Of a stretch of 64,000 nt of DNA, positions 1 to 64,000 are shown in pieces. The DNA comes from Owenia fusiformis. Taxonomy: Eukaryota; Annelida; Polychaeta; Sabellida; Oweniidae. How positions within the stretch are numbered: position 1 is the stretch's first letter; every line of letters begins with the position of its first letter. Location: contig CAIIXF020000006.1 in assembly GCA_903813345.2 (NCBI GenBank), positions 14,016,348 through 14,080,347 of the forward strand. Direction: 5' to 3'. The notes beneath the pieces are model-generated. The model saw only the letters and a program-made list of their open reading frames with translations. It did not search any database and was not told where the DNA came from. The translations under genes were made by a program, and so were the position numbers.

Positions 1-1
1 C

Positions 2-289
2 ACAACACTGGTACAGGCCCGAAATGTTACTTGGTTACAACTTGATTTCACAAGCACATCTACTCTGGTGTTTTTGAGATATCTACCAAACTTAGAATAT
101 CTTTCTGTTGCAAGCTGTGACAATTTAGTGCCCCATGAATATAAAGCAATTAGACACTGCAGACACTCACTTCAACATCTATATTTACAGCATACAAGCA
201 AAGATGCAAGGACAATAGCGAACTTTGCAAGAACAGTATCCACATTTATTCACCATAGATTGCCAAGGCATTGGTTTCATTTTTATTGA
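2..289 (+). CDS. Possible leucine-rich-repeat protein, partial, 3' exons
   Basis: An open frame runs in from the left edge and stops at 289. It reads as leucine-rich-repeat-like sequence (LRYLPNLEYLSVASCDNL, then LQHLYLQHTSKDARTI), the spacing seen in F-box/LRR proteins. The true exon probably ends before the stop. A candidate following exon lies at about 304-391, between an acceptor (ctgacag) and a donor (gtaagt), open in only one frame and also leucine/asparagine-rich. The phases of these pieces with the 692-903 exon do not fit simply, so the model is provisional. The 5' part lies outside the window. No F-box is visible, and the identity beyond LRR-like is inference. Confidence 0.4.
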   Translation, partial: TTLVQARNVTWLQLDFTSTSTLVFLRYLPNLEYLSVASCDNLVPHEYKAIRHCRHSLQHLYLQHTSKDARTIANFARTVSTFIHHRLPRHWFHFY

Positions 290-691
290 GGTTTTTCGTC
301 TGACAGAAGCATTGGAGAACCTGCAAAACTGCAGATTATCTTTATTTAGTACTTTGAAATTAAACACATTCAACACAGTGTTCAGATTCAGGTAAGTGGT
401 TTTATTAAGATAATTCAGTTCTACGTTTAGACAGTTAGACATGGTTTATTAGGAAACAGCCCAATAGTTTGTATATAACATAACTATACTTTTGAGTCGT
501 TAGATCTTGTTTAGCAGGAAATAAATCATTTTCATGCAAATATTTCTAAATTTATTTTGATGTAGTGGTATGGTCCTTTGCATTATGGATGTTAAATTAT
601 CATTCAAACTGTCAATGGGCGCATGTTTTGTTGCATAATGGGAATTGAATAATTTTCTATTTGGAATTTATTCCATCTGACATCTTCGTAG

Positions 692-903
692 GCGATGCTA
701 CAAGGGAGTACATAGAACTCCTACATAGAGATGGCCTGCTTGAAAGAATACAATGCAGGTTATTCTTTGACAGGGTGAAGGAATTCTTCACTGTAGGCAC
801 AACAAACTTTAAGGCAAATGTCAAGTTAGACGATCCAATATGGCACCATTCTCAATTTATCGACTATTTACTAAAAGAGCCACTGCAAGGGTGGCTTCTG
901 TGA
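692..903 (+). CDS. Candidate terminal exon, unidentified protein
   Basis: A good acceptor (pyrimidine-rich tract ending tcttcgtag) is followed by about 70 open codons ending in TGA. The peptide is charged and aromatic (REYIELLHRDGLLER, then FFDRVKEFFTVG, ending LKEPLQGWLL) and looks like real coding sequence. It may be the last exon of the LRR-like gene starting left of the window. The phase with the candidate exon at 304-391 disagrees, so a missing exon or a separate gene is possible. I do not recognise the family. Confidence 0.4.
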
Positions 904-1124
904 GGTATTTCTACAACAGGTGGGTTTCCTCAATTAATAGGACTAATTAAGACTGTCACGAGTAACTATAACAAGACCCATTCATCATAATGGCGATGTA
1001 GTTTCGTTTGACACTTTTATCTATGATTAACAAGTCTATATACAGTATAATCGTGTATGAACCAAAATGAGCCAAAATTTCGTCATGATACTGTACTTCT
1101 AATTAATTTGACAAACATTTAAAT

Positions 1125-1153
1125 TTGCACTGGAGGTTGAGCCTCCAGTGCAA
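1125..1153. other. Perfect 12-bp hairpin
   Basis: ttgcactggagg and its exact reverse complement are separated by the 5-base loop ttgag. It lies in non-coding DNA about 220 bp after the exon ending at 903. It does not match the histone 3' stem-loop. Confidence 0.6.
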
Positions 1154-1413
1154 TGTAACAGATGTAAGTAAATTAAATGAAATATGTAAAATGTTAACAA
1201 ATATTTCATGTGTATTATCTTGTATAATGTGTTTGTGAGTGGGGTACACAAGAGTGTGGTGCAGGACTACCTTGTATGAAGAATGTGTGTATGTTAGTAG
1301 AGTGCACAAGTGCTTGAGGTGAGAGTACCTTATTTTGTTGTTTTGTCCAGATGAATGACATTTTTGTGGACTGATGAATGCCAGAAGTCCTTGGAGATAC
1401 TCACAGGAAAATA

Positions 1414-2344
1414 TTGTAATGGAAATGCCATTTATTGTCTCCATATAGCAGATATTCCTGGTGAAGTAAATAAGGGGGGATAGGCTATTACTTAATGGCA
1501 GAATCTGATCTATAGGTGACAAAATAACAAGCAACATGCGTAATTGACCTACCATTCTATTCCTTACAATATCAAATAAAATATCTCCGAAAAGATTCAC
1601 AATATGTTATAAATTGGTGAAGTTATTAATGATTCACAGTGCAAAAATGAGTGAAAAATGTTTAAATTCTCCCAAATAATAAGAATGGTAACCATTCTTA
1701 TAGAAAAATAATACATTATTGTAAAAATCTTTAGTTTTCCTAGAATAAAGTATGCACTTTTGTGATTTTTAGAAAATAGACATGACAAGGAATGACATGA
1801 GCCAAAAATATTCTAAAATTGAAACAATTTTTTGTTTAGCCTGCTCGCTATATCTGATTCTCTCTTTAAGTTTAGTTCAGTTAGTTTATTTGTGCAGGAT
1901 GATACAAACTCGGGAGTGTCATGAAATTTCCCACTACATTAAGCAACTCTTTTAGTAAAAAAACAAAACAAAATTACCAAAATATATTTTAAATGGAGTT
2001 ATGTAGTTTTTAGATTATCACGGAATATTACAGGATATTATTACATGTACTGTACCAGTCACTCCCATGATTGTATATCAATAATAAGTACTGACTCTGG
2101 AGGGTACTTGTCAATCAGAAACAAAATTGGAAGTTGGGGTTCTATCCCAGAGTCAGGATTTGGTCATGTGATTATGTAAGTGGGTTAAATTTCCAGCAAG
2201 CAGTCATGTCCTCCAAGTCCTATAAAAACTAAATTCAAACTAAATTTAAGAGTATTCAACTTTGCGCAACACAATCAAAATTACTACATTCAACACAATA
2301 TTCAAGACTTAAAAAGAAAAAAGAAAAGAATTTTTTTTAGTGTG
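1414..2344 (+). repeat. Dispersed repeat R1, copy 1, interrupted by a TTAA element
   Basis: This stretch matches 9748-10343 over about 560 bp once the insert at 1496-1865 is removed. Shared landmarks are tttattgtctccatatag, gtgcaggatgatac, a cctataaaaact TATA-like box and the end ttgattaaactgtaattcag. Both copies have the same orientation and lie about 8 kb apart on either side of the gypsy debris, so they could be solo or flanking LTRs. No TG...CA ends or primer-binding site were recognised. Confidence 0.75.
1496..1865 (+). mobile_element. TTAA-flanked MITE, copy 1 (370 bp)
   Basis: The element is bounded by TTAA at 1492-1495 and 1866-1869. Its ends are imperfect inverted repeats: the right end reads inward as agagagaatcagatata and the left as tggcagaatctgatctata, matching better-preserved ends in the copy at 54119-54503, which lies in inverse orientation. 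The sister copy of the host repeat near 9825-9840 has one TTAA and no insert, so it is the empty site. TTAA target choice is typical of piggyBac and Kolobok transposases. No transposase is encoded. Confidence 0.8.
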
Positions 2345-2580
2345 TTGATTAAACTGTAATTCAGCTTTGTAAGAAGGATTGAAGGACAGGAGGATTTCTA
2401 GAAGCTTAAGGACACCTGAACATAATTACTAATAGCGGTGAGCATTTGGTGTTAATCAAGAATTTGATTAAACTGTAATTCAGCTTTGTAAGAAGGATTG
2501 AAGGACAGGAGGATTTCTAGAAGCTTAAGGACACGTGAACATAATTACTAATAGCGGTGAGCATTTTGGTGTTAATCAAT
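2345..2580 (+). repeat. Tandem duplication, 118 bp x 2
   Basis: Two nearly identical units begin with ttgattaaactgtaattcag at 2345 and 2463 and end near agcggtgagcattt. The first 40 bp also occur at the end of the second R1 copy near 10310. Confidence 0.85.
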
Positions 2581-4133
2581 TGTTAAATTAGGAATTGTTT
2601 CTTCTCAAGTTTGAAAGAAATGAATTTAAATCAAGAGTTTTGTTAGGAATTTTGTTTGACTGTATCATCTATACTTGAACAATTAAATAATTTATACAAC
2701 CGCATTAATTTTATCAAATTTGTACCGAAGTTTTCTTTTGAATTTATTTAATATAACGTAGGATGCCTTGTATATATTGTAAAAGAAGGTTGCTTTACAT
2801 TAAACTAAAATCAAGACACAGGATCTCCTTGTCATGCATCAGACTGTATTTAGTACCTTTATGTCATTACAAAGTGTATTCTCTCAAAGATACTGTGAAG
2901 GGTATTGAATGCATTCCGTGCCTGCAAGCACAGCATGTGATTCCCTCCATACAACCAACAAGGCATCGGCCGCCAAGCTCCGTACCTAGAGCTAAGGTTT
3001 ATCAAATGTACAAAAAGTCTATTATATTTTGAGAAATTCTTCTAATGAAGATTTGTTTTATTAAATAATATTTTAGAATCCTACATTAAACAATCTTAAA
3101 GTAAGTACTTGATTTCAATCAGTCCTGTAATCTGGCATATTTCAAACTCTAATTAAATTCTCTTACCGTAAATGGTAAAGGATCGTGTACAATTATAATG
3201 TAATCAATAACCCAGATGCGAGTAGAAATAATCTTGATTTACGTCATTAAAAATTCAAAATTCAGTCAAACTAATATCATATTTGAAATCTACATGTAAA
3301 ATTACATCTAGAAATGTGGTTTTAAAAAGTGTTTATCAACTTTTAAAAATTAATTTTCTTTGAAAATGTGACTTCTAGCTCGGGGAGATTCCCCATAGAC
3401 CCCATGCTATAAAATCACAAAAAATGAAATATCTTTTCTTTTAGTGGACAATTAATATTTTGCTTTACTGGACATATTTTCTTTAGTATAAGTATCAGAC
3501 GCATAAGGGTTATATGAAAATTGAGCGGCTTAAATTGATAATATTCAAGTTTAAGGGAACTTTCTCATATACCTGCCATGTTAATTGACCCGAATCAGCC
3601 ACCTGGTGGTGAAACTGGTACCTACCTACTCGCATTTGGGTAATTAGATTTAAGTCTCAGAGGTCAACAGTCCCTGATTTATGGAGGAATTTATCAGCAT
3701 GAGAACTGTTATATTTTGTCAAAGTTTATTCATTAATTTTAAGATTTAGCTTATTGTACAATGTTGATTGATGTTACATGAAATCCAAGTGAAGAATGTC
3801 ACATGCCATGTTTGGCTCTACTAATTATTAAGATTCTAACTAATTAATCCATCATAAAGTCAAACTTAGCCATATTATAATAGCTTCCGGCTGTAAGAAC
3901 CTTCTGAATGACTATATATTGTAAATTCGCTCTAAATTTGTACTCATAAACCATAACTGATTATGTTTGTGATTTAATTGCCTTATTCTGGGGTGAGATT
4001 GTATCTGGAATTTTATGGACTTTGTCAGGTCGATCTGTGAACTAAAAAAAGTGTAGATTCAACCAGGCTGTATAATACTTAGGTATAGGAAACTTTAACT
4101 CAACACTTCTTTCTTTTTGTATTTACTTAATCT
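2581..4133. other. Non-coding stretch, nothing recognised
   Basis: AT-rich DNA with no long ORF of recognisable content. The open frame at 2763-3032 is cysteine-rich only by chance composition, with no family motif. No clear inverted repeats or tandem arrays were seen. Confidence 0.5.
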
Positions 4134-6475
4134 GTGTTGGAAATGGCCTTGCCAGCTATCTTGGGTATGGACTTCCTGATTCAGTCTAGAGGGAAACTTA
4201 ATTTTGATAAACTTCAAATGGAAGTGGATGAAGGAATAGTCACGTGTTATACTGTGACAGAACCAACTTTAAGTTCTACCCTACAACTTAACGAAGATGT
4301 TTCCATACAGCCAGGGGAAGTTAAAGTGGTGAGAACTTCAAAGATCAGATCCAGATTTGTGTGTGGTGTATGAGCACGGAACTCTACCACCTAAAATTGA
4401 TCGACCAAGCCGGGATTTACAGAGCTATCTTATCAAAAAACCACTGATGATCACAATCATGCCCTGAAGGCTGTACTACAACGTTTGGATGAGAACAATC
4501 TCACAATAAACTCCCAAAAATGTGAGTTCAGCAAAAGTGAAATATCGTTCTTTGGACAACTATTCACCAAAGATGGCGTCAAACCTGACCCCGTAAAAGT
4601 GGCCTCTATCCTCAACATGGCCCAACCTACCGATGCTGGCGAAGTTAGATCATATCTTGGAATGATTAACTACTGCGCTCGATTCATGAAGGATCTAGTA
4701 ACCATAACCAAACCCCTTCGTGACCTCACCCTGAAGCATGTCAAATGGACATGGACCCCCACCCACCAACAGGCTTTTGATGAAACCAAAACCGCCCTCA
4801 AATCTGAAACCTGCATGGCTTACTTTGACCCCCAGTTGGATACCATAGTGCATGTTGATACATCCCTAGTTGGACTATCAGCCATATTATCTCAAAATGG
4901 TAAAATCATCCACTATGGAAGCAGATCCCTGACCCCCTTGAAGCCAGATACTCAGACTGAGCGTGAGGCCCTTGGTGCATGCTGGGGTATAAAATCTAAC
5001 CGTCTATATCTACTTGGAAAGCCGTTCACCATAACCACAGACCACAAGCCATTAGTCCCCATGTTCAGTAACCCCAGAGCTAACCCCCCTCCACGCATAC
5101 AAAGATGGATGCTGAGACTACAGGACTATACATTTACTGTTGTATACAAACCTGGAAACAACAACCCTGCTGATTACCTATCCAGACACCCCCTACCCAC
5201 ATCTGGTAATGAGCAATTATCACAAATCGCAGAGAGCTATCTGAACCTAGTCTCTGAGTATGATATACCCAAGGCCATGACCTTAGCTGAGGTCAAATCA
5301 GCCAGTACCACTGACCCTACCCTTAAGTGGCTGCGTCAGATAATCACATCCAACCAGTGGCATATCTCACAACAACCCCCTGATCAAGCTGTGAACTTAC
5401 GTCACATGGCAATATATACCAAGGTGAAAGATGAACTATCTGTTACACAGAACGACATCGTTATAAGAGGAAACCTGCTCGTCCTACCAGAGAATCTTCA
5501 ATCGAAGGCTATTGAGTTAGCACACGCAGGTCATTAAGGAGCTACAAAGACAAAATCGTTGTTGCGTACCAAAGTTTGGTTCCTGTACCTTAATGAACAG
5601 GTAGAACACAAAGTTAAAACCTGTATTGCCAGGCAACCACAACAAACCCTCCCCGTGACCACATAAAGATGAGTGAGCTACAACCCGCCCAATGGACAAA
5701 CCTATCCGTTGATTTCTCTGGACCCTACCCATCCAATGAGTATGTCCTTGTTGTAAAAGATTACTACTCAAGATATCTGGACATTGCTACCACAAGCACG
5801 TCATCAAGAGCAGTTATACCGAAAATGGACAGAATGTTCAGCTCTTTTGGAACACCCCGCAATCTGAAAAGCGACAATGGCCCACCCTTCGACAGTCATT
5901 AATTCGCCAAATTTATGACTCACAATGGAATCAACCACCACAGAGTTACACCACTCTGGCCTGAAAGTAATGGCAGCGTAGAATCAATCATAAAAAACAT
6001 CAACAAAGTAGCCCAGGCAGCAATCATAAAAAACATCAACAAAGTAGCCCAGGCAGCAATCATAGAAGGCCAAAACTGGAAACAGCAAATATTTAGATGG
6101 CTACGCAACCATAATGCAACACCCCATTCTACCACCGGCATATCCCTCTATGAAGCTATGTTCAATCGCAAAATGTACATTGGCATCCCTGACCTTGGAC
6201 CTACCCCAAACCCAGAGATTGACCACTCTCTCCGCACTGCAGATCAAAAACAAAAAGCTGCAATGAAAACAAATGCCGAGAATCACCGGCCAGTAAGACA
6301 ACATACCATCAAAGTTGGTTGACAAGGTACTTTGCAAGGACATCAAGAAAGGCAAACTGATGACACCGATCAACAGATCATTACAGTGCCTGGAATGGAT
6401 ATGGAAGGATGCTTTTTTGAAACCACTATTGATGATCCCAAAAGAAACGCTTTCCACGATGGTACAAGAAACCAA
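4134..6475 (+). pseudogene. Broken Ty3/gypsy-type retrotransposon pol (protease, RT/RNase H, integrase)
   Basis: Order on the plus strand: the C-terminal half of a retropepsin-like protease (ILGMDFL at about 4158), a frame change near 4400, then the reverse transcriptase thumb, connection and RNase H region open from 4485 to 5537 (SEISFFGQLFTKDG; YLGMINYCARFMKD; TTDHKPL; NNPADYLSRHP), typical of Ty3/gypsy pol. The RT palm with its YxDD motif and the protease DTG are missing. Integrase follows in two frames (5538-5902 and 5915-6322), with catalytic-core landmarks VDFSGPYP, KSDNGPPF and PESNGSVE, and one zinc-finger cysteine changed in CIARQP. Frameshifts at about 5537, 5902 and 6322 make it inactive. 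A 36-bp in-frame tandem duplication sits at 5991-6062. Confidence 0.9.
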
Positions 6476-7290
6476 TGAAGGTTATACAGGTGGCCATTTT
6501 GGGAATGTTCAAGACTCTTGGTACACTCAATAATAGAGTCTACTGGCCTAATATGAATGAAGATGTTACACGCCATGTTCGAGCCTGTGAGACGTGTGCA
6601 AAATACAATGGCACTCAGAAACACCCAAGAGGTGGTCTTCAACATGTGCCAGTGAGTCAACCAATGAAAAGAGTTGCCGTGGATGTCCTTGGGCCATTTC
6701 CAGTATCCAACCAGGGTAACAAAGTGATTGCCGTAGCCGGTGATTATTTCACGAATAAGCATTTCCTCTCACAAATCAGGAGGCAACCACAGGGGCCAGG
6801 GCAATGATGGAGAACTTCTTCTCACGCTTTGGAGCCCCTGTGGAGCTCCATTCCGACCAGGGGAGGAATTTCGAATCCAATGTTCTTGCTGAAATATGCC
6901 ATCTTATGGGAATCAAAAAGACGAGGACCACCCCTTTTAATCCAAAGTCAGATGGGCAAGTTGAGAGATTCAACAGAACTTTGGTGTCCATGATAGCCAA
7001 AATGATGGCGCCCGAGCAACATGGAAGGGATTGGGATGAGCATATTGTGGGAGCTTTGGTGGAGTACCGCAGTTCTGTTCACGAGTCCACTGGATTTACA
7101 CCTAATATGCTCATGATGGGGCATGAAGTGCAACTACCAATCGACTTGCTGATTGAAGGCCCAGAAGAAGATTATTTACCAACCACTGACTTCGTCATTA
7201 AATGAGAGACAACATAAACATTGCCTGGGAACGTACAAACCAATACTTAGGAAAGGCAGAACAGAACGGTACCTCCAAATTATAGGGGCG
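6476..7290 (+). pseudogene. Second Ty3/gypsy integrase fragment, different lineage
   Basis: A second integrase starts straight after the first. It has a zinc-binding region (RVYWPNMNEDV, then CETCAKYNG), a core domain (AVDVLGPFPV), then, after a small deletion and frameshift near 6755-6800, the frame 6804-7205 with RFGAPVELHSDQG, KSDGQVERFNRTL and a C-terminal region (TGFTPNMLMMGHE). The DDE residues are visible as VDVLG, HSDQG and the E of QVERF. The sequence is clearly different from the integrase just upstream, so this is a junction of two elements rather than a duplication. No LTR was identified with confidence. Confidence 0.88.
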
Positions 7291-7504
7291 TATCTGACAT
7301 TTTTGCAAAAATGATATTTTTACAGATTCTGATTCAGGAAAATGTGTTCTTTAGGTGAGCAAAGGCTTAAAATTCTATCTTTAGTAGTTTAAAAGTTAGG
7401 GGAGGGCTTATCTGCATAAAAATTATAATTTTCAGAACACAGTGGATCAAACATTCAAACTTGCAGCAAGTGTAGCCTCGTTTTGAGTCTAGGGAAAGTA
7501 CAAT

Positions 7505-7740
7505 ATGGTGGCCCCCATGAAAAGATTTGAAAAACTTAGCAAAGACACTATTTGTGCCATTAAATCGGTAAATACACAATGTATCAGAGGAAGTTGTGAT
7601 GAAACGTTCTATGAAGTTGTTGAACAGCTTCAGAAGGAAGAAGTACAGTTAATAGAAACTCTGATTTTGAAGAAATATTCTCTTGGACATACACAGAAAT
7701 TCCGAGAAATATATTCTCTTGTACAGGTACCGCTGCTTCT
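7505..7740 (+). CDS. Unidentified open frame, possibly an exon
   Basis: The open frame starts MVAPMKRFEKLSKDTICAI and reads on through a helical, charged segment (FYEVVEQLQKEEVQLIETL) to IYSLVQ, where cag/gtaccg could be a splice donor near 7735. I do not recognise a domain. It lies between gypsy debris and other repeats, so it may be part of a decayed element. Confidence that it is a functional gene is low. Confidence 0.3.
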
Positions 7741-7983
7741 TATATTTTCACTTACCTTGACACGAAGATGTATTACTCAATTGTTATGTTTATACAATTT
7801 ATTTGATATATAAAAAAAGATTAGATTACACATGCCTGGCATAGCCAGCTTTTGGTAGGGGGATGGACTCTACCCCCCCCCCCAATCACCTATACATAAA
7901 AGTGTCCATGCAAATACAACTCCCTCCGTAATGTGTATGTTGTACTCATGACAGGCCCGGAAACAGATAGTTGCACTGAACAA

Positions 7984-8041
7984 AATTCTCTCTGTACCAA
8001 GGAAGCCTATGAGAGATTATACTTGGTACAGAGAGAGAATT
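7984..8041. other. Long hairpin, about 18-bp arms
   Basis: aattctctctgtaccaag at 7984-8001 pairs with cttggtacagagagagaatt at 8022-8041, with one 2-base expansion and a 20-base loop. It could be a small fold-back repeat or a hairpin RNA precursor. Nothing in the flanks decides between these. Confidence 0.55.
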
Positions 8042-8710
8042 TCGATATCAGTCGCAATGCAGTTTTGCATATTACTTACCATTGTATTTTTGCTTTTCAG
8101 TGTTTTCCCATGGTCCAGAGACAACTGACTCATGTCGTATGTGAGACTGTGAGAAATGTAACTTTTTAATTGGATATGCTTTCTTTCCCTACCTTGACAG
8201 TTCACAAGACCAAGGCCTTTACCATATGTGTTGAACATTTTTTCTGTATAAAAAGGTATGGCATACCCAATAGTCCAAATACATAAGTTGACTTCCCTAA
8301 ATAGGGCATGAGCACTAAAATAATGCATACAATTTGTTTTTAATACATCAATTTCATCCTTACCAATATCAATACGACTAAATAAAATAACACTTTTTGC
8401 AAGTCTTTGACCAATGTACGCAAGGATACATAAGTGTAGCTCAGCATTTTTCTTTCTTACATCTGACAATGTACTTTTTTGTATATAATCGTTTAAACAT
8501 TTCAACAATGTCATAAAATGTGTTGACATTTTCAATGAATCTTCTCACTACTGTGGATGACATGCTCAATACTAGAGTAAATATTTTTATGAAAGTATTG
8601 CCAGGCATTATTTTTGCAGTGCAATGGCTCGGGATGAGGAAAATCTACATGTTTACCAATAGGTGGTAATTTAGCTTGACGAGAATTTCTAGAAGATATA
8701 CCTTTAAATG
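8017..8710 (-). pseudogene. Decayed protein-coding relic, probably element-derived
   Basis: On the minus strand an upstream segment (IGKHVDFPHPEPLHCKNNAW) leads, after a stop and a frame change near 8535, into a 172-codon frame ending at 8017. That frame holds KSVILFSRIDIGKDEIDVLK and FNTYGKGLGLVNCQGRERKH. The C-terminal pattern (GKGLGL, then Q/E and a charged H) is reminiscent of proteins carried by large DNA elements in marine invertebrates, but I cannot name the family. The frame break indicates a pseudogene. Confidence 0.4.
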
Positions 8711-9112
8711 CATAATTCCAGGGATTTTTTTTACTTTTACTCTTGTGTTTTTCTACAAGTTTTGCCTGGGCAACTCTCTGGTTATATGACCAAGGTTGCC
8801 AAGTTGAAACTGATGCATCTTACCCTATGCTGCCACCTATTGTCTTCATATTATATTTGGATACATTTGCAAAACTAGAAAGAAAAGTTGCAGCATTTGA
8901 CAATTCACCTGCAGCTATAGCTAGCCATTTCTGGTCAGCAGCAATTAGCTCTAGCTTGAAACAAATTAAAATGATTACAAATACTTATGTTAGACTAATG
9001 CATTCAAGCGCTGTTAGAATATAAGTAAAATAAAGATACAATGATGATGGTTAAAATAACTCTATAATGTGGGATTATGTAATCATCATTATGCTGGCAC
9101 TTGACGATGTTC

Positions 9113-9600
9113 TCGGAACAGTTCACTATATATTATTCAAAAATTAAAAGTGTTATTTTTTGTTGTAGAATGTCTGGACCCTATCAACTCACTCCTTTGA
9201 GTCTATCTAATCTGCTAAATTCAACAATAATTGTTCCAGATCTTGCATACATCCATTAGCAGTTGGTATTTTCTTCCGGTGACTAGTTTGTATTTCATTT
9301 TCAAGGAGCAGGCTACGTTTTTGATTTCCACGGATTTCGATGTTATTTTAGTTCCAATTTCCGTTGGTAGGTGGCGCAGTGGGGAATTTGGCAAGAGCGT
9401 CATAAACATACCTAAGTTATTACATAAAGCCACATGAACGACATTTCCTCTTCAAGCTATGCCCTCAAAGGCTAAGAAAGAAATTGAGAGGAGTGCCTAA
9501 AGCATTAATAAACAGTTTGTTGTGGGAGCGACAGGAGCAAGTAAAGGCAGTGAGTTGGATGAGACAAGTGGCACGCCCAAAGGACAATCCAAATTAAAAG
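9113..9600 (+). pseudogene. Gene family F, copy A (disrupted N-terminal exon)
   Basis: 9113-9212 is nearly identical to 10344-10442, including the acceptor tttttgttgtag and the start MSGPYQLTPLSLS. The middle (about 9213-9395) is unrelated to copy B and introduces a stop. From about 9396 the match resumes (the KPHERHFLF and KALINSLLWERQEQVK region). Copy A is therefore a broken version with its centre replaced. Confidence 0.7.
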
Positions 9601-9747
9601 AGGCAGAGGCCATGATATAGAATTTGGAGCAACGCCTAGCATCCGTATGAGGCAGGACAGACGTGTTGGCAAGGTGGTGGAGAGTTATGGACATGGAGTG
9701 CTATAGACCAAAAATGCCGATCCAGGGGTATCGGCTATATGGAGGGG

Positions 9748-10343
9748 GGAGGTAATGGAACGGAAATGCTGTTTATTGTCTCCATATAGAGGATATTCCT
9801 GGTGAAGAAAATAAAGGGGGATAGGGTATTAGTTAAGTTTAGTTCAGTTTGTTCATTTGTGCAGGATGATACAGACTTGGGAGTGACATGAAATTTTCCA
9901 CTACATTAAGCAACCCTTTTGGTAAAAAAAAACACAACAAAATTACCAAAATATATTTTAAATGGAGTTATGTAGCGTTTAGATTGTTATCAGTTGATAC
10001 GGGATATTATTACATGTACTGTACCAGTCACTCCAATGATTGTAGCATCAATAATAAGTCCTGACTATGGAGGGTACTTGTCAATCAGAAACAAAAGTGG
10101 AAGTTGGGGTCTTATCCCAGAGTCAGCATTTGGTCATGTGATTATGTAGGTGGGTTAAATTTCCAGCAAGCAGTCCTGTCCTCCAAGTCCTATAAAAACT
10201 AAATTCAAACTAAATTTAGGTGTCTTCAACTTTGCGCAGCACGATCAATATTACTACATTCAACACAACATTCAAGATTAAAAAGAAACTTTTTAGTTTA
10301 ATTTGATTAAACTGTAATTCAGCTTTGTAAGAAGGATTGAAGG
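9748..10343 (+). repeat. Dispersed repeat R1, copy 2 (uninterrupted)
   Basis: Same-strand match to 1414-2344. At the position where copy 1 carries the 370-bp TTAA element, this copy reads ggtattagttaagtttag with a single TTAA, i.e. the pre-insertion site. It sits between copies A and B of gene family F. Confidence 0.78.
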
Positions 10344-10400
10344 TTCGGAACAGTTCACTATATATTATTCAAAATTTAAAAGTGTTATTTTTTGTTGTAG

Positions 10401-10851
10401 AATGTCTGGACCCTATCAACTCACTCCTTTGAGTCTATCTACTTCCATGAACTCTCCTCCAAGGTCACCCAGCACTGTATATAGTAGTACTGTGGGACAC
10501 AGTCTGGCACTCCCCGACTACAGTGATATGGAAGGGGATAGCAACTCCATTACTAGTCAACAAACGTTGGTCTCAGAAGTATCGACATCCTCCGTTGTCT
10601 CATCAAGAGACAAGGCCAAGGCAAAAGATTTGCAAGAAATAGATCAATTGCTAGAAAAGACCCTAAGTTATTACATAAAACCACATGAACGACATTTCCT
10701 CTTCAAGCTAAGCCCTCAAGGGCTAAGAAAGAAATTGAGAGGAGTGCCTAAAGCATTAATAAACAGTTTGTTGTGGGAGCGACAGGAGCAAGTAAAGGCA
10801 GCGAGTCGGATGAGACGAGTGGCACGCCTAAAAGCAATCAAGATGACATAG
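10401..10851 (+). CDS. Gene family F, copy B: unidentified small protein
   Basis: After an acceptor (tttttgttgtag) an ATG opens a 149-codon frame. It has a Ser/Thr/Pro-rich N-terminus (TPLSLSTSMNSPPRSPSTVY), an acidic/serine middle and a basic C-terminal half with a likely helix (EIDQLLEKTLSYYIKPHERH; KKLRGVPKALINSLLWERQE). From about 10773 a second frame is also open through the segment shared with the C-terminal copies (SDETSGTPKSNQDDIATEPS), so which frame is used is unclear. The 3' end joins directly to the C-terminal exon type that elsewhere (11.6 and 18.2 kb) is preceded by an intron-like acceptor. No known domain was recognised. Confidence 0.5.
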
Positions 10852-11164
10852 CGACCGAGCCTTCAGTCAAGAGCAGCACGCCCGCTAATTCTGCAGCGCC
10901 CTCAGCGCCAAGAGTCCCACGGCAACAAACAACAGGCCACCTATCAGTGCTGCTGAAAACAGCCCAATTATCGTGATCCCAAACAACAGCCCTGCAATCA
11001 TGGTCACCACTCACACTGTTTCATATTTGAGACAAGATTTGTCTTGTGATTCCTCGGTGCGACATGCATCTGGATCTGATGATCCCTTTCAACGTGAAGT
11101 ATTGACATTTGTTTTAAGGATGCTTGAGATGGTGTTAGAATTGCTCAATAAAATGCAAAAATAA
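10830..11164 (+). CDS. Gene family F, C-terminal region of copy B
   Basis: This holds the shared segment QDDIATEPSVKSSTPANSAA. A frame change near 10910-10975 leads into IPNNSPAIMVTTHTVSYLRQ and then VLRMLEMVLELLNKMQK and TAA. It matches 11690-12029 and 18280-18625. The 18.2-kb copy stays open through the same region, so the frame change here is probably a lesion. The C-terminal end is a short leucine-rich helix. Confidence 0.45.
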
Positions 11165-11224
11165 CTCTCTATACGATAGAATGCATTGTTATCACAAATT
11201 GTTTGCAAAATTGTACAATATATA

Positions 11225-11291
11225 GTTTAGTTCAGTTCAGTTCAGTTCAGTTCAGTTCAGTATCTTTATTTCCTCCACAAAGTAAAGATTT
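11225..11291 (-). repeat. Retroposon 3' terminus with pentanucleotide tail (minus strand)
   Basis: (ttcag)n followed by tatctttatttcctccacaa reads on the minus strand as an AATAAA-type signal followed by (ctgaa)n. Many non-LTR retroposons and SINEs end this way. The same terminus occurs at 12090-12157 and 18687-18730, each time just after a family F C-terminal copy. Confidence 0.6.
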
Positions 11292-11648
11292 TTTAACCAG
11301 CCAAGATTCCTGGGACACTGGAATGGAAACTTACGGAGTAAGTGAACAAATATTTAAGTGTGTATTTAAAACTTCTTTACAAAAAGATGTGAAATACAAG
11401 GTACTTTTTTTTACCCTGGTGTCCGCAAAATATGATCAACTTGAGCTAAAAGGTATCAATTACTTAACATTTTTCTGATACTGTCTAAAATACAATGCAT
11501 TTTCTTTAACCCCCCCCCAAAAAAAATAGTAGTTCCATCAACTTGAGCTACAATGTATTATTTAGAATTCAACTTTTTTTCTCTTATTTTAAAAAACCAT
11601 GCCTATTACGTTTGATATTAAGAGGATATTTTTTTCAAATTTGCTTCA

Positions 11649-12029
11649 GGGATTCCAAATGAGCAGAGTTGAAAAATTACACAGCACGCCACCTAAAAGC
11701 GATCAAGATGACATAGCGACCGAGCCTTCAGTCAAGAGCAGCACGCCCGCTAATTCTGCAGCGCCCTCAGCGCCAAGAGTCCCATGGCAACAAACAACAG
11801 GCCACCTATCAGTGCTGCTGAAAACAGCTCAATTATCGTGGTCCCAAACAACAGCCCTGCCATCATGGTCACCACTCACACCGTTTCATATTTGAGACAA
11901 GATTTGTCTCGTGATTCCTCGGTGCAGCATGCATCTGGATCTGGTGATCCCTTTCAACGTGAAGTATTGACATTTGTTTTAAGGATGCTTGAGACGGTGT
12001 TAGAATTGCTCAATAAAATGCAAAAATAA
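11649..12029 (+). CDS. Gene family F, C-terminal copy 2
   Basis: The acceptor tttgcttcag at about 11649 is followed by GFQMSRVEKLHSTPPKSDQD and the family segment IATEPSVKSSTPANS. As in copy B, the frame shifts near 11775-11800, and the end LRMLETVLELLNKMQK is read in another frame, terminating at 12029. About 190 bp upstream of the acceptor, including a poly-C tract and ccatcaacttgagctacaatg, are shared with the 18.1-kb copy, so the duplication included intron sequence. Probably a non-functional duplicate; function unknown. Confidence 0.45.
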
Positions 12030-12089
12030 CTCTCTATACGATAGAATACATTGTTATCACAAATTGTTTGCAAAATTGTACAATATATA

Positions 12090-12157
12090 GTTTAGTTCAG
12101 TTCAGTTCAGTTTAGTTCAGTTCAGTATCTTTATTTCCTCCACAAAGTAAAGATTTT
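12090..12157 (-). repeat. Retroposon 3' terminus with (ctgaa)n tail
   Basis: Same terminus as at 11225: tttagttcag repeats followed by tatctttatttcctccacaa, read as a tailed 3' end on the minus strand. Confidence 0.6.
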
Positions 12158-12815
12158 AAACGCAATAACATGGAATTACACAACAATAGGTCGAATGCAT
12201 CCAAGACAACTGTTTGACGAATACATGTCTACAGTTACGCTCCGGTGTATTTAACATCATCATAATTTTGATTAATTATCAGTTTATCGTACAATTTTTG
12301 CACAACAATATGCCAAATGCATCCGAGACAACTGTTTGATGAATACATGTTTACAGTTACGCTCCGGTGTATTTAACATCGTCATAATTTCGATTTATTG
12401 TCAGTTTATTGTACAATTTTTGCACAATACACGGCTAGTTAACCCTAGATCTGAAATATGTTTTTTCACATCTCGCATGTTCACTCGTGTCATGTAATGT
12501 TCGATGCCCAAACTCTTTGGAGGGTATGAGTTATCAAATTAGGGTTTGTTCAGTTTTTTGATGTAGCAAGAAGGAAAAAATATTCTACCTGGAAAAAATC
12601 ATCTAAATTAGGAAAAATCATTGGAAAAAGCCTTATCTACACTCTCTGTGAAGCAGAATTGTAGGTATAAGATACTGAAATAACAACTGAGTGACAATTG
12701 GAGGAAAAATATACAGTGTAAATCTCCAAATTCGATAAAACAATGTGACTTCCGGTTTAAATATCACCCATCCAAGAATTTAAAAATTCTGTTGGATTAT
12801 ATATGAACAATATAT
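12158..12815. other. Intergenic stretch shared in part with 18.7-19.05 kb
   Basis: No coding frame of note. The pieces catccgagacaactgtttg and ggctagttaaccctagatct recur at 18.75-19.03 kb, so this is the downstream flank of the family F duplication. A 120-bp segment (gcatcc...acagttacgctccgg...tttaacatc) is itself repeated at about 12195 and 12318. Confidence 0.6.
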
Positions 12816-13229
12816 GATGACAAACCTAGAGGAACTGGTAAAAACGTTGATCTATGGATCAAATTAGAAGCCAAGGGATTAGACAGGATTACAGAGCTCG
12901 AACTTAGAGATGCAATCACTAGCGGTGCTGGAGCATATCTAGGTAATGAAACAATTCTAGAGAAAAACATTCTTGGAATACAGTTTTATCAGCATTCATT
13001 TATTGTATATACAGACAGTCCTAAATCCAAGGCCCTGTTGATATCAATGGGATATATTCTCATTAAGAATAGGCAATATAGACTAAGTGATTATAAGCTG
13101 GAGAAAGACACTTTGGAGTACAAACATAGCAAGGATATCCGAATATCTATACATGGCATTCCATTGCATTATTACCTCCATGTTGTGGTAATTTATATAT
13201 TATCATATGGATTGTATTTTATATTTTAA
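12816..13229 (+). CDS. Retroelement ORF1/gag-like fragment (uncertain)
   Basis: A 137-codon frame contains KNVDLWIKLEAKGLDRITEL, LRDAITSGAGAYLG, then FIVYTDSPKSKALLISMGYI and YRLSDYKLEK. The alternation resembles an RRM-like fold found in some retroelement ORF1/gag proteins, but no diagnostic motif is present. It is followed by direct copies of cctcaagttaggc at 13338, 13377 and 13421, and then by other element fragments. I treat it as part of a decayed retroelement. Confidence 0.35.
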   Translation, partial: DDKPRGTGKNVDLWIKLEAKGLDRITELELRDAITSGAGAYLGNETILEKNILGIQFYQHSFIVYTDSPKSKALLISMGYILIKNRQYRLSDYKLEKDTLEYKHSKDIRISIHGIPLHYYLHVVVIYILSYGLYFIF

Positions 13230-13873
13230 TATTACCATGTTGTGGTTATCTTCCATCCAAGCTTACCCCAATTTCAATTTTATTGTGTATTATTAATACT
13301 ACGACCACATTGTGGATATTTTTAATAAAATATTTGCCTCAAGTTAGGCTTTAATTTGCCATTCAACCATTTTTACCTCAAGTTAGGTTTATTTGTTTTT
13401 TAACTAAGTTATTGGATGCCTCAAGTTAGGCAACAACTTTTTTTACTGTTTTTTGCACCTGCTCTAGCTGCTAGCTGCTAACCAGTTATAGTTTTACCCT
13501 TTTCCAATCCAAGAATATTTACTATACAAGAATCCAGTTTGAGTAAAATCTCCTTTGTTGAACAAGGTATTTAACTTTTCATTCTTATACTTCTGAATTA
13601 ATCCTATTTGTATCAATTTTGAATAATAATTTATTTCTAGAGTTCTTTCTTTTTTTGTATTTGTATTTTGTATTATATCCCATTTATAAACTTTATCCAA
13701 TTTTGATTGTTAAAAATAAACAACAACAATATTTCTTAACGAACTTCTAAGCTAACCTTCATTACTTTCAGCTATCCAGCAATACACACTAACTTTTGCT
13801 ATACATTTTCCTTTTTTCTTCTATTCCAGACAGGTGTCAACCAAACCCTCCCTACCCATACAATGTCTGACAG

Positions 13874-14122
13874 GTGTCATTCCCTCGTTATTTGAGACAA
13901 TCAAAAAATCCCTCTAAACAAGAATTACATGAAATGATGTTAGAGAGCCAATCAAGAACTGTTCATGTTAAACTGTTAGGTCACAGCTTCATTTCGAGAA
14001 TGAGAAATCACAATATGGTCGCTTTTCATCTAAAGAGAGACAAAGTGGTCCCTTATTATGCTACTAAACCTGGGGGAAAGATTGAGGAACTCCGAATAGG
14101 ATCCCTTTTTACAATGTGGTGA
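13874..14122 (+). pseudogene. Retroelement fragment with GHSFISRMRN motif
   Basis: An 82-codon frame contains HVKLLGHSFISRMRNHNM. A G-H-S-[FY]-[IV]-x-R motif begins the SGNH-hydrolase-like domain carried by several invertebrate retroelements. Here only the first strand of such a domain is present, and the frame ends soon after. Assignment rests on this one motif. Confidence 0.35.
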
Positions 14123-14930
14123 AAATGATATTTCTGATACTACCCCTATTCTGGGAACGGGAAGGAAAAACATGGAAGGAAAGATTTGAGAAAACATTAG
14201 GAGGAAGACATTGAAGGTGACATTTGGGGAAAACATAAAAAGAGAGATTTTGAAGATTTGAACATTTGAGAAGAACTTGTAAAAAAATTAACTTGAACTT
14301 TTGAATATAAAATTCTTGAGTACAATTAAGTACAAGTAAGGTAACATTTACGGATCGTGCACTTATTGATAATTTGTTTACTTTTGGATAATTTATCTTC
14401 TTCGGAACGCTTTTGAAACGGCATCATTTTTATTCTGAAACTTTAAATAATAACTGAATAATTTGACCTTATTTTACTCATCTTTTCATTCGCGATATCA
14501 AGTTCATATAAAATCACAAAAGGGGATTCAGCGGCATTGATCTCATGATTTCATATTGTCACATTATTATATTATCACAGTATCGATGCATTTTTATACT
14601 ATCATAGCATTAACAGCTCAAATTATATCTCAAATTGAATTAAGTCTTTGGGTTTTTGAGAGTAATTCTAATTGTACTTCAATTGTTTCTACTCAGGTTC
14701 TTATCGTATTTTTGAATTGAGGTTTTTATTCCTCTCCCGTATTGTAGAAGGAGAATAAATACGATTGTTTTATTTAGAAAAGTTGTTTTCTTTTGACTTG
14801 ATTTGACGTATATCATTAACATTTCAGAACATTTCAGGATAAGTTCAAATTATATTTTTATTCTTTAACGACTTTATTTGTTACTCCATACTTCTGAGTA
14901 AGCTAGTTCTTCAACAATCCTCATGACAAA

Positions 14931-15152
14931 TTGCCAAGCGAAAGTCAAGAATTTAAGTATAAAAAGCGATATGATCAAAAAAATGTTCCTCAATATTTGG
15001 TGAAATGGAAGAATTATGATTCATCTCATAACTCATATGTACGTTATGAAGATTTATCCAGAGATATGCAAGATTTTGTAGACAATAATGAAATATTGGT
15101 TGAAAAGTATAAGCGAAAGAAAAGAAGAGATAAATTAACTTTGTGTAAATGA
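14931..15152 (+). pseudogene. Chromodomain fragment of a Ty3/gypsy integrase
   Basis: The frame contains PQYLVKWKNYDSSHNSYVRY followed by EDLSRDMQDFVDNNEIL. This matches the chromodomain pattern (YLVKWKGY...NTWEP..L....LI..F) found at the C-terminus of chromoviral integrases. The usual W-E-P segment is changed to SYVRYED. It ends in a basic tail (KYKRKKRRDK). No integrase core is adjacent. Confidence 0.7.
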
Positions 15153-15903
15153 AGGATTTTACAAGGACACATCCATGTGCCTCTTATGATCTTTCTAAAC
15201 AAATACATTTTCAGATTGCCTTAATTGGTTGTCTTGTAAATTTGTTGGCCAAGCATTTTTACCAATTTGTTTAATTAGATCATATATTTACATAAAATGA
15301 GTGCTATTTTATTAATTATTAAAATGGAAGAAAGGAATTTGCGCAGTTTTTAATGTTATATTGAATGAATTATGAAGAAATAGTTTACGAACAAAGAGTA
15401 TGATTTGGGAAAACAAAGCTGGTGTGACATATAAGAATAATAATTGTTGATAAATCGCTAACCCCGATTTCTTTTATTTTTTTTATTTCATGTATGAAAT
15501 TATGTTGAGTCTTGTATTAGACGTAAACATATTAAGAAATCTGATTTTGGATTTTTACGTTTACACTACCTTTTGACATCAATGACGATACGTAGAGTTA
15601 ATCCAATCAAGGCTATTGGTTGCGTGGGAGATTTAAGATTAATAAGTGTTTTGGAATGTGCTGTGTAATTCAACCATTTGGAAGATGTAGTTAAATGATA
15701 ATGTGTATAATATAATCTTTTTGGAGATCGTAGGAATAACATTGGTCAATGGAAGTATAAATCTCGCTATCTTTTGAAATCAGATCAAGGTTTATATTAT
15801 ATAAACAAAATCTGGTATTTCCAAAGTATTCACTTTTCTCAAATGATGCAATACATTTCGAGTCAACAGCGAGTAATATATTATCTGAATTCTTTCTTTA
15901 AAA

Positions 15904-16678
15904 TGCCTAATAACAGAAATTTGCAATATGTCTTTGTAACACGTGCAGAAATACAGGCCATTAAACAGGAACGGGACCAGGCAAAAGACAAAAATGTCAA
16001 ATTGGAGGAGGGACAGAAAATGATGGAAAACAAGCTGCATCTGCACATGTATTGTTCAGAAAAAACGCGTACTTAAAACTTCAAAATGATCAACTGCAAC
16101 AGCAAGTGGGAATGTTAAAACCATTTTACATGGCTTGAAAACGGATGATGATGGAAGATGATAAACGATTTAAGGACTTGATGAGACAGATCTGCTCATC
16201 TTGCCAGAGCATAAACATGAGCAACCACAAAAGCAGCAACAGAAACCACATCAGCAGCAGCATCAGCAGTTACATCAGCATCAACAACAGCATCTACATC
16301 AACAGCAAGCACATCCACAGCAACAACAAATGAATCTACAACAACCCAGACATCACAAACAACCACGGACAAATCCGTTGCCATCTATCCCTACTCCAAA
16401 CATTATCCCATTACAAAGCAAACAAAATTTAACAATATTTAATGATAAAGTCAGTAATTTGACTAACGTAGTAGTGCAAAATGCTCAAACGTTACCCAAT
16501 CAAACATTGAAATTTTCAACTAACAGAAAAAAAAATCAACAAATAGTAAAAATACAATCATCATCAAAATCATCCTTACACTTGAACGTCCAGAATTTTG
16601 TTCTCCATTATCGATCAGAATTTTCTGTAAGTAAGCTGTTTTATGGTTTTTGGGCCATCCCACCAACCCCATCCTAAA
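15904..16678 (+). pseudogene. Coiled-coil plus Gln/His-rich gag-like sequence, frame-broken
   Basis: A frame from 15904 begins MPNNRNLQYVFVTRAEIQ and enters a coiled coil (IKQERDQAKDKNVKLEEGQK). It continues after a frame change near 16060 (LKLQNDQLQQQVGMLKPFYM, then a stop), and after a further change near 16200 becomes a long Gln/His tract (HQQQHQQLHQHQQQHLHQQQ) and a Pro/Asn-rich segment to 16678. Coiled coil followed by a Q-rich region is common in gag-like proteins, but no zinc knuckle is seen. Breaks in frame suggest a relic. Confidence 0.45.
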
Positions 16679-17280
16679 CACCTAAATGTCAGGTAAGCAT
16701 AATTTTGCGCCTTAGATTTGGATCATAAGATCTTTGGAGGTGTAGCAGCTAATTAGCCCTTAGCCAAATCAATTAGTAGTTCAAGCTAATTAGGAAACTA
16801 ATTAGCATACTAGTACCTAGCCATTTCATCTTTCATTGAAACTAAGGGCTGTTTAGTTCAAACTAAATTGTATTATTTAATTATTTGTACTGTAAACTTT
16901 AAATGTACGACTCCCACAGGCAAAACCCAATTTTATATATTAGTAGGAACAAGTAGCATAAAAGTGGATAACCCCTTTTTGAAGTTTTTAAATGAATATA
17001 CACTTTTTAGTGACCAACACTGAAAATTAGATAACACAGATCAGCTCTCGACGTCATAGATCACTTCTGATGATGATGTCTACCCGCATTATAATTATGC
17101 GAATTTTTTGGGCGCCAGTTTTCTGCGCCCAAAATTAACTTTTTACGATCATTCATTTTCATTCATTTTTACAAAGACAATCCTAACAGTATACACGTAG
17201 AGCGACATTTAGCATAAATAATACAAAAATGGTCCCTTATATCTTAAAATTTGGGCATTGAGTGAAGTGCAGAAACTAGG

Positions 17281-17842
17281 AATGTATGGGATGCATTAAA
17301 TTGTTTCCATAGAACTGGACGTTAGTTTGGTACCACCACCTTACATGAGACAGTGGAACAAACTTATACAGTCTGTCACAGGCGTGTTGGAAGGGGACGT
17401 ACAAGCATAGCGCTTTCATTATAAAGTAGAGGCTGTGAATGTTGTTGATGGCTGAGACATACATATTGGACTGTTTTTGACCAGCAATGAAAATGGTCTG
17501 GAGGTTGAGAACCACCTTGTGGGGTATGACGAACTAAGACAAACTGAGATTGAGTATCAGACCTGTGTTTTGTGGAGATTGCCCTATAGATAGGGTTGAT
17601 GTTGTTACTAGGTTAAAGAGATCGCTGCTAATACCCGCTAACACATAGGTCCCTATTCACATTGAGATAAACATGGATAGAATCAGAGCATATGCTCCAG
17701 GTGTTGACTATACAAAACAATAACAGATGCCGATAAGGCCATTCTTCGTCATCACCAATATTGTAGAAGTACATTTTTTAACTTTATTGGCATGGGAATA
17801 TGGGGACCCGCAAGCTACAATATGGCAATGGTGATATGTGTT
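17281..17842 (+). pseudogene. Unidentified protein-coding relic (~190 codons, several stops)
   Basis: One plus-strand frame reads as good protein for about 100 codons with three isolated stops: SLVPPPYMRQWNKLIQSVTG, then VLEGDVQA, RFHYKVEAVNVVDG, DIHIGLFLTSNENGLEVENH. After a shift near 17585 it continues as VDVVTRLKRSLLIPANT, IHIEINMDRIRAYAPGVDYT and MPIRPFFVITNIVEVHFLTL. The persistent amino-acid-like composition around single stops marks a decayed gene or element protein. I do not recognise the family. Confidence 0.45.
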
Positions 17843-17883
17843 GTAGCGTTAACACATGTATTTGATGGTATACCACCACCATG

Positions 17884-18015
17884 CTTATGTAACAATCACT
17901 TACTCCAATGCTTATGTAACAATCACTTGAACTTATTCCAATGCTTATGTAACAATCACTTGAACTTATTCCAATGCTTATGTAACAAGCACTTATCGCA
18001 GTGGTTATGTAATAC
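17884..18015 (+). repeat. Tandem repeat, 28-33 bp, four copies
   Basis: Units start cttatgtaacaatcactt and differ by the insert gaacttattccaatg. The last unit is diverged (cagtggttatgtaat). Confidence 0.85.
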
Positions 18016-18239
18016 ACTTAGCGGATTAATGGATGACGTCATACACCGGTTTTTGAATTTTAATGGCTGCCCATCTACAGATCAATATATTTTCTTTAAC
18101 CCCCCCCCCAAAAAATAGTAGTTCCATCAACTTAAGCTACAATGTATCATTTAGAATTCAACTTTTTTTCTCTTATTTTAAAAAATTATGCCTTTTAAGT
18201 TTGATATTAAGAGGATGTTTTTTTTCAATTTTGCTTCAG

Positions 18240-18625
18240 GGATTCTAAATGAGCCGAGTTTAAACTTAGGCAGCATGCCACCTAAAAGCGATCAAGATGA
18301 CATAGCGACCGAGCCTTCAGTCAAGAGCAGCATGCCCCCTTATTCTGCAGCGCCCTCAGTTTCTTACGGGACTCCCACAACAACAAACAACTGGCCACCT
18401 ATCAGTGCTGTTGAAAACAGCCCTATTATCGTGGTCCCAAACAACAGCCCTGCCGCCATCATGGTCGCCACTCACACCGTTTCATCTTTGAGACAAGATT
18501 TGTCTCACAATTCCTCGGTGCGGCCTGCATCTGGATCTGGTGATCCCTTTCAACCTGAAGTATTGATGTTTGCTTTAAGGTTGCTTGAGACGGTGTTAAA
18601 ATTGCTCAATAAAATGCAAAAATAA
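18240..18625 (+). CDS. Gene family F, C-terminal copy 3 (intact frame)
   Basis: This is the only copy whose frame stays open from the acceptor (tttgcttcag at about 18239) to the stop. Order: GILNEPSLNLGSMPPKSDQD; a linker with SVKSSMPPYSAAPS; PPISAVENSPIIVVPNNSPA; ATHTVSSLRQDLSHNSSVRP; and the helix LRLLETVLKLLNKMQK before TAA. An earlier in-frame ATG at 18188 lies before the acceptor and is probably intronic. It is preceded by the same upstream block as copy 2. The N-terminal exon type seen at 10.4 kb is not found just upstream. Function unknown. Confidence 0.5.
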
Positions 18626-18686
18626 CTCTCTATACGATAGAATACATTGTTATCACAAATTGTTTGCAAAATTGTACAATATATAG

Positions 18687-18730
18687 TTTAGTTCAGTTCA
18701 GTATCATTATTTCCTCCACAAAGTAAAGAT
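18687..18730 (-). repeat. Retroposon 3' terminus, shortest tail
   Basis: Same terminus as at 11225 and 12090 but with only two ttcag units before tatcattatttcctccacaa. Confidence 0.55.
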
Positions 18731-19052
18731 TTTAAACACAACAATATGTTGAATGCATCGGAGACAAACCATTTGGTGCATTTTACATCACCTTAATTTC
18801 GATTTATTGTCAGTTTATCGTACAATTTTTTTCCATAACAATTTGTAAATACAATATATGTAAATATAATATTACTCCTTTAACACCACTCCTTTAATTT
18901 CCAAAGTAAAGTATTAAAGTAGCGGTGTACGATAAAACCATGTATCTTTTCAATTATGTTTAAATTACCGCTTGGCTACTTATTTCGGCTAGTTAACCCT
19001 AGATCTGAAATATGTTTTTTCACATCTCGCATGTTCATCTCGCGTCATCTAG

Positions 19053-19561
19053 GAAGAGGGCATTAGTACACCGTCAGAAATGAGAACTGCTTCAGAAGAT
19101 ATTGTTTTAAAGAAGAGGGCATTAGTACACCGTCAGTAATGAGATGTGCTTCAGAAGATATTGTTCTGAGGAAGAGGGCATTAGTACACCGTCAGTAATG
19201 AGAACTGCTGCAGAAGAAAGATATTGTTCTGAGGAAGAGGGCATTAGTACACCGTCAGTAATGAGAACTGCTACAGAGGAAAGATATTGTTCTGAGGAAG
19301 AGGGCATCAGTACACCGTCAGTAATGAGAACTGCTGCAGAAGAAAGATATTGTTTTGAGGAAGAGGGCATTAGTACACCGTCAGTAATGAGATGTGCTTC
19401 AGAAGATATTGTTCTGAGGAAGAGGGCATCAGTACACCGTCAGTAATGAGAACTGCTACAGAAGATATTGTTTTGAGGAAGAGGGCATTAGTACACCGTC
19501 AGTAATGAGAACTGCTGCAGAAGAAAGATATTGTTTTGAGGAAGAGGGCATCAGTACACTG
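19053..19561 (+). repeat. 59/63-bp tandem array, left part (nine units)
   Basis: Units begin gaagagggcattagtacacc at 19053, 19112, 19171, 19234, 19297, 19360, 19419, 19478 and 19541. Spacing alternates between 59 and 63 bp through a 4-base indel (agaagaaagatatt versus agaagatatt). The array continues at 20784 after a transposon insertion. The open frame 19144-19446 reads 21-residue repeats but is a by-product of unit length. Confidence 0.95.
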
Positions 19562-19832
19562 TAGTGGTGTCAATTAACCGCTTGAGCATTAACCGGTTAA
19601 CCGGGGTTTTTTACCGGTTAAAGTCGGTTAACCGGCGGGAAATTTGAACTTATAATTTCAAATGAAATCTTCATCTTCGATCTTGAAAGTTGAAAAAATT
19701 GGAAAAATGATATATCGGCGTTTATTTTTTACGTTCGTCAAGCTTTACGCTATTCTATGTAAGTAAGCGCGGGAAAGCAATGTGGCAGGGATTAAAGTTG
19801 CTGATTGGATGTTTGTAAGGAATTATCGGACC

Positions 19833-20461
19833 TTATCCCGTTCCCGGACTATAGTCCTGCACTGATCGCATTCATTTGCCTGTACGATTACAACTTGGGA
19901 GAATTATCTACGCCCCTTACACTTAAGATACCTACCTCAATGCATTATAGAACTCAAGATGTAACTTCTAATATATTGGAACCGCCGATTGTCTGGGTAT
20001 ATCGGCAGAACGGGAACATTTTCTCTTTTTCATCGAGAGAGATTCCATCACTTTTCAAAATGGCGGTTGGATTTAAAAGGGGAATCCCCCGTTTGGCTGT
20101 CCCGGATGTAGCCCGGAAGTACCAATATGGAGGAATTTGACGGTTGAAATAAGTTAAATGTTACACGCAAATATTTACCCTTTGCATTCGTTTGACTTCA
20201 CTTCTTAAAAGAGAGCTTCGTAGTTTAACTAGACTCTGCACGCAGGGTAGCAAATATTACGATCAAAAACGAAAATGTCTTCGTTCTGCCGATAAACCCA
20301 GACAATTGTGGATTCAACTACACGAAAAGAATGCTAAATTACCAAGGAATCTATTGAAGTAGGTATCTGAAGTGTAAGATCAGTAAAAAATTCTCCCATG
20401 TTGTAATCGCACAGGCAAAAGATTGAGATGTTCACAGGACCATAGTCCGGGAACGGGATAA
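19833..20461. mobile_element. Fold-back element, family FB1, copy 1 (629 bp)
   Basis: Long inverted repeats start ttatcccgttcccggactat on the left and, read inward from the right, the same with catagtcc variants. The arms extend about 250 bp each. The exact 8-bp TSD atcggacc is at 19825-19832 and 20462-20469. The open frame 19805-20140 crosses its left arm and recurs on the other strand at 31206-31502, so it is arm sequence, not a gene. A third element is nested inside at 20176-20249. Confidence 0.92.
20176..20249. mobile_element. TACCCT MITE, short copy (74 bp), innermost insertion
   Basis: Ends taccctttgcattcg and tctgcacgcagggta. Exact 9-bp TSD gcaaatatt at 20167-20175 and 20250-20258. 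It consists of the first 46 and last 28 bp of the 378-bp element at 26816-27193, so it is an internal-deletion derivative. The sister fold-back copy at 30939-31483 lacks it and shows the empty site. A 9-bp TSD would suit Mutator-like or Merlin-like transposition; the family is not settled. Confidence 0.9.
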
Positions 20462-20783
20462 ATCGGACCTATCACATCTATGAGTAGCTCACATGAAACT
20501 GACGCTTGAAAAACAAACAGATTAAAATGCAAAGTAAGCGCGGGAAAGCAATGTGGCAGGGATTAAAGTTGCTGATTGGATGTTTGTAAGGAGTTATGGG
20601 ACTTATGACATGTATGAGTAGCTTACGTGAAACTGACACCATAAAACCAAACGGATTAGCATGCAAAATAAGCGCGGGAAATAACAGAATTATACACGGT
20701 CAACTAACCGCCCATAAAAACTCAGACCGGTCAAGGCATTATCGGCGGTTAACCGGTTAACCGGTTAATACTTGACACCTCTA

Positions 20784-20950
20784 GTACACTGTCAGTAATG
20801 AGAACAGCTATAGATGAAAGATATTGTTTTGAGGAAGAGGGCATTAGTACACCGTCAGTAATGAGAACTGCTACAGAAGAAAGATATTGTTCTGAGGAAG
20901 AGGGCCTTAGTACACCCTCAGTAATGAGAACTGCTGCAGAAGAAAGATAA
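20784..20950 (+). repeat. 59/63-bp tandem array, right part
   Basis: The array resumes at the duplicated target site, with units beginning at 20834 and 20897 (63 bp apart), and ends near 20950. Confidence 0.9.
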
Positions 20951-21083
20951 ATTCTACCCTGGGCCCCTAAAATACAGGCTTAAAACGACATTGGTCGTGG
21001 GCCCGGCGGTTTGGGAGGCTTGCCAGCGGATTTCCTACACGCCTCGGTGGTTAATCCCTTCTTATCTCGCCTGATTAATTATT

Positions 21084-21461
21084 TTGTCTATATCGTACCC
21101 CATAGTAGTTTGGACATCTCAACAGCCCCGTGAACATACCCAGTGGCCATTAAGTCAGGAGAAAGTAACTGTGTGGTGTGCTCTTGGCAAAAAAGGAAAT
21201 TTTGGGAATCGTATGACTGTTGATCCAGACCATTACATTGAGATGATGCGCAGGAAGTTTGTTCCAGCTTTGAGAAGGAGGAGGGGCGTTGATATTAACA
21301 CTGTGGTGTTTCAGCAGGAGGGGGCGCCCCCTCATTGCTCTAAGAGAACTCTTCAATACCTTAGGCAGTACTTCCCTGGGGACAGGTTAATTTCTCGCCG
21401 ATTAAAGAAAATTGAAGAAAAATCCTGTAGTTTAAGGACAACTTATGGCATATCTCTCTAA
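21084..21461 (+). pseudogene. mariner-type transposase fragment
   Basis: The frame contains VWTSQQPREHTQWPLSQEKV, TVWCALGKKGNFGN, then TVDPDHYIEMMRRKFVPALR, VVFQQEGAPPHCSK and FPGDRLISRR. This is the central DDE/D catalytic region of an IS630-Tc1-mariner-superfamily transposase, including the second catalytic D position (Q-Q-[DE]-G-A-P-x-H, here E). It stops just after LISRR where GDIPWPPRSPDL would follow, so the C-terminal catalytic D and both ends are missing. A decayed fragment. Confidence 0.85.
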
Positions 21462-22309
21462 TATTAGTGGATAAGACTTAAACGTGTAGGCTTTAATGAT
21501 ATACTTACAATCTTTTATCATAATTGATGCATCCACAACTGAGCTATTGTATACTATTCAACATATGGTCAGACATTGACTTGGAAATTATAAATTTTGC
21601 TGATTCAGCACTTTTGAGCCTGATTTGCAACCTGTCACAAATCAATTTTTTACATGTCTAGGGGTTCCCTACAAGTATCTTCAGTAAATTTCAATCTAAG
21701 TATTTTGTCAAATCCACCCTTGGCTGAAGGAGTATGATAAATAAAGTAAAGACTGGCACAGATAATTAAGGATGATGCTCAAACAAAAGCTGGCAGCTGT
21801 GGAAGAAAAGGTTAAAATTAATTTCACTGGGAGGGGGGGGGGTAAATGATGATTTGATTAGTGTGAAAACAAAAGTGCGAACAACAATGCACTTTTCATG
21901 GTCCAATATGGAAGCCCCCATGAAGAATGCAACAAGATATTTTTGGTAATGTAGCTAAAAAGAACATAAGTGCATTCTTAACCTAAACCATCCTAACAAT
22001 TCCTATAAGAATTTTATGGTACATAGAGCCAGATCTGGCTACATCTAAACAAGTATGCCATCTCTCACAATAACATCTTTCACAATAAAGTGAAACTGAG
22101 TGTACTGATGCTGAGATGGCTATGTTCAAGAATCGATCCTTTTTTAAACTGGATATTTGTCAGTCAATCACTTACCATGTGTGAAATTCATCCTATTTAC
22201 ATAAGCCTAAATCACCTACCTTTAGATTGGAAAAGAAAGCAATAATCCCTTTGATTTTATCAAATGGATTAAAACATTTATGTAAAGAACTATATTATAA
22301 AGTGCATAC

Positions 22310-25300
22310 CTTGTCTTGGAGTCAATAGGTGGGGTAACAAGTGTTCATTAGCAGTTGCATCCAACACAACAAATCTACTCAACAGAGGGCGCACAAGTCG
22401 GGTTGCAATCAGACTCTCAGGGAGTAATAACAGATTCTTTAGAATAGATCTACAATAAAAATTCAATCCATGACAGTTGAAATACATTTATACACTTTTT
22501 ATTTTCACCTTTCATATAATTGTAATTTATATTCGGTAGAGTTTACGAATTTAGAATATAAATAATTTCTATAGTTATTGTGGGGTGTAGTACATGTATT
22601 TGTCGTGAAAATCGAACACGATTTTGATCCAGCTGCGAGCTGCATTGTTATTAGCTGTTTAGTGAGCTGTGTTGTTAGGTTTGTACACATCATTCTGGCT
22701 CTTGGCTCCGCAAGGTAAATTCCTTTCATTACTAGACTTTATATCACACAGTCGATAGGTCCAAGAGTTGTTGCATACCTTTTAGGCCTTGCAATTAAGA
22801 GCTCCTCAAAATTTTGAGGTTTTAATGGTGTAAACAACTCCGAAAATCAATCGACTTATTTAGAACTAATTTTGCAGAAGGAGTCCATTTTATTGGAATA
22901 TTCATAAGTGTCTATTGTCTTGCGTGCAACTCGTTCTTTTAAAACAGCGTGTCTCGCCTACGTATTGTGTTACTGTCCATGTTTGCATGTACCTGAATTA
23001 CATCACATTGCAATAAACTGTACTGCGGCCACAAGCCATTGCTTTTCTTGAATTTCTGTTATGTTCTTTGTAACGTAGCCTGATAATTGGTATAGAATCA
23101 AGTGTATATCCACACTTGATGGTCAGAAAAATGAACTGCGGTAGGGAGTAGCACAGTTTCTGCTAGAAAATTCAACAAATCTGATATTATGGTAAGTAAG
23201 AAACTGGATGTTACATCTCTGAAGATTGAAAAATTGGGGAAATTTGGAGTTATAGTAAATGAAGTCAAGTAACATTTCTGATCATGTCATGTCCCCTACC
23301 CCTCTGTTCACTCCAAGATGTTTGTCCATTTAGTTTGATAAGTCAAGTTCCATATTCATACAATATGAATTCTTCTTAACTTCTAGAAATGCTCCTTGAT
23401 TGTAATCTTCACATATTCATGACTTATATGATAAATGCCTACAGCATAATTCAATTTGCTCTGTTTGAGACAATAAAAAAATGTTTAAATTCATTGATAG
23501 AAGACTGCAATTTTTCTCCTGTTGCTCAAATCTAATCCCTGTACTCAAGAACTCTACAGTAGAAAACCTGATCAAATTTTACTGTTTTTATTCCTTCAAA
23601 ACTCTGTGCTGTAATATCCACCAAAATGTGGTTAGAGTAATGAGTAATGTTTTTGTAGACAAGTAATAGTTGAATAATGAGGTTGTAAGAATCATGCAGT
23701 CTCAAACTATGTTAAGACAAAAAATATTCTTACTTGAAAAATGCTTCTTTTTCTGCCAAGCTCTTCAAAGTTATGTTCCGTAAGAAATTTGTTATTTCCA
23801 CAAATTCATTGCTGAAAATGAAAAAAATTGTCATTTTTCAATAATTCTGATTAAAGCAAGAATATAGGAGTGTTAGAATTTAAAACATACATGCACACCA
23901 AAAAGATTCTAACATCTTGTTTCATATATAAATCAACCATACCAATAGGCTACTTATTCTTCACGTAACTCAAGAATCTATTTATTGAAACGATTACATG
24001 AAAATAAACTGTTCTTGATGTGATCAGATTTTTATAGAAAGAACAAGAATATACACAACAAAGTTGTGGTGTTTACCTGAAGAGTCTGTCTGAGAGTAGT
24101 GTTGAGATCTTTGGTCTTAAGGTTGGGTCTGGGTTGAGGCAGTAATCCTGAATTGTCCTTTCAAAGCCCTGAGCCAGCTCTCCTGATATATATCAACATT
24201 GTCATACATGAATTTAAATAATCAATTATACGTCAGAGAATGCAAATTGTTTCTTATTGATTTCTGGTAATCTGTGCTGGTACCATAACTGTCAAACTGT
24301 TTGTTCCTCTCCAAAAACCATTCTGTTGAATTACGAGGTCAATCCCTGAGTGGTTAAACTTAATTAAAGTCCTTAACATTTTTAGTGTAGTATATAAAAG
24401 TATGAGTAAACAATGTTTTATAAAGTCTAATATTTCCAGAAAAGAATGTAACTATATCTATTGATACGTTACAGGTAATTTAATTTTGGTGTATTTTAGT
24501 ATCAGAAATAGGCACTGGATCTTTAATATGACTTCCTGGTCATCTCAACCCCAAGTCAACTCAACCCAGTAAAACTCAACCCCAAGTCAAGTCAACCCCA
24601 GTAAAACTCAACACCAAGTCAACTCAACCCTGTAAAACAGAGTACAGAGCACATTATCAGATACTCCAAAAAACATGAACACAGCAAATTATCTCACCCA
24701 TATCTCCAATGCATTCCAACAGGGCCTCTACCAAAACACCAAATGCAAAGACATCCCGAGCATGTCCAGTTGCAGGGTCTGTCATATATTTTTCACTCTG
24801 AAACCAAAATAAATAAACACATGCAAGTTATATGTCTATCTATATTGCATTGGTGTAAAAAATTGTTTCGTAATTTAATCAAGCCATCTATGAATGAAAA
24901 TAATTTGTTTTGATAGCAATCCATTTTAGAAATTGTACAAAAGTGAATCTAATCAATGATTTTCTTGGACTCTCTGCGATGATAAGGATTTATTGAAAAA
25001 TATTGAAATGCTTGCCAAAAGCTAGAGGCCACATAAAAGTTTTTTATAGAACTTGATACCTTCGTTCACCTGTATAAGTTAATCCGATTGGCATTTTTCC
25101 TGGAATCCCAATGACAAAATAGTGTGACACAATCACAACTACGATCACGAAATATCAATTTTTTCTTCAAAAGGACAATTTCTCCAAAACAATTCAAAGG
25201 TTTGAGCAAAGTTCAATAGTGTAAATAACCATATTTGGATGTAAGCTTGTTGCTTGTCACCTTTTTGCTGATGGTGTTTTGCTTTTGGGTGATTCTGATG

Positions 25301-28300
25301 GATGAGCTGCATACATGTTTGTAGCGGCAATTCACATGACTGCAGAATCCATAATTGTATTCCCTGCATAATGGGGTAACAGTCGAGTGTTTTCTTTTAC
25401 CTTATTTGATTTTGGAGGAATGAGCCTTGATTTTAGATGCACTTTTTCCAAATGGGTCAGGTCAGATCCCCAGGTAAATCCACCGGAGTGTTGAGCATCC
25501 CAATATTCCGCATCCATCTCTAACACTCCCGACCATTCTTATGTTTTTGCAAGTTGCAAAATTTTTACAGTATATGCCAGCTATTCTAATGCTCCTTGAG
25601 TTCTGGCAACTTTACCTGCATTCAACTGGCTAGCCAAAATATGGGTGTTGGCTATACTCCAATCAGTTATAGAAACATGTCCAGGTTGCTGATTGGTGCT
25701 CACGAGTTGCCCATCTGCATGAATCGAAAATGACTGCTTTTTGGATTTGTCTGATGGCTTATCAACAAGTGATGACTTTCCAAGTGTTTCTTTAGAGTCT
25801 GTTCTTCTGCCATCGCCCTTTTGTAATTATATTACGTTAAGATACTAAAGTTGAGAGTAAATAATTTTTAGAGGGAGCAAAAATGTTAAAGCATGTTGCT
25901 TGCTTTGCTGCTGCAAATATTGTGTGATTATGCTACTTAGGTAATTTTAATAATACCAATTGTTTCTTTATCTGCTTTATAAACATATTCTGACATGCAA
26001 TTTTAAGGCATTAAGTGTAATCACTGACTGTGTGTGATTACATAAATGTTTATCTCTTAGATAAACAAAGTGGCTATAAAGCATCTGAATGCAATCTATC
26101 TTTTAATAACATTAAACCTTGACTGTTCTCGAAAAGGCAAAAAGCTGACATATATTACTTTTTACATTTTCATACAACTGACAAGATAATAAATGTTTTA
26201 ATATAAAGTTGACGTAGTTATTAATGTTTTTAAGCGTAAAATCAAAGCCAAAAATATAATTAGAAAAAAATTAAGAAATCAGGCTGGGTTTCAAACCTGG
26301 GACGTCCGCGTGCTTAGGCGAGCTTTCTACCAGTGTACTACCCCGACATCACTAATTGGCATGAGTAATTTAACGGACCTTATCTAAACTTCTAATTAGC
26401 TAGTCACGTGACATTCTAAATTTAGAAATCTTCGAAAAATCAAATGGCCGGCCGATCATCCGAGCAATTGCCAGACCAATCATCATAATAACACCTTTAT
26501 CGTGAGTTTTTTGTACAGCATTTTCCACATTTGTTTATTATTGTATATTCTCTCTTTATAGCTCAAAATATCAGTCGGGACCCCGGGAACAACCCAAAAT
26601 TTTGTTATTTTCGAAAAAGGCAGGTTAAAACTTCTTAAAAATACAAAAAAATAGTAGGCAATGGCATAAATCTGTCCCCCCTCCAAGGAAATTTTAAATA
26701 ACTTTTTTCATTGTTTGTCTTTAGATCTGAAATTTTCTGGATATTGAATTAGGCATGTTTTAGCGAAAAAATTGTGACCCAAACCCCCTAGGAGGAAAGT
26801 TAAAACTTGCCAAAGTACCCTTTGCATTCGTTTGACTTCACTTCTTAAAAGAGAGCTTCGTCTTCACTCTTTCAAACTAAAATAAACCTGTGAACTCACC
26901 GCGCTAATCAGTGTTCGTCGGCCAAATTTGACCGACATTCTATAAATGGTCATTCCTTCTGACGTCATCGTTGAGCCCGGAATTGACCAATGACATGCGC
27001 ATATTTAATTAGAACGCATTTGGCGTATGTTTCTTCAAGCTCGCTGATTGGTGGACGAAAGGTCAGCGAGTAGGTCAGAAGTGATTTATTACCCAAACTG
27101 TCACCGGTACCCGTCGTGGGGGTGGGGCTACTAAACTGCAATATGGTCTCTACTAGGCAGAGTGTAGTTTAACTAGACTCTGCATGCAGGGTATTGCCAA
27201 AGTTACTGAAATACCAAAATTGTCAGTTCTGTAAATTTGACTTGAAACAATAAAACCCTATGCTCTTAGATTATGAATGTCCTCATCAATAATGTCTCAA
27301 TGCAATTGAGTTACAACGTCCTATGATTTATTGTTTCCAAGGTTCTTTTTCTCAAAATTTGAAATATTAAAGCCCCATTCGATGTAAGATAGCTACAGGC
27401 CTTCATTATAGCCACACACATTTTTCATCGTTAGAAAATATGCCTCAATTACGTTGAGTAGTAGATCACAAATATGGTATTGTCTTCCATATTTCTGATT
27501 TTAATAGCATAAAGCATTTATAACAAAAAATTGGTTTAAAATAGCCCAACCATGATTTCATAGATGTTTTTATTTGTCATACTTGCTGTACTCAAACTAA
27601 AATATATATATACAGTATTGTTATTATTCTTGTATTATTTTCATAATAAAGTGACAGCAGAGGAAAGTGAATGGAAAAATAGCATCTCCATGTTTATATG
27701 TTTCTTTTACAATATTTTAATATCTAAGCAAGCTTGAGATATCAAATTATCAAATATAAATTATTGAAGATTTAACATGCAAATATGTCCAAATATTGAA
27801 AAAAAGTGGATGTCTAGTTTTAATAAAGTGAATTGTAATCACATTATGTTTGGAAGGGATTAAGTTTGAACAGAAAAAGCCTTTTTTTATTTATTAAAAT
27901 CAATGTAACATATTTAAAGGTTGTAGTGGCTATGACCCCATTGACTTTATACATGAGAAAGTTCCCTGAAAGAGTCCTACAAATGTTACAGAGTAAACAT
28001 CAGAAACTGTATTCCAAGAGCTTTGAATTCTTCAGAGGACATATGTTGCACATATAGCAACTACTTTAATTTATTTGAAAGTTATACTTTCTTTATACTA
28101 GTTATACAAAATGTCAGATATTTAAAAAAATTGACTTTTTTCGTGAAAATCAAATTTCTCAGAAACCAGGCGAATGGATGGACCAACAGACGGATGGTTG
28201 CCAAGTCAATCCCATAGGCTCACTGTGTGTGCCAAAAATGATCAAACTGCTATCCCAAAATTAAGTCAAAACTCTTGACGTTTTAAGATAAAAGTTATGA

Positions 28301-31300
28301 CAAGGAATGCAGCGAGTAAAAATATTGTAATCTCTATCCTTTGTTACACGTTTCATTTTCATTTTTTCATAGTTCGATATATTTTTCATATTCTGTTCTT
28401 ATATCAATCATGTTTTGCTTCAGTATCCTTTCTATAATGTTTTGCAGTCTCTGAATGTTTCTTCTTGTAGCATTCACCTCATTGTTTTTAGTTAAAGTTC
28501 AACTTTACATGGTGCAACACGTTCACCATTATTCCATTCTCAGCATGTATTATCAACTTCATAAACTCTTCCCCAATTTTCTCCACTGTAAATAGAGCCC
28601 CACTATTGGCCCTAGCATCATTTTTTGGATTCCCAAAGATAAGAGGGAAAAATCCCTTTCTATTTTTAATCAATTTATGATGGCATATTATGGGAGTGAA
28701 ACCATTTGGACCAAGTTGGAAGATTGAAATGTTTAGACAAATAGACAGGAAAGACAAACATATGCATGTTATACTATAAAGAATAAAGAATTAGCCTAAG
28801 CCTGAAATAAGTTCTCATTTTTAAGTTTCACCTTCAATGAGGCAAATTGGATCAACTATCATAGCACCTTTATGGTACAATAGTTACTCAAAACAATGAC
28901 TGACCTTTTCCTCTGGAGCTATTGTCTTCTCATCTCGCATTGATCTGGATTGTTGAAGAAAGGTTTGTGAAGCATCTTCGAAGCGACAAAGAAATTCCGT
29001 ACCCCCTAGTCTCCATGTACCATCTTGACTGACATAGATTGATGACAGAGCAATGTTGTTGTGGCACATGTGTCCCTGCAAGTACAAGAAACATTGATCA
29101 AACAACATAAAAATCATTTCATATTTCATCCAATTTTCATATCCTTGGGATATATTACAATGTTCTCCACAGTATTTTTTCTCAAGTAGGTACAAAATTC
29201 TCTTGATCACAATTCAGACCAAAATTGGTCAAAATATGCCTATTTTTCATGGTTTTTCTCATTTTTAAGTGGTTGCAAATGGATTTTGAAGTGGGTGCTG
29301 CACCCACTTGCTTTAATGCTGGGGAGATCACTGTATCAATTTTGAGATATAAGGAATGATTTATGAAATATTTTTTAGTCAGGTCAATAATATAATTAAA
29401 AAATTACATTTCAGATTGGTCTTTCCCTTAATAAATGTACTTGAACATAACTGATTTTTTATAGTAAGCTGCTCCCCTCAATCTCTTAAATTAATTGATT
29501 TGTTTGTGGTTACATATTAATTGATGATTATAATTGACTTTGTTATTGCACATAACATATATGACTTAGGTGTTACTACTATACTAGGCCTAGATACAGC
29601 ATAAAGCCAAACTGTGGTCAACATAAATTACTTAAAAAAAACCTCAACCCCATACAATGTATTTGATAAGTCCAAATGTTCTATTTACTTGTAATCTGTT
29701 AATTTTAAAGAATGGCCTTAGTGATGACCCTAATGATGATGATAATCCCTAAAATATGAGCACAAAGGCGGGTCAGTATTTCAATTGTCCTCCATATTCT
29801 GAATATTTAATCTTACTCTTCCGAAAAGGTCATGCATCAAATTTACTTTTCTAAAGAATTTATTTTAATATTGTAACTGATTTTGGCCATAGTTGTCAAA
29901 ATGTGAACTCCCTGGAATTTTTTAAATTGTGAACCATACTTTTGCAAAAGGGGGCATTATCCAAGGCAGCTCAACAATGTTTTCTGAATTATTCCTTCTG
30001 TTTCAAAAAATTCTGTTTTATTAAATGTTTAAACTTACACAATCATGCAAGAAGGCTATAGCTTCAATGATGCTGTACATGCCAGCACATATTTCCACAG
30101 ATGTCAGTGACTCTAGGACAGTTTCCAAAGGGTACACATCTTCTGTTACCAGACACCGGTCCTCCCCTGATTTGCATATTGCAAAGAACTTTAATATCAG
30201 TGGATGCCTTAATACTTTGAGATTCTGAAATGGAAGAAATACAATTAACTACATGCGTAAGACCTAGAGAAATGAAAATGCAAAAGCTGGAATATTGACC
30301 AATTTTCTGGAATGGGACATCATACCTCTGGAATTTATTCTAGATTACCTAATAATTGAAACAGAGTTTGCAACAGTATTGAAAACCAATAACAGTATTA
30401 ACCGCTACTCAAATAACCGTGCCATTACCAAAATACCGGTGAAAGTATTACTAAACTTGGGATTCTTTTCTTTACAGATTTGAACTTGAAAAGTACAATA
30501 AAAAGTATCTTTCCAATCTAGATGGGGAAGTACAAATAGATTTTAATTACAAAACCCCTCACTTCAAACTCCCAGTAATAAGTTTCATACATAGAAACAT
30601 CCCTGAAAATTTCAGAACGACAGATCATCTTTTTAAGTAAGAACGAAGAAATTTTCGTTTTTGATCCCAATATTTGAGTATAATATTTAACTTATTTCAA
30701 CCGTCAAATTCCTTCATTTATCGGTACTTCTGGGCCACTTCCTGGCCAGTCAAACGGGGAATCCCCTTTTAAATCCAAATGCCATCTTGAAAAGTGATGG
30801 AATCTCTCTGGATGAAAAAGAAAAATGTTCCCGTTCTGCCGATATACCCAGACAATTGTGGATTCAACTACACGAAAAGAATGCTAAAATACCAAGGAAT
30901 CTATTGAAGAAGGTATCTTAAGTGTAAGAGGTGTAGATTTATCCCGTTCCCGGACTATGGTCCTGTGAACATCTCAATCTTTTGCCTGTGCGATTACAAC
31001 ATGGGAGAATTTTTTACTCATCTTACACTTCTGATACCTACTTTAATAGATTCCTTGGTAATTTAGCATTCTTTTCGTGTAGTTGAATCCACAATTGTCT
31101 GGGTTTATCGGCAGAACGAAGACATTTTCGTTTTTGATCGCAATATTTGTGTGTAACATTTAACTTATTTCAACCGTCAAATTCCTCCATATTGGTACTT
31201 CCGGACTACATCCGGGACAGCCAAACGGGGGATTCCCCTTTTAAATCCAACCGCCATTTTGAAAAGTGATGGAATCTCTCTCGATGAAAAAGAGAAATGT

Positions 31301-31921
31301 TCCCGTTCTGCCGATATACCCAGACAATCGGCGGTTCCAATATATTAGAAGTTACATCTTGAGTTCTATAATGCATTGAGGTAGGTATCTTAAGTGTAAG
31401 GGGCGTAGATAATTCTCCCAAGTTGTAATCGTACAGGCAAATGAATGCGCTCAGTGCAGGACTATAGTCCGGGAACGGGATAAGTGTAGATAATTCTCCC
31501 ACGTTGTAATCATACAGGCAAAAGATTGGGCTCGGTCCAGGACAGTCCTGGCACGGGATAAATCTCTACGACCATGTATGATAAAATGATAAAACATGAA
31601 GAACAGCATACAACGGTCCCGGACAATGGTCGGATGTATATAACTTTACGAGAAACAGGCTCCTGGTGACGCCCATGTTCAAGTTGTCAACAGTGATTTC
31701 TTCTTGCCAAATTCCTGGCGAAAGAAAATCATGCGGTGAATATTATTTACCTTTGCTGCAGTTTCTAGAAGATCATCACCAACATCAGTACAGCTTCTGA
31801 ACACGGTTACACGTGTTCCATCCTTCTTCCTCGCTGGGTGAATTGTCCAATTTTTCTGGCTGGGCAAATTTATCGGTTCTTCCAGATCACAATCAGTGAG
31901 AGCACTCACCTCGGCTCCCAT
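22310..31921 (-). CDS. SCYL3: SCYL3-like protein (N-terminal kinase-like and start of HEAT region), C-terminus not found
   Basis: Seven minus-strand exons with matching phases: 31751-31921, 30039-30224, 28905-29075, 24698-24797, 24077-24182, 23734-23811 and 22310-22449. The start is the second ATG (MGAEVSAL), matching the MGxExSAL N-terminus known for SCYL3, a myristoylation-type sequence. The kinase-like fold is catalytically dead: the HRD site reads FLHDCGHMCHNN and the DFG site GGTEFLC. Other landmarks are NLKVLRHPLILKFF, YPLETVLESL, GHARDVFAFGVLVEALLEC and LNPDPTLRP. Exon 7 (LLLLPESLIATRLVRPLLSR) begins the HEAT-repeat region and ends in phase 1. About 317 residues are covered. Known SCYL proteins act in Golgi-ER trafficking and at cell edges. 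The remaining HEAT repeats were not seen below 22310. Confidence 0.9.
24544..24638 (+). repeat. 31-32-bp tandem repeat, three copies, in SCYL3 intron
   Basis: Units read ctcaaccccaagtcaactca followed by acccagtaaaa, with small variants. Confidence 0.85.
25145..25820 (-). pseudogene. Gag-like/nucleocapsid relic of a retroelement in a SCYL3 intron
   Basis: On the minus strand, from high to low coordinate: KPSDKSKKQSFSIHADGQLV; SITDWSIANTHILASQLNAG; after a stop, LAYTVKILQLAKT; then MLEMDAEYWDAQHSGGFTWG and SDLTHLEKVHLKSRLIPPKS. A frame change leads to LPLQTCMQLIHQNHPKAKHH, which resembles the end of a Cys/His zinc knuckle (C..C...HP...H) with some cysteines lost. This order (core, then zinc knuckle) matches gag-like proteins common in marine invertebrate retroelements; the exact class is inference. 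Internal stops show it is dead. Confidence 0.5.
26281..26353 (-). repeat. tRNA-like sequence, probably tRNA-derived SINE
   Basis: On the minus strand an A-box-like segment (tagtacactggtagaaagc) and a B-box-like segment (aggtttgaaaccc) are spaced as in a tRNA, with a possible anticodon arm between. Stems are imperfect, so a functional tRNA is unlikely. Confidence 0.5.
26816..27193. mobile_element. TACCCT MITE, long copy (378 bp)
   Basis: Ends taccctttgcattcg and tctgcatgcagggta. Exact 9-bp TSD ttgccaaag at 26807-26815 and 27194-27202. The first 46 bp and last 28 bp are nearly identical to the short copy at 20176-20249. It sits in the large SCYL3 intron. No transposase is encoded. Confidence 0.9.
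30640..31561. mobile_element. Outer FB1 fold-back copy, left end lost
   Basis: About 30640-30930 and 31492-31561 are the two parts of an FB1 element, split by a second FB1 copy. The right terminus is gcacgggataa at 31561. The left terminus that should read ttatcccg is absent, so this copy is truncated. It lies in SCYL3 intron 1. Confidence 0.75.
30939..31483. mobile_element. Inner FB1 fold-back copy (545 bp), inserted into another FB1 copy
   Basis: Starts ttatcccgttcccggacta and ends with its reverse complement. Exact 8-bp TSD gtgtagat at 30931-30938 and 31484-31491. The target is the FB1 internal sequence gtgtaagnggngtagataat, so this is a self-nested insertion. It is 84 bp shorter than the 19.8-kb copy, which is explained by the 74-bp MITE plus its 9-bp duplication there. 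The minus-strand frame 31206-31502 is arm sequence. Confidence 0.92.
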
Positions 31922-32418
31922 TATCAATTAGATCTCCAATATGAAATCCTCATACATCCACGAAGGTTCAACCATAAGTAACTTAGGTTGTATGTTTCAT
32001 TAAGCGTTAATTTGCATTTTAAACAGACAGTATTTCTAGACAGAATTTGTCACGACGAGGCAAAAATCTCTACGCTGCGTGTCAAACTTACTCTGGAACG
32101 AAAATATATCAAAGTTTATAATTATTTACAACTTCTCTTCAATATAGCAATTAAAAACAACATATATTTTATCACTACAATAATGGGGAATATAAATGAA
32201 AACAAGAAGATATCTGTAATTTTAATTGCATAACTTTCATTTCATTTATTTGGGACCCATTTATTTCGTTTCATTCTGCGAGTTTGATATTCTACGAACA
32301 ACTTCCTGTTCTAATACCATAAAATTACTTAGAGCACTTCTGGCCTTTTAAATGTCGTAAGATCCCTTTGAGAAGAAACTGAATGATTAAAGAGTAACCT
32401 GAAAACATAAAAAGCAGT
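31922..32418. promoter_or_regulatory. Shared intergenic region between divergent SCYL3 and SPTY2D1
   Basis: The two start codons face away from each other 497 bp apart, so the 5' untranslated regions and promoters of both genes must lie here or overlap. No TATA box with convincing spacing was seen for either gene. The role as a bidirectional promoter is inferred from layout only. Confidence 0.5.
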
Positions 32419-35400
32419 ATGGACTTCAAAAAGTTGTTAAATTTTGCGTCAGTGAACTCAAAACACGTTGAGAAAAAGGTAGGTCAAATTTTCCATATTT
32501 TCTTCATCATTTATTTTTGCTGATGTCTTGGTAAACAAGAAAATACAGCAAACTCATCGAGTCGAGGTCTCCAAGTAGAAAAAATGGCTGACCCTCTCAT
32601 ATATCTGTTGATTATCCCTGTTTATAACTGATTCAAGAGCATGGCACTGAACGAACCTTTACGCTTATTTGTTTAGTTGTTGGTTGGGTTTACTTCCTGC
32701 GAAAGCTATTTGGATTTTGATATAATAGCTTTCCCACGGAGCATTTGGACAGCTCAATGATCGTGACCTTTGAAATCGAATTAAGTCGATCCGCGGCTTA
32801 CTTTTGGTCTCTAACTGTGTCTTACATCAGTATCATCAATCCGTGTAAGTATTGGAGCGCTGGAGTACTTCTTTTTCGATCAAGACTTGTAATTGTTAGT
32901 CGAGTGAATCGTTTTACTGCCAAATTCCAATATGGCGGTTTCTGCTCGGACATTTTCGTAAATCTCCGGAGGTTGTCCGAACCTAACTAATTCTCAAAAT
33001 TCATTTCGTTCGTTGCGTATCTCGCACCTAGAAAACCGCCATATTGGAAATAGGTCTGTAAAACTTTAACTCGATGAACAATTTACAAGTCTTGATCGAA
33101 AAAGAAGTACTCCAGCGCTCCAATACTTACACGGATTGATGATACTGATGTAAGACACAGTTAGAGACCAAAAGTAAGCCGCGGATCGACTTAATTCGAT
33201 TTCAAAGGTCACGATTGATCAGCTGTTCACTTCTCCGTTTGAGAGCCATAAGTTTCAAAATCTAACATGGCTCTCGAAGTGAGTAAGGTTGGGTAACATG
33301 TCACAAATGATGCGAAGAATCTTTAAACCAATCAGTGAAGTCTATATAATTGTTTGTTTAGTTGTTGATGTGGCAATATGTGTGTGACGTCACAGGTGAT
33401 TGCATCATATTCCTGTCACACCATTTTACGACATTGCATAATTTTAGCTGATTTTGGCTTCATTTCACTTTATTTGAAAGACTTTTAAAAATATAATAAT
33501 GAGTCAGTATTTTTTTTATAAATATTAATATTTGAATTTGAGGTCAAAGTCCGAAAATTTGATCAACTGATTGAAATCACATTTTAAAGAGGTGAAGAAG
33601 TGAATAATTACAGGAGCAAACGTGATCAATGGTTCAAGGTCTTTGCGCTGCATTCAGCAGAGGAGACCTCGAAAAATGAAGACGCCCACACGCATCTTTC
33701 AAGCCCCGGACCATAGAATAGACTAGACCAACAAGTTTTCATACTTTGTATTTAAGACTGAAAATTGCTGGACTGTTTGACTATGTAGCATGTGTCTCCA
33801 GCTTACAAGACATCTTACAAGGTCTATTAGACTACAGTACTGATACAAATTAAATGATAAGTCGTATAGTTGGCATATTTTCTTGAATTTTAACATTTAA
33901 TGTCCCAAACTCCCCCAAACTGCAGAAAAGTATACACCCTAAATCATATTTACCAAAATGAGTGTCCTCAAGGCTTCATACCAGCGTATGCGTGATGCAT
34001 TTGTCACAAGTTTGAGCTGAGATTTCGCTTATGAAGTAAGGTGAAGTAAAGTAAAGTTATCTCTGCCATGTTTGTTTATTGTGGTTAGCTTTTAATGGTA
34101 AGTGCTCAGAAGCAAATAATTCATGTGCGCAAAATAATAAAATAATCTGATTGGTTTTAACTTTAGTGCGTATGCGCACGATGTGTGCCATGTTTTTTTC
34201 TAGTGATTTCGTTTTGTTTCATGGAGTTTGTGTTTCAGTGTAACTTCCGCAAAAATGGCGGACCAATGACACAATTAACAGGTACAATCACTTCGAATTT
34301 TAAGAGAACTTTTTACCCATAATACATGTAGCAAAACTTTTGTTTTATTTGTGCATTCTATCTATTAAGAGTCTCAGGGGTATATAGGCAAATACATTTT
34401 GGTAGGAGCACTCTGTTTAGTTTGAAAACTCACCCTTTATTATTTTGTATCAGCACTATTCTGTAGATTAAAGACTGAAAAGTGATGATGTTATTTTGAG
34501 AACATTAACAGAAGTTGGAGTAACAGAAGTTAGAGTAATAAAAATACTTTGCCTAGAACCTATCTTTCATATCTTTCAGGGATGAAACAATACTCATTCA
34601 TCACGGGTGGACCCAGTGGTAGGGGTGCATTGGGTGCGAACCTATCTCCTTTTAAAGCCAAATTTACTTTTCGCAGGGGATTTTGTTCATAGTACTGAAG
34701 AGAAGGAGATTCGGAGGAAAGAACTTTGTGCAAGGCTTCAAGTGCAACCTCTGAATCTGATGATGGAGGCTGTTTGTTTGTTTGTTTGTTTGTTTTTAGA
34801 TAAAGACGCATCCCCTTGAAAATTCCTGTGAGGCCCCTGTTCATGTAATTCATTACATGTGCTGATAGCTGTCTCAAGCAAAACTGTAATGAAATTCTCT
34901 TTACTTCCCAGACACAAGGCCATGGATATGAGACCACTAAGTTTTCTGCACCAAAGAAAGACTCCAAGCCAAAGGTCAATCCAGAGGCGGTTAAGGCAGC
35001 ATTAGCTAAACAAGAACAAGAGGCTAAGAAAAGAGGTACATGTACACAGTGTTGAGTTTGCAATTGCATGCCTGAATATATTCACCTTTCATATGACCCC
35101 TACCACATACTACTTTTATTTAAAAAGGTAATAAAAATGATGTGATTTATAAGTAAACTAACATTCAATCACTTAGGAAAATGCCATTCCAGTTTTCCAT
35201 TTCAAAAAATCAATGACAATTCAACTGTTATAATCCATTAGAAAAATGACAGGTTTCATTTGTTTCATCAAGATGTTAGTGTTATAGCCACCATTTTTTG
35301 GCTGCTTGCTATTGGTAGTTTCATTGACTTTACAGATTGTTGAATTTTGTTCTCTCAATGCCTTGTTATATATTACATAATGTTATACTTTTGGTTAAGC

Positions 35401-38400
35401 TCTGGATGAGAAAAAGCGCAGAATTCAAGCAAGGGTACAATCAAATCTGCAGAATGAAGCAACAAATAAAACAAACACGAAAAAGACAGCAAGTAGTAAA
35501 GAGAGGGAAGCTGATATTGAAAGAAAGGTCAACTTTGAAAAGAACAGAAAACTGGTGAGAAGGCTAATTTTAACTAAATCAAGCAATGCCTTGTGATAGA
35601 AAAAGTATTCATGTTCATAAATGTTACTATTATAGTACTATTTTAGACAAAGATGAAGTGTGAAAAACATTTATCTGATGTACAGGGTGTCAAAAAACAA
35701 CGGAATCTTTGTAGAAAATGACTATTAAGTAGTGAAAGCCACATAGTACATTTAAATTTGACTCAAATATCTGCAACCAGGTGATGACATTTTAGTATGA
35801 TGTAAACTTGGCTTATTTTGGAATCCAATATGAGGAAGCCATTTTATTCAATGATATATGATATAGGTTGTAAAGATATGCATGAAAACAGCAGGAGAAA
35901 ATCTGCAGTTGCAGAGAAAATAGCAGGTAGCCTACATGTGGTCAGGGTCAACACCTGCAATCTATAAATAATTACTTCCAAGCAATAACTTACCCTTTCC
36001 CCCATATATAGAAATTTCATGATAACATAATTAGTTATGTTAATGGATGTAAAATAAATCCATTAATATAATGACATTATCTCTAAATGATTTACATTGT
36101 TAATCATTATATGCAATTAAATATTTAGCTATTATTACATTTTACAATACATGTGCTTATGTAACCAGTTTCTGCAAATAAAAATGATGAATTGGAAAAA
36201 CCAAAAATGCAGAGAAATGTTACATGAAACGAGGAAAATGCCAACAAAAATATCCCTTTGAAAACAGTCAATACAAAACCAAAACTAATTCAAAGAATAA
36301 TACCAAAAAGTCCAACTTATTATTTTCAGTTATCTGGTGACAAGGCCAAAGATGCTGAGAGAATCAGGAAAGAGATGCTAGAAAAAGCAGAAAGAATACG
36401 GTATGGTGGAGTACTTTATTTTAACCTGACAATTTTAGAGAAAATATAAAAATAAAAAAGACATTATATATATATAACCCGCTTACCTCAGATATCAATT
36501 ATATTCCCACATGTTATTTACCTATAACACTACTGAGTATGGGATAACAAATGTTACGACATTTGGTTAGGAATTATACAAGGTGCAGTTATACTCTTCA
36601 GTTTGATTAATTGCTCGCCACATTGATGGGTTCCCAGCCTGAGCTTAGAGATATATATTTTTGGGATGTCATTATGTGATCAGAATGCCCAAAAAAGTAA
36701 TTTGTTCTACATTTTCAAGTATTTCAATTTTTATTTTTAAGTTGTCAAATCATTCTGATGGACTGGAAATTAAAAGTATGTTTCCCTTATTAGGAATGAA
36801 ATGAAATTGTCTGGCGGAGGAGGAAAAGTCACCTCAAAAGAACTGATATTGGATGATGACAGCGACAGTGATAATGAAGTTAAACCAATTAAAGACCTTG
36901 AATTCCTCAAAAAACCCAAATCTGATGCAGAACCTGAGTGGAAAAAGGTAAATATGTCAAAACAATAATATTTGCATTTTTGGCATGGTATTGAAATTTT
37001 TGTTCATGAATATTATGTAGAATGCTACAGTTCTTGAACCCATTATTGTTTCTTATAAAATTATGTTCGTGATAAATCATTTACACATTTCATTATATAC
37101 TAAATGTAAAATATAACACTGCATGAAATGATTTCTTTAAACTAAAATGCTCAGAAAATGTGAGAAAATAATTTAGATGTATTTTTCATATAATTTTACG
37201 TGCGTTTGTGTCATTTTTAAAGAATCTCACGAAATAAAATTTTACAGCCCGAACTTCATTAATTTTAGTAACTAACATTTATTAGCAGGATAAAAGTATT
37301 AGCAAAAGCCATGGGGTAAGCATACAGAGGAAAAGGGACACTTATTTTGACTATTGGACCAGTTTTTTTCTTTTATGAAAATGACATTATAATTGATCGG
37401 GAATTCAAATATATTTTTCGCAATATGGAGTTCCTTGTTGATTCACCATTATAGATATAGAAAATGGAAAAGTTCAGGAGATAAAATTTCTGTTCTAAAG
37501 AGACTTAAAGTCCTTGTTTTTTCTGACATGTCTGAAACAAAGAACTGTATATTTTGTAATAATGGAATAATATTTCATAGAATCATTTACAGAATAACGG
37601 AAAAAATAAATGAACGGCTTCACAATGAACCATGGAAATTATTCATTTGAGGATTTTTAGCTATATTAATTTGGAGGTGATTGCCAATGTATTCAGCTTA
37701 AGGTGCCATGATACTTAACAGGAAATGACAAATGACAAATTACATTCACATTTTCAGAGGGCTGAAAAGGTAATTTCATCACGTTTAGGGTCATTCTGAC
37801 CATGCACACTGTGATCCTTGTCATGTAAATTATATGTGGAAATGGTTAGATTGACTGGAAGTCAAAACAGAACTCTGTTATCTTTGTTCAAAAAATGTCT
37901 ATAAATGCAAATTTTTTTGTCACTTCCTGTTTTGTCATTTACTGTTAAGTATCATGGCACCTTAAAGGTCTTATACAATGTATATCACAATAATGGATAG
38001 ACCACAGGCAATTTCCAACTACATGTACATGTAGAGTGCCAGAGTATGTACATGTATTTTCATTTACATTCAAACCCATTGCATTGGTGATCATGTATGA
38101 CTTCATTTAGGGTCCAGGAGACTGGGCATGTAAGTCATGGCTGTGATGCCATATACGCAATGTTGATGTGAGAGAGTTAATCAGCTCCGTAGCTCATATG
38201 GTAGAGCACCTGACATGTAATCGGGAGGTTGTGGATTCTATTCCCACCAGGGTGGAGTGACTTTGTCACATCACCCCTTAGCATAGGATTTGATGCTATG
38301 TTTTCAGATTAACTGTATGACTTCATTTAGGCAAAGGCTTTTTGTGCTGCCTCTTGCCTAAGTGCATAGGTTCATTTTATAAATAATTCTTTGCATAAAC

Positions 38401-41400
38401 TATAGGGTTATTAAACATTGTTGGATATTACTAATACATTTGGTTATTAATTAAGAATACCATTACTTACAATTTACCATGTAGAATAAGGAAGTTTGGG
38501 TGTTTGGTGTTTATTTATTGAGGTCCAATATATCCACGGCATCCAGCTACATACATACAAAGCTTTGTGTATGTTACATAAGGAAACCATATCTGTAACA
38601 AATACAGCCTTAATATTTATTTTAGATTACAACTTATCAGACAAGGCAGCTGTTTCTTGTTAGTCTCTGTATGCATCTTGTAATAATCATTGATCACTAA
38701 AATATCACAATATTCATAACATCCGTCTCTAATTTTCTTATAAAATTGTTGTCAATGTTTATAACTGTTAATTTTAATTAATGGAATAAAGTGTGATGAT
38801 GATAAATAAAAAATGAATAAAATTTATCAGTATAAAAATAATATCCCTTGAAAATTTCACTTCCATTTATTCATTGAATTTTAAATGAGACATGTTTGGC
38901 AGATTATCTTTATAATTTTGATGATATTGACAAATGAATATACACTGTATAGCTGCCATGGCAACTTTGTCAAATGTGTTTTTTATAAATCTTTGGATAA
39001 CCCAAGGTTGCTTTTAAAGATAGAAACATGATAAGGAAGTGCTAGATCTGATTGTTAGTATAACAGATTGAAGTCCAAGCTCAACTCAAAATTTATTAAA
39101 GTCTGCATGAAGCATGCATAACTTAATAATTATTTATTTATTATTTTATAATACTAGGACTTCTTTTAAGTTATGGGATGTACCAAATCAATATAAATTA
39201 TTAATAAAAACAGAGGTAGCAACCTCCCTCTAAATGTAAGGAAATTGTAAAATGAAAGACATTTTTATCCTCCTTTTACTCTACACCGCCTCTTTAATTT
39301 GATACTTAAACAATATACAAAATCAATGTGTTGATGCGTTGTTCTCTTTTTGTAATTTTAATTTCTAATTAATTTTCAGAATTATGAAATGAATAAACAT
39401 AAACGTGAAGAGGATCGGTCTCGTGAGAAGAAACATAAACATAAGAGCAAACACAAGAATAAAGATAGGGATAGGGATCGAGAAAAGCGTCATGACAAGG
39501 ACCGACATCACAAATCTCATGACAAGAAACGGGAACCAGCATGGACTAATGTTCCTAAATTCAAAAAGCCAGTGAACAATGTGGACCATGGCGATGGGAA
39601 GTTGAAAAAGAAAAAGCCATTCATCGGGGGAGCTAAACCACCTTTAAGCTTCGAGCAAATTCTCGCTATAGCACATCAAAAACATAATGATGAAGATGCA
39701 GTGTTAGTATTCAGAAATTGTTTTCTGTATTCTTGAACCCTAAATATCATGTTTTTCCTTAGAGTAGAGGGGATAAAAGGTAACAGATTTAAGGTAGACC
39801 CTGGGAAAAGTTTCCAAAAATTGTATTTGAACCCGGCATAAGGAATTTGACTGCCCAATTTTTCTGTCAAACTCCACACTCATGCCCACATGGGGGGGGG
39901 GGGTCTTGCGCAAATCTTTGCATAGGGTATAAAAATGTATTTTTGAATAAATTTTTATAATTATTATAATATAGAGACTAATATCATTTAGGCCAGCTTT
40001 CAGCATTTATTAAATGTTATCATATTAAATGGTCTTAAAGTTAGTTTTGCTCAGTAGGCCAGAAGTCTCTCTGACACACAGTTTATACCAGTGTATTGAC
40101 ATATTCATTATTCATTACATTTTGCATTTACAATGCTCAGATAAATCCGATCCAAGTTTTCATATTGACAAATATCAGTGTATTTTTTTAATTTGATTTT
40201 CAAATCTGTTTTTTCAGAGAAAGTGCCGTAAAGATTCCTACAAAGAAGAAACAAGAGAGAATGATGACACAAGAAGAAAAAGACAGAATTCAACGCAAAA
40301 AGGATAAACTGAAACAAAACACTGATGAAAGGCCAATGACTGCTATGGAAAAAGAAAGATTAGAAGAGGAAAAACTAGCTAAGGGGTCTTATAATAGTAC
40401 AATAGTGAAGACCCCTTCTAAAACTAATGATCAGAAAACTAAATCATTTAATAAAGATTCAAATGGCTTGGACAAGAGGAAACCTAATAACATACCAAAT
40501 TCAACTTCAAAAACTTCTCATAAATCCTCCGCCATCTCACACTCAAAGCAACCCACTCAAAATTCAGTATCACAAAATGGAAAATTATCGTCATCATCAT
40601 CTCACAAATTGGCTTCAAATTCGAAGCAGCATAAAATGAACAAACAAAAACAATATTCAGAAGTGAGAAATAATGTTCTAGTATGTGGAGGTAATAATGA
40701 TAGTGATTCTGATTCTGAAGAGGAGGATAAACCTATGAACCCCTGGGATAGGATAACTCAGGGTATGCATAAAAAAGGTAATAAAAAGAATCTTTTGAAA
40801 GCATGGAATATTATAATCAAAACTTGGATATTTCACTTTGAAAACAAGAAAAACAACCCTGATTCCCTTGTTATAAAGATAATAAATAATGATCATAAGA
40901 TATAGCAAAATGACATATCCATGAAGTGATGTGGATGTGGTGAAACTGCATGTCTGATATTTTATAAGAATATGTCAAATATCCTGTTGATCCTTCCTAG
41001 AGATGTTAATGTGCATATGCATATCCCATACCTACTAAGCTCCTAGATAGATAGCATGCAGATATTGTGTGAAAGGAGTGTACAGTTGAGCTCCTTCATT
41101 TTAACAAACACAGTTTAAGTTCATATATTTCCCACATATTTCAAAATGTCAGAAGACAAAAAAATTAATCTCATTATAAATATGTGATACATCTGGTATA
41201 TACAGCCAGGTTTAGATACAGTATTTATCCCTTGATAAATACATATTCAGTTCACTGTTGTAAAACCATGCAAAGTGAAATATATTGTGCTGCTAAACTA
41301 AAATTGGTTCACAATCCATTTCTTATTCAAGTAAAACTGAACTTTTGCGTATCCAGTGTCATCTCACCTGGGTTATTCACCTGTTTGTAACACTACAACA

Positions 41401-43151
41401 GCTAACTAATTCTACCTTGGTTATTGATTTTTTCCTGAATTATTACAGCAAAAAAGCGAAGTCATGAAATCAGTGATGATGAGGGAAGCTTCTATGACTC
41501 CGAGTATGATGAGGAAATGGATGATTTCATTGATGACGGAGATTGCAATCCTTCAGCTGTATCGAGTGTTATTAAACAAATGTTTGGATATGATAAGTCC
41601 AAGTAAGTTAGCATTAATGTTGGATCTAAAATTACTAAAAGTAGTATATACTTTGAAGTGTGAAAGTTAATGAGTTCTCAATTTAGTAAAATAATTGTCT
41701 TTATGTCACATGTATTCAATACAAGTGAAGTGTTCTTAAAATCTCTGTGTTATTTGTTGGGAATCCTCAGTATAACTTTCAACAGCACTACAACACAACA
41801 TAAGTTTTGGAGAAATTAAACTGGGGAAAACAAATAACTAGATAAGCACTTACTCATAAGAAACTTCGAATTTTTCAAATAAAGATAAGCACTTACTCAT
41901 AAGAAACTTCGAATTTTTCAAATAAATCAGAATGTCTTTGGATATACATGTGATGTTGTGCACAATGCACATGCACATTTAGAATTGCAGTCAGATTTAC
42001 TAGGGCTTCTCTCAGTATTAACCTGGTAGCTAACTTGAATTTGATTTCACTTATTCTCACACATATATTTGGTTTTGTAATGGCTTTAAAAATGAAATAA
42101 AGAAACCTACAGGAGGCTGTCATTTTGAATTTATGATTCCAAAATGGTCGTCAAAACAACCTTGTTTTACGTATTGTAGAAAAGATATAAAATCTGCAAT
42201 AATTTCTGGATAATTATTTCAATCCTTCAGGAATCTCTTGAAAAATCATTACCATCCATTTACATTCTCTCAATACACATGTTTCCTAAGTATGATATCT
42301 GCCATTTTCTGTATACCTGTAATGCCATAGTAAGATGTTTGTGTGCCCATAATGATCAAGTGTTTTAAAAATTACATTCTTTAGGTATCGCCACGAGAGA
42401 GAGGATGACTTGAGCGACATGGAAGCCAACTTTGCATCTATCCAGCGTGAAGAAGCAAGAAGGTAAGCTTTCATAATTTTTGTCTTTAAATTCTAATTTA
42501 AACATCCAGATTTAGGATGAAGAAAGGTTTGCCACTTATAACATAGTATAGATATAGATCATTTGGCCAAGTAACTGTACTTTCTTTAAATTGGCGCGAG
42601 TATATTACAGTTTGCATAGTAGTTTTATTTGTATTCAGTTTACATACTGTATATAGTTACATATGATAAGAGTCATATTCAAACCAAATCTAAACCGTTG
42701 GTCTCTTTTCCCTTGCTGCCAGTATTAAGTTAACAGACATTGTCAGTAATACTCAGTAATAGTATAGAGGGTTACCTATTTTTCTAATGAATTGTTCGCT
42801 TTTGGTTTAAGAGTAAGAAAGGAAGAAATGCACAAGGATAAATTTTTCACACTTGGAAGTTTTCACATATTATTTTACATGTTAAAGAAAGGACCAGTGA
42901 ACGTTTTGCGAAGACCTATCTCATATATCTTAAGTTCAAGACTATTTTCATCAAAATGCTTAATTATTTTCTCACCTTGGAAAATAATGCAGGGACTTTT
43001 ACAACATGGAGTATTGCCCTTAATATGCATTTGTGGTTTATTTTTCAGTGCCAAACTGGGAAGACTCGAGGACTTGGAGGATATGAAAGCAGAAGAAGAG
43101 GCCATTAAACGTAAAATGATGATGAAGAAAAAGAAAATGAAATACCGATAA
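32419..43151 (+). CDS. SPTY2D1: SPTY2D1-like SPT2 chromatin protein (histone chaperone), complete, 10 exons
   Basis: Exons: 32419-32478, 34912-35035, 35400-35554, 36330-36400, 36794-36947, 39380-39702, 40218-40777, 41449-41602, 42385-42462 and 43049-43151. Phases agree throughout and total 594 codons, somewhat shorter than vertebrate SPTY2D1. The N-terminus is MDFKKLLNFAS, as in SPT2 proteins. The middle is low-complexity: a Lys/Arg/His/Asp tract (HKHKSKHKNKDRDRDREKRH), PPLSFEQILAIA, ERPMTAMEKERLEEEKLA and an acidic DSDSDSEEEDKP. The C-terminus is the conserved SPT2 domain: FYDSEYDEEMDDFIDDGD, VIKQMFGYDKSKYRHE, KLGRLEDLEDMKAEEEAIKR and a basic end. SPT2 binds H3-H4 during transcription, in the nucleus. 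The exon 6 donor is weak (gttagt) but is the only one that keeps phase. Confidence 0.93.
32690..33286. mobile_element. Fold-back element, family FB2 (597 bp), in SPTY2D1 intron 1
   Basis: Near-perfect inverted arms of about 155 bp (for example tcgtgacctttgaaatcgaa at 32760 against its complement ending near 33212) surround a central part. Outer ends are weaker inverted repeats beginning ttact. Exact 8-bp TSD ggttgggt at 32682-32689 and 33287-33294. Ends differ from FB1. The open frame 32745-32990 is arm sequence. Confidence 0.88.
34770..34798 (+). repeat. (gttt)n microsatellite in SPTY2D1 intron 1
   Basis: About seven copies of gttt just upstream of exon 2. Confidence 0.9.
35683..35760 (+). 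mobile_element. Isolated mariner-type terminus in SPTY2D1 intron 3
   Basis: ta|cagggtgtcaaaaaacaacg has the form of a mariner-like inverted repeat next to a TA target. No matching right end or transposase was seen before exon 4, so the right limit given is nominal. Confidence 0.45.
37702..37961. mobile_element. TTAA-flanked MITE (260 bp) in SPTY2D1 intron 5
   Basis: Terminal inverted repeats ggtgccatgatacttaacag (left) and the exact complement on the right with one change. TTAA at 37698-37701 and 37962-37965. This is the signature of piggyBac/Kolobok-type target choice. No coding capacity. Confidence 0.9.
38112..38313 (+). mobile_element. tRNA-derived SINE with 18-bp target duplication
   Basis: tgtatgacttcatttagg occurs exactly at 38094-38111 and 38314-38331. 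Between them, a tRNA-like sequence at about 38183-38255 has an A box (tagctcatatggtagagcac), an anticodon-loop-like catgtaa (Thr-TGT if read as a tRNA) and a B-box-like ggattctattcc. About 70 bp precede the tRNA part inside the duplication, which is unusual for a SINE. The long TSD indicates LINE-mediated insertion. Confidence 0.8.
41841..41927 (+). repeat. 43-44-bp tandem duplication in SPTY2D1 intron 8
   Basis: gataagcacttactcataag followed by aaacttcgaatttttcaaata occurs twice in a row without change. Confidence 0.9.
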
Positions 43152-43424
43152 TGATCAGTGAGCTAAACATGAATATAAGAATTATTGGCTGATACATTTG
43201 AAAACGTTCCAGATACAATAGAACCTGATGGTCACTGATTCCATTCTTTTGAGAGAAACACAAATGTGCATGGATGAATGAATTGATTTAATATAATGCC
43301 ATATCAGTAGGTGCAATGGACCAGTGAATGGACAACATAAATAAATGTTTGAAGTGCAATTGGAAATAAGGCTTATCTCTGGGGGACATTCACTCTTGCT
43401 TGCACCATAGACCATTATTCCTAC

Positions 43425-43665
43425 ACTTAAAATGTACTACATAATACTTTTAATACCTTTAGTGAAAGTGTACTACACAATTATATTACCTGTGGTGAAA
43501 ATGCTCTTTACAAAAAAATTAACTACACAATACCATTGGTGAAAATGTAGTAAACAATACCAGTAGTGAAAATGTACTACACAATACCAGTAGTGAAAAT
43601 GTACTACACAATACATGTGGGGAAAATTTAGTACACAATATATTTGGTGAAAATGTACAGTACAG
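43425..43665 (+). repeat. Diverged ~33-bp tandem repeat after SPTY2D1
   Basis: Units of the form acacaataccagtagtgaaa-atgtact, about seven copies, most diverged at the ends. It lies about 280 bp past the stop and past an aataaa at about 43341, so probably beyond the transcript or in its 3' UTR. Confidence 0.8.
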
Positions 43666-45070
43666 AATTTGTATATTTTTATTTAACAGTCTTATGATTT
43701 TTTTAAATTACATTGGCCAGAGACATCAAATATTAAATTTTGATATGTCTCTTGTCAATAAATATGTTAGCCTGAGTGCATTTAACATAGTTTGCTGAAT
43801 CTTGGTCCACAGCACATTAAGTAATGGCCCCCAGTGTACAATTTCAATGCTTATTGTTATATTATTTAATCTACATATATATTCTTTGATTTAATGTAAG
43901 CCTGCATGGAGTCTCTGCCCCTTCCTCCTTATATCAACTTCCCTACCTTAAGGTAAGGTGTGTAGGGGTCGCATGGGCTTGATGCAAGGTGATTTATTGT
44001 TAATTTAGTGCACAGCCTCTAATATGCATAACAAAATCAGTTATCAGCCCTGAAATGTATAGAGGAGTGACTTCACATTTAGGGCATTTTTGAGGCTGTG
44101 TATCTAACTGTTGTTGTCAAAATCTGACATGGATATGAAGGTGATGAAATACTGTAAAACAGGTTTCATTCATGCATCTAAATTTCTCAAATTCTAAATT
44201 ATTTAATTATGTTATTTATTGGTATTTCATTACATAGCTACATGTAAAATAACAAATGAGAGTACCTAGGAATCCTGTGTGTGGATGATTCCAGATAAGA
44301 AAAAATAAAGTTAGATAGTCATGATAATTAGTTGTGTTATGAAGACAGGGAAATGAGACTTTTTCATTCAGATATTCATAGTTAATGTTTATGGAATGAA
44401 TGATTAACTTGGCCAAAGTGGCCTATGACATGTCATACTTAATTTTTCAACAGTCTGAAGCACTTTGTTGCTGTCATGCAGTTCGAATGCAATATTGTAA
44501 TTACTGGTAACTTATATGTGGCATGACACGTGTATGCAATGATATTTTAAAGTCATTATTTAACTCTCAATGATTTGGAGGAAGCCATATTGAATTAATT
44601 GGTTTAATCAATTAAAATGTAAGTAAAGTATCTCGTATAATTGAATTGAATTATTTTTGTATTTTAAAATACAAACTAATTAACGCCATTTCATTTGTAA
44701 TTATAATTTGAAATGTAAAATTTAGTTGTTCATGTTTCAAAGTTGTGCTGCATCTCAGAAATGTGTATGATATATTATTACTTGTACATATGTTGACAGC
44801 TTTCATATCAAATTGATATCAAGGAGCTTCATTGACATCAAACATGCCTATTCTATGCCAGCAGTTTGTAGTATTTGTTGACTAATGACTAGTATCTTCC
44901 AAGTTGACTTAACATTGAGATCATGGATTTCACATCGTATCTAACACTTTCTACTTTATAGGGACATGGCCATGGATGAGGTAGGTGAGGCTATAGCCAG
45001 AAAGGCATTCCTCTATACCATTGTCAACTGAAGACCAATATGGTACATTGCATTCTGATTGACTTAAATT
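43666..45070. other. Intergenic stretch between convergent genes
   Basis: No recognisable coding sequence, terminal inverted repeats or long arrays. It separates the 3' ends of SPTY2D1 (plus) and the astacin gene (minus). Confidence 0.5.
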
Positions 45071-45160
45071 TGCCTCACCTATTTAAATATGCCTCACCTA
45101 TTTAAATATGCCTCACCTATTTAAATATGCCTCACCTATTTAAATATGCCATGCCTATTT
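45071..45160 (+). repeat. 19-bp tandem repeat, about 4.5 copies
   Basis: tgcctcacctatttaaata is repeated at 45071, 45090, 45109 and 45128 with a partial, changed last unit. Confidence 0.93.
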
Positions 45161-45782
45161 TAATGTCACCACCACAATTGTTGACATATTGCTATTATAG
45201 TCTCCAACTGTTTTGTGGATGGTATTCAGCATCTGTAACAAATGGAAGGTGGTGACATTTTGCATGTTAATGCCTTTATATCTTGGCTATGTCCCTGCTT
45301 TACATGATTTTGGCCATGTTAACATTTACAAAATGAATTAAGTGTGCAATAAGACAAAAATATGTGGATGTAGAGAAAACTAGAAGGATGTGGGAAAATA
45401 AATAAATATTGTAAACTGTATTTTATTTTCTTAAGTGATTATTTGAAGAATTAGTGTAACATTGTAATTCTACAGAGATAAACATATTTACCACTTTTGC
45501 CCAAAACATACATGTAAACATATTTCAACAGATACTTGGTTTACACTATACATCAGTTTCACAAGTGATATCTCGAGAAGTCATGGTCGGATTGGCTTGA
45601 AATTCATAGTGATCACCTGTCCTATAGGCGACATCTTCAGATTTTAGGTATAATGGTTACCATGGCAACAAATTAAAACAGTTAATCTCTCTAATACTGT
45701 ATGCAACTAGGTGGTGACAATTTGCCTTGTTCTATTACAATACAAAGGTATATCAATATTTGAAAATAGAAAAATATCAAAA

Positions 45783-48700
45783 TCATTTTATATCTACATT
45801 GCTGTGTAAAGGATAATACACACAAGCGCCACCTATTTGTAAGAATTCCCCAGTTACTTTATCTTTAGCTACAAATGGATGTGTGGACGAAGTTTCAAAG
45901 TCCATCTTTTTGGAGGGGGCTATGTCCCAATATGTCTCAAACTTTCCTTGGAAGTCAATCCAGTGTAGTGTAATACTGGAATTTCTTCGGTTGTTGAAGT
46001 AAAGTCTGATTGGTCTCGTATGCCTATTGTTAACTGATTTAAAACCTGATGGTTTCTTGCAACCTTGAGTAGGTAGACCTGAAAAATCAATTTCAATTTT
46101 TAATACATGAAAGCATTTGATTTTATCTGTTTTATCATCATAACGCAATTAACTTTTCAGATAGGGAGGAATTGTATTTTGCACAATTATTCATGTTTTT
46201 GCAAAATCAATTTCAATTTTTAATACATGAAAGCATTTGATTTTATCTGTTTTATCATCATAACGCAATTAACTTTCATATAGGGAGGAATTGTATTTTG
46301 CACAATTATTCATGTTTTTGCAAAATCAATTTCAATTTTTAATACATGAAAGCATTTGATTTTATCTGTTTTATCATCATAACGCAATTAACTTTTCAGA
46401 TAGGGAGGAATTGTATTTTGCACAATTATTCATGTTTTTGCATTTGTCAAATTTGGGATATATCATTTTTATTACATTTGTTCAAAGTGCTATATACTGT
46501 AGTTGTCTTGTTGATTATTTTCTGTCATGTTAAAGTAAATTTATACAACTCACAACAAGCGTGTCGAATTTCCAAACTTTTCTCTGCATTGAGACAGGGG
46601 TTTCCAAACAACTTATCAGTAACAGGTAACAAACACCAGTTTGTGTTCTGACACTTTCTCTTAACAATCAACACAGTGTCTGTGCTCTGGCAGCGTATAG
46701 ATGTCACTGAGGTTGATCCGGGAATTGTTGTGCCGTAACTGGCGTGTAATACATCAATAGAAGACCCTGTAGGGCACTGCACTATCATTAACTCTCCCTC
46801 TGTTTTCGCAACCAATCCTGCATCTATAACATTAAGGAGAATCTACTTAAAGCTGGTCATAATCTTAAGAGCCATATACATGTTGGATACAATAATTTCA
46901 CGGATGCTGGTATAAAAACAGGCTAATGTGTCCCTTATGAAGAGAGTATAGTGGATTGTGATGTTTCACTGAATGGGTTATTTGATGAGTTATGTGAAGC
47001 TGTCACTGAACAATGTTTGCTAGTGATTAACTTTTTTAAACATGACTTTTAAGCTATGGATCAGATGAATAGTAAAACTTAAACAAATTATCTGTTCATG
47101 GACTTTTGCTTATTTCAGTTTCTTGTAAAAGAGTTTAACTCTCTTTACTTTTATGTAAAACATAAATATTTTTAAGAATGAATCAATCGCTGTCTGTTTT
47201 AGATATCTTAGACATATCCATAGTGCATCTGTTAAAAATATGAAAAAGTAAGAGGTTCACTTTTTCAACTTGAAAGAGTAATCAAGGTTTGATGCATGCA
47301 AAGTCAACATTATTGTTTATCAAAAACTGTGTTAAACCAAGTTAATTATTACCACAAATCAGGAACTCTCAATATATGGTAAAAAAGTTTAGTAGGTTGG
47401 ATTCTATATATACTTTGTAAATATTATCTCCAAGGTGAAATATATTGATAATACCATTTGTGAAATGTAATAACAACATAATGCATATAAATATATTTGT
47501 TTGATATAAAGATTTATTGGAGAAATATTTACACAAAAAATTAAACCACTACTGATCTGCCACCTATACAGCATCGTATTAAGCCACGCCCTCTCCATCT
47601 CTATCCTTCTGCGATGCAACAGAGAGAGATGCTATGAGTATCAGAATGCCTATACAGGTTTTAATCAGCATTAAATAACTACCTCAAAGAAGTTGTAAGG
47701 CTGCAGGATGACTCTTATTGTGGAGTAAATTCAGAAACACATTAACAGAAAGACCACAAACTAATATACAGTTTCTTGATTACCATTTAATGCGCTTACA
47801 TCACAGCCATACATTCTGTTTACAGTGTCACGATCCCCTTGCGACAGTCGATTAAGCACCCCTATAGCATTTGATAAGCCTCTTCTTTTTGTCTTAAATA
47901 CTTCAACTCCATGACTCTATAATCAGGCCATGTAGAAATTAGAAACATTTATTCAGTTATTAGTAACACAAGTAAAATCCTATTCTAATGCCTTATGCAA
48001 TTATTAAACTATTTTGTCTGACTTAATTAAGTCAATAAACACTTAAAACTTTTTTATAAAATCAAACTTTTTTTAGGTAACATAAATGTCTACAAACTTA
48101 GGATTCTTACACCTTTCGCATAGTGCATCACAGAAAATGGATCGTATGGCACCCCATACATGTTTGCTTTATCCCAGCGCATTTTGTGGAAATTAGGACG
48201 CCCTTTATTATCTATTTTGGCCCAATTTACTTGTATATGGTCTCCCCGATCTGGACGTATGTGCTCATGGTTCAATCCAATAGCATGGCCAAGCTCATGG
48301 AGGACGATTCTATGCTGGAACAATTAATGGTCAATCATATTTCTGTGATCCCTTTGCAAGAGATCAAGTTTATTTTAACTCTTAAGATCTTGGTCTACGG
48401 ATCATGAACACGAAGAAATTTCAGTGATTTAGCTGATATTAAATTAGCGTATGAGGACAGAAACAAGAAGAAAGGAGGAGGAAAAGTATCGCAACTGATT
48501 TTTTAATTTTTGTTGTATGAATATGTTGCGTTTTGACATACAGTTATCCCTTTAAAGGAATAAGTGATTCCTTCGGGCGTTTTAAAGATATCCATTATGG
48601 GTGACCAAAATTAGCTGAAAGCAATGGATCGCATGAGTTTTCCCTATGAGAAAATAACATGGGAAATTTTGTTTTCCACTTTATCTAAAAGGAATCACTT

Positions 48701-51700
48701 ATTCCTTTAAAGGGATTAATGTATGTCAAAATACAACATATTGATGCAAGAAAAATTAAAAAAGAAGGGGTTGAAAATCCGGAAAACATTTCAGAAAAAA
48801 CACGTGGGTGGGTTGTTTGCATCTTTCCTGTCTTAAAGTCAAAATTATTTTATCATCTTTAGGAGTGCTTTTCCTGTAGGTAATGCATTGGTCTAACATA
48901 TGCACCTGTTTAAATCCTCAGAAAATAGCCAAAATCCAACATATGACTGTCCGAAATTAGTTGCGATACTTTCCCTCCTCCTTTCAGTGATTTAGCCAAT
49001 ATTCAATTGAATATGAGGACAGAAACAAGAATTTTTACGATGGAAATTTTTTGGCCAATTTCGAAGTGAAGTGGTGTTTTTTCCATTTTTTTCATTATTT
49101 CATGAAAATAAAAACATATCTTCATATGCACTTACATGCCAAATGAACTTTTGTTTTTAACATTTGGACACAAATCTCTTAGAAATATATACATTAAAAT
49201 TTATTTGAGAAACATACCACAAAACAAGTGCTCTCATTTAGTGACAGTTGGGTGGTTGTCCTCATTCCAACATGACAGGCACAGCTGGAAGTGAACCACC
49301 AAAAATGTAATGAAGTGAGCCACCACAAGTGTAATGACGTGGACAAATTCTGAACCATTAACACAGCACATCATGTCAACATTACTTGCGAATGAGATTT
49401 TTGACATTTTTCATTAATCTACATATGCACAGAAAAATATATTGCTGTTTCATGTATCTTATGTACTCTAATAATCTAAGGTTTTACATGTACAAATAGA
49501 CCATGAGTCAAAATATGTTACTCTTGTACTAACCCATGCTTTCCATGGTATATTTCCAGTATATTCCTATCTGTTGAGACTGATGGACGGAACTTAATGC
49601 ATGTTCCTGAAATCATCTTGGACAGATTAACACACAGTGGAGATTAGCCCTGATATTCAATGATTTTACTCGAAAAGTTATCAAAAAGAATAAAGCACAC
49701 AAAATCAAAATAAGTTTAATCATTATTTTTATTATTTATAAAAGCAAAATATGTGCCTAATATTCATATTCTTCAGGCCTAATTAGCTCATTGAACTACA
49801 AGTTACTGTACAAGGTACAAGTTTGCAATATAGAAAATGTAATTCTCAAACTAAACATTTTGTACATGATTTCAGGCTTACCATGGTTCCATGGCCCAGT
49901 TACATTGCTACATGTATCAACAATACCCTTGAATATAAAGGCATTATGGTTTCCAAATTTATTGAGGGGGTGTAATAGTATATTGTACAGTACATCATAC
50001 CCTTAAAGGCATTAGGGTATTCAAACTTAGTTTAGGGGGTGTATATTGTATAGTACATCATACCCTTGAACACAGAGGCATTAGGGTTTCCAAACTTATT
50101 GAGGGGGTATATATTGTACAATAGGTCATACCTGATTCCCACTCCCTCATTGCAGCAAACACCTTGCATTTTAGGTTTTCTCCTGAAGCAAAATAAATGG
50201 CAATTCATAATCCTACAAAACTTGGCTGCGTCAACCAATCCTTCATTCTTTTACTTGGACCAAATCCTTAAGAGCACTTTGCATTATACATGTATAGAAT
50301 ATCTTAAGAAGTATAGAAACTATGGTTGTCCAGTTGAAGCCCAAACTATGTTTCAGTTCACAAGAACTTGTAGAACTACTACAGTCAAGGACAGTAAAAA
50401 ACAATCACACCTAAAAATGTGGAGTCAAAGGACCACAGTGCAATACTATATGGAATATACATCAATATTTTAAATCAAAAATGTTTGCATATTTTGGATT
50501 ACTTGTACTTTTCTTTTTGAAACCAGAACAACGGCAACGCCAAAGCGTAGCGAATCCCATCGAACAGAAATGGCTGGCATTTTTACAAACGAAATATATA
50601 GCAAATATCATAAAACAACACACCAGAAAGGCCATCATTTTCAAAATGGTTAGCCAAGTTGTCAACAGAAGAAATAATATGCTTTTAGTAGCCACCTATA
50701 AAATTTTTGAAAAATCGCACACATGTACTTCCATTTTTCAAAATTTTTTCAAAATGGCCGCCTTCTACCAAAAGTGTCATAGGACAGTGTGCCATGCTTA
50801 TAGTATTCACATACCAAATATGAACAAAAGTGCTTCCCTACTTTTCGAGTTATAGTAAAATACGTTAAAATGGCGGCCATTTTTCAAAATGGCCGCCTTC
50901 TACCAAAAGTGTCATAGGACAGTATGCCATGCTTATAGTATTCACATACCAAATATGAACAAAATCGCTCCACTACTTTTCGAGTTATAGTAAAATATGT
51001 TAAAATGGTGGCCATTTTTCAAATTTTTTTTCAAATTTTTTTTCAAAATGGCCGCCTTCTACCAAAAGTGTCATAGGACAGTGTGCCATGCTTATAGTAT
51101 TCACATACCAAATATGAACAAAATCGCTCCACTACTTTTCGAGTTATAGTAAAATACGTTAAAATGGCGGCCATTTTTCAAAATGGCCGCCTTCTACCAA
51201 AAGTGTCTTTAGACAGTGTGCAATGTTTATAGTATTCACATACCAAATATGAACAAAATCGCTCCACTACTTTTCGAGTTACAGCAAAAATCGCAAAATA
51301 ACGAGTAAAGGCCGCCATTTTTCAAGATGGCTGCCATGTGCTTTTTTAATATCTACATTTGTAGCTTTATTAATGTCCTTTATAATTTTTTTACACTTAA
51401 AACATATTGCTATTACAGTTTTACATATTGTACCTAAAATTACTGTAAAATCGGCACTAAAATGGCCGCCATTTTGAAATGAGCGGCCATTTTGAAAATC
51501 GGCTTTCGAGCAGAACTTCTACCCCCATAGGGTATATGTGTACAAAATATGAACAAAATCGGGCCAACGGTATTTGAGTTATTGCCCGGACGGACGGACA
51601 GACGGACGGACGGACGGACGGACGTACGGACGGACGTACGTACGGACGGACGGACGGACGGACGGAGGCGTTCCCTATATCCCTCCGAACTTCGTTCGAT

Positions 51701-52197
51701 GGGATAAAAATTGTCATGATTGACTTGAATCTCCCCAAATAGCAACAGACTACAGATTTACGGCACATAAAACTTATTAACTGAAAAATACAAAAGTTCT
51801 GTACCTAAGATATGGACATATTTTCCATCTACATGTATAAACAATGTATCCTTTGATTGCTTATTTTTTAGCTTAAATTGGCTTTTTTCATTGCCTCAAG
51901 CTGCATTTACTTTTTTTATTAGCAAAGCTGAAATGTTCCTTAACACCCATCCCTGCCCTGAAAAAAGTTTGATTTGGTCCCCAAAATCTTCTTGTTTGTC
52001 TCTTACTTACTAAACTTCTCATGAAAATAATAAGGAATTATTCCATTTGGCCATATTTTCACATCAATATGGGTTAACCCTCTTTTCCTCCTGCTGCCAT
52101 AGTGACCAATCCTTTGGTGATTGTTACCATAGTTGTCGCTATTACCAAGATTACCAAGTGAATCCCTAGTGTTACAAACTTCATGTTGCATAGAAAT
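45783..52197 (-). CDS. Secreted astacin metalloprotease with SUEL lectin domain and VHL-beta-like C-terminus; 5' exons missing
   Basis: Minus-strand exons: 52011-52197, 49218-49284 and 49526-49606 (the latter first in order), 48111-48314, 47800-47916, 46554-46823 and 45783-46078. The first holds a furin-type site (GSRRKRGLTHIDVKIWPNGI) marking the pro-domain/catalytic boundary. Then GTCIKFRPSVSTDRN, CACHVGMRTTT, the zinc site HELGHAIGLNHEHIRPDR (HExxHxxGxxH plus family E and R), the Met-turn SVMHYAKG and the domain end TVNRMYGC. Next is a galactose-binding SUEL-type lectin domain (CPTGSSIDVLHASYG; CQNTNWC; FGNPC; RHAC). The last exon resembles the VHL beta domain (SITLHWIDFQGKFETYWDIA; DKVTGEFLQIGG) and stops at 45783. 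Signal peptide, most of the pro-domain, and the exon between 49606 and 52011 (first catalytic helix) were not found. The phase between 47800 and 46823 does not match, suggesting one more small exon. Confidence 0.9.
46083..46441 (+). repeat. 119-120-bp tandem repeat, three copies
   Basis: Units start aaaatcaatttcaatttttaat at 46083, 46203 and 46322 and are almost identical. The array starts next to the splice acceptor of the last astacin exon and fills its intron. Confidence 0.95.
48471..48984. mobile_element. MITE-like inverted-repeat element (514 bp) in an astacin intron
   Basis: Ends are about 26-bp inverted repeats (aaaggaggaggaaaagtatc and its complement). A second inverted pair lies inside (tccctttaaaggaataagtg near 48549 against its complement near 48700). 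Outside, about 50 bp (cagtgatttagc...gaggacagaaacaagaa) is present on both sides in diverged form. The class is not assigned. Confidence 0.7.
49921..50131 (+). repeat. 60-75-bp tandem repeat, three diverged copies, astacin intron
   Basis: Units share catacccttgaa, aggcattagggtttccaaac and ttattgagggggtgtatatt. Confidence 0.85.
50720..51712 (+). repeat. 136-158-bp tandem block ending in a (ggac)n run
   Basis: Units begin aaaatggccgccttctacca at about 50750, 50886, 51045 and 51181, each containing accaaatatgaacaaaatcg and a gagttatagtaaaata motif. A related but different unit follows, then ggacggac repeats (51588-51665) and a short end (ccctccgaacttcgttcgat). A weaker relative without the ggac run is at 61075-61220. 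This is a dispersed composite repeat. The minus-strand frames reading RPSVRPSVR come from the ggac run. Confidence 0.88.
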
Positions 52198-54114
52198 CTA
52201 AAAACCAAGAAGAATTAAAATACTCATCCTCTTATACATCAATATCAAAAAGTATATTTCTACGAGTAATCTAATCCTATAGTTTTATTCCATTACTTTT
52301 TCTATTACATTACTTTACCAGAGTACTACATAACTGATTTCACTTTAACTTTAAAATAAAAGTATACTACACCCCCCCCCCACTACAGTAGTAGTAGAAA
52401 ACCAGAGAGTTTTCTGTGAGTAGCTGTTGAACATATATTAATTTGATATATATGAGACCTAAATTTTACAATATAATATTGTATAATGTCAAAAAGACAG
52501 TTATATATAAAATAAATCAGTACATACCTGGACAAACACAAACAATAAATGATAGCATATCTCAATGATATGCATAACTCTATTTTAAGATTCACAACAT
52601 TAACAAATAACCCACTTTTCATCAACTAACTTGTAAGTATATGTTACAATCACAAGAGGAGAATTCCCAGAATTCCCAAATAATATTGTGTAGTTTCAGT
52701 GATGAATTCTAATATTCCTATTTGGGTGAGCTAGTTCCAATTGTTTATTTATTTGTTAAAAATCAAGCATCAAATCATGTCTATGTCCCCTAGAGGCAGT
52801 ATTAAGTTGCCCTTCAAATACAACCATATACAAACTCCATTTATTTGACAGATCTTTAGTAAAAATACAACTTTACTACTCATTTAAGAAAGCTTATGTT
52901 GTGAGCTCATAAAAACATATTTCCCTTTTATTGCATTTAGTAGTGTACCCTTAGTTCTTTATGTGACTATGTTTTGTCCTTTATGTTTTTGTAATCTTTG
53001 TGGATCCTAAACTCCCTACTCAAGATATAATTTTACTTACATTGAGCAATCTTTAATTTCAAGCTTTGCAGTAGTTTACCTTCAGTATTCTTAAGATAAT
53101 GATAAGGTTACACTTTAACTTTTGCCATTCTGTGTGTTTGACAGTTATCAGCAAGCATTGACGGAGTAACTTCTGTTCGGGAATTCTGGGAAATTACCCA
53201 CATCGATATACATACCATTCAAAAACTTCTAAGAACAAAACAGGAATGTTTCAGTTATTTTTCTAAACAAATCAATTCAAACTGCAAAGACCTGACAGTA
53301 CTGTAATACATAATTTCAAACTCTTGTAGAACATAAGATAACACCAATCTTATATTAGATTATGCTGTGAACATGTCCATTCATTAAATTTTTCTTGAAT
53401 GGTTTTATATTTTTCTCTGGTTGGAATAACATAAACTTTCAAGAATCTTTATTGAATTTGCAGTGTTTAGTAGTTACTGTAAGTATCATACAATTTTATT
53501 TCTGTTGGTAGTTCTCAAATACAAGACAATCAATGTACATTTAAAATCAATAATAATTCTTGCATTGATTTATTGAAGGGAATCTATACAACAGTAACTT
53601 TCTGCTGATATCTGAACACATCCTCAATACAATCATATTTAAGTCACAATTATGTTCAGACAAAATTGCAGCAAGGGACAAAAAAGGTAAATTTATACAA
53701 GCAATCTTCAACAATGCATTTACATGTACATGACAAAAAGTGTATTTAAGGGTTGAAACTCAGTAATTTACTGTAAGTCCCCTAATTTGTTGCCATGGTA
53801 ACATTATTGGCTTAAATCTGAAGATGTCTGTATAACATGTTTATAACATGTGTCATAAGAAGTCATTGTATTTATATTATTTGGACAGTATGGGTATGTT
53901 AACATACTCAGTCTCCTTTCTGTGAAAATTTCAACTAGACTCCCTTATAAACGTAATTATGTTAGCCTTTGTACTAACATTTGTTGAACTTCCCTTGTAT
54001 GTATGGAATTCAAGTTAATCTCAAGTTATCACCATGAAACATGTTCTAACTACAAGTGTTTGCAAGAGATAATTTGGTTTGATTTACAGTCATGTAAGTA
54101 CAAACATGTCTCAG
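52198..54114. other. No recognised features
   Basis: AT-rich DNA upstream of the last visible astacin exon. Signal-peptide and pro-domain exons of that gene could be here, but no convincing exon was found. A poly-C run is at about 52373. A segment near 53796-53835 (ttgccatggtaac...aaatctgaagatgtc) is an inverted relative of 45624-45670. Confidence 0.45.
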
Positions 54115-54118
54115 TTAA

Positions 54119-54503
54119 AGAGAGAATCAGATCTAGCATGAAACCCTAAAATTGTTTCAATTTTAGAATATTTTTGGCACATACATATATGTATTATTCC
54201 TTGTTATGTCTATTTTCTAAAAATATGCAAAGTGTAAACCATACTGTTTTTAAGGAAAACTAAAGATTTATACAATAATGTGTTTATTTTTCTATAAATA
54301 TGCTTACCATTTTTATAATTTGGGAGAATTTCAACATTCTTCCCCATTTTTGGCCTTTGAATCTTAAACAACTTCACCCATTTATAACATACCAAATCTT
54401 TTGGGAAATATCATGCATAACATCATTAGGGATATTAATAATGATAGGTCAATTGTACTTATTACTTGCAATTTTGTCACCACCTATAGATCTGATTCTA
54501 CCT
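54119..54503 (-). mobile_element. TTAA-flanked MITE, copy 2 (385 bp)
   Basis: TTAA at 54115-54118 and 54504-54507. Inverted ends agagagaatcagatcta and, inward from the right, aggtagaatcagatctata. Inverse-orientation relative of 1496-1865 along its length. Confidence 0.85.
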
Positions 54504-54908
54504 TTAAGGTAAATGCGCATGAGGAGTAATTTCATATAATTTTCATGAATACAATTACCAGTTTTTCATAAAATGGGTAATATTTTCCAAATTGTTTGTG
54601 GAAATTTACATATATTTATAATAGAATACATAGTTCGAAGTGGATATATTTTGTTAAAATTATGTTGAAATGTCATAAAGAAACTTCATACCAATGTAAT
54701 AGTAAAGAAATGAGATGACATAAAATGAGATGACATTATACATTGTGATGGTCACTAAGTAAACCAGGATGACATTTAAACTATTTTAGGCATGACATTG
54801 TCAGGCAGAGATCCACACTACCAAAGTTAATTGGCTAGATTAACCTTGCTTTATGATTGCCACATAACAATGTATTTTGTACAAAATAAATCAATATCAT
54901 TTCAAATA

Positions 54909-55996
54909 CAGGGTGTCCGGAAAGTAAAGATACAAATACTCTAATTTTAAGAGATTTAGGTTTTGTAGAATGAAATTGCTACAGATTGTAGAGGAACATC
55001 ATTACAATATATCTACCAACTATCATCACATATAGTCTAAATGTGTTAAAGTTATGGTTGTCATGGTAACAGTGGTGAGAGGTATGTGGAGCAGTTCCAG
55101 AACATCGTTAAAATGTGAAAAATTGCTAAAATATAACCATTTGAAACAGTGTTTTCTATTGTATTTTCTATCAATGTTTTGCTTTGTTCATTATTGAATT
55201 ATTGTTACCATAGTGTTTTCTTTCGTATAATGATGTCATTGATACATAGATCAAACTCCTGTTTAGTCACTAACCAGTATCAAAGAAATATTATACTAGT
55301 GCTTAGATAACGGTACACAGATTAATAGGAAAGACAACAATCACGGAACTGAAGTGCCACAATTCACCGATTCACAAAGCAAATAAAACAAATCTTACGA
55401 TGGAGTGTCTTGACCTTAAACCACTTTGTACAATGCCCCATATTCATCTGATTTTAGTCCCCTTTAGATTTCTTAATGTACACCTGAAAGCAATATTTGT
55501 AAGAAGAATGAGGAATAAATTTAAAAAAGGTGAGACTCAGTTGGAAACCAATGTTATCATCAATCTGAGAGATTGAAAGCAGCAGTTTTGTGAGGTCTTT
55601 GAATTTTTGGTCAAGATGCACCACAAATGTGTAGATAATGGCGGGAAATACTGAATATTGGATGATAGTAGTCATATGAAGTGATCAAATAATGTTACAG
55701 GACTAATCCTTATGTTGTTGTGGTACATAATTTGATATATAATAGGAACAGAGGGTGGAGTTCCTAGATGATATGAGCAGAAAAAAGATTTATAAAACAC
55801 AATTGTGCCATTGCTCCACATACCCCCGACTCCCGTTACCATAACAACCATATCTTTTTCATTTTTAAACCAAATGTCATGACAGTTGCAGGATATATTT
55901 CTATCATGTCATTCTACAATCTGTAGAAATTTCATCTCACAACAGGTAAATCTGTTGATATTAGAGCATTTATATCTTTACTTTCCGGACACCCTG
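54909..55996 (+). mobile_element. Decayed mariner-type transposon (1,088 bp)
   Basis: Terminal inverted repeats cagggtgtccggaaagtaaa and the exact complement at the right end. TA target duplication at 54907-54908 and 55997-55998. Subterminal 15-20 bp (tctacagattgtag / ctacaatctgtaga) are also inverted. Remains of the transposase C-terminus are read on the plus strand at 55435-55650, such as MHHKCVDNGGKY, matching the C-[IV]-x-N-x-G-x-Y/H-x-E end of mariner-like transposases. Stops and shifts show it is dead. Confidence 0.88.
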
Positions 55997-56257
55997 TATT
56001 CAGACATTGTTTCATCTGATTGATACATTGACATTTTACTAACTAATGACTAATTGATAAGGATATGACAAAGAACCAGATGACAGTTTAGATAGTAACA
56101 AAAAATGGAAACCGAAGAATAGAAACATAGAACTAATAATAATAAAAAATATCAATATACCTGTACATAATGAAACAGTATGGTACATGTACACACTTGG
56201 GTATTGTGCATCAATATCGTGTACATTTGCATCTTTTATTGTTTGTCTTTAACTTAA

Positions 56258-58271
56258 GGATATACCAGTGTAACCCTTACGACAATGGTGATATATTTTT
56301 AAATTACAGAAATAGAAAATAAACACCTCTGTGAAAAGCTCGTTTGTTAACTTCACGTTTGACAAGTGTTCTGTATTAAATATCAAGAACGCAGAATGAC
56401 GATATATGACGCTTTACGACATAATAATCCATAGCAACTAAGAGATTCTCATTTTCAATGTTGTTTTATCATGACGTCATATAACACTTTGTTAATGGGT
56501 TCTCGGAATATGATACCATTATCTGTGACGTCAGTGACATATTGCCCCATCAACAAATAAACAAACAAATGAACTATACGTCATCAATTCTTCCAAATAA
56601 TTCAGTAATTTTTTGTATATTCTTGTTTCATTCCAGTTTCGTGTCCGTTTCTTTCGTTTATCCCAGCAGCATATGTGTATGTGCCCATGTATTACAAACA
56701 CGACAAATCTAATTTGTAACTTGTTTCTTATTTCGCTACAGTCTGTATGAGTTTTCATTAGTTATATAGTCTATAGCCTATGTATTGACCAGGGGTATTT
56801 AATATCAAAAGGCAACTGTAAAATACAGTATTCTACTTTGGAATTTCTATAATTCATGAATACACTTATTACATGAACCACGGACACTTAAAGTCCGTGC
56901 ATGAACATTCATTTATAAGTATTTCTATTGAAATCATTACCTTGTTTCGTTTTTCCTTTCTGTCAAAACAATACCATCAAACATTCAAACAAGCCATTCA
57001 AACCTTTGTTCAATTTATGTTATTATTCTATATTTTTTATAATTATAGTTACCAGTTAAAAATATTTTCCCAGTGAGTATTAACCACCATGATCGGACAT
57101 GCAGGATACAATGCGAAAAACGTCCATAGCCGTTCACAAAAACACATTATTCGTGTACTACATTCAGTAGACGTATCTTGCTCAAATCCGACAACTTTAC
57201 ATAATTGGGGACCTCGGGGTGAGGAATGCACAGGGAATGTACAACCCCACCCGAAAATCATCAAAAAGCATGCATGCTATATATCACGAGTGAAATCATT
57301 CGTGCCTGATCTCTGAGGTTATACTTGTGAAGGCGGTTCATTAGACATGTTGAGTTTTCACAATTGTTAACCTCAAATGTAACGTTATCCTTTCCCGAAA
57401 AATAAACAGAAATATTAGCATATTAGAATAGGAGTCAAATATGGCTATTATTAGCCATTTTAAATCATCGTTTATTGAATGAATGTCTTACTGGGGCATC
57501 TAACCCTCAATTTATTCATAATTTATAATATTTTGGAATGATGTTTATCATGTGGACTTAGCTAGTTTATGTTTTTGTGAGCAGTCGATTTTGTTAATTC
57601 TTGAGAAAGACGTCATATATTTAGTTTAATTATGACGCGAATTGACCAGTGGCTTTTGTATCATTGTTAAAGCACACCAATCTTCAACGCCATTTTCAAG
57701 CGTAAAACAGACCGTTGACCCTATGTTTTTTTTATATCAAAATAAACATGAGAACACCTTTTTGGGAATAAGCAAATAAAAAAAATACCACAATCCATTG
57801 GAAATTTGCGTAATTTTCGATTCAAAACATGTCAAAATGCGAAAATGAAAAAGACATGTTTTTAATGGAAAAACGTTACAAAAATTCACAAATATTGTTG
57901 GGGTAGGGGTAACACTTTAAGTGAAAAAAGTAAGAAGAAATGTCCTGAGTGTACCAATATTCGAACCAATGTAATTATGTATAAAGGAAGTTAATCTAGG
58001 CTCGAAAAAATCGTCAATACTCCCTAAATCATCATTTTATCGACGAAATATAGGAAAACATGTTTTTTTGCTTTGAAATCAATGGCGCCTCAAATGTTCA
58101 AATGATGATAACGTCACACCTATTTTCAGAAGATTCTCATGTAAAAACTAATCCGTTGACCCACCTTTTTTATTACATTTTTCGAATCGCTACATCTAGG
58201 TCTATAATAAAAACCTAGTTTCGTTGAGATTGAAAATGGCCGATTTTTTCGGAGGTTACACTGGTATATCC
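56258..58271. mobile_element. TTAA-flanked element with 18-bp terminal inverted repeats (2,014 bp)
   Basis: The left end ggatataccagtgtaacc and the right end ggttacactggtatatcc are exact inverted repeats. TTAA lies at 56254-56257 and 58272-58275. Inside are no long frames with transposase motifs, so it is non-autonomous or decayed. Two internal segments (near 57690 and 58110) share caaacc/gttgaccc-type wording, hinting at an internal duplication. The GC-richer block at 57090-57300 has no recognised coding content. Confidence 0.88.
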
Positions 58272-58275
58272 TTAA

Positions 58276-59656
58276 TCAATTTAGTAGAGAATATATAGAA
58301 TTGATGGATTTTTGTCTGTAGTACGGGGAACTAATGAGTGAACAGAATATTCATTTGTTAATGAGATTGGGTTAAGATTATATATTTAGGGTTCGAAACT
58401 AGCGATAGTTTTCTCCTGATGACCTGTTGTGAATTATTGTGTTTTATTCTGAAGGTACAAAACCATCTTATTTTTTCACAAACATAACAATGATCAAATG
58501 ACATATTAATTAGGACTTACATGCTCATTTGAAATAAAGGACAATTACTTTGTGCAGGAAACAATGAAAAAACTGTTGACAAAACACACAGTGATAAATA
58601 TTGCTTTTTCCATAAATCGCTTAACAATTTCTTCTCTAAAAAGTATGCAAATTCAAAAGCTTCCTTATGTCCGTATTCAAACTTTCTTGGAGGCATGACA
58701 ATTGTTACATATACCAACTGCTAATGATGACTGTCAACACCATCCACGGAATATTGGAGGCTATAACAACATGTCAACACTCTTTGATGGTCAGGTAAAA
58801 ACATAATAAAAAAATGTTATCAAAAGCAAGATGATATTTGTAAAAGTAAGCTTAGTTATGCTTTTTTTATTACAAATAATTTCTACAAAGATTTTTCAAA
58901 AGTATATCACAAACAAATAGTTTTAGAAAATGACATAACTTAAACAATTTACAATACAAAACGTGGCAAAACTCACCAAGTTTTCTATGAAAGCACTTTT
59001 CTGTAATTGCTGTTTCTAAAGTACGCAATGTGGATTTCTGGTGAACAAGTAATACAGTCACTACACATGAAGAAGGTTTGTACCTCAATTACAAAGAAGA
59101 GAAGATCTAAATCTTTATATGATAACATGACACTCCTGTGTGATGCAGAATGAGCAGTGAATGAGCAGTTTAAGCAGTTCTGCACTATAATAAACCAATG
59201 GGGTAGCATTATCATTTGGTTAATGAGTATTTGGAGATTTCTCAAAGTTTATAGGAGCCACTAATTGTAACAGACAAACACTGTCTCATTTGACAATCTG
59301 CTCACTTAAGTGAGTTACTAGCATTCAACATCCAAATTACCCATAAAATGTTTTTTGTTGATCATTTATCATATTCAGATATGTGAAAGTCCTAGTGACG
59401 CCGGTTCTTTTCCACCTTGTGGCCAAATCAAAATCGCAATATATTTGGTGATTCCTTGGTAAAATCAGCAATGTAGTTTAAGAATTTAAATGTTGAATTG
59501 AAATAACTGACAACTGATTCATACTGTATCAGCCATGCCAAACTCAGGTGGAACACGGTTCCTCATAATAATGGCAAATAAATGTTCCTCATAATAATGG
59601 CAAATAAATGTTATTTTCTCTAAAGGGCTGTTCATTTGATGAGTGATTGCACGTAC
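58276..59656. other. No recognised genes
   Basis: Open frames here (for example minus 58517-58717) have no recognisable motif. A 27-bp direct duplication (ttcctcataataatggcaaa) occurs at 59559-59612, in the probable 3' UTR or flank of POFUT1. Confidence 0.45.
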
Positions 59657-60353
59657 TTAAAGTTCTGTGTGACCTGTAAAATCTTGTCTTTCAAACCCCC
59701 AGAAAGAAGAGGATTTTCCAGTCGAGTCTCTTTCCCTTTTAGCAAATGCAGAAAATGTTGATACACAATTTCCAATATAATGATCAGCTTTCCCTAATAT
59801 GGCTAAGTCTACGTGAGGGTCTGCTGGTAGATGCTGAACAATCTTGACCTGAAATCATAATTATAAGGTAATTAGTTAACCAAGAGAAATGACAACTCCC
59901 AAGGGAAGCAAATCACTCAACATAACATTTTGTATCATATCCACGGTGAGCATAACTACCCAATGTAAATCGTTTCAGACTTGTTTTCACAACAATTTGG
60001 ACTCATTTTGTAGGGGAATGAGATGAGACATTCATTTAAAAGGTGTACATTTTCTCGAATGTAACATAATCAATACAAATACAAATGAGAGTGCCTCGAA
60101 AATAATAACTGAAATATACCTTCATTGATTTCAAATGTTTAGAGATCTTATCCAACATTGGCTTATCATCTGTGGCTACAAATATGCTGCTAGCTTTGAT
60201 AGTTTTTGCCGCCTTTTTTATTTGAGCTAAAACAGTTTTTTCTGATGGAAAGCACATCTCTTTTGTTACTTCCTTTCCATATTCATTAAAGTATCCAAGA
60301 CATTGGGGTGAGGCAAATAACTTTTGCATTCCGACATGTTCACACGCCCGCTC
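59657..60353 (-). CDS. POFUT1: POFUT1-like GDP-fucose protein O-fucosyltransferase 1, last two exons
   Basis: Exons 60120-60353 (78 codons) and 59657-59848 (63 codons plus TAA), joined in phase 0. The first reads [40 protein letters not shown] and [20 protein letters not shown]. The second reads [40 protein letters not shown] and ends GHTEL. These match the C-terminal third of POFUT1 (FVATDS, ILGQADHFIGNCVSSFTAF), the enzyme that puts O-fucose on EGF repeats, for example in Notch, in the ER. The final HTEL resembles KDEL/RDEF-type ER retrieval signals. About 250 N-terminal residues should lie upstream (above 60353) but were not found; they may be beyond the window or in small exons I missed. 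Confidence 0.93.
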
Positions 60354-60483
60354 CTGGAAATAGATAAACAAGACACACATTTATACACTTTTAAGAGTAA
60401 CGCGATTGCCATGTAATTTACCCAGTACATGTACTGGTATGCCCAAAACCTAATCAGATGCTGGCACTACCTGGCTCTTGACG

Positions 60484-60525
60484 GATGGACAGACAGACAG
60501 ATGGATGGACAAATAGATGGCTTTT
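60484..60525 (+). repeat. Imperfect (gaca/ggat)n microsatellite
   Basis: gacggatggacagacagacagatggatggac run; similar short runs appear at 28175 and 51588. Confidence 0.7.
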
Positions 60526-61074
60526 CTATATTAGAGCTAACCAAAATTTTCAAAAGACCTTAGTAAGCTTTAATGTCTGAGAAAATGAGGATTCAGTAAG
60601 GGTGTATTGACTTACCATGAGGATGCAATTGACTTGAAATCATCAAACATGCATAAACTCAAATGTATCCCCATGTTAATACAGCCTTGCTGAACTTCTC
60701 ATTTTCTCAGAAGAAAGCAAGTTAATCGAGTCTCAGCAAGTAATAATTCATGTGGATTGCTAGAATCCATTTTCAGTAGTAAGAATTGGCATTCTTTAAA
60801 CAGGAGATTGGGTTTTGAGATTTATCTTTGAAGCTTGAGAAAAACTATAATGGGCATTTATTGGTGTAACATGGCCTACAGACATTAAAGAAGGTTGATT
60901 ACATAAAACAATGATTGATTTTATGCTTTTACATCAACTGCAGCAATGTCCAAAAAATTCCGCTCACTATAACTTACAAACATAAAATCAATCAAAAGTT
61001 CAATTAAGAAAACAGGAACTCTCTGGAGTTAGTTGTAAAACCTACCAAACGAAACATAAATTCAGTAGCCATCT

Positions 61075-61225
61075 TGAAAATTCCTCCTTGAGTAGAGTCT
61101 TATGCCCATAAGGCACGGGCACACAAAATCTGAACCTAATCTGACAACTGGTATTTGAGTTATCAAAAATTGTAAATTTTACAAAAATTGGCAGCCATTT
61201 TGAATTTGGAAGCCATATATATGTT
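61075..61225 (+). repeat. Diverged relative of the 51-kb composite repeat
   Basis: It shares tatgcccataaggcacgggc-like and acaaaatctgaac...ggtatttgagttatc wording with 51515-51585, and a ggcagccattttgaa motif. Confidence 0.55.
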
Positions 61226-61299
61226 TTCTAGAACTTGACAAAAAATGATACACACATTTTCAATCTTAGAGAACCTTATTAAGATCTTAAGATTTAACT

Positions 61300-61354
61300 T
61301 TCTGAAATCAAGATTTCGTCATAAATGAGACATTCAATTTTTGGGCCACCCTGT
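61300..61354. mobile_element. Isolated right end of a mariner-type element
   Basis: aatttttgggccaccctg|ta reads inward as cagggtggcccaaaaattga, a mariner-style terminus next to TA. No partner end was seen nearby, so the left limit is nominal. Confidence 0.5.
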
Positions 61355-61473
61355 ACAAAGTCTGTTTTTTAATCTTACCAGAAAAGTATACTGTATGCAT
61401 AGTTTATGAATACATTATTAATATCACACAGACCTGTGTTGCAGAACAAGCACTTTATTGAAATTGATTAGAT

Positions 61474-62383
61474 ATGAACATGCAACAACTGAAGTGGCGC
61501 TTTTTTAGAATGTGGGAATCTCCTCTCTTAAAAAACTGGTGGAAAAAATATGTTTTATTTGTCATATTCTGTGTAACAATATTTCTATTGTTGCAAAATT
61601 GGTGTATTTTCAGTGTTTCCCATGAAAGCTACTTCATAGGGAAATATAGACAAAGTGGATATTCAAAAGAAACAGTGGACAAGTCTAAAAAGAAGCCGAG
61701 TGAATTAAATGGAAATATTAGGAATACAGACTGTAATCCTAGCATTGAGCCTTTAAACTTAAAAAAATCAGACATTTTGGAAGATAAAAAAGATGTACAA
61801 ATTTCTGAGTATATTAGTTCTGACATAATGTATGCATTTGAGCACCAGTATGTTCGGAAACATTCTGACATCCTGAAATGCACATTTGTTCAGGAATTGA
61901 AATGTTTACGGACTAAAATTGGAAAAGAACGACTAATTCTGTTGGGGGCATCAATGAGTTACTTGAAAGAGCTCTTTGAATGGTTGGTGGCTGGGATGTT
62001 GAAACTAAATCAACCTATCACAAATATACTAATATTCACCCCTGACAAAACTCTTAACAAATGGCTTGAAGAAAGGGGTATATACTCCCTTTATATTAAC
62101 TATACAGACATATTACTGTTAAATCAACAAAGCATAGGAGTGAAACAAAACTTTTGGATTTTACGATTAGTTCTTTGGCGAACATTAGACTATCTAGGTT
62201 TCAATAAAGTGCTGAATTTTGACACTGATGCAATACCATACCAAAATGTATTGGAATATTTAGATAGATTTCCTGATTCTGATATCATTGCCACAACGGG
62301 AACATTCCCAAAGAACATTCATTCAAAATGGGGCTTTACATTGTGCATGGGTGTATTGGAACTAAGAAATTCACCAAATATGA
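61474..62383 (+). CDS. Type II membrane glycosyltransferase, first coding exon (partial gene)
   Basis: 303 codons plus one base end at a strong donor (gtaagt); the gene continues beyond, and no further exon was found. Topology: a short basic cytosolic tail, one membrane segment at residues 26-46 (YVLFVIFCVTIFLLLQNWCI), a charged stem to about residue 110, then a catalytic region. Landmarks are ERLILLGASMSYL, LRLVLWRTLDYLGFNKVLNF and DTDAIPYQNVLEYLDRFPDS (a DXD metal and nucleotide-sugar site), followed by DIIATTG and WGFTLCMGVLELRNS. This order fits the nucleotide-diphospho-sugar transferase fold of the PF03407-like group. The sugar and acceptor cannot be told from the sequence. Starts at the first ATG of the frame; a second ATG is two codons on. 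Confidence 0.75.
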
Positions 62384-62655
62384 GTAAGTAATTTGTCCCC
62401 TCAGAAATTTGCATTTTTTGGAAATATTACAATTTAGCTTCTAAAAATTGAAATTTAGTTTCTTTGAAAAAAGCTTCTTTATTCATATTAAGAGATAACA
62501 AAACACAGAGATAAGTTGAAGATAATATTTTGAAAAAATTTCTATTTTCACATTAAATGGAACTAAAAAGGTGCAACTTTCTTACTTGAGGCAAAACATG
62601 TGACTATCATCCCAAAATGCAGCTCTTAAGATTTAAGCCACTTTTCGTCATCATA

Positions 62656-62890
62656 TATCGGGTGTCCCAAAAAATGAGACACTTTTTGCCAAGTATTTTC
62701 TCGGCAACTGATGAATCAAAACAAAACAAAAGATTGGAAGCCAGAGTTCCAACTCGATATTCTTTAATCTCCAAGTAATGTGATATTGCCAATCGTGCCT
62801 GTATATTTTTACGGCTGCATGGAGAATGAACGTTATTCTCCAACAAAGCTGGCGTCATTATTGTCTGACATTTACCTGGCTATAAATTCA
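62656..62890 (+). mobile_element. 5' end of a mariner-type transposon
   Basis: The terminus gggtgtcccaaaaaatgaga is followed about 160 bp later by an ATG reading MENERYSPTKLASLLSDIYL, the form of the N-terminus of mariner-like transposases. Sequence then diverges, so it is truncated. The minus-strand frame across it is a shadow. Confidence 0.65.
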
Positions 62891-63476
62891 TAATCAGCAT
62901 TCAAGATATTGAAACTAATGGTCATTAATTCAGCCACTAATAATCTTGATCATTTCTTGTGTGTTTTGAATGTTTTTGTTTGGTAATAAGACAAAAAAAA
63001 AATTGCCATTCAAATTTTGAAGTGAGAAATATGACTCAAGGACTGACGCTACCTTTGTTAGAGAATATCGATGTGTACATTCTGGCTTCCAAGCCTCCTT
63101 GGTGTTGTAGGGTTAACTTTTGCCATATAAGGTTATTCAACCCATATAGGGGATAAAGCTTTTCATTTCCTATAAGTTCCAGTATTCAAAGGAGTTTTCC
63201 TTCAGCAGAGTGTTAGATGGGGGGCATATAGAACATCATAATTTTACATCTTATTAGACTTTATTCTTTTCTTTGTGTTAAAGACTTAAGAAGAGTAAAG
63301 ATTTTGATACATGTCTGTATATAATTGTACAGTATATGGTTACTCTTTTACTTTGAATAAAAAACAGTGTTATGAGTATATTAATTCTGTGTTAATCTTC
63401 TCTTTAAGTTATACACTACAAGGCCAATCCATATTATTTTATGAAGAACTCACAGAGCTATTTAAAAAGATATATA

Positions 63477-64000
63477 CAGGGTGTCTCAAAAAATGTACCC
63501 AAAAGTACATCAAGAGCACAGATGAACCAATCAATATTTTCAGACATTTTTTGCATGGTCATGTAGCCAAAACATGAAAGTTTTCTCCCCAATAGACCAT
63601 TTTTATTTCAGTCTTGCCTTTTTGATGCTTTAACCCTTTACCTTTGACACCACATAATCGATGTAACCTCATATTTTGATGACAGCCTTATCCTTACTGC
63701 TACATTGTTCATCACATTTGATAATAAATCCGGTGGAATGTTTTGGATTTCTCTTTGGATGTTGCCTTTAAGTTGTTCTAGGTCTTTTTGCCTTGAATGA
63801 GCATTAAAACACTCCTTCAAATAGCCACAGAGAAAGATGCTTGAGGATGACGATGGCAGAACAAATGCAGATAATCAGGTCAATTATTGGCAAATGATTC
63901 AGGAGTTACCTTCCAGAGTTAGGCAGGCTAGCCTGGAGACCAAATGATATCCAAATGAAAACACGGTGGTCTCAAATTGATACACACAACAAAATGTACA
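63477..64000 (-). mobile_element. mariner-type transposon, 3' end; continues past the window
   Basis: The left terminus ta|cagggtgtctcaaaaaatgt is at 63475-63496. The minus-strand frame from about 63865 down to 63638 gives the transposase C-terminus: FLCGYLKECFNAHSRQKDLE, then LKGNIQREIQNIPPDLLSNV. The [FL]-L-W-G-Y-L-K and I-P-P-[DE]-[ML]-L signatures are clear. Further upstream (63960-63900) HLDIIWSPG resembles the G-D-I-x-W-P-P-R-S-P motif, followed by stops. It is a decayed copy. Confidence 0.8.

What the first reader, a model, noticed from the sequence alone, without database searches (positions are those of the whole stretch)
45783..52197. Astacin + SUEL lectin + VHL-beta-like domain in one secreted protein
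Exons in one strand and order give a zinc-site astacin domain, a galactose-binding SUEL-type lectin domain and a final exon with the VHL beta pattern (WIDFQGKFETYWDIA...HPF...DKVTGEFL). VHL beta domains are best known in an intracellular ubiquitin ligase that binds hydroxyproline. Attached to a secreted protease it could act as a recognition module, for example for hydroxylated matrix proteins. The astacin part is certain and SUEL likely; VHL-like is my reading of spacing and motif.
Basis: partly seen in the sequence, partly recalled or inferred. Interest (0 to 1): 0.8.

Follow-up and report, generated by a model that had tools for sequence, protein, structure and literature searches.

The report
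Secreted protease with VHL-like tail
An animal genome, possibly a marine worm's, encodes what looks like a secreted protein-cutting enzyme that carries a sugar-binding domain and a relative of the domain by which the human tumour suppressor VHL recognises hydroxylated proline, which would be a new way to aim a protease at matrix proteins if that tail still binds the mark.

Summary
On the minus strand eight exons (52197-45783) with GT-AG borders and matching phases join into one open frame of 426 codons: astacin catalytic domain (159.5 bits), SUEL lectin (50.1) and a C-terminal VHL beta domain (23.2 joined, 27.3 alone; cutoff 21). The order is unlikely to be chance: three other loci of the same genome have astacin exons 0.8-1.6 kb upstream of a VHL-like exon, and one has sub-threshold SUEL exons upstream of one. 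Fourteen VHL-like domains group apart from four VHL rows taken as intracellular (99/96 support) and mostly share a cysteine pair those four lack. The hydroxyproline-pocket residues W88, S/T111, H115 and aromatic 117 are kept in 13 or 14 of 14; Tyr98 only in the window protein. Three bacterial VHL domains keep the pocket too, so it does not prove hydroxyproline binding. Best reading: a furin-activated secreted astacin aimed by two C-terminal recognition modules, perhaps at hydroxyproline-rich matrix. Splicing, secretion (5' end unresolved), fold and ligand are untested. A 2023 astacin review's list of partner domains has neither SUEL nor VHL; annotated animal proteomes could not be searched.

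The parts
52528..52575 (-). candidate signal-peptide exon (MHIIEICYHLLFVFVQ), weak
   Evidence: the only one of 3 candidates, under the criteria of the script, that ends at a donor in phase 0; no signal-peptide predictor was run; inferred
52011..52197 (-). first mapped coding exon: end of propeptide, furin-like RRKR, start of astacin domain
   Evidence: RRKR lies 9 residues before the W, as the KR site does in L022 and L023
50132..50182 (-). astacin exon
49534..49606 (-). astacin exon (GTCIKF...)
49218..49284 (-). astacin exon (CACHVGMR...CFV)
48111..48314 (-). astacin exon with zinc site HELGHAIGLNHE and Met-turn SVMHY
   Evidence: (79.8 bits alone)
47784..47916 (-). last astacin exon (to YGC)
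46554..46823 (-). SUEL (galactose/rhamnose-binding type) lectin exon
   Evidence: (54.7 bits, cutoff 31.4)
45783..46078 (-). VHL beta domain exon, terminal, with stop codon
   Evidence: (27.3 bits, cutoff 21)

Best explanation
One gene encodes a secreted, furin-activated astacin metalloprotease whose two C-terminal modules, a SUEL lectin and a VHL beta domain of an extracellular-looking group, act as exosites that hold the protease on its target. Shown by sequence: the domains, their order, the intact zinc site, a furin-like site at the position it has in two paralogous loci, and membership of the VHL domain in a group with its own cysteine pair. Inferred: splicing, secretion, the disulfide, and that the tail binds a peptide or glycoprotein. 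The likeliest ligand of the VHL module is a prolyl-hydroxylated stretch of a matrix or mucin-like protein (about 0.3 on its own), because residues that hold Hyp in human VHL are kept.
For: Joined frame and phases; Pfam on the joined protein; zinc site, Met-turn and RRKR; astacin matches 0.8-1.6 kb upstream on the same strand of 3 of the 18 other VHL-like places, chance about 4e-8 if places are independent (two of the three lie 5.5 kb apart and may be one duplication, so this is rough); two SUEL-like exons upstream of the VHL-like exon of L027 (27.4 and 23.3 bits, under the cutoff of 31.4); a 99/96 branch between the 14 rows and the 4 VHL rows taken as intracellular; W88 14 of 14, S/T111 14 of 14, H115 13 of 14, F or W at 117 13 of 14.
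Against: No transcript data. The signal peptide is not secured: one weak candidate exon, while a more signal-like frame in exon 1 (52184-52074, by eye) is out of frame with the protease. No FxGD switch motif in the mapped part. Tyr98 is missing in 13 of 14 rows. The pocket is kept in 3 of 3 bacterial loci inspected. The VHL-like exons of the three astacin paralogs score 18.4, 18.5 and 20.1 bits, just under the cutoff of 21 (core exon only, without the preceding Cys exon). Structure prediction of the single sequence failed (pLDDT 36.8).
Confidence: 0.55

Rival explanations
1. The VHL-like module is extracellular but does not bind hydroxyproline; it is a structural or other protein-protein module that keeps the pocket residues because the fold, or a different ligand, needs them.
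For: Tyr98, which bonds the Hyp carbonyl in human VHL (PMC9528729, passages), is missing in 13 of 14 rows, and position 99 is Trp in 9 of 14; three of three bacterial VHL loci inspected keep the pocket, although bacteria are not known for hydroxyproline-rich proteins (recalled).
Against: W88, H115 and S/T111 rank 1st, 3rd and 7th of 70 scored columns, and S111 and H115 are the two side chains that hold the Hyp hydroxyl, so ligand contact is a natural reason for their conservation.
Confidence: 0.4
2. Two genes lie head to tail, an astacin gene and a separate SUEL-VHL gene; the joined frame is an accident.
For: No RNA evidence. SUEL-like exons with a VHL-like exon occur at L027 and no astacin match near it is in the listed part (that list is cut short).
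Against: Matching phases across eight exons and no stop in the joined frame; three other loci where astacin and VHL-like exons lie 0.8-1.6 kb apart.
Confidence: 0.07
3. The gene is decaying: a frameshift separates a signal peptide in another frame (52184-52074) from the protease, and the locus makes no secreted enzyme.
For: The other frame of exon 1 encodes a strongly hydrophobic, signal-like start (by eye) that stops at 52074.
Against: 426 codons stay open over eight exons with an intact active site; the furin-like site is in the protease frame with the spacing of two paralogs; an upstream exon in the right phase is a candidate.
Confidence: 0.12

Closest known systems
Astacin family (M12A), e.g. 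BMP1/tolloid, meprins, ShKT astacins (examples recalled)
   Same: Zinc site with the family glutamate, Met-turn with tyrosine, furin-like site before the catalytic domain, C-terminal non-catalytic modules
   Different: C-terminal SUEL and VHL beta modules; neither is in the list of astacin domains in the Figure 1 legend of PMC9848320 (section 5 part 1 read), which does have C-type and ricin-type lectins
pVHL, substrate receptor of the VHL-elongin-cullin ubiquitin ligase
   Same: VHL beta domain with W88, Y98, S/T111, H115 and an aromatic at 117 in the window copy
   Different: No alpha domain: the chain ends 8 residues after the ACVYYP strand; a cysteine pair not found in the four VHL rows taken as intracellular; joined to a protease in an apparently secreted protein
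SUEL (rhamnose/galactose-binding) lectins
   Same: Full-length Pfam match, 2-80 of 80
   Different: Single domain behind a protease; sugar-contact residues not tested
Bacterial VHL beta proteins: L050-L052 here, and one described in PMC9002001 (start of abstract seen)
   Same: VHL beta domain in apparently exported or membrane proteins (signal or membrane stretches by eye), L051 with a caspase and L052 with a CHAT domain
   Different: Other protease classes, no astacin, no cysteine pair seen by eye

Membership tests
Astacin (M12A) metalloproteases | HExxHxxGxxHE zinc site and S[IV]MHY Met-turn | tested here: met
   HELGHAIGLNHE at 132, SVMHY at 187; 159.5 bits, HMM 2-188/189
Astacin (M12A) metalloproteases | Signal peptide and propeptide with an aspartate (FxGD, recalled form) or cysteine switch | tested here: inconclusive
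   no FxGD in the mapped part; 5' exon unresolved
SUEL lectin domain (PF02140) | Full-length profile match above the curated cutoff | tested here: met
   54.7 bits alone, cutoff 31.4, positions 2-80/80
SUEL lectin domain (PF02140) | Sugar-contact motifs (YGR and DPC...KYL, recalled) | not tested
   by eye YG and PC are kept and flanking residues differ; no alignment was made
VHL beta domain (PF01847) | Profile match above the curated cutoff, and match to solved VHL by an independent profile | tested here: met
   27.3 bits, cutoff 21; profile of 12 domains of this genome finds human VHL at E 6.9e-6; profile-profile probability 98.4; the single sequence finds human VHL first but only at E 0.26
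VHL beta domain (PF01847) | Hydroxyproline pocket W88, Y98, S111, H115, W117 | tested here: met
   window: W, Y, T, H, F, conservative changes at 111 and 117; I109 is F, H110 is E; pocket residues from PMC9528729 and PMC6650433 (passages)
VHL beta domain (PF01847) | VHL beta fold in three dimensions | tested here: inconclusive
   AlphaFold2 on the single sequence gave pLDDT 36.8
pVHL ubiquitin-ligase receptor | C-terminal alpha domain binding elongin C | tested here: not met
   only 8 residues follow the ACVYYP strand before the stop

The most novel reading that the evidence does not exclude
The VHL beta domain has been recruited as a secreted reader of prolyl hydroxylation: this protease, and a group of at least 14 VHL-like domains in the same genome, recognise 4-hydroxyproline in collagens or mucin-like proteins outside the cell, so that matrix turnover is steered by the same mark that steers HIF.
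Probability: 0.25. Interest if true: 0.88.

Novelty: new variant of a known kind. Interest (0 to 1): 0.62.

Why it matters
VHL beta is best known for reading hydroxyproline on HIF inside the cell. It would give proteases a hydroxylation-dependent targeting module and offer natural Hyp-binding domains as reagents.

Tried and rejected
Structure prediction of the VHL exon as a single sequence gave a useless model (pLDDT 36.8), so no fold search was run. The second prediction job was not used.

Bacterial relatives: pattern scans of genome contigs found none or one match of 13 residues (L037), whose genome has no VHL match. Family searches then gave 1 of 296 genomes and 3 of 114 (G031 is in both). 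Phages (window exon) and plasmids (the L024 domain): no match at E up to 1. Viral contigs and metagenomes were not scanned.

Considered and rejected: that the last exon belongs to another gene (phase and recurrence argue against it), and that it is some other beta-sandwich family (no other Pfam match up to E 10).

The organism was not established. Twelve contigs of 31.9-62.2 Mb hold 477.5 of 498.3 Mb (lengths; of the other 513 contigs I looked at five, the largest 0.66 Mb). That fits the annelid Owenia fusiformis as described in PMC9977687 (505.8 Mb, 12 chromosome-scale scaffolds; passage), but no marker gene was compared and COX1 gave no match.

Literature left open: the sea-anemone matrisome paper PMC12549020 is listed with one occurrence of von Hippel-Lindau, but the main text held has none, so that mention was not seen.

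Rows dropped: alignment A1 has 14 VHL-like rows of this genome besides the three taken as intracellular and human VHL. Of the 19 places, C2:17303204, C11:24074702 and C1:9223325 (weak) were never fetched, L028 was left out as a near-copy of L027, and C9:2735585 as partial. L030b and L030c are in A1 but were left out of A4.

Full report
What is there. The window lies on contig C6 of a 498 Mb genome. On the minus strand between 52197 and 45783 eight exons with GT-AG borders join with matching phases into one open frame of 426 codons that ends at a stop in the last exon. Pfam on the joined protein gives Astacin 159.5 bits (HMM 2-188/189), SUEL_Lectin 50.1 bits (2-80/80) and VHL 23.2 bits (3-76/82; cutoff 21), in that order. 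The zinc site HELGHAIGLNHE with the family glutamate and the Met-turn SVMHY are intact, and a furin-like RRKR lies 9 residues before the conserved W, the spacing also seen for the KR site of L022 and L023.

Is the VHL call real. The last exon alone scores 27.3 bits (E 3.7e-6) and lists no other Pfam family at E up to 10. Against the whole genome its E-value is 0.0019, over the curated cutoff but missed by the first scan at E 0.001. A single-sequence search of the PDB gives human VHL first, but only at E 0.26. A profile from 12 VHL-like domains of this genome, without human VHL and without the rows taken as intracellular, finds human VHL at E 6.9e-6 and nothing else below E 1. Profile against profile, this set and the set of three rows taken as intracellular plus human VHL match at 98.4% probability. 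Structure prediction failed for want of an alignment.

Is it one gene. There are no transcripts. But the exon-8 protein finds 19 places in the genome, the window included. Astacin matches (152 reported, list cut short) lie 0.8-1.6 kb upstream on the same strand of three of the other 18 (C7:25447005, C7:26565775, C7:26571289). With about 150 astacin matches the chance of three or more is about 4e-8 if the places are independent; two of the three lie 5.5 kb apart and may be one duplication, so the figure is rough. At those loci the linker is Thr/Pro- or Gly-rich, no SUEL match is listed, and the VHL-like core exons score 18.4, 18.5 and 20.1 bits, just under the cutoff. At L027 on contig C4 two SUEL-like exons (27.4 and 23.3 bits, under the cutoff of 31.4) lie upstream of a VHL-like exon (22.7 bits); its near-copy L028 was not scanned for SUEL. 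So astacin with VHL recurs, and SUEL with VHL probably does, which makes an accidental neighbourhood unlikely.

A group of extracellular-looking VHL-like domains. VHL-like domains also occur in tandem on contig C9 (L030, L031), beside C-type-lectin-like exons (L032; weak matches), after a hydrophobic membrane-like stretch (L025; by eye) and some 4 kb behind an apparent signal peptide (L036; by eye); in none of these is one gene proved. Of the 14 rows called extracellular here, eight (window, L021, L022, L023, L025, L027, L032, L036) have such a neighbour; six (L024, L026, L030a, L030b, L030c, L031a) are grouped by sequence alone. The four other rows (L033, L034, L035 and human VHL) are taken as intracellular by their likeness to VHL, without localisation data. 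In a tree of the 18 rows one branch with 99/96 support separates the two sets; it is the only firm one of 15 inner branches. The cysteine of the last strand is in 13 of 14 extracellular rows and in 0 of the 4 others (alignment). The N-terminal cysteine is in 9 of the 10 rows whose N-terminal end is known (for L030b), and candidate exons with it lie upstream at L026 and L027. The one row without it, L030b, also lacks the other cysteine, which suggests a disulfide; this is inference.

The pocket. In human VHL, Hyp sits among W88, Y98, H110, S111, H115 and W117, with S111 and H115 bonding its hydroxyl and Y98 its carbonyl (PMC9528729, passages); W88, Y98, I109, S111, H115 and W117 are called almost invariably conserved in animals (PMC6650433, passages). 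The window has W, Y, T, H and F at 88, 98, 111, 115 and 117, and F and E at 109 and 110. Over the 14 rows: W88 14, S/T111 14, H115 13, F or W at 117 13, Y98 1. The five positions score above random sets of five columns (p 0.0016; without position 98, p 0.0003); the test ignores kinship between rows and does not separate ligand contact from fold. Against a special meaning: three of three bacterial loci inspected keep W, Y, S/T, H and W, so the pocket is a mark of the wider family.

How it most likely works. The protein would be secreted, cut by a furin-like protease at RRKR, and held on its substrate by the lectin and the VHL-like tail. Shown: domains, order, active site, family membership. Inferred: splicing, secretion, disulfide, ligand. 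pVHL itself is reported to bind hydroxylated collagen IV alpha 2 (title of Kurban 2008, seen only in the reference list of PMC7574549), which makes a matrix ligand conceivable.

Weak points. The 5' end is open: the only candidate exon in the right phase, under the criteria used, is MHIIEICYHLLFVFVQ at 52575-52528. A more signal-like frame in exon 1 (52184-52074, by eye) is in another frame and stops. No FxGD motif was found in the mapped part.

What is known. A 2023 review lists astacin domains in its Figure 1 legend; C-type and ricin-type lectins are there, SUEL and VHL are not (PMC9848320, section 5 part 1 and passages). Seven searches of the open-access library (VHL beta domain with extracellular; astacin with VHL and lectin domain; von Hippel-Lindau with astacin; VHL domain with secreted and mollusc; PF01847; a broader mix; SUEL, VHL and astacin two at a time) listed no paper recognisable from title or abstract start as describing such proteins; of the listed papers I opened passages of three (PMC12549020, PMC9848320, PMC10828956). 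One mention of von Hippel-Lindau in PMC12549020 was not seen. A bacterial VHL-domain protein is described in PMC9002001 (start of abstract seen). Annotated animal proteins could not be searched, so the architecture may sit unremarked in databases. In the bacteria searched here VHL beta is rare (1 of 296 and 3 of 114 genomes, G031 in both) and occurs with a caspase domain (L051) and a CHAT domain (L052), so VHL beta has met peptidase-type domains more than once.

Verdict. The functional idea is open, with a sharp and simple test.

Noticed in passing
46083-46442: Three nearly identical copies of a 120-bp unit fill the intron up to the acceptor of the VHL exon (98% matches).
   Followed up: no
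52184-52074 (minus strand): Exon 1 holds a second frame that begins like a signal peptide (MKFVTLGIHLVILVIATTMVTITKG, by eye) and stops at 52074, out of frame with the protease.
   Followed up: partly
L030, L031 (contig C9, 2.726-2.744 Mb): At least four VHL-like domains lie in tandem on one strand, possibly one multi-domain protein.
   Followed up: partly
L032: C-type-lectin-like exons (19.2 and 21.7 bits, cutoff 22.6) and a VHL-like exon on the same strand, with a reverse-transcriptase-like frame (by eye) between them.
   Followed up: no
L036: An apparent signal peptide (by eye) and, about 4 kb on, a VHL-like end split over two exons that scores only 15.6 bits in its first exon.
   Followed up: no
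L050-L052: Bacterial VHL beta domains in apparently exported or membrane proteins, with laminin-G-like, caspase C14 and CHAT domains; all three keep the Hyp-pocket pattern.
   Followed up: partly
4401-5534 and 6759-7202: Reverse transcriptase/RNase H and integrase matches on the plus strand, remains of a retrotransposon.
   Followed up: no
60039-60380: O-fucosyltransferase exon on the minus strand (39.1 bits); the stretch between it and this gene was not scanned with Pfam.
   Followed up: no
61468-62388: Long frame with a membrane-like start (by eye) and a sub-threshold match to a nucleotide-sugar transferase (21.1 bits, cutoff 22).
   Followed up: no
19805-20137 (+) and 31209-31565 (-): Two similar frames of unknown kind in opposite orientation about 11 kb apart.
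   Followed up: no
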